A DNA stretch of 33,224 nucleotides from Candidatus Heimdallarchaeota archaeon (GTDB taxonomy: Archaea; Asgardarchaeota; Heimdallarchaeia; Heimdallarchaeales; Heimdallarchaeaceae), in contig BPTO01000016.1 in assembly GCA_023705985.1 (NCBI GenBank), positions 1-33,224 on the forward strand, written 5' to 3'. Position numbers and translations under genes: made by a program. The notes below the pieces were generated by a model that had not been told where the DNA came from, ran no database searches, and worked only from the letters and a program-made list of their open reading frames with translations. This document shows positions 1 to 33,224 of the stretch, piece by piece. Each line of letters starts with the position of its first letter. Positions within the stretch are counted from its first letter, which is position 1.

Positions 1-2
1 AC

Positions 3-3000
3 TTTAGGTATGTCAATGTCACAGTTCTTGCAGGAGTAGGGACAACATACAAATTAACCTATAGTAAGCTTAACTATGTAGACATGCGAGTATCTACCGC
101 TTTGTGTGCATCTGTAGGAACATTAGCTAGTTCAGTAACAGGAGAACACGATTTACAAGCACTACTAGGAACAGTAGATGGGCGAATTGTAGCTTTTAAA
201 TATGATGAAACTGTTGATGAATTCATTCTTTCATGGGATTCGTGGGTAGATGATAGATTTACTCTTGGGACAAACATTTGGGATCTAGAGCAAGTGAAAA
301 CTTTAGGGACTATGCCCATGATTTATGGTTGGACATTTTTAGATACAACAGAATATGCTTTAAAACCTAGCAATCAACCCAAAAGTCAAATAGGTGATAT
401 CGATATCTTCGATTACGATATCGGTTATGTTGATTCAGACCCTTATGCTAATGGAGATTTCGTAGTTAGCACAGTTACTGGAGATGTTTATTTCTTTAAC
501 AACATGTTTGTATATGATGTTGGTAATACTGGTCTTTACTTCAGCCAAATCAACAGTTACGGCAATTACAATGGTTTCAATCTAACTGTCTCATTAATTG
601 AGGTTTCAAATGCATCTAGCGGTCCTGAACTCTTTATAGGCACTTATGATCCTTCGATTTCGAATGTTTATGATGACTGGTATGATGATACTGACACTGA
701 ATCACCTGCTAATCTGCATATATGGTCACAGTCTGGAGGTACTTATTTAGGTCCTGAAACTTTGTACAGTTTCGAAAGTACTGGACAATTAGAAGAACTT
801 CTGAAGAATGCACAATCCATACCTTCAGCTGATGGAATAGACATGGATGGAGATGGAGATATGGACGTAGTAGTATGTATAGATGCATTATACTTGCTGT
901 GGAATATAGGTGATCGCGAGAATCCTGAATATATCCTTGATGCAGATTATTTTGCAGATGTAAATGCTGTACAAGGTAGAAGAAAATTCATGAAGCCAAA
1001 ATTTGTTGAGTTTGATCATGATGGTGATTATGACCTCACTTTAGGTTACTCAAATCGTGTAGGAGCAACGTATTTTGATAATTATGGAACAGCTACTAAT
1101 CCAAAATGGGAAGAAAAGAAGGAATTGCTCAATAATTTAGACTATGAAGCAACAATTAATGTTTATAATTTAACTAGACCTCTTTTCGTCTCATATCTGG
1201 ACTTTAGTATAATGAATACACTTCTGTTTGGAGAAGATTTTATGGATAAATACATATATTTCTTCATGTTTGATGTGTTTACAAACGATATTCATTACTT
1301 CCTTATTGATTATGAAACACAAACCTCTTACATGGTCGCGACTTACCCTCTTATTTCACGTGTAGAAATAAATTCATTCAGATCAGAAGAAATAGAATAT
1401 TATGAAGAAACATATACTTCTCGTAATTTCGGTTTTAGAGCAATAGAAAGCTGGTCAACAGCATTAGAACTACTAGAGTGGACTATGACTGTTGAAACTG
1501 CAGATTTGGATGAAGATGGTTCAGGAGAAATTATTGTAGGAGACTATGATAATAATATCTACATCTTTGAACATATGCTCAATAATACTTACAAACGGGC
1601 GTTTCGCTCTCCAGATGTTGTTCAATATTATGCAACAGATGAAACGCCATACGCTTGGGATCAATTCGGAGGTTATACAGGTGAATTTAATCAAACAATC
1701 TGGAATCATGTCTCTCATATTCTTGTTGATGTTGACCTTGATGGTGATGGCTACTTAGAACTAGTAGCATTGGCAGGTACAGTATTTTATATCTTTGAAG
1801 TTGTATATGACGAATTCAGTGGTAAAATTATTGATGATACCTATCAACTAGTTCACCGTTTTGATTGTTTAAGAAGTGATGAAGGACCTTATATGATTGA
1901 AGCAGGATTAATTGATCCTGTAGGATTAACTTGGGCTAAAGATCTCGATCACGATGGCTACCGCGAGATACTTGTGGCTTTTGAATCACAATTATTCGTT
2001 TATGAACCTTACAATGATGAGTTTTACGAAGTTTTTGGACAAGTTAATACACCAACGGGACATTACAACTTAGCAGGTAACAGTAGAGCATATCCTGATA
2101 TGACAATCGCAGGTATCTTAGTTGCTGATACAAACCAAAATGGTTGGGAAGAAATAATCGTATATGGAGAAATAGATGATGCAACCGTACCTTATGATAT
2201 GGGTTATATTGCAATTATAGAAACTAATATTCACGGGTATCAGATAATCTGGCAAGCTCCTACGGAAGTCGTTGCTAGTAACAAAATCTATACTGTAGAA
2301 ATTGCAGATCAAGACTATGACGGTCAACTAGAGGTTATCATAGGTGGAGAGAAAGGCATATCAATTTGGGAATATCATGGAGATGCTGATGGGGATTTAT
2401 ATGAACAGATTAATGTCATAACAGGGTCCATGAATTACCCAATAATGCAATCGAATTCTCTTTTCGGAGAGAACAGTTTTTACGGAATTGATAATCAAAT
2501 TAGGCAACGTTCTCATGATGTCATTCAATTTGTTTACGGTACCACTAATCATTCATATATAGCAGTATGGACAGAATGGTATAGCATAGGGAGTATATAT
2601 GTTATTTACCAGGCTATGAGTAATGATGGACAAAACTGGTTATATAAAACGATGCTTCCAATAGCTTCTATTGATGATCAATTATTCCCATCATTAACAC
2701 AAACTACAAATGGTGATCTTTATCTTATATGGACTGCTTACCTGGCTATGGGTTCTTCTGGTATGATCTATGGGATTCCATGTCTTAAATCAACAAATTT
2801 TGGTGATACATGGGTATCAGAAGGAACACTAAATATGACAGAAATATTAGGACCTAATCCTTATCGTTCGCCTACAGTTTTTGCACATGATAACGATGGA
2901 ATTGGTTACTCATTCATCTATAAAAACAGTACTCATTCTATTCCTTATTATGGTTGGCATTTCAGTAATGGTACGGACATTGTTGCTAGACCAATTGAAG

Positions 3001-6000
3001 GTCTTAAAGAATTCAATGTCAATGGAATTGATATAGTTGGACATCCTAATAACAGTCCTTCACAAGGTTTCACTTTTGCAGGAGCAATGAGTGCTAATCG
3101 TCCAGGAGAAAACAAAGACGATTACGATATTTGGTTCTTTGAAGCAGATATCAGTTTCAATTTGACTATTGAGGCAAGGAAATTAGTAGAAAGTCCTGCA
3201 GTTGAACATACACCTAGCATTGCTTATATACTTACAGGGACGAATCCACTGCTAATAAGTTATGATGCAGCAGGATATAAACAGGCTATGCCAACAGCTT
3301 ATGGTTTAGTTTCATCTGATTATCTTGAATGGTCAGAGCCAGATATTCTAAATGTATACCCTGATTATCTTGCTAGAAATCCAATATCTGAGGCAATGTA
3401 TTTCAAAAATCAACTGTCATGGAATCTCAATAGTCATGGCTTTAGAGCTCCTAAAGTTACAGCAACATATGATGGAAAATTTGTCGTATTAACAAAATTA
3501 GATATTAAAGGATCAGTTCCTTTAGGAGCAAGATATTGGGAAGATTTCCTTTTCCAAGAATATAGTCTAACAATAACCGATTTCACTGCTTTTGGTAAAG
3601 CTACCGATATAGCCGTAGGCGACACTGATGGGGATGGTTTGAATGAAATTTTAGCTGCAGACGGACCATATGCTAGACTATTTGAGATTTTTGAAACGAC
3701 TATAATGAATACTAGATATCAATCCAAGTGGAAGAGCCAAGAATACGAGAACCCAGTATCAGATGTGTCGATATATGATACTAATGGTAATGGTTTCCCT
3801 GAAATGATCTTTAGTGTCCAAGGAGAAGATGTCTATGTCTTTGAGGTTCTGGATCTTTCTAAACCTATTGTTGATTTAGAAGTTCCCAAACAAATCTTTA
3901 CAGCTATTGAATCCAACACTGCTGTTTATCTGACAAACACTCCAATAGATCTTAATGATGATGGTATCACTGATTATGTTTGTGGAATGGATGATAATAT
4001 GCTTCATGGAATTCTTGGAAATAATGGTACCGTTTTATGGAGTACAGATCTTGGAGCTACTACTAGATTTACGTTTGAAGGACTCTATGAGTATAATAGT
4101 CAGCTAATTGTTATTTACGATAATAACGATATCTCATGGATTAACAAAAGAACTGGTAGTCTCATTGATATTTTTACAACAGGAGATAGCTATGTTGGCG
4201 GTGCTACAATCTATGATGTAAACGGAGATGGAACAGAGGATATAATAAGCAAAGATTCTTCTTCCAACGAAATCCGTATATACAGTGGAGTTGATGGAGA
4301 CATTTTTGAATCTGGTGCTATTGTTGAAGCTTCTGTTGAAGTATATGGAATGGATATTGCTTTTAATAATTCTATACCACTCATAATCGCGTCGCTATCC
4401 AACGATACAATAGTAGCTCTTGATATTAACTTAAATGTTCTATGGACATTTGCACTGGATACTGATTCATCTTCACAAGTATATGCCAAAGATTTAGACG
4501 CAAATAACTATTCTGAAATATTCATTCCTTCATCTGAAAGTGTTTTGCTACAAATCAATGGTTCTCGTCTCTGGAACATTAGTACTGCATTTACACCAAC
4601 TCAAGTAGTTTTCTATGATATAAATGAAGATGGGATACTTGATATTATAACAACAGGAGGAGAATCATTCACAGGTTCTGCTTACGATGGTGAAACAGGA
4701 TCAATTCTGTGGACAAGAGGACTCTGGGAATATATCGGCTTGGAGGTTGCACTAGGCACCGTAGGAGATGATCCTGTATTGTACTATTCATATTATGACA
4801 TAAATGAAGAAGTAGGTGTAGTATGTGTTAATATAGATGGATCATTAAGATGGGTTATTGAAACAGGTGTTTTTCCAGTTGGGTATACAGTTGGGGTAGT
4901 TGCTACTGAGATCAATGGACAAAACGGAGTGATTTTCGGTACTTATGAAGATAAAGTGATTGGAGTAACCTCAACAGAGTTTACGCCTGTAGGACAACCA
5001 TATGCAAAGATGGCACCTGCAGAATTTCCAAGCAATATGGAATATGAGAGAATGTTTTCTGGAATAGGGGAAATAAATCCAGATACAGTTGTTGTAGCTA
5101 ACTTTAATGGTTTAGATTATCCAACTCTATTCTACATAGAAAATAACACTCATGCAGTCTGGCGCGATATTCAGACAGGAGAAATATACAGTAAAGAAAC
5201 GATAAAAGACATAGGAAACATAGTAAAATGTGTCGCTGCTGATCCTGAAGGAAAAGGTTACCCAACATCAGTATACTTCTATACAGATTTGTTCTACCTA
5301 GGAGTAATACATGTTACTACAATGGTAGTAGAGACGAATGGAGTATTAGTAGGTAAAACTAATTCTATTCATGAGCTTCTAGCTTATAGTCTAAGTGGTG
5401 TAGATGGAGACAATCTAATTATTACAACAATATCAACCACAAACGTGAATTACGTCCGTGTCTATAAACCAAATGCTGGAGACCAAGCATGGTTCGACAG
5501 TATTGGTGAAGATGTAGGAAAGCAGCTGTTAGCAGGCAACTTAAAGGCTACAGAAAATATTCTTGTTGTAGTTTCTGATTCTACCATAATCTTCTACTTG
5601 AAAGATGGAGCTGTTGAGAATTCTCTAGATAGTAATTACTTTGGAAGAGTTGCAATAGGATATACTAAAAAGAGTGATACTTATAAAACAGTCTTTATAC
5701 ATGAAGGGTTCGATATACAGAATTTTGATGTAGAAATCGGTACACATACAAGTTGGGAAGCTAATTTAGAATCTGATGCAGAAATTTTTGATATGGTTAT
5801 AGGTGAAATGCAAGGAGATGAATACTATGAAGTCTATGTTACGCAATCAGGTATAGGTATAATGGCTTTTGACGTAAATGCTAATTTATTGTGGTATCAT
5901 ATTCATAGTTCATTCTTATCAACCAAACTAATCCTTTACAGAGATCCAAACTATGGAGAAGCGGTTTTATTAGCCACGGATTACCACAGAGTGTTTATGT

Positions 6001-6299
6001 ACGATTCCGAAGCTGATATTATGAAGGAAGCAACTGTTGATTTATTCGATCAGATATTGTTTATTGGAACTTCATGTAATGAAACTCTAACAGATGAAGG
6101 TATTTTCGTCTTCTTAGCAGGCAATACGTTCTATGGTCACAATCTTGAATCTGTACATGGTGCCCTAGCTGAATCGTTAGATGAATCAACAATAGATTGG
6201 GTATCTCTCCGAAGAATTGGTGTACCTGCATTAGTGATGCTTTCAATAACAATTGCGGCAATGGTACTCATTTCAAGAAAGAGCAAAGTAAGAGTATAA
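3..6299 (+). CDS. Giant C-terminally anchored surface protein with FG-GAP/VCBS-type Ca-binding repeats and a sialidase/BNR-like central region (5' end beyond window)
   Basis: Frame stays open upstream of the listed ATG to the window edge (FRYVNVTVLAGVGTTYKLTYSKLNYVDMRV...). Many DxDxDG-type motifs (DMDGDGDMDVVV, DLDEDGSGEIIVG, DVDLDGDGYLELVA, DTDGDGLNEILA, DVNGDGTEDIIS, DINEDGILDIIT). C-terminal TM plus basic tail (VPALVMLSITIAAMVLISRKSKVRV). Confidence 0.85.
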   Translation, partial: FRYVNVTVLAGVGTTYKLTYSKLNYVDMRVSTALCASVGTLASSVTGEHDLQALLGTVDGRIVAFKYDETVDEFILSWDSWVDDRFTLGTNIWDLEQVKTLGTMPMIYGWTFLDTTEYALKPSNQPKSQIGDIDIFDYDIGYVDSDPYANGDFVVSTVTGDVYFFNNMFVYDVGNTGLYFSQINSYGNYNGFNLTVSLIEVSNASSGPELFIGTYDPSISNVYDDWYDDTDTESPANLHIWSQSGGTYLGPETLYSFESTGQLEELLKNAQSIPSADGIDMDGDGDMDVVVCIDALYLLWNIGDRENPEYILDADYFADVNAVQGRRKFMKPKFVEFDHDGDYDLTLGYSNRVGATYFDNYGTATNPKWEEKKELLNNLDYEATINVYNLTRPLFVSYLDFSIMNTLLFGEDFMDKYIYFFMFDVFTNDIHYFLIDYETQTSYMVATYPLISRVEINSFRSEEIEYYEETYTSRNFGFRAIESWSTALELLEWTMTVETADLDEDGSGEIIVGDYDNNIYIFEHMLNNTYKRAFRSPDVVQYYATDETPYAWDQFGGYTGEFNQTIWNHVSHILVDVDLDGDGYLELVALAGTVFYIFEVVYDEFSGKIIDDTYQLVHRFDCLRSDEGPYMIEAGLIDPVGLTWAKDLDHDGYREILVAFESQLFVYEPYNDEFYEVFGQVNTPTGHYNLAGNSRAYPDMTIAGILVADTNQNGWEEIIVYGEIDDATVPYDMGYIAIIETNIHGYQIIWQAPTEVVASNKIYTVEIADQDYDGQLEVIIGGEKGISIWEYHGDADGDLYEQINVITGSMNYPIMQSNSLFGENSFYGIDNQIRQRSHDVIQFVYGTTNHSYIAVWTEWYSIGSIYVIYQAMSNDGQNWLYKTMLPIASIDDQLFPSLTQTTNGDLYLIWTAYLAMGSSGMIYGIPCLKSTNFGDTWVSEGTLNMTEILGPNPYRSPTVFAHDNDGIGYSFIYKNSTHSIPYYGWHFSNGTDIVARPIEGLKEFNVNGIDIVGHPNNSPSQGFTFAGAMSANRPGENKDDYDIWFFEADISFNLTIEARKLVESPAVEHTPSIAYILTGTNPLLISYDAAGYKQAMPTAYGLVSSDYLEWSEPDILNVYPDYLARNPISEAMYFKNQLSWNLNSHGFRAPKVTATYDGKFVVLTKLDIKGSVPLGARYWEDFLFQEYSLTITDFTAFGKATDIAVGDTDGDGLNEILAADGPYARLFEIFETTIMNTRYQSKWKSQEYENPVSDVSIYDTNGNGFPEMIFSVQGEDVYVFEVLDLSKPIVDLEVPKQIFTAIESNTAVYLTNTPIDLNDDGITDYVCGMDDNMLHGILGNNGTVLWSTDLGATTRFTFEGLYEYNSQLIVIYDNNDISWINKRTGSLIDIFTTGDSYVGGATIYDVNGDGTEDIISKDSSSNEIRIYSGVDGDIFESGAIVEASVEVYGMDIAFNNSIPLIIASLSNDTIVALDINLNVLWTFALDTDSSSQVYAKDLDANNYSEIFIPSSESVLLQINGSRLWNISTAFTPTQVVFYDINEDGILDIITTGGESFTGSAYDGETGSILWTRGLWEYIGLEVALGTVGDDPVLYYSYYDINEEVGVVCVNIDGSLRWVIETGVFPVGYTVGVVATEINGQNGVIFGTYEDKVIGVTSTEFTPVGQPYAKMAPAEFPSNMEYERMFSGIGEINPDTVVVANFNGLDYPTLFYIENNTHAVWRDIQTGEIYSKETIKDIGNIVKCVAADPEGKGYPTSVYFYTDLFYLGVIHVTTMVVETNGVLVGKTNSIHELLAYSLSGVDGDNLIITTISTTNVNYVRVYKPNAGDQAWFDSIGEDVGKQLLAGNLKATENILVVVSDSTIIFYLKDGAVENSLDSNYFGRVAIGYTKKSDTYKTVFIHEGFDIQNFDVEIGTHTSWEANLESDAEIFDMVIGEMQGDEYYEVYVTQSGIGIMAFDVNANLLWYHIHSSFLSTKLILYRDPNYGEAVLLATDYHRVFMYDSEADIMKEATVDLFDQILFIGTSCNETLTDEGIFVFLAGNTFYGHNLESVHGALAESLDESTIDWVSLRRIGVPALVMLSITIAAMVLISRKSKVRV

Positions 6300-6471
6300 T
6301 CTTCTCTTTCTACCTATTTTTCTTTTTTATTAGCTTAAACTACAACGAACCATTGAATATCATTTTCAATTATTTGAATATTCAAGACTTTTCTTGAAAG
6401 TTCTATCTCAATGTATGTTTAAGACTTTCATAATCTTTATCAATTTCAAAAAACATTTTATCCAGAAATAT

Positions 6472-6837
6472 ATGAAAACAATTAAACAACTAGTTTTCGA
6501 TATTACGCAAAGCCGTAGAATAAAAAACTATGCTGAAAGACTGAAAATCGAACCTGCTTCAGTTCTTCCTCAAATTCAATCAGTAATGGAAATTATATAT
6601 CAAGCTTGGTTCAAAAATTATGGCAAAAACAGAGAAATATGTTTTAATGATTACTTTATATCAATGATGAAATATGCGGAATATTCTCATAGATTAACTC
6701 AAAGGCATGAGGAGATAAAGAAGGTTTCTAATCATGTTGAAATACTAAGACTAGCAATCGTCGAATATGATATTGATTATAACGATATTATAACAATAGA
6801 AAATATATCTAAATCTCATCAGGAGGGAAATGAATGA
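6472..6837 (+). CDS. Hypothetical small protein; start at internal Met (MKTIKQLVFDITQ...) preferred over 6394
   Basis: ORF track. The N-terminal 26 aa of the longer version look like translated leader. ATGA overlap with the next ORF. Confidence 0.5.
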   Translation: MKTIKQLVFDITQSRRIKNYAERLKIEPASVLPQIQSVMEIIYQAWFKNYGKNREICFNDYFISMMKYAEYSHRLTQRHEEIKKVSNHVEILRLAIVEYDIDYNDIITIENISKSHQEGNE

Positions 6838-7283
6838 AAATAAAAACAACTATGTTTAAAATAAAATTCAAAAATAAAATTCCTTGTGACGATGAGTTTA
6901 AACTGGGGAGTGATCTAGCTTATTATCTCCCTTACTTCGCAGAATTAACAGAGGAAGTTATGAATTGGGACTTGAATGATATAAAGGAACATACAAGGCA
7001 AAGTAAAGAAGAATTTGATCCTTTAAGTAGGGACTATTCTAATTTATTCAAAGAATATGCACAAATCAAGCTTAGAGCTAATGAGCTTTATTATAGGAAC
7101 CGAGTAGTAGCACTGACTATGGGACTTTTAAGGCAAAAATTAATGCAATTGAAGAGTTCAAATGCAGTTTTACCTCTAGACTATGATAAAGCGATAGAGA
7201 AAGTTGAATATTTCATTTATCGTTATATCACAAAGAAACAAGATGATAGGCTCGTAGAACAGGTAGTTTTTGATGAACGATAA
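6834..7283 (+). CDS. Hypothetical protein, alpha-helical, coupled to upstream ORF
   Basis: 149 aa ORF overlapping the upstream stop (ATGA at 6834); aggaggg-like RBS just upstream. Confidence 0.55.
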   Translation: MKIKTTMFKIKFKNKIPCDDEFKLGSDLAYYLPYFAELTEEVMNWDLNDIKEHTRQSKEEFDPLSRDYSNLFKEYAQIKLRANELYYRNRVVALTMGLLRQKLMQLKSSNAVLPLDYDKAIEKVEYFIYRYITKKQDDRLVEQVVFDER

Positions 7284-7345
7284 CCTTGATTTTTGCACAT
7301 TTTTTATGTAGGAATTTAGCAGAATAGACTGAGATATTTTTGAAG

Positions 7346-7383
7346 GTCATGTCATGTCATGTCATGTCATGTAATGTAATGTA
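7346..7383. repeat. Pentanucleotide microsatellite (GTCAT)5(GTAAT)2GTA
   Basis: Direct reading: gtcatgtcatgtcatgtcatgtcatgtaatgtaatgta. Confidence 0.95.
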
Positions 7384-7396
7384 GATATTACACATC

Positions 7397-7437
7397 TTTT
7401 AGTTAAGGTCACCACCTTCTTAACAAGGTAACTAAAA
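7397..7437. promoter_or_regulatory. Dyad-symmetric element upstream of serine recombinase (candidate operator or recombination site)
   Basis: Perfect 9-bp inverted repeat TTTTAGTTA (7397-7405)/TAACTAAAA (7429-7437), with nested GTTAAG (7402-7407)/CTTAAC (7419-7424) and AAGGT/ACCTT; overlaps the start codon. Confidence 0.6.
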
Positions 7438-8159
7438 TGAAACGATGTATTATTTATGCACGAACCTCTACTGCTGATCAAGAATCAGGTTTGGAAACCC
7501 AAATCGATGATGTAACGTCAAATATATATCAAGCAGGAGAAAGGGAGATTGTTAAAATCATAAAAGATGAAAATTGCCCAGGAGACAGTGATCTTGAATA
7601 TCGAGAGGGTTTTCAGGAAATTCTTATTATGGCTTCAGAAGGACAATTTGATGAAATATGGAGTCAATCTAGAGATAGATTATCTCGAGATGTAGACATT
7701 CTTGGATATATTCGAGTTATATTAAAGAAAAAAGATATTTCAATAGTTTGTTTAGATGATGAAGATAATAAAACCATAACTCGTATTAAAGATCTTTTTG
7801 GAGAGATGGAGTTAGAGAAGTATAGGGAAAAAAGATACAAGGGAATGATGAGACGCATAAACGAGAAAAAGGTTATGTCCAGACCTCCTTTCGGCTATGC
7901 GGTGGGAGATGGTGGTTCACTATTGGTTGACGAAAGTAAAAGAGGGATAATTAGACGTCTTTTTAGCGAATTTGATAACCCTTTTGCTTCACTGAAAACC
8001 CTCAGTATCAAATATAATATTCCTGTTTCAACTCTAAGGAACATTCGTTCAAATGAAGTCTACAGAACAGGAGCTGTTCGATGGGCTGGAAAGATAGCAT
8101 ATTACATCGAGCCAATTGTCCCAGAAAATACAGATCAGATGTTGAATGTAAAAGATTAG
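7437..8159 (+). CDS. Serine recombinase (resolvase/invertase N-terminal catalytic domain plus short Recombinase domain)
   Basis: N-terminal IIYARTSTADQESGLETQ with catalytic-Ser context; SQSRDRLSRD; downstream RPPFGYAVGDGG...Recombinase-type motif and HTH-like LKTLSIKYNIPVSTLRNI. Confidence 0.9.
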   Translation: MKRCIIYARTSTADQESGLETQIDDVTSNIYQAGEREIVKIIKDENCPGDSDLEYREGFQEILIMASEGQFDEIWSQSRDRLSRDVDILGYIRVILKKKDISIVCLDDEDNKTITRIKDLFGEMELEKYREKRYKGMMRRINEKKVMSRPPFGYAVGDGGSLLVDESKRGIIRRLFSEFDNPFASLKTLSIKYNIPVSTLRNIRSNEVYRTGAVRWAGKIAYYIEPIVPENTDQMLNVKD

Positions 8160-8207
8160 TTCTGTTGTACATTTTCACTCTTTTTCTTTATTCATCAGCT
8201 TATGGAT

Positions 8208-9089
8208 TTAATCTTTTTTAACCTGTAATTTAACATTAGGAATGCTGGTACTATATCCAAATTCTGTTAAGTATCCAGTTATCAAACTTCCAGGAATCAT
8301 CTCAAAATATGGATTAAGTATATCTAAATTATCTGGTACTTCGTGTTTCCAGATCTCCTTTAGTGGATAATCTATAGTATTGAACATTGAGGTTTGTTGG
8401 AGTAGTTTTAGTGTTGAACTAACTACAACAACTGGGATGTTAAATTTTCTAGCTAACAGAGCAAGTGCGTATGATCCCACTTTATTGACAATATTGCCAT
8501 TAGGGAACAAAGTATCGGCACCAATCAGTATGCAATCTGGTTTGAATTTCTTGATTGCAACCGTCATCGCTGCATCGATAAGGTAATGTACCTTATACCC
8601 ACTCTTACTTGTCTCTAGAGCTAGCTTTTCTCCTTCTTTGGTTGGTCGAGATTCAAAAATAACCAACTCAGGTAAGTTGTTGTACCCATTTCTGAGTAAT
8701 TCTCTCAAACCTTCTCGGATTGTGCTAGATCTGGAAAAGGTCATAATCATTTTCACTTTTTGTAAGTACAAAACTAGTTCTCTAGTAAGATTTTCAGATT
8801 CTTGATCTATTCTAGATAAAACTTTATCAGCTAATTCTCTTATTGGCACTCCTTTTTGATAGAAATCAACAAAATAGATCCAAATATTTCTTAAAGGAGC
8901 CATTTCAGACTTCAATGAAGAAACTAGCTTAAAGAGTTCAAACAAGTCATTTATATTTTTATAATGTTCTGCATTCTCCTCTAATTCCTCTTTTACTAAT
9001 AATATAGCTTTTCTGAGAATCTCTGCAGCACCACTAATATTATCTCTTTTAAGCTCAGCGATTCTTGTTCTGAATTTTGGGGAACTCAC
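8208..9089 (-). CDS. eIF2B alpha/beta/delta family protein (translation initiation factor eIF2B-like or ribose-1,5-bisphosphate isomerase-like); GTG start
   Basis: Family-typical ILIGADTLFPNGNIVNKVGSYALALLARKFNIPVVVVSSTLK. Confidence 0.85.
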   Translation of the reverse strand: MSSPKFRTRIAELKRDNISGAAEILRKAILLVKEELEENAEHYKNINDLFELFKLVSSLKSEMAPLRNIWIYFVDFYQKGVPIRELADKVLSRIDQESENLTRELVLYLQKVKMIMTFSRSSTIREGLRELLRNGYNNLPELVIFESRPTKEGEKLALETSKSGYKVHYLIDAAMTVAIKKFKPDCILIGADTLFPNGNIVNKVGSYALALLARKFNIPVVVVSSTLKLLQQTSMFNTIDYPLKEIWKHEVPDNLDILNPYFEMIPGSLITGYLTEFGYSTSIPNVKLQVKKD

Positions 9090-9213
9090 GATTTAAATTG
9101 ATGGATTTACCCTTATAAAGTTGTTTTTCAAAACTTGAAAATAATATCTTAAAATAAAACCATTATCTATACAATAGAAAAAATCTAAAAAGACATTCTC
9201 TATTCTCATTCTA

Positions 9214-10122
9214 ATGGGTAGTATTTGGTTTACTTTTTCAATATTATCTGGATTGTTATCCTTTGCATCTTATAATATAGGCTTTGCTTTGGAGAAAAAA
9301 GCAGTAAAAAACCTTTCAGAGGATATTAAATCTAAAACTTTACTCATGTACAGAACATTAATCACTAACCGTTTATGGTTAACTGGGTTGTTTCTTACTA
9401 TAGTCAGCATATTCTTGTATTTTATTGCATTGCTTTGGGCACCTTTAAGCGCAATTGCTCCTCTTTCAGGATTTGGTCTCATAGTTCTGGTAATATACGC
9501 CCATTTAGACCTTAAGGAATCACTTAAGAAATTGGAAATTATAGCAATATTTCTGATAGTAATTGGTATTAGTGTATCTTCATATCTTATAAGTAAAGAT
9601 ACTACTGGTGTTAATTGGGATGAATGGAAAGTGCTGATTATTTCCATTCCTAGTCTAATTGTTTTGGTTTCAAGTATTTTTGTAAGTTTGGTTTTTGCAA
9701 TAAATACATTTCTAAAAAAGAAATATTATGTGTCACTTTCTTTTGCACTCTTTGCAGGAGTAGCCTCAGGATTACAATCAGTATTTATCAAAGGAGTTTC
9801 TATCTGGTTCTCTGAAGATGATTGGAAATTGAACGGTGGTAATATTACATTGCACTTCTTTCTTATTCTTCTGACAGCTTTAATATCAACAGGAGTCTTA
9901 CAAATAGCTTTTAAAAAAGGAAAAGTATCAAACATTATGGCACTTTATAATGGTGTTATGACAATTCTCCCAATCACTTTCGGTGGATTGGTTTTGAAGG
10001 AGTGGCAACATTTGGATGGTGTAGGACAGTTTTTTCTGCTTTTTGCAATCTTCTTAACAATTATAGGCATTATAATATTAAGTTTCAAACATCATCAATA
10101 TCATTCTGATAATAATCGGTAA
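9214..10122 (+). CDS. DMT-superfamily / NIPA-like multi-TM transporter
   Basis: About nine hydrophobic segments; N-terminal SGLLSFASYNIGFALEKKAVK and APLSAIAPLSGFGLIVLVIYAHLDLKE arrangement. Confidence 0.65.
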   Translation: MGSIWFTFSILSGLLSFASYNIGFALEKKAVKNLSEDIKSKTLLMYRTLITNRLWLTGLFLTIVSIFLYFIALLWAPLSAIAPLSGFGLIVLVIYAHLDLKESLKKLEIIAIFLIVIGISVSSYLISKDTTGVNWDEWKVLIISIPSLIVLVSSIFVSLVFAINTFLKKKYYVSLSFALFAGVASGLQSVFIKGVSIWFSEDDWKLNGGNITLHFFLILLTALISTGVLQIAFKKGKVSNIMALYNGVMTILPITFGGLVLKEWQHLDGVGQFFLLFAIFLTIIGIIILSFKHHQYHSDNNR

Positions 10123-11450
10123 ATCCTTTTTTCTACTTCTTCCATAACCCTTTCTTCATCATGTGATTCAAATTTTCTGTTTTCAGTAATCACTTTTCCA
10201 TTAACTATTACATTCTCAACATCATTACCTTTCATTGAATACGCAAAATGACTGATAATTGAATTATCAGAACTAATAGGTGTCAAATGAGGTTTCTTCA
10301 AGTTTATTGTTATAATATCAGCTAAAGTATTCTTTTCAAGAGTACCTATACCTGGCCAATGGAGCGCTTCCATCCCTCCAAGAGTAGCCATCTTGAATAT
10401 CTGCGATGCTTTGATTACTGTAGAATCCTGAAGATGTCCTTTGTAATATAATCCCAAATATCTTATAGTATCAAAAAGATCCAAAGTGTTATTGCTAGCT
10501 GGACCATCAGTACCCAGACCTAGAATACACTTCTTATCGATCATTTCTTTAACTCTTGGCATTTTATTTCCAAGTTTTGAATTCGATACGGGATTTAGAG
10601 CTATTCCTACCTTATTATGAGAGAGTAAGTCAATGTCTTTTTCTGTTAAGTGGATGCAATGAGCAGCTAAAAGATGATTATTTAGTATACCAATTTCTTG
10701 GAAATATTTTACAATTGTTTTAACATCTGGAAAATTTTCTCCATGTTTTATGTTAAAAGCGCGACATTGTTCCAACTCGTCTTTAGCTTCAGCCAAATGA
10801 GTATGCATAAGGACAAGCGGTTTATCAGAGTTTTTCTCATTATATTCTTTTATTTTCAAGAAGGATTGTCTATAATCCAAAGATGTAGCAGTGTAGGGTG
10901 CATGAGGAGTTATATTGACTCGAATTAGTGAATCAGCTGTATCATGATGCTCTTCAACTAATTTAAATGAATCAGAAAGATTTACTTTTTCAGTGAGTAC
11001 AGGTGCTCCTATCATCCCTCTCAAACCCATATCTGCCATGGCAAGAGCTTCTTGTTCTGGATACCAATACATAGAAGAAGTGGTTGTAACGCCAGATAGG
11101 AGCGATTCTATAGCTCCAAGTTTTGCACCATAATACACATCAGTATCTGATAATTTTTCTTCAAGGGACCAAATATGATCTTTCAACCAAACTTCTAAAG
11201 GTAAATCGTCAGCAACTCCTCTAAATAATGTCATGGAAAGATGAGTATGACAATTAACCAATCCTGGAAGAAGTAATTGATTATCATCACCGATAACATC
11301 ATGTCCAGAAATATACTGTTTGATTTTTTTAAAAGAATCGATATCTATTATTTGATTATCTTCAACTATAATTAAAGGGTCTTTTGTAAAAATTAGTTTC
11401 CCAGTTTGATCATAGTAAATTGCTAGTCTACCTCGGATAGCTAAATCCAT
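10101..11450 (-). CDS. Amidohydrolase, SAH / 5'-deoxyadenosine / 5'-methylthioadenosine deaminase type
   Basis: LLPGLVNCHTHLSMTLFRGVADDLPLEVWLKDHIWSLEEK; AAHCIHLTEKDIDLL; LGLGTDGPASNNTLDLFDTIR. Confidence 0.9.
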   Translation of the reverse strand: MDLAIRGRLAIYYDQTGKLIFTKDPLIIVEDNQIIDIDSFKKIKQYISGHDVIGDDNQLLLPGLVNCHTHLSMTLFRGVADDLPLEVWLKDHIWSLEEKLSDTDVYYGAKLGAIESLLSGVTTTSSMYWYPEQEALAMADMGLRGMIGAPVLTEKVNLSDSFKLVEEHHDTADSLIRVNITPHAPYTATSLDYRQSFLKIKEYNEKNSDKPLVLMHTHLAEAKDELEQCRAFNIKHGENFPDVKTIVKYFQEIGILNNHLLAAHCIHLTEKDIDLLSHNKVGIALNPVSNSKLGNKMPRVKEMIDKKCILGLGTDGPASNNTLDLFDTIRYLGLYYKGHLQDSTVIKASQIFKMATLGGMEALHWPGIGTLEKNTLADIITINLKKPHLTPISSDNSIISHFAYSMKGNDVENVIVNGKVITENRKFESHDEERVMEEVEKRIYRLLSE

Positions 11451-11480
11451 AAGAAAAAGAAAAAGTAATGATTTAAGAGT

Positions 11481-12572
11481 TTAATCCTCTGGAACATCGT
11501 CAAATTCCATTATTCTAGGTTTACCATATGGGAAGTATTTTTCCACCAGCTCTGTTATCTCCTCTTGTCCCATTTGTGGTTCGAAATCATCCATTACATT
11601 ACACAGAGCTTGACGTACTTGTACTGTTGGAAATTCACAATTCACAAAACCTACAAAATCACCTTTTTTTTCTAGCATAAGAGAGTAATTTTCTAAATCT
11701 ATTTCTCTAGGAAATACATCTTTTCCAATAAGGTGTCCTGCGAAGTTAGCAATAGCTGTAGCAACACCTGAAATCAAATGTTCATCAACATCATACTCTG
11801 CAATAAATAACCCTGCGTAAACACTCAATCCATTTGCGTTAAAAACGTGCACTGATAAAACTCTAGATGATCCATACATTGTTCTTTTACCCCCCCAGAT
11901 CATCCCTATTCCTACCATTGAAGTTCCTATAGCTACAGTTACAAGCTCTAAGTGTAAAATTGCTGGTACTTGCGCAACTGCATAAATCGCGTAAAAAATA
12001 CCACTAAGGAAGAAAGCAATAAATGCACCAATTATCATGAAGTTGATTACCTTTTTTTGTTGTTCCTCAACAAATTTCCTTTGACGCCCAAAGTAGTAAA
12101 CCATTATTGTACCGGCGAATAGAACCAATCCCGCATCAAATATTACCCAAACAATATGCGCTTCAGTGACTATGAAATCTAAATGTGAATTATAAATGAC
12201 ATTATAAACATCTTTTGCAAAGGTCATAGCTATTGTTCCACCGAAGAGCGTGAAAGCGAAAGCTACAGATTTAGAGTTTAAGGTTCTTCTTGCGCTCAAA
12301 ACCCTAGCGAAAAGCACAGCAGCAATCATGGCAATCATACTACACACAGTTGCTATTCGAGAGAAAATGAGAGCGATACTTTCGTTACCTGGTTTACTAA
12401 TCACTATTTGTACCAAATTAGAAGCTATCCATCCAATAAGTCCAAATAGAAGAATAAGAAAATAATAAACAGCGGAAGAAGCAAGTTCAAATTGCTTGAT
12501 GATTACAATTACTACTACACTGATAATAACAGCAAGAGAAACAATACAGTAAACTAATGACAGAATATTCAT
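11481..12572 (-). CDS. 7TM membrane protein with cytosolic C-terminal alpha/beta domain (possible Roadblock/longin-like)
   Basis: About seven hydrophobic helices to residue ~230, then soluble VLSVHVFNANGLSVYAGLFIAEYDVDEHLISGVATAIANFAGHLIG...DFVGFVNCEFPTVQVRQALCNVMDDFE. Confidence 0.75.
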   Translation of the reverse strand: MNILSLVYCIVSLAVIISVVVIVIIKQFELASSAVYYFLILLFGLIGWIASNLVQIVISKPGNESIALIFSRIATVCSMIAMIAAVLFARVLSARRTLNSKSVAFAFTLFGGTIAMTFAKDVYNVIYNSHLDFIVTEAHIVWVIFDAGLVLFAGTIMVYYFGRQRKFVEEQQKKVINFMIIGAFIAFFLSGIFYAIYAVAQVPAILHLELVTVAIGTSMVGIGMIWGGKRTMYGSSRVLSVHVFNANGLSVYAGLFIAEYDVDEHLISGVATAIANFAGHLIGKDVFPREIDLENYSLMLEKKGDFVGFVNCEFPTVQVRQALCNVMDDFEPQMGQEEITELVEKYFPYGKPRIMEFDDVPED

Positions 12573-12685
12573 CTTATAATATATTTTCTAAACATAATTT
12601 AAACTTAATGCAGAAGTTAGAAAAAATTGGTTTTTAATTTTAATATCTAGATAATTTAAATCCTCTTTTGTACAAAACATTGTTA

Positions 12686-13753
12686 TTACTCTTTGTAATA
12701 TTTTTGCGGTCGATAGGGGTAAATAAAGATCTCTTGATCGCAGTTAGGGCATTTGTACTCTTTTGTGATATTAGTGTAAGTTATAGTAAATTGATCTCTT
12801 CTGTAAATAAGTTCGGAGCATTTTGAACAATATGTGCTTTGTAGAGGATGTCCAGGTATATTGCCAATATAGACATACTCTAGACCTAGCTTCTTGGCTA
12901 ATGAATGCACTTTCTGCAAAGTATATGTAGGTGTTTTTGGAATAGAGTATAGATATGCAGGTGAATATCCAGTAAAATGAACAGGTATAGAAGGTGAAAG
13001 TTCATTCTTTATTCTTTTAATAAATTCTTCAATTTGCTCAACTTCGTCATTCAGTGTTGGTATGACTAGATAAACAAGTTCAATGTGAACTTCTTTTTCA
13101 GAAGCATATTTGATATTTTCCCAGATGTAATCGCTATTTATTTGCAAGTGTTGATCCATAACGTCTTTTGAACCTTTAAAACTAACAGTCATAGAGTTTA
13201 ATCCTGAATCTATAAGCATAGTTAAAGCATCTTTAGTCATATATCCATTAGTAACATATTGTTTGAAATAACTGGAATCTAGCTGCTGCATAACATCAAT
13301 AGAAAATTCTAAAGATAAGGTGGGCTCATTGAAAGAGAAAGATATTCCTTCTATTATAGAGTTAGTTTTCATGCACTCAATGACCTTTTCAGGATCTAAA
13401 ATACTTGAAAATGCGTAGTTCTCCGGTGGTGGTCTTTTTGAAATATCGAAGTTCTGGCACCAATCACAAGGAAAATTACACCCCCAAGAACCTATAGTAA
13501 AAGCCATTTGACCAGGGAAAAAGTGGTAAGCTGGTTTCTTCTCTACTGGGTTTACAGAGTAACTTGATACATCTCCATATGATAAAGTGTAAAGTTTACC
13601 ATCTATATTCTTCCTTGTTTTACAAAAACCCTCTTGATTTTTCCTAAGAACACATTGTCTTCTACAAGTATTACATTGAACATCATCATTATCTAAGCAC
13701 TCGTAGAGATAAGCTTCTTTTATCCGAGGATCATCTGAAATCAAGTGTTTCAA
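12686..13753 (-). CDS. amrS: AmmeMemoRadiSam system radical SAM enzyme
   Basis: Radical SAM CxxxCxxC in GSWGCNFPCDWCQNFDISK; N-terminal CNTCRRQCVLRKNQEGFCKTR; C-terminal CxxC pairs (YCSKCSELI, YKCPNCDQEI). Confidence 0.88.
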   Translation of the reverse strand: MKHLISDDPRIKEAYLYECLDNDDVQCNTCRRQCVLRKNQEGFCKTRKNIDGKLYTLSYGDVSSYSVNPVEKKPAYHFFPGQMAFTIGSWGCNFPCDWCQNFDISKRPPPENYAFSSILDPEKVIECMKTNSIIEGISFSFNEPTLSLEFSIDVMQQLDSSYFKQYVTNGYMTKDALTMLIDSGLNSMTVSFKGSKDVMDQHLQINSDYIWENIKYASEKEVHIELVYLVIPTLNDEVEQIEEFIKRIKNELSPSIPVHFTGYSPAYLYSIPKTPTYTLQKVHSLAKKLGLEYVYIGNIPGHPLQSTYCSKCSELIYRRDQFTITYTNITKEYKCPNCDQEIFIYPYRPQKYYKE

Positions 13754-13859
13754 GTGATTAAATCAGAGACTTTTCTTTTATACTTTTTGCAAAGAATTTG
13801 AAACAATAAGCGAAATCAAAAGAATAAGGTTTTTCGATAACTTGATCATTTGTCTTCAT

Positions 13860-13982
13860 TTATTTGGTAACTGCAACTTGGTAAAGAGCAATTTCTGTAC
13901 CTAAATCATAGGAAAAAAGGACTAATACAGCTATAATTGCTCCTATTATCGTTTTGTTAGAAAAAAATATTTTCTTTTTCAT
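13860..13982 (-). CDS. Small 40-aa membrane-segment protein (MKKKIFFSNKTIIGAIIAVLVLFSYDLGTEIALYQVAVTK)
   Basis: ATG overlaps the TGA of the 13979-14197 ORF (ATGA coupling); one hydrophobic helix. Below the length cutoff of the supplied ORF track. Confidence 0.45.
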   Translation of the reverse strand: MKKKIFFSNKTIIGAIIAVLVLFSYDLGTEIALYQVAVTK

Positions 13983-14197
13983 TTCATTCTTCTCCTTGTC
14001 TTTTTCTCTGACCAAAAAGCAGTAAATCTAGGAATGATGAAAAAGAAGAGTGGTGTTGTCAAGATTAGTGCTAAAATACATCCTCCGATAAATAATCCTG
14101 GTTCTCCCCCCCAAGCCATATAAAAAGCCCCCACAAATATCATAAGAATTGCGATAGGAATTAATAGAACTAACAAATATGTCTTTTTCATTCTCAT
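13979..14197 (-). CDS. Small two-TM membrane protein
   Basis: 72 aa, two hydrophobic segments, basic C-terminus. Confidence 0.55.
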   Translation of the reverse strand: MRMKKTYLLVLLIPIAILMIFVGAFYMAWGGEPGLFIGGCILALILTTPLFFFIIPRFTAFWSEKKTRRRMK

Positions 14198-14306
14198 AAA
14201 ATCACACTTAATTAATCTCTTTTTCTAATATATATTTTGCTCAAAATGAATGAATCTTACATAGATATGTCATAATTTTATTTTGCTATTTTTCTATCTT
14301 TTTCTC

Positions 14307-14325
14307 ATTTTTATAATTTTAAATA
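14307..14325 (+). promoter_or_regulatory. Candidate archaeal TATA-type promoter for 14368 methyltransferase
   Basis: atttttataattttaaata 43-61 nt upstream of the ATG; AT-rich background lowers specificity. Confidence 0.3.
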
Positions 14326-14367
14326 GATAAAATTATAACGACACATATTAATTCACAAGAGAGTAGA

Positions 14368-15174
14368 ATGGATGAATATATGAAGAAAAATCTCAAACGA
14401 TGGAATGAAACAACTCAAATGCACGCGAAGTCCAAAGAATATGATCTTGAAGGTTTCATAGAAGGTAGAAACAGTCTCTCTCCAATAGAGCTTAAAGCAA
14501 TGGGTGATGTTTCAGGAAAAACTCTTCTCCATTTACAATGCCAATTCGGGATGGATACCTTATCTTGGGCTAGATTGGGAGCTAAAGTGACTGGAATAGA
14601 TTTTTCAGATGTAGCAATAGATTTAGCAAATTCTATCAATGAAAAATTAAAATTACCTGCTAAATTTATCTGTACAAACATATATGATCTTCCTGAAGTT
14701 CTAGATGAACAATTTGATGTCGTTTTCACTTCTTATGGTGTTCTAACTTGGCTACCAGACATCAAAAAATGGGCAGAAATTGTTTCCAAGTATCTCAAAC
14801 CAGGTGGAATGTTCCTTATTGTAGAATTTCATCCTTTTACAGGAGTATTTGATGATGAACATCCATCAGAGTTAGTTTACAAATATCCTTATTTTCATAC
14901 AAAAGATCCAATGCATTTCAAATCTGAGTATACTTATACTGACTCAGAGACATTAATAGAAAATGTAGATATGTATGAATGGCAACATAGTTTTTCAGAT
15001 ATCATAAATTCTTTAATAAACGCTGGTCTTACAATTCTACAAGTGGAAGAATATCCTTTTACTTGCTTTAATCAATTCCCTTTTGTGAAGAAATGCGAGG
15101 ATGGATTCTGGCGAATAGAGGATGATAAATATGAGATTCCACTAATGTTTTCAATAAAAGCTGCTAAAAAGTAA
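14368..15174 (+). CDS. Class I SAM-dependent methyltransferase
   Basis: Motif I-like GKTLLHLQCQFGMDTLSWARLGAKVTGIDFSDVAIDLA; FDVVFTSYGVLTWLPDIKKW; LKPGGMFLIVEFHPF. Confidence 0.88.
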   Translation: MDEYMKKNLKRWNETTQMHAKSKEYDLEGFIEGRNSLSPIELKAMGDVSGKTLLHLQCQFGMDTLSWARLGAKVTGIDFSDVAIDLANSINEKLKLPAKFICTNIYDLPEVLDEQFDVVFTSYGVLTWLPDIKKWAEIVSKYLKPGGMFLIVEFHPFTGVFDDEHPSELVYKYPYFHTKDPMHFKSEYTYTDSETLIENVDMYEWQHSFSDIINSLINAGLTILQVEEYPFTCFNQFPFVKKCEDGFWRIEDDKYEIPLMFSIKAAKK

Positions 15175-15258
15175 AGTGTTACTTTCATTAATATCTTACT
15201 AGATTTAAATGAGATAAAGTTTTAAGTGTAGTTTTTTGTTTTATATTGGTCTTATGCA

Positions 15259-15924
15259 ATGTCGTATATCCTAATGAGAATATTTGAATCCTCCCCTAAT
15301 AGATATGATAAGGGAATAGATATTCTCACATTAGGTAAAATGAGTGGAGTCTACAATAGAGTTATTGAACATATCAAAAAGGATTATCAAGTCCTTGATA
15401 TAGGGTGTGGAACTGGAAGATTAGCATTACAAGCAGCTCTAAAAGGTGCAAAGGTTAAAGGTATAGACATCAATTCTCAGATGTTAGATATAGCTAGAAA
15501 GCGTTGTAAAGAATTAGATTTATTAGAAAAAGTCGATTTTGTTGAAATGGGAGTTGCAGAGTTAAATTCAGAATCGGATAATAGTTTTGATATTGTGATG
15601 AGCACGTTATGTTTTTCAGAATTAAGTGATTTTGAGATCGATTACGCACTAATAGAAATCAGTAGGATTCTAAAACAAGATGGACTTCTAGTGATTGCTG
15701 ATGAAAATAAATCCAATAAAACTATCAAGAGAATTATAAATTTCTCTGTAAAATTACCTTTGATTATTATTACTTATTTAATATCACAAACAACAACTAA
15801 GGCTGTAAAACAGCTTGAAAAAAGAGTAGAAGAGAAAGGTTTGAAATTGATATCAATTAAAAAAACATTCTTGGAGAATTTTATTGAAATAATAGCTCAA
15901 AAGGAAGGAAGCACTAATGAGTAG
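15259..15924 (+). CDS. Class I SAM methyltransferase resembling corrinoid protein-associated methyltransferase CpaM
   Basis: MSYILMRIFESSPNRYDKGIDILTLGKMSGVYNRV N-terminus; VLDIGCGTGRLALQAALKGAKVKGIDINSQMLDIA; overlaps the start of the downstream HgcAB-like gene (ATGAGTAG). Confidence 0.8.
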   Translation: MSYILMRIFESSPNRYDKGIDILTLGKMSGVYNRVIEHIKKDYQVLDIGCGTGRLALQAALKGAKVKGIDINSQMLDIARKRCKELDLLEKVDFVEMGVAELNSESDNSFDIVMSTLCFSELSDFEIDYALIEISRILKQDGLLVIADENKSNKTIKRIINFSVKLPLIIITYLISQTTTKAVKQLEKRVEEKGLKLISIKKTFLENFIEIIAQKEGSTNE

Positions 15925-17128
15925 AAAATATATCAGTTGGGTAAGTTACGTCATAATTAATGTTCTAGAAACTTTTATTCGGTTCTTTCCATTTCCAACA
16001 AAAGTTGGAATAAAACAAATAGGGAAACCAAATGAAGACTCACTTGTTTTTCTAACAGTTAATTATCATCTAACAGTTTTTAGAGTAAAAAGAGCCTTGA
16101 GGGGAGTTGATTGCTACTTACTTGTAGCAAATAGTAAAGGTGTAAATGTTTGGTGCGCAGCAGCTGGAGGCCTTTTTACGGATCATGATGTTATTTCAAT
16201 AATTAAAACTAGTGGAATTGAAAAGAGAGTTAAGCACAAAAAAGTGATACTTCCACAATTAGCAGCTGTTGGAGTAGAACCAAAAATTATCAGTGAAAAA
16301 ACTGGTTGGAAAGTAATCTGGGGTCCTGTTTACGCAACTGATATTCCAAAATTTCTCGAAAAGAATTTTAAAAAAGATTTATCTATGAAAACAGTAAATT
16401 TCAACATATTACAAAGAGTTGAGATGGCTGTAGCTTGGGCTTTTCCTATATCTTTGGTTATGGCAATTCCGTTTTTCATTTTTTGGTTAAAAGAAACACC
16501 CTATTTATTTGCTGAAGTATGGGTTATGGCTTTGATTATATTTATTACATTTCCGATCTATGGTGATTGGTTATCAAATTATAAGAAAGGACGAGTTTCG
16601 AAGAACATTAGTAAAAAGTTAATCTTAATCTGTATTTTCTGGATGATTGGAATACTACCATTTGTTATAACTCTCACTCTTTCAGAAAATAGGGATTGGA
16701 CTCTGTATGTTAAATGGATTGTAGTTGTTCTAATCACCGTATTAGTTCTAGTTCTTGATTTGATGGGAAGCACTCCTGTTTTCAAAAGTGATACTCATGA
16801 GGATAGGTTGTTGAGAGTAGTACTCGATAAGGAAAAATGCAAAGGAACCAATATTTGTGCAGACGTTTGTCCAAGAAACTGTTACGAACTTGATAGAGAA
16901 AGAAAAGTAATGACAATGCCACATCCTGAGCGCTGTGTTCAATGTGGAGCATGTATTGTTCAATGTCCATATGATGCGATTTACTTTGAAAACACAAAAA
17001 AAGAAATAATAACTCCTGATATAGTAAGAAAATATAAGCTTAATCTAATGGGAAAGCGTGAATATTGCTGTTTACCCTGTGCAATAAGTGATAATATAAT
17101 CAATAGTAAGCATGAAAAAGATACATAA
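15917..17128 (+). CDS. HgcAB-like fusion protein: corrinoid-binding domain, TM segments, ferredoxin domain, C-terminal CC motif
   Basis: HgcA cap-helix-like NVWCAAAGGLFT and ILPQLAAVGV; TGWKVIWGPVYATDIPKFLE; about four TMs; CKGTNICADVCPRNC and CVQCGACIVQCP cluster ligands; terminal REYCCLPC. Confidence 0.85.
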   Translation: MSRKYISWVSYVIINVLETFIRFFPFPTKVGIKQIGKPNEDSLVFLTVNYHLTVFRVKRALRGVDCYLLVANSKGVNVWCAAAGGLFTDHDVISIIKTSGIEKRVKHKKVILPQLAAVGVEPKIISEKTGWKVIWGPVYATDIPKFLEKNFKKDLSMKTVNFNILQRVEMAVAWAFPISLVMAIPFFIFWLKETPYLFAEVWVMALIIFITFPIYGDWLSNYKKGRVSKNISKKLILICIFWMIGILPFVITLTLSENRDWTLYVKWIVVVLITVLVLVLDLMGSTPVFKSDTHEDRLLRVVLDKEKCKGTNICADVCPRNCYELDRERKVMTMPHPERCVQCGACIVQCPYDAIYFENTKKEIITPDIVRKYKLNLMGKREYCCLPCAISDNIINSKHEKDT

Positions 17129-17150
17129 GTGTTTTAATATTTGTAACCTC

Positions 17151-18038
17151 ATGTCAGATTATATTATCAAAAATTATCAAGAGGAGTTTATAGAAGAACA
17201 AGTAGCTGTGGGAACAGAGGTTCTAAAAGATTGGAAATTTTTCAGTCAAACATCAGCTGAAAGATTGAAAGAAACATATTCAGCAGAGGATTTTGATCCA
17301 GAAACTAGGATTTACTGCTTCAAAGATGAAAAGATGGTAGGTTTCCTTACTGCTGCTGTAAGAGAAGTTGATGGACAAAAACTTGGTTTCTTAAGATTTC
17401 CATACGTACTTCCAGATCATGAAAAAGTTGCAGATTTGCTTTTTGAGAAAATTGAACAGGTCTTCAAGAAAAAAGGGATAAGCAAACTTCAAGGAGTAGC
17501 AGGAGAAATATGGGGAAGTACTGTTGAGCAATCTAAGAAATGGGGCTTTAAAGAAATGGGAAATAGTTTTTCTGTTTATACTTTGGATGTAAGTTCAGCA
17601 TCAGTTGAAGCTGAAATTAAAGAAGATATTGTCGAGTTTGATTATGAAAGAGATGTAGAACAGATGATTGAAATTTTCATAAAAGAGTATGGACAATCAA
17701 GAGAAGCAGCTGAGCTAAATTTTAAAACAATAAAGGAATATGAAGGACCATTTCTGACACACTATGTTGTTCGTGAGGATGATACAATTGTTGCAAGAGC
17801 TTTTGCTCATGTAGCTGACACAGATGATCCAACAACTGCGAATCAAGGAAACATGTATATTACCGACGAATCTTATCGCCAATCATTACAAGCCAAACTC
17901 ATTAATAGCTGCAAAGAAGCTAAAATTAAAACCCTACAAACATATTTCAACCCACAGACTCAACATCTTATTGAGGCATCCAAAAAATTAGGTTTCAAAT
18001 GCTCTGTAGAAACAAAACTCTTTGAAAAAGAAATATAA
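17151..18038 (+). CDS. GNAT-family N-acetyltransferase, possibly two GNAT-like halves (alternative upstream start 17112)
   Basis: MVGFLTAAVREVDGQKLGFLRFPYVLPDHEKVADLLFEKIEQVFKKKGISKLQGV...WGFKEMG; second half with QSLQAKLINSCKEAKIKTLQTYFNPQTQHLIEASKKLGFK. Confidence 0.7.
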   Translation: MSDYIIKNYQEEFIEEQVAVGTEVLKDWKFFSQTSAERLKETYSAEDFDPETRIYCFKDEKMVGFLTAAVREVDGQKLGFLRFPYVLPDHEKVADLLFEKIEQVFKKKGISKLQGVAGEIWGSTVEQSKKWGFKEMGNSFSVYTLDVSSASVEAEIKEDIVEFDYERDVEQMIEIFIKEYGQSREAAELNFKTIKEYEGPFLTHYVVREDDTIVARAFAHVADTDDPTTANQGNMYITDESYRQSLQAKLINSCKEAKIKTLQTYFNPQTQHLIEASKKLGFKCSVETKLFEKEI

Positions 18039-18054
18039 GTAATTCTTTTTCATT

Positions 18055-19890
18055 TTACTCCTTTTTTGCATATGTGAGAATAAATTCTTTTAGTACTTTA
18101 CTACTGGAACTCTCCTCTAGAATTGTTTTACCCACAGTTTTCAGACTATTTTTCTGTAATTGGAAAGTGTTAAAAGAGAAAGGAATAAGATCATTGTAAT
18201 TATATGAAGGAACGGTAATTGAAGAGTTATAGATGCTGTTTGTGTAAACAGTGTTGTTAGCAACATAAAATGTTTCGTTGTTCCATAAAGAATCCCCAGT
18301 ATTAGGATTTGCTTCAAATCTAGGGAAGTTAGAACTGGAGATATCAATGCCTATCTTGTGATCCTCATTAAACAAGTAGGCTGTGCTTTCTAGAGGGATT
18401 GAGAGAGTATAAACTGAACCAGGAGTAAGAATATCCCATTCTGATAGACTATTTCGGTTTCTAACCCTTAAGATTGTATCTGTAATGAGCATTGATGTTC
18501 CATCTGGGTAAACATCTGTTAGTTTTACAGTAAAATCTGTATCAGTGCAATTTGAGCTAATGAAAAGTTGCACTTCTATTTTTCCTAGAACTATTAAAGG
18601 ATTTTTAAGAACAGGAGAAGTAAAGACTAAGACATCGTCTCTAAGTTCAACTTCTTGTTGATCGTAAGCTCCTCGATCAAGGTTTAGATTACCCCCACCG
18701 TTAGTTGGTACAGGATTAGAAGGATCATATAAATATGATATAAAACCTTCTGATTCACTAGGAGGAGTAGAGAGTAAACTTTGGTTGGGGTAGAAATAGT
18801 AATTAATATTTTCAGTTTCTAATGGCCAATTATTTGCTTGAAACCAATTATTACCAAGAGAACTCGGGTTATAGTCAATAGAGCTCATCAAATAGAAGGA
18901 AACAGTAGGTAACATATCCCAAAGGGTTGAGTTACCGTTCAACCATTTATTAAATAAAGCATCTGTAAGACTGAATATCGTGCTGAAATCTTGATTAGGA
19001 TAGTCTAGTAATCCAGTTCTTTCACCAAACATCCCACTATGAACCCACGGTCCCATTACTAGTTTAGAATTACCAGCTGCTCCTACACCTCCTTGATACT
19101 GATACCCTTGAAATGCTTCTATTGGGCCATCAACGAAAATATCATACCACCCACCAACATGAAGAGCTGGAGAATGTATGTCCGAGAAAATGTCCACAAT
19201 ATTTCCATCATTCCAGATTCCATTAGGCTTCTCACTCTGCTTAATTATTTCAAGACTGTCTTCTGAAAAGCCTTGCTGATCTAGCCATGGTAAAATAAGC
19301 TCTCTCCTTAATTGTCCTCCTGTAAAAACTGCATCGTAACTATTAGGAGTGGCAACTATGGGAAGTTGGCATTTCAGAATTTCTGGTGCGTCAGGAGCTA
19401 ATAAATATTGAGCTATACCTAAAGCTGAAGGTCCCCATGTACCCACACGACCGTTACACCATTCTCGTTCAGCGATCCAAAGTAAAATGTCATGACCATC
19501 AGCTTTTTCTGTTAGAAAAGGTAAATCTACATACCCTTCTGATTCTCCAAAACCTCTCATGTCTTGAATTATAATAATATGACCTTTGAAAGTAAAGCTA
19601 GCAAGAAATGAAAATATATTTTTATCATATGGAGTTCGGATAAGTATAGCAGAAGCAGGTTCAGAAAGATCCAATGGAACAAGAACATCTGTTGCTAGCT
19701 TAATTCCATCTCTCATTGGGACCATAAATGGAACCTTAGAGTAGTAGGTGAATGATGTACTATTTGAGGGGAAGTCACCATTAAAAAAGGTATAATCTTC
19801 ATGTTTATCTGGGATAAAGACGACTATAAGAGTAATAGTTGCACCGATAACTATCAAGCCTATGAATGTTAAAGCTAAGAACTTTTTCAC
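18055..19890 (-). CDS. CocE/NonD family hydrolase (X-Pro dipeptidyl-peptidase-like), N-terminal membrane anchor or signal
   Basis: VPMRDGIKLATDVLVPLD; DMRGFGESEGYVDLPF; GRVGTWGPSALGIAQYL; HVGGWYDIFVDGPIEAF; N-terminal hydrophobic segment. Confidence 0.88.
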   Translation of the reverse strand: MKKFLALTFIGLIVIGATITLIVVFIPDKHEDYTFFNGDFPSNSTSFTYYSKVPFMVPMRDGIKLATDVLVPLDLSEPASAILIRTPYDKNIFSFLASFTFKGHIIIIQDMRGFGESEGYVDLPFLTEKADGHDILLWIAEREWCNGRVGTWGPSALGIAQYLLAPDAPEILKCQLPIVATPNSYDAVFTGGQLRRELILPWLDQQGFSEDSLEIIKQSEKPNGIWNDGNIVDIFSDIHSPALHVGGWYDIFVDGPIEAFQGYQYQGGVGAAGNSKLVMGPWVHSGMFGERTGLLDYPNQDFSTIFSLTDALFNKWLNGNSTLWDMLPTVSFYLMSSIDYNPSSLGNNWFQANNWPLETENINYYFYPNQSLLSTPPSESEGFISYLYDPSNPVPTNGGGNLNLDRGAYDQQEVELRDDVLVFTSPVLKNPLIVLGKIEVQLFISSNCTDTDFTVKLTDVYPDGTSMLITDTILRVRNRNSLSEWDILTPGSVYTLSIPLESTAYLFNEDHKIGIDISSSNFPRFEANPNTGDSLWNNETFYVANNTVYTNSIYNSSITVPSYNYNDLIPFSFNTFQLQKNSLKTVGKTILEESSSSKVLKEFILTYAKKE

Positions 19891-20088
19891 ATATAAATTG
19901 AAAAATGATGGTTTATATAACTTCTCAAAAGTCTAAATTATTCTGTTTCTTCATCATCGGAATAAGAATTGATTTTTTCAAACCAAGTATGGTTTTTAAC
20001 AGAAAACTATCAAAATAATTGAAAAGGTATATTTATCAATCTAAACTGAAATTGCAAACATTCGAAAGTCTTTTTATATCAAAATGCT

Positions 20089-20340
20089 TTGAAATTACAG
20101 AGAAGAATGACGACTGTTAAGCTTGAAAAATCAGAAGTTGAAGAACTGATCAATTATAAATTAAGAAATCTCCATAAAGAAATTCAGAATATCCTAGACA
20201 GATGGAATGAAACTTCTATAGATAAATTTGTAGAAAAAGCTCGTAATGGCACTTATGGTGAAGCTGAGAATGATGCAATTGATATTCGACAACTAGTTTT
20301 AGAACAGAAAAAGCTACAAGAATTGCAAGAAAAATTGTAG
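20089..20340 (+). CDS. Hypothetical helical protein (start may be internal Met, MTTVKLEK...)
   Basis: 83 aa ORF, charged/coiled composition, directly followed by the next ORF. Confidence 0.4.
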   Translation: MKLQRRMTTVKLEKSEVEELINYKLRNLHKEIQNILDRWNETSIDKFVEKARNGTYGEAENDAIDIRQLVLEQKKLQELQEKL

Positions 20341-20715
20341 TTGATTAAAATGAATGCAAATGCAAAAATATTCATTGCTCTGAAGTTTATACAAGATACA
20401 TTTACGAGAAAAATCACTAGTTATAAAAAAGATGAAGATAGACCAGTAATAAGCATCTATTTCAATATTGGGATTAATCTACATATAAGATATAATGATC
20501 ATGAGGAGTATTCTTATCAAATTATGTTTTCTCAAGATAAGTATGATAGAATCCGTTATGACAATTTTGATGATCATTGGTCTATATCAACTAAACCGCA
20601 TCACGTTCATAAACGAGGAAAAAAAGAAGCTACAGAAAGTAAGATGACAGGACAACCAGAATGTGACATGCCATTACTAATCGAAGTTTTGAGGATATAT
20701 CTATTGCATGAATAA
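20341..20715 (+). CDS. Hypothetical protein (TTG at 20341 or ATG at 20350)
   Basis: 124 aa ORF immediately after the upstream stop. Confidence 0.45.
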   Translation: MIKMNANAKIFIALKFIQDTFTRKITSYKKDEDRPVISIYFNIGINLHIRYNDHEEYSYQIMFSQDKYDRIRYDNFDDHWSISTKPHHVHKRGKKEATESKMTGQPECDMPLLIEVLRIYLLHE

Positions 20716-20868
20716 AATTAATCTGGATAAAGAATCTGTATTAGATTACATTCTTTTTAGAAGTCATATTATCTCATTTCCCCACGTAGAACCCTCTTAT
20801 TTAAGTGTCAACAATGTGGGTTTAGTTAAAAATTTCATCACTCAAAGAAAAACAATTTGAAAAGAGAA

Positions 20869-21675
20869 CTAATATGTTAACTCTCTTTTTTGAAAAATCC
20901 ATAGTGATGCAACAAGTGCAACAATCCCCACACCTAGAAGCACAAAGAAATCAACGACTGGAAATGCTCCTGATTCTAGAATATTACCTGCAGCCATATA
21001 ATTGAAAATTGAAAAATATTTCAGTACTTTAAGGGATTCAACCATACCACCGATTCTAACAATTATATACATAGCTAATATCACAAATGCTGATACTCCT
21101 AAAGCTTTACGTGACTCTAAAAACAATGCACCACAAAGCAAAGAAACTGCCCCAAGAGCGAAGAAAAGCATCCAGATACCAATCAGAGAATAAGTGAGAA
21201 TGATATAATCCATTTGCTCTCCCATTGCATTTGTACTTAAATAGGAAATGAACAAGATTATAATTGGATACAACAAGTTGTATGTCAAATAAACTAGAAA
21301 CTTTTCCAATAGAAACCTCCATCGAGGGATAGGCAGGCTAAGCATCATATCAAGTGTTTTTTTGTCAACCTCCGTAGTAATCATTCTTGATGGAAAGAAG
21401 ATAACAAGAAACACCATAATCATTTCTAGCCAGATGAAGCAATACATGTAGAACATTCCATTCCAAGTGGATAAGTCACCCATTCCTAAATGTCCGAGAA
21501 AAGCTGTGTAAGCAGGGCTATTCAGAATCTCTTCAAACATTTCTGAAGCTTTATGTAATTCGGGCCAGATAGCAGCAATCATTGGGACCATCATAACAAT
21601 AAGAAGAGGAGGAAATATCCCGCTTTTCCAATTCTTTAATAGATTTTTCAGATATACTTGTACCATTTCCTTCAA
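20869..21675 (-). CDS. ABC-2 type transporter permease
   Basis: Six hydrophobic segments; MITTEVDKKTLDMMLSLPIPRWRFLLEKFLVYL typical of ABC-2 permeases; adjacent to an ATPase. Confidence 0.85.
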   Translation of the reverse strand: MKEMVQVYLKNLLKNWKSGIFPPLLIVMMVPMIAAIWPELHKASEMFEEILNSPAYTAFLGHLGMGDLSTWNGMFYMYCFIWLEMIMVFLVIFFPSRMITTEVDKKTLDMMLSLPIPRWRFLLEKFLVYLTYNLLYPIIILFISYLSTNAMGEQMDYIILTYSLIGIWMLFFALGAVSLLCGALFLESRKALGVSAFVILAMYIIVRIGGMVESLKVLKYFSIFNYMAAGNILESGAFPVVDFFVLLGVGIVALVASLWIFQKRELTY

Positions 21676-22605
21676 CTACTCATAATAATGCAAGAAAATC
21701 TCCTCGAGAGATGCATCTTCAATCGTTATCCTTTCAACATCATAACCAGTGAGCCATGAAAGGAGTTCATCGATATTTTCTTTAATTTTCAATCTATATG
21801 CATTATTATTTGATTTTTCAAATGATACAATTGATTGAACAGATTTGAAATCCTTCTCATTAGGGCTATTATTAGATGAAAAAACAATCTTAATATTTTG
21901 AAGAAATTTATTTTTTAAATCTTCAATCTTCTCTACGAGGATTATTTTGCCATCCTTTATAATAGCTACTCTATCACATACAGCTTGAACTTCGGAAAGA
22001 TTATGCGAACTGAGAAATATAGTTATCCCTTCAGATTTGAGTTGCTTTATTATTCTATGAAATCTTGAGGTAATTAAAGGGTCTAAACCTGACGTAGGTT
22101 CGTCTAGAAGGAGGAACGCAGGTTTTGATGCTAGAGCTAATATGATTCCCACTTGTTTTTTATTTCCGGATGAGAGAGTTCTGACTTTTTGGGTCAAATC
22201 AACAGTAAAAGTATCTTTGAGTTCTTTTAGAAATTCTTCCTTATGAGGTCTAAATTTGTTGAAATATTTGATTAATTCAGCTCCAGTGAAATTATCATAT
22301 AAAGCTAATTCTCCAGGTATGTATCCTATCTTTTTTCTAATCTCGATATAATCTTTTTTGTGATCAAAACCAAGAACAGTTATTTCACCTGTTTGAATGT
22401 GAAGATAGTTTAGAATTGCCCTCATAGTTGTTGTTTTACCTGCGCCATTAGGTCCCAGAAAACCAAATATTTCACCTTTATAGACAGTAAAACTAACTTC
22501 TTGGGCTCCAATGACTTCCCTTCCAAATTTCTTGAACCTAAAATCAATTTCACGTCCGTAGATTTTAGTTAAGTTATCAACTCTAAGTATGACGTCACTG
22601 GACAT
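21676..22605 (-). CDS. ABC transporter ATP-binding protein
   Basis: Walker A FGFLGPNGAGKTTTMR; signature-like TLSSGNKKQVGIILAL; Walker B FLLLDEPTSGLDP. Confidence 0.95.
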   Translation of the reverse strand: MSSDVILRVDNLTKIYGREIDFRFKKFGREVIGAQEVSFTVYKGEIFGFLGPNGAGKTTTMRAILNYLHIQTGEITVLGFDHKKDYIEIRKKIGYIPGELALYDNFTGAELIKYFNKFRPHKEEFLKELKDTFTVDLTQKVRTLSSGNKKQVGIILALASKPAFLLLDEPTSGLDPLITSRFHRIIKQLKSEGITIFLSSHNLSEVQAVCDRVAIIKDGKIILVEKIEDLKNKFLQNIKIVFSSNNSPNEKDFKSVQSIVSFEKSNNNAYRLKIKENIDELLSWLTGYDVERITIEDASLEEIFLHYYE

Positions 22606-22727
22606 TTCTTTCGACTGTCGAATAAAAGGTTCATTTATAAAGTTATCACTTTTTTAAGCAAATTCTTTCAGTTAGCAACAGTTTCAGTAGATTAAACATC
22701 TTATTTTTCTTTTTTTATATCTTTTTT

Positions 22728-23765
22728 TCATCCAGCTTTAAGCAATAACGCCCAAATCCAATCAACAAGTGTGTGCAGTAACATTGCAGAAAACAATCCT
22801 CCAAATATCCAACAAACACCATAGATAACTCCTGCAATTGCTGCTAGAAGAATGTACACCCAGACAAATTCAGAGGAAGTGTTATTCCAATGTGTTACTG
22901 CAAAAGCAATGGATGCTAATACAACAGCTACCCATCTCCAATAAGGATATATTTTACTTTCTTTTTTCACGATCTTTTCAGTCAATTGATGTTGAATAAT
23001 GCCTCTAGCAATTGTTTCCTCAGGTAAAGCTATCGTAAGCCATATTCCTATAAAACTTACAACAAACATCCCAAAACCTGGCCATTCAGGAGACCAAACT
23101 AAGAAATCAGTTGTTAAACCTATAGGGATAACTATTACGCAAAGAATTATCAATCCAATGAATGGAATGAAGAGTTTCTTTAGAGTGGGAGTGATTTTCC
23201 AGTTGAATTTTTCAGTAAATTCTTCTAACTGAATGGAAAAGAGAAGAAGTATCAAAGCAGACATCCATAAAGCATTAAATTCATACTTCATCTCATCGAA
23301 ACCATTAATCACTTCGTAAGTGTATCTATTATCAAATCCTATAGCAAAAATTACTACAGCTGAGATGTGGAAGATGAAGTCTATCCTTTTTATGTAATGA
23401 TGCCTGATTATTACAGGAAGAACCATCAGAGATGTGGGAAGGATATACCAGAGAAGATAGGAATAAAGAGATGAAACAACATCTTGTGAAAATATCAACG
23501 AAAGGAGGGGAAGAAATACTACTAGGGATACTAATCCCCAATAGTAACATTTTTTTGAATTCAGTAACTCGATAATCTTAATATTCGTTAATGGCACAAG
23601 AAGGTAAAAAATAACACATGCTAGAATAAATATAAGTATTGCAAAAACAACTGATTGAACGGGTGTTCCTTGTGGTTCTACCAGCACAACTGTTAAAGTA
23701 AGTATCAAAGATATTAGTACAATAAAAAATGAACAAAAAATGAACTTCTTATTTTCTGGTTCCAT
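22728..23765 (-). CDS. CPBP-family intramembrane metalloprotease (CAAX protease-like)
   Basis: Motifs PEETIARGII (EExxxR), AFAVTHWNN (FxxxH), LLHTLVDWIWALL (HxxxD); multi-TM. Confidence 0.88.
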   Translation of the reverse strand: MEPENKKFIFCSFFIVLISLILTLTVVLVEPQGTPVQSVVFAILIFILACVIFYLLVPLTNIKIIELLNSKKCYYWGLVSLVVFLPLLSLIFSQDVVSSLYSYLLWYILPTSLMVLPVIIRHHYIKRIDFIFHISAVVIFAIGFDNRYTYEVINGFDEMKYEFNALWMSALILLLFSIQLEEFTEKFNWKITPTLKKLFIPFIGLIILCVIVIPIGLTTDFLVWSPEWPGFGMFVVSFIGIWLTIALPEETIARGIIQHQLTEKIVKKESKIYPYWRWVAVVLASIAFAVTHWNNTSSEFVWVYILLAAIAGVIYGVCWIFGGLFSAMLLHTLVDWIWALLLKAG

Positions 23766-23975
23766 ATAATCACATTATTGCTAGACCTTTGCTATTATTA
23801 TTGATAAAAAGTGTAGTTTATTAACTTTTCAACGATTTAAATCAAGTAATTACTAAAATTATGTACTTCTAAGTAACGATCTCCTTTTTTTTGGTTATTG
23901 CTATCTTGAACTTAAAAAAAGAAATAGAGGTGTCAAATAGTAAATGCTTTTATTTCAAGAATTCTAGTTTTAATC

Positions 23976-24395
23976 ATGGCTCGAAAGGTTATGATATTGA
24001 TTTTAGGATGTTTTGTTGCAGCTACAGGTTTGTTTTTTGTACTTTCAGCAACTGCTTTTCCAACACTAGCAGAAATTAGCATTTTTCTATCACCCAAATA
24101 CTCTGTAGCAGATTTAGGTGAAACAGGAATGATTTTTGTTCGTAGTCTATCAGCTGTTTTAGGAGGGCTAATGATTTGTTGGGGGATAACTATAATGTAT
24201 TTTGCTTATCATTTCACTAGAAAAGCAAGGTTATTTCTGCCAATAGCTATTGTAGCATGGTTTACAACGGATAGTATTGGATCTTTACTAAATGACCTCC
24301 ATTACAATGTTATTTTAAATGCTGTTTTTCTTTTCTTTGGTTTGATGGTTCTCTTCTTATCAAGAACAGAAGAACAGTTAGAAGAAAAGGTCTGA
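23976..24395 (+). CDS. Small four-TM membrane protein
   Basis: 139 aa ORF with four hydrophobic helices. Confidence 0.6.
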   Translation: MARKVMILILGCFVAATGLFFVLSATAFPTLAEISIFLSPKYSVADLGETGMIFVRSLSAVLGGLMICWGITIMYFAYHFTRKARLFLPIAIVAWFTTDSIGSLLNDLHYNVILNAVFLFFGLMVLFLSRTEEQLEEKV

Positions 24396-24610
24396 TACCA
24401 TATTTACTCTTTCTGATATGGTTTTTCTCGCAATTTTTCTTTAGTATTTATCGGTTCTGCCCTTTGAATCCAGTAATTATCAGCGAAAGGGACATATTCA
24501 TATAAATTGAATGACGAAAGAAAAACACAACTTAGTACTGATAATAAAGTGAAAGAAGGAGATTGATACGAAATTGGAAAAGATTAGAAATAGAGAAAGA
24601 GTTAAGTCGA

Positions 24611-24715
24611 GAAACTCCTCTCCTCCCCGTGATAACTGTTCTATTCTTGGGCTTTGGAATAGTGGTGCAACAACGAAGAAAGTGTGAATAGGTACCTTTT
24701 CTTCTTTTTTTCTTC
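24611..24715 (+). pseudogene. Relic of the 3' end of a NosD-like surface-protein gene (C-terminal anchor)
   Basis: Encodes ETPLLPVITVLFLGFGIVVQQRRKCE*. Identical to the intact gene over CCCGTGATAACTGTTCTATTCTTGGG (24626-24651 vs 26724-26749), with similarity continuing into the T/C-rich downstream tract. Confidence 0.8.
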
Positions 24716-24857
24716 TTACATTTTTTAGTATATTCATAGAACTGTCTAATCACTTTGAAGCTAGGCCATTCTTTTTGGTATTCCTTCGACCTCTAACAAA
24801 AGAATTATATTTCCTAAGGCAAATTGTTATAAGAATTTAAACTTTATTGGTGAAATA

Positions 24858-26789
24858 ATGAAAAGACAATCAAAACAGTCTAAAATTACAATTAAAAGCG
24901 TTTTATGTGTTTTATTGATAATTGGTGGTATAGGTACGTTCTCAAGTATGAGCGTAAATGGTACAACTGTATCTTATGAACTCCCCTCTTACTCCTCCCT
25001 GATTCCACATGCTCCTATTGAAATTTCTTCTGATAGTGAACTTGAGGTTTTTCCAGGCTCTGGAACAGCTGAAGATCCTTATGTTATTGAAGGATATAAT
25101 ATTACAACATCAAGTTCAAGTGGAATTTATATTTATGGTACAACCAAATTCTTCATTGTTCGAAACTGTTATGTTGACGCAGAAAACTATGGAATTTTAA
25201 TTTGGGATGTAACTTATGGAACAGCAACTATTGAGAATAACATGTGTATCAACAACGGATATGGTATCTATCTAGACTATTCCGGTTCTTCTGGTTCTAC
25301 CATTTCCAACAACACTTGTAGCTACAACGACGTGTATGGTATCTATCTTTGGTATTCTTCTGGTTCTACCATTTCCAACAACACTTGTAGCTACAACAAC
25401 AACTACGGTATCTATCTTTGGTATTCTTCTGGTTCTACCGTTACTGACAACACTTGTTACCACAATAACAACTACGGTATCTATCTATGGTATTCTGCTG
25501 GTTCTAACGTTAACCTCAACACTTGTTACCACAATAAAGACTATAGCATCTGTCTAGCCTTTTCTGGTTCTTCTACTGTTTCCGACAACACGTGTAATAG
25601 CGACTACGGTATTGGTCTTTTTGATTCTGGTTCTTCTACTGTTGCCAACAACAATTGTAATAATAACCACTGGGGTATCTATCTAGACTCTTCTGATTCT
25701 TCTATAGTTTCCGACAACGATTGTAGCTACAACCACAACTTTGGCATCTATCTTTACAATTCTTCTTCTTGTTTTCTTTCTTACAATCTTTTTCAAGAAA
25801 ATGGTGAATATGGAATAGATTTACACTCTTCTTCTGCTAATAATCTTATTCACAATAATACCTTTGTAGACAATAATCTTGGTGGAACTTCCCAGGGGCA
25901 TGATGATGGAGCTAACAACTATTGGTATGACTCTACAATACAAGAGGGAAACTATTGGTCAGATTGGTCAGGAACAGGTTCTTATTCTATTGATGGTGTT
26001 GCTGGAGCATTCGATCTTTATCCTCTTGATGAACCTACTGTAAACCTTGGTCCCCCTGTTATTACAACTATTATCCACTCTCCCTCTACCCCTAAAGAAC
26101 TAGATCCTGTCGATATCTATACTACAGTTACTAGCCTTTATGGTGTGCAATCAGTTACTCTCCATTACAGGATCAACGGTGGAACATGGATAGAAGATAG
26201 TATGACTCTTATAAGCGGTGATCTTTACAGTGGTACTATCGGTCCCTTTCCAGTTGATTATATTATTGAATACTATATCACAGCCATAGATAACTCTGTT
26301 AATCATAATGAAGTTATAGAAAATAATAACGGGCAATACTATAACCTATTCGTAGTTTCTTCTGATGTTATTGGTCCTATTATTACTAGTATTATTAATT
26401 CTCCCTCTACTCCAACTGAACTAGATACTATTAGTATCAGCGCTACCGTTACAGACTCTTCTGGTGTGCAATCAGTTACTCTTCATTACAGGATCAACGG
26501 TGGAACATGGCTGACAATCAGTATGACTCTTGTAAACGGTGATCTTTACAGTGGAACTATCAGTTCCTTTGCAGTGAGTGATACTATCGAATATTACATT
26601 AGTGCACTAGATAGCTCTATCAGTCATAATTTGGCAATCAACGATAATTCTGGGGAGTATTACTCATTTACTATACACTCTTCTGGGGATGAAACAAGGA
26701 CTGTAATGTTCTCTCTACTCCTACCCGTGATAACTGTTCTATTCTTGGGTTTTGGACTAGTGGTGCTAAAACGAAGAAAGAGTGTATAA
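24858..26789 (+). CDS. Surface protein: NosD-like right-handed parallel beta-helix, two Ig/Fn3-like modules, C-terminal TM anchor
   Basis: Signal-like N-terminus; 23-aa repeats GIYLWYSSGSTISNNTCSYNNNY; two SVTLHYRINGGTW modules; LLLPVITVLFLGFGLVVLKRRKSV anchor. Confidence 0.88.
   Translation: MKRQSKQSKITIKSVLCVLLIIGGIGTFSSMSVNGTTVSYELPSYSSLIPHAPIEISSDSELEVFPGSGTAEDPYVIEGYNITTSSSSGIYIYGTTKFFIVRNCYVDAENYGILIWDVTYGTATIENNMCINNGYGIYLDYSGSSGSTISNNTCSYNDVYGIYLWYSSGSTISNNTCSYNNNYGIYLWYSSGSTVTDNTCYHNNNYGIYLWYSAGSNVNLNTCYHNKDYSICLAFSGSSTVSDNTCNSDYGIGLFDSGSSTVANNNCNNNHWGIYLDSSDSSIVSDNDCSYNHNFGIYLYNSSSCFLSYNLFQENGEYGIDLHSSSANNLIHNNTFVDNNLGGTSQGHDDGANNYWYDSTIQEGNYWSDWSGTGSYSIDGVAGAFDLYPLDEPTVNLGPPVITTIIHSPSTPKELDPVDIYTTVTSLYGVQSVTLHYRINGGTWIEDSMTLISGDLYSGTIGPFPVDYIIEYYITAIDNSVNHNEVIENNNGQYYNLFVVSSDVIGPIITSIINSPSTPTELDTISISATVTDSSGVQSVTLHYRINGGTWLTISMTLVNGDLYSGTISSFAVSDTIEYYISALDSSISHNLAINDNSGEYYSFTIHSSGDETRTVMFSLLLPVITVLFLGFGLVVLKRRKSV
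25263..25560 (+). repeat. Tandem coding repeats (mainly 69-bp period) encoding beta-helix coils
   Basis: ggtatctatctttggtattcttctggttctacc... units starting at 25338 and 25407; first unit 25263 spaced 75 bp. Confidence 0.85.
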
Positions 26790-26888
26790 TTACCTTTTCT
26801 TCTTTCTTCTTTCTTCCTTCACAATCATGCTCATATGAAAGATTTATGAAAAGACGAACTATTCAAGAATAAAATCAAGAATCCTTAT

Positions 26889-27179
26889 ATGACCACAGGA
26901 AAGATAAGATGTATGATAAGAAAAGCTGTTGGAGCTATTGTAAAATCTAATGATAAATTTCTTCTAATTCATAAGGTCAAAATAATGGATGCAGGAGAAA
27001 TAAAAGAGAAAGACGTTGGTAAATTGTCTTTCTTCATTTGGGGAATTGTTCATGGAACTGTGAGTGTTGTTCAAACTGAATTTTTTGGAGATCATTAAAA
27101 AATCCCTGAATATGGCAATATAGAAGAATATCATCAGTTTGCATTAAAGTATATTCGAAAAATGCTTAGAGAGATGTAA
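26889..27179 (+). pseudogene. Decayed NUDIX-like gene
   Basis: RKAVGAIVKSNDKFLLIHKVK resembles a NUDIX N-terminus; no Nudix box; in-frame TAA at 27096-27098, then KIPEYGNIEEYHQFALKYIRKMLREM* in the same frame. Confidence 0.5.
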
Positions 27180-27275
27180 AACTCTGTTAAACTTTTTTGA
27201 ATTTCATTTTTATTAATCTATTTTTTAAAAAATCAGCCAATGTATTTTTAAAACAAAAGGAGTAAGAAAGAAATA

Positions 27276-29072
27276 TTATTTTTTACGTTTCTTAGACTTA
27301 CTTTTTGTTTCAACAGAACCTTTTACAAGAGCGTATGTAATAATAGAACCTATAACTTGCAAACCTAGTACTATTCCGGTTATAATTAATATTTCAGTTA
27401 AATTTAGAGATGAAAATAATCCGTCCACATTATCTTCTACAATAACGTGTTCTACATTTGAAAGAGTACTATATCCATATTCATTTCGAGCACAAATAGC
27501 ATAATAGAAGGTTCCAGTTTCATTTATTGTATCAAAATAAGTATTCTCAGTGACAATTGCAAGTGGTTCAATGTCAGATATTGACCAGATGTATGATTCA
27601 GAACGATATACCAAGTATTCATCAGCGCTTTGAATCTTCTTCCAGTTTAATGAAATATTATCAAGGGAAGAAGGATTAGGGAGTATAGGTGATAATATAG
27701 TCTCAATAGGATTACCAGCTAACCTTCTATAAAAAATGTCTGTATCTGCTCCTGATCCACCAAGATCATCAATTTCTGCCCATATACAGTGAACAAAATC
27801 TGAACTATCTAATATAATTGAGGGATATTCAGAGGTAGCAGAACTCTCCACTGATACAACATCAGTTAAAGACCATTGGTTTAAAGTGCTATCTTTAAAT
27901 TTAAAGAAAATATCCCAATCAGATCCCCCATCATCACTACCCAAATAATCTGTGTAATCATGCCATGCAACATAAACAGACCCTTTTCTGTCAAGAGCTA
28001 GGGTAGGTTGGCTAGAAGACTCTACACTTTCAGTTGAAACTAATTCAATATTGTTCCAAGAACCAGATGAAGTTACCCTTAACCTGTAAAACATATCATG
28101 ATCAATATCTGAATCATAGTAAGCGTTACCATCAACCCAAACAATATGTACATCTCCATTTTGATCCAGTTGGATTTTAGGATCTTGGGAAGTTGAAATA
28201 CTTCCTTCTGAAACAAGTTCAAAAGTAGATAAGATTGAAGTATAAACATTCCAGTTACAATAAAAAACGTCTAGATCTGAACCAGCTCCAAGTATATTTA
28301 GATAATCCTCCCAAACTACATGAACATCACCTGTTAAAGAATCAATAACAATCTCAGGATCAAAAGAGTTTTCAGTAGATTGGGTAGAGATTAAGATTGT
28401 ATCAGCGAAAGTTGCAGATGTGCAATTGTAGTATCTAAGGAAAATATCTTGATCTAAATCTGCTCCAAGAATGTTAGTTATATCAGCCCATGAAAAATAC
28501 ACGTTATCATTACTGTCCAAACTCATAGAAGGGGAAGCGGCGTAATATACACTTTCAGTTGAAATAACCTCTGTAGTAGTCCAAAACCCACCAGCATTTT
28601 TCTTCTTGTAGAATACATCGCTGTCTGTTCCTGCACCTATATAATCAGTAGAATCATCCCATGCAACGTGTACATTATCACTTGAATCAATAGCAATTAC
28701 TGGAGAATAAGAACTTAATGTACTTTCTGTAGACACTAATTCTATAGGTGACCATGTTTCAAGAGATATATCGTAGTATCTATAAAAGATATCAATATCG
28801 GAATCAGACCCAAGCAAATCAGTGTTATCATACCATACAACATGAATATTGTCTTCTGAATCAAGAGCTATACTTGGTCTTTTTGAATCTAATGTACTTG
28901 TATCTGATAAAATTTCATATTCTGACCACATCCATGAGGCATTAACTTCTGTTGTACTGAGTGGAGATGAACTATCTGTGCTTGCTAGAGATAAGAAACT
29001 ACTTGGAGTTATTAAAAGCACAAAAACTAAGAAAATGAATAAGAACCTTAATGTGTTTGCTAACTTTTTCAT
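27276..29072 (-). CDS. Surface protein: seven-repeat beta-propeller, Fn3-like domain, C-terminal TM and basic tail
   Basis: Seven DxDxFYR-like motifs (DIDIFYRYY, DSDVFYKKK, DQDIFLRYY, DLDVFYCNW, DHDMFYRLR, DWDIFFKFK, DTDIFYRRL) each preceded by HVxWxD; C-terminal LTEILIITGIVLGLQVIGSIITYALVKGSVETKSKSKKRKK. Confidence 0.85.
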   Translation of the reverse strand: MKKLANTLRFLFIFLVFVLLITPSSFLSLASTDSSSPLSTTEVNASWMWSEYEILSDTSTLDSKRPSIALDSEDNIHVVWYDNTDLLGSDSDIDIFYRYYDISLETWSPIELVSTESTLSSYSPVIAIDSSDNVHVAWDDSTDYIGAGTDSDVFYKKKNAGGFWTTTEVISTESVYYAASPSMSLDSNDNVYFSWADITNILGADLDQDIFLRYYNCTSATFADTILISTQSTENSFDPEIVIDSLTGDVHVVWEDYLNILGAGSDLDVFYCNWNVYTSILSTFELVSEGSISTSQDPKIQLDQNGDVHIVWVDGNAYYDSDIDHDMFYRLRVTSSGSWNNIELVSTESVESSSQPTLALDRKGSVYVAWHDYTDYLGSDDGGSDWDIFFKFKDSTLNQWSLTDVVSVESSATSEYPSIILDSSDFVHCIWAEIDDLGGSGADTDIFYRRLAGNPIETILSPILPNPSSLDNISLNWKKIQSADEYLVYRSESYIWSISDIEPLAIVTENTYFDTINETGTFYYAICARNEYGYSTLSNVEHVIVEDNVDGLFSSLNLTEILIITGIVLGLQVIGSIITYALVKGSVETKSKSKKRKK

Positions 29073-29157
29073 AAGTAAATCACTAATTGATTCTTCGTTT
29101 TGACAATAAAAATCTTACGCACTAAATTTATAAAGAAGAAAGGAATGTAAAGAAGAA

Positions 29158-29283
29158 TTATTGCTTCTTTTTCTTAGTTGTTATAGGTCCAGATTTAAGG
29201 GCAACTAAAAGGGTTATAGTTAGGATAATCTGCATTGTACCTACGATACCCACAATCACAAATATCTCTATCCAATTGAAATC
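29158..29283 (-). pseudogene. Relic of the C-terminal anchor of a surface protein paralogous to the 27276-29072 product
   Basis: Minus-strand frame DFNWIEIFVIVGIVGTMQIILTITLLVALKSGPITTKKKKQ*, similar to LNLTEILIITGIVLGLQVIGSIITYALVKGSVETKSKSKKRKK; in-frame stop immediately upstream. Confidence 0.65.
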
Positions 29284-29284
29284 T

Positions 29285-29549
29285 CAAAAGAAAGTAGGCT
29301 CTGCTTCTGGAAGATTTATTTCTATCGATTACACATTAGATAATTCACCTTCCCCCAAAATCATTACATACAACAAATGCATAGAAGTAAATTCTTTCCG
29401 AATTAGTTGAGATTTAAGTAGATACTGCTTCTACTGTATCTAAAGGCGTCTTACCTGTTGTGCTAGAATTCTCAAATTTATCTCTACTCATGTTAATACC
29501 TCTCCTAACAGTTATAACTCTAGTTTTACGCAAAAGAAAAGAAGATTAG
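29285..29549 (+). pseudogene. Surface-protein 3' fragment with C-terminal TM anchor, interrupted by stops
   Basis: Reads QKKVGSASGRFISIDYTLDNSPSPKIITYNKCIEVNSFRIS* then VDTASTVSKGVLPVVLEFSNLSLLMLIPLLTVITLVLRKRKED*; resembles LLLPVITVLFLG..KRRK-type anchors. Confidence 0.5.
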
Positions 29550-29773
29550 TTTCTTCCTCTTTTATTTCTTTTTTTCAAATACTAATGTGGTCATTCAGTC
29601 TTTAAGTGGAAAGCAATTTAAGTTGATTTACAAAGAATGACAATAACAAAAAATAACATTCGTTTGTCAGAATTGGTTTTAATCTCTGATCTGATATTTT
29701 CATCAATTTTTAGAAACATACTTGAGAAAGATATTTATTAAATTATGATATTATTCTACAAGGTTATACTAAG

Positions 29774-30550
29774 ATGTTTTATGAGATAAATGGAATTAAG
29801 ATAAACACCGTTTCTTTTGGTTCAGGAGAAGAAACTTTTCTAGGTATAAGTGGTTTTGTTGCAGATTGGCATGTTTGGATGCATGTTTTCGAGCTTTTAA
29901 GCACTAAAATGCGCTGTATTGGTTATGATCATCGTGGTGCAGGAGAAAGTATAGCACGTCCTGAAACAATTTCAAAACAAGCATATATTGATGATTTGAT
30001 TGGAGTAATGGACCAATTAGGTGTTGACCAATGTATTCTAGGAGGAGAGTCTTTTGGTGGTACAGTTGCTATTCTAGCTGCTTTACAACATCCTGAACGT
30101 TTCAAAGGTTTAGTAATCGTTGATACTTCTAGCTCAAAAGCAACACCACTTAATGAAGGAGAAAAACAATTCATAGATCAAATAAAAACGAATCACTTAT
30201 TAGCCATGGAACAGTTCATTGAAAGTGTCTTCCCAGAACCAAATATTGAACACCTTAAACGCTGGGGAGTTCGCATCTGTATGAAACCTAAACCTGAAGT
30301 TGCTGTTCGTTGTATTGAATTAGGAGCTGAAGGAGACACTTATGTACCAGTTCAAGATATTAAGATTCCAACTCTTGTTGTTTATGGAGACAAAGATTCT
30401 GAAGCAGCAATAAAACATTGTACTTATCTGGCTAAAACTATCCCTAATGCAACGCTAAAAGTAGTTGAAGGAGCAGGACATGTTCCAATACTTACTCGAC
30501 CATATGAGTTTGTAGAAGCAATAGAAAAACTATTCCCTGAAATGGAATAA
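29774..30550 (+). CDS. Alpha/beta hydrolase
   Basis: Nucleophile elbow GGESFGG; YDHRGAGES; C-terminal GAGHVPILTRP. Confidence 0.92.
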   Translation: MFYEINGIKINTVSFGSGEETFLGISGFVADWHVWMHVFELLSTKMRCIGYDHRGAGESIARPETISKQAYIDDLIGVMDQLGVDQCILGGESFGGTVAILAALQHPERFKGLVIVDTSSSKATPLNEGEKQFIDQIKTNHLLAMEQFIESVFPEPNIEHLKRWGVRICMKPKPEVAVRCIELGAEGDTYVPVQDIKIPTLVVYGDKDSEAAIKHCTYLAKTIPNATLKVVEGAGHVPILTRPYEFVEAIEKLFPEME

Positions 30551-30556
30551 GTTCCC

Positions 30557-32359
30557 TTAAATCATTTTTAGAAATTTCCTTTTAAAGAAATCTAAAGTAA
30601 GTGTATATTGACGAATTAGTGAATCTTGACCTATCAAGAGATGTCCTTTTCCTGAATCTTCTAGATATTCAAAATCTTCACCTTCTTTCTTACCAATTTT
30701 AAGCAGTTTTTCTTTGAAATTTCTAGCTTCTTCTACAGGACATCTCATATCATTTATTGACTGAATAATTAGGATTGGAGCTTTTATGTTTTCAACAAAA
30801 TTAAGTGGGCTTCTATCTTCATACAATTCTTTATTTTCTTCATAGGTACCAAACAAATATTCTATGAATAGTTTGAATCCTGGAACACTTTTATCATACA
30901 TGTTTTTCCAATGGGTTATTCCAACTGAGGAAGCACCAGCATTCCACCCAACCTCTGCATATTTAGTTAGCTGCAAATTAGTCATATATCCACCATATGA
31001 TCCACCGAAAATCCCTATTTTATTTGAATCGACAAAATCTAAAGATTCCAAATATTTCTTTGCATAGACGTAGTCTTTTCCATCTATTCCCCCAATATCT
31101 TTGATAATTGTTTCTCTGAATTCTCGACCATATCCGTAAGAACCTCGAATGTGTGGTGACATCACTACAAATCCTTCAGAGACCAAGACTTGTCCAAAAC
31201 CATAGAAACTCAATGTAAGTCTTCCTCCTGGACCTCCTGGTGCAAGAATTACAGCAGGATATTTCTTTCCTGATTCTATCTCTGGTTTGTATAGAACTGC
31301 ATTTAATTTCTCACCATCAAATGTTTTATACTGAACTTTTTCAGCCTTAACAAAATCTTCTTTTGTAAAACCTGCAAATTCTTTGATTATAGGTATCTCT
31401 TTTTTGTTTTCTAAATCATATAATGCTAGAATCCCTGGTGATGTTGGATCTGATCGGCTATAGATTAGATATTTATCATTATAACAGAATTTTGTCGAGT
31501 AAATTTGTCCTTCTAATTCAGGAATTTCTTCATCTCCTGTTTCAATATCATATATCACAATATATCGTCTAAAAGGTGAATCTCTTAGAGCTAATATTTT
31601 CTTTTTATCTAAACTAATGTTTACGGGAATCTCATCATATTCTGTTTTGCTAAGCCAAGTTAATTCTTCTTTTGTTGTATTATATAGACCTATCTTGGTT
31701 ATTCCTTCAACATCTGAAGATAATAATAGCAATTCCCCATCTCGAGATGTTTCATACAACAGATCCGCTGAATCTGATGATAACGAGATTATTTTTCTTT
31801 GTTCAGTTCCACCACTTTTTATCTCATAAATATCTCTATTCTTTCTGTTCTCAGTATCATTTGAATGATAATAAACTAGCCCATTTTCACACCAAAAACC
31901 CTCACCACAAGGATATTTGTGGAAAGTTATCTGTTTCTTTTCTTTTGTTTCAACATTGAGAGTATAGAGATCACTAGGACCATTCTGATCTGATGATATT
32001 AGTAATGATTCTTTATTTGGACTAATACTGCAAATAAAATCTATTGATTTTTCATTTTCAATCAGAGTTGTTTCTGTTTGTTCTTTTGTGTTATAGAGGT
32101 ATACATTGAAGCGTTCATCCCCATCTTTATCTTTGTTAACAATCATTTCTTCCCCTTTCTTCCACCATCTAAAACTTGTAGTAGTTGTTAGATTAGGAAT
32201 GGTTGTGTATTCTTGATATTCCAAAGTTTCAGGATTAATTTGATAAACTTTTGAGGGTCCATCCTTATCGCTTGCAAAAAAGATCTCTTCTCTACCTCTA
32301 TAGCAATAAAAAGTGTATGAAGGAATTTTAACTATCTGTTCGATAGGTATTTTTTTCAT
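30557..32359 (-). CDS. S9 family peptidase (prolyl oligopeptidase-like)
   Basis: N-terminal propeller; GIFGGSYGGYMTNLQLT; SINDMRCPVEEARNFKEKL; GKGHLLIG. Confidence 0.93.
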   Translation of the reverse strand: MKKIPIEQIVKIPSYTFYCYRGREEIFFASDKDGPSKVYQINPETLEYQEYTTIPNLTTTTSFRWWKKGEEMIVNKDKDGDERFNVYLYNTKEQTETTLIENEKSIDFICSISPNKESLLISSDQNGPSDLYTLNVETKEKKQITFHKYPCGEGFWCENGLVYYHSNDTENRKNRDIYEIKSGGTEQRKIISLSSDSADLLYETSRDGELLLLSSDVEGITKIGLYNTTKEELTWLSKTEYDEIPVNISLDKKKILALRDSPFRRYIVIYDIETGDEEIPELEGQIYSTKFCYNDKYLIYSRSDPTSPGILALYDLENKKEIPIIKEFAGFTKEDFVKAEKVQYKTFDGEKLNAVLYKPEIESGKKYPAVILAPGGPGGRLTLSFYGFGQVLVSEGFVVMSPHIRGSYGYGREFRETIIKDIGGIDGKDYVYAKKYLESLDFVDSNKIGIFGGSYGGYMTNLQLTKYAEVGWNAGASSVGITHWKNMYDKSVPGFKLFIEYLFGTYEENKELYEDRSPLNFVENIKAPILIIQSINDMRCPVEEARNFKEKLLKIGKKEGEDFEYLEDSGKGHLLIGQDSLIRQYTLTLDFFKRKFLKMI

Positions 32360-32615
32360 ATATCGTATTTTCGTCTATCAGTATTTAAATCTAGAACATA
32401 TATCTCTAATGTGAATCACATAATTGAAGATCCCCAAACATATTAAACACACCCACTTTCGACTTATCTTAAAATAGAACTCTATCCTAAAGAAGCAAAA
32501 TATATAATACAAATAGGGCTAGCTTTTATAAGATCAGTTAGAAATGCTTTCCGAGAGGTAAAGATTAAAGAGATTAAAGACACTCCATAATCATAGAGAA
32601 GGAAGGATTTGTTAA

Positions 32616-33224
32616 ATGAATAAGGGAAAAATATACAATAATCTAGGCTTGATCTCAATTTTTCTCAATCTCATTAGTGTTATTCATGGTGTAATTTATC
32701 TTATATTTCCTAGCAACATTCACTATTGGAATTTTGCAGGAATTCTTTTTATGTTGACGATTTTACTTAACAGTGGAATAATCATCCATTATGGAAAATT
32801 GAATGTTCATACTTGTAAGAAAAGGAGGAGATTTAGAATTGCATCTTATGGATACTTCCTTTTCTTAATAATTGCCTATTTTATGCTCTTTTTTGCGAAT
32901 TTCATAGGATTTCATGCTGGATTTGGTCATAACTTCAGTGTAGGTCTTTTGATCACCTTGGGTTATTTTGGTGTTCTTCTTTATCCTATGTTACTGATAG
33001 TAACATTCATTTCCAAAAAGAAAAAGGATACTAAACCAGAAAAGGATTTATCTAAACGAGTAATAAGACAGCTGGTAATGACACTGAGAATAACTATAAT
33101 AGGTGGAAGTGGTATTGGTTTGGTACTTGGTATTATAAAAGATGTACCAGTACTCCCTTCTCTTAGGTACGGTCTTGTCTGGTTTAGTAGTCCTTTCGTT
33201 TTTAGAGATGAATGTCGTTATGAG
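32616..33224 (+). CDS. Multi-TM membrane protein, open at window end
   Basis: Frame open from ATG (MNKGKIYNNLGLISIFLNLISVIHGVIYLIF...) to the window edge, with several hydrophobic helices; missing from the supplied ORF track. Confidence 0.6.
   Translation, partial: MNKGKIYNNLGLISIFLNLISVIHGVIYLIFPSNIHYWNFAGILFMLTILLNSGIIIHYGKLNVHTCKKRRRFRIASYGYFLFLIIAYFMLFFANFIGFHAGFGHNFSVGLLITLGYFGVLLYPMLLIVTFISKKKKDTKPEKDLSKRVIRQLVMTLRITIIGGSGIGLVLGIIKDVPVLPSLRYGLVWFSSPFVFRDECRYE

Follow-up and report, generated by a model that had tools for sequence, protein, structure and literature searches.

The locus encodes two overlapping genes

We analysed a window of 33,224 nucleotides from a Candidatus Heimdallarchaeota archaeon (contig BPTO01000016.1), where two overlapping genes on the forward strand encode a methyltransferase and a corrinoid-ferredoxin fusion protein. 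The upstream gene (15259..15924, 221 aa) matches the NCBIfam profile NF043040 ('corrinoid protein-associated methyltransferase', CpaM) over its full length with 261.3 bits (E = 6e-78, curated cut-off 180), while the downstream, HgcAB-like gene (15917..17128, 403 aa) matches NF043039 across residues 14–356 with 434.3 bits (E = 4e-130, curated cut-off 285). Both families have already been named by NCBI, and the window pair is a member of them. A first-pass annotation had placed both reading frames at these positions, with the second start codon inside the end of the first gene, and had called the upstream product CpaM-like; both hold. The 8 bp shared by the CpaM stop and the HgcAB start (ATGAGTAG, 15917..15924, forward strand) likewise agree with its proposal that the two genes are translationally coupled, which we infer from this overlap.

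The corresponding locus of a Heimdallarchaeota MAG (L076) is 92% identical. A second, unrelated SAM methyltransferase lies directly upstream of CpaM (14368-15174), and does so in this nearest relative as well. A downstream GNAT gene was rejected as an apparent partner, being common only to the window and its closest relative. Elsewhere, the window encodes a 2071-aa FG-GAP-repeat protein (84-6299), probably a surface protein, and a 643-aa NosD-like right-handed beta-helix protein with a CBM56 match (24858-26789).

CpaM resembles UbiE and Coq5

CpaM contains a DIGCGTG SAM motif and an extra hydrophobic helix (residues 155-176). Its AlphaFold model (pLDDT 85.5) found Coq5 and small-molecule methyltransferases as fold matches in the PDB, and the protein is predicted to be a class I SAM-dependent methyltransferase with a Coq5/UbiE-like fold. 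In a tree with other methyltransferases, CpaM fell on one side with moderate support (83/87). Its similarity to arsenite methyltransferases is weak and UbiE/Coq5 are closer. A literature search found no biochemistry of any CpaM.

The HgcAB-like protein links a corrinoid domain to a ferredoxin through four membrane helices

We modelled the 403-aa protein with AlphaFold from a 50-sequence alignment (pLDDT 85, pTM 0.83). The model has a Rossmann-type corrinoid domain (residues 31-148), four transmembrane helices (164-285) and then a ferredoxin domain, which is the arrangement that the first-pass annotation had read from the sequence. Pfam agrees at both ends (CdhD, PF03599, E = 2e-19; Fer4, E = 2e-9), and the HgcAB model 9a0b ranks first among the PDB fold matches, followed by the corrinoid iron-sulfur protein CFeSP (2.1 A, 127 residues). 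The corrinoid-binding domain (residues ~19-151, 15971..16369) also matches the CFeSP gamma subunit 2h9a by sequence (E = 4e-21; CFeSP rmsd 2.1-2.4 A), placing it within the HgcA/CFeSP corrinoid fold. Its N(V/I)WC cap helix (NVWCAAAGGLFT, residues 77-88, 16145..16180) supplies C80, the equivalent of the cobalt-ligating HgcA Cys93. This cysteine is kept in all 61 pairs examined from the window's clade (clade 1), and also in clade 2, described below, and in true HgcA. The residues that follow differ: the window protein reads NVWCAAAGG, without GK(G), versus NVWCAAGKG in true HgcA (L216-L219).

The four helices (164-189, 191-210, 227-255 and 261-285; 16406..16771) were delineated by hydropathy and the model, and the ferredoxin domain (16815..16987) by alignments and the Fer4 match; all of these features lie on the forward strand. 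Fe-S motif I is noncanonical, C308-x5-C314-x3-C318-P-x2-C322, where the usual second cysteine is absent and C322 is found in 93% of the 61 clade-1 pairs. Motif II is canonical (C340, C343, C346 and C350). A family-specific basic tail (TPDIVRKYKLNLMGKRE, 17012..17062, forward strand) replaces the HgcB cysteine tail; P367, R371, K374 and N376 are invariant in the alignment of 50 relatives, and no cysteine beyond residue 350 is conserved among the 61 clade-1 pairs. The 'terminal CC' proposed earlier as an HgcB-like feature therefore does not stand as a family trait: the window's CC is at residues 384-385, which is not the terminus, and a late CC occurs in only 4/61 members. In one relative (G054:C250, loci L032/L144), the first Fe-S motif has an in-frame TGA as its seventh codon, exactly at the Cys314 equivalent (CKGDRF*EDVCP), which could be selenocysteine, a mutation or an error.

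CpaM is the near-constant partner of the HgcAB-like protein

Using only the HgcAB profile, we searched 85,488 species and obtained 80 loci, spanning Heimdall and Baldr archaea, Thermococcaceae, Methanococcoides, Desulfobacteria, Chloroflexi, Aminicenantes, Calditrichota, Atribacteria, Spirochaetes and others. At 76 of the 77 loci that were testable (not cut by a contig edge), CpaM lies immediately upstream, the sole exception being a Chromatiales locus (L147) without CpaM. The commonest spacing in these relatives is a 4-bp start/stop overlap. Within the phylum, CpaM exceeds its cut-off in 36/36 genomes whose HgcAB-like protein does so (36 of 232 genomes), compared with 5/196 genomes that have no HgcAB-like protein above cut-off, and several of these five are fusions or contig edges (Fisher, 3e-37). 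Sequence distances of the two proteins are correlated (Mantel r = 0.78; 0/2000 permutations as high), indicating that the pair travels together. Recurrent adjacency, on which the earlier proposal of a dedicated SAM methyltransferase feeding a membrane corrinoid protein depended, is thus present, and the pairing supports that proposal.

No other neighbour gene recurs across lineages in clade 1, where neighbours are unrelated between lineages, and no relatives were found on viral contigs. The CpaM-HgcAB cassette is self-contained, and its acceptor is therefore probably not a linked protein. There is a small excess of PEMT/ICMT genes near clade-1 loci (5/111). The window's own genome carries a second HgcAB-like gene on another contig (C333, L002:943-2103), 47% identical, with no CpaM on that 2.3-kb contig; it may share the genome's one CpaM.

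Gene fusions and helix number support a donor role for CpaM

CpaM is also physically joined to HgcA. A second clade (clade 2), below the family cut-offs, accounts for 58 loci in a set of 60, of which the remaining two (L171 and L172) are triple fusions. Most of the 58 encode CpaM and HgcA in one frame (~555 aa), usually with a separate HgcB after it. Single chains of ~645 aa with CpaM, HgcA and HgcB occur in three genomes of the phylum (L065, L071 and L072), and a bacterial CpaM-HgcA fusion is found in Zixibacteria (L222:832-2412), with a corrinoid motif, GINVWCAAGAGKF, that resembles true HgcA. The order is always CpaM, HgcA, HgcB. These fusions provide independent support for a methyltransferase that serves the corrinoid protein, and from them it follows that CpaM very probably methylates the HgcA cobalamin from SAM.

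The number of membrane helices changes with fusion. Single-chain HgcAB proteins end their membrane domain after the fourth helix, whereas unfused HgcA, both in clade 2 and in true mercury methylators, continues with one more helix at its C-terminus. Among proteins in which we found the reference motif, a transmembrane helix after it is present in 3/108 fused HgcAB versus 24/25 unfused HgcA. With an even helix number, the fused proteins have their ferredoxin on the corrinoid side.

A sister clade lies within arsenic operons

Clade-2 loci, which are mostly in family f19, frequently contain arsenic genes. An ArsR regulator is present in 27/58 and an ACR3 arsenite efflux gene, ~50 bp upstream and in the same orientation, in 22/58; some loci have ArsC-type arsenate reductases and one has an ArsM-like methyltransferase. 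ACR3 is also found near the triple fusion L172. A clade-2 ACR3 protein scored 257 bits against TIGR00832, just below the cut-off of 283, and 'ACR3 family' is therefore the safe wording. As controls, ACR3 was found in 0/8 clade-1 loci of the same genome kind, in 0/12 random 15-kb regions and in 0/80 named clade-1 loci. The enrichment is significant (Fisher, 3e-10 versus the 80 named loci and 5e-4 versus the 20 other controls). Although clade-2 loci that come from related genomes do not count as independent, the link recurs in three families, with ArsR in f18, f19 and f28 and ACR3 in f18 and f19. Clade-2 HgcB tails are of the GCGCLW...CCG type, like the cysteine tail of true HgcB. True hgcAB genes are themselves linked to arsR, acr3, arsC and arsM (PMC7438021, PMC10349881); our literature search found no report of the fused CpaM form within ars operons. 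For the fused clade only, arsenic is our leading candidate acceptor. In the f19 ars loci, HgcB is followed by a protein of 100-130 aa (DIYVPLDACACEWSQFM...; L157:7032-7349, L173:9149-9535 and 12 more clade-2 loci); two tested copies had no Pfam match and one had no NCBIfam match.

The window's clade differs: 0/88 clade-1 loci are linked to ACR3, and arsenic genes were not found there. A solitary cassette without metal-resistance genes could instead transfer its methyl group, after the same donor step, to an organic molecule or a lipid, with the basic tail binding either the membrane surface or an anionic substrate. The UbiE/Coq5-like CpaM with its hydrophobic helix and the invariant arginine and lysine of the tail are consistent with such an acceptor, but biosynthetic genes are not linked either, and the closest relatives, whether characterised or linked, act on metals and metalloids or occur with them. 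We consider an organic or lipid acceptor possible, though doubtful.

The ars operons also bear on the order of the two steps. In true HgcAB, SAM and not methyl-THF is the methyl donor; it methylates Co(I) of HgcA to give a Cys-ligated methylcobalamin, and the purified proteins are methylated without a separate methyltransferase (PMC11588087). Since true HgcAB takes its methyl group from SAM unaided, CpaM might do something else: HgcA would be methylated directly by SAM, HgcAB would release a mono-methyl product, and CpaM would add a second methyl group. The arsenic genes of the sister clade and the weak similarity of CpaM to arsenite methyltransferases would suit this sequence of events. It is nevertheless unlikely; UbiE/Coq5 are nearer to CpaM, CpaM is present at all in only 1/43 genomes with true HgcA, and the fusions and the order CpaM-HgcA-HgcB suit a donor step at least equally well. 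Read most simply, the constant pairing and the fusions suggest that CpaM carries out or accelerates the methylation of cobalt.

The window protein is neither true HgcA nor true HgcB

The window protein scored 158.6 bits against the HgcA profile NF040863 (curated cut-off 275) and 42 bits against the HgcB profile NF040864 (curated cut-off 99), and is neither true HgcA nor true HgcB. As a comparison, we examined the phylum of a Desulfobacterales MAG, where HgcA exceeds its cut-off in 53/199 genomes. CpaM as a neighbour of true HgcA was rejected: 0/35 loci have a convincing CpaM, the candidate at L252 being a generic methyltransferase. A separate true HgcA is encoded elsewhere in 6/49 genomes with an HgcAB-like protein, so the two are paralogous systems.

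The homologous fold, with the HgcAB model as top match, and the retained cobalt-ligand cysteine would be expected if the window pair methylated mercury with CpaM as methyl donor. We regard this as very improbable. Besides the two scores below cut-off and the coexistence with true HgcA, mercury methylation in strain ND132 needs the HgcB tail cysteines (as cited in PMC11588087), and cultures of Methanococcoides methylutens and Pyrococcus furiosus, which have fused HgcAB, produced no methylmercury above controls (PMC5893877); mercury is therefore an unlikely substrate. The window's clade, with no arsenic genes, no conserved HgcB tail cysteines and an altered first Fe-S motif, probably makes no methylmercury.

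We rooted a tree of the corrinoid domain with CFeSP. True HgcA formed one clade (100/98) beside the fusions and inside the CpaM-associated lineages, a nesting that this tree favours with 95-96 bootstrap. With the membrane domain added, true HgcA, the fusions and the Zixibacteria protein (L222) fell into one split (97/88). A tree uniting all CpaM-associated rows was not rejected by the AU test (p = 0.27), and the nesting of true HgcA is therefore best treated as provisional.

Discussion

Considering the computed fold and domain order, the pairing, the fusions and the invariant cobalt-ligand cysteine together, we propose that the two genes probably encode a corrinoid methyltransferase that is bound to the membrane and depends on SAM. 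Its ferredoxin domain would maintain the HgcA cobalamin as Co(I), and CpaM would bind SAM and methylate the Co(I). From the resulting Cys-ligated methyl-Co(III), the methyl group would then move to an acceptor for which SAM alone is a poor methylating agent. The advantage over direct methylation by SAM would be that the methyl group could depart as a radical or carbanion. The donor step, with CpaM doing or speeding the methylation of HgcA cobalamin by SAM, is well supported but unproven, and the direction of transfer, the Co(I) chemistry and the acceptor are more conjectural. Against the donor mechanism count the cap helix without the GK of true HgcA, the second HgcAB-like gene of the same genome on its short CpaM-less contig, and L147. 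Hg(II) is most likely not the acceptor in the window's clade. Since the pair has no linked gene for an acceptor protein, and since the sister clade is located in arsenic operons, our best guess is a metal(loid) or another small molecule.

A broader scenario, which we put forward tentatively and with somewhat more doubt than confidence, is that CpaM and HgcA together are ancestral to the whole HgcA family, as a corrinoid methyltransferase that was fed by SAM and acted on arsenic or another metalloid. Mercury-methylating HgcAB would have arisen by loss of CpaM, and the window pair would represent a third branch, widely transferred, that has a modified Fe-S cluster and an acceptor of its own.

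What HgcAB does natively, and what donates its methyl group, has been asked ever since the genes were discovered; SAM was shown to be the donor only in 2024. A SAM methyltransferase genetically and physically joined to HgcA agrees with this donor and offers new handles for biochemistry, while the arsenic-operon fusions provide a concrete, directly testable hypothesis for the native substrate of the HgcA family. The family also warns against taking fused HgcAB genes as markers of mercury methylation. In the literature searched, we found no published work on the CpaM/HgcAB-like pair and no description of the fusions, the ars-operon clade, the helix parity, the altered cluster, the basic tail or the contrast with true HgcA.

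Among known systems, NF043039 and NF043040 are the closest: the two proteins of the window score above the curated thresholds, their genes are ordered as in relatives, and NCBI gives these families no function. HgcA and HgcB (NF040863/NF040864; 9a0b) share the corrinoid fold, the cobalt-ligand cysteine in NVWC, the membrane helices and two Fe-S motifs, and a common SAM chemistry is plausible. Unlike them, the window protein is one chain with four rather than five transmembrane helices, falls below both of their cut-offs and has CpaM as a near-constant partner. Only its motif II is canonical, whereas HgcB has two canonical CxxCxxCxxxCP motifs, and the essential HgcB tail cysteines C73, C94 and C95 (ND132) have no conserved counterparts in the window family. 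The CFeSP gamma subunit (AcsC/CdhE) has a similar corrinoid domain fold (rmsd 2.1 A), but it has no membrane domain and is set apart in the tree at 100/100. CFeSP takes its methyl group from a methyl-pterin, with a TIM-barrel methyltransferase. The UbiE/Coq5 class I methyltransferases share the fold and SAM motif of CpaM, which is distinguished by its own N-terminal signature (ILMKILESxPxRYDxGI), the hydrophobic helix and its strict link to HgcA-type proteins.
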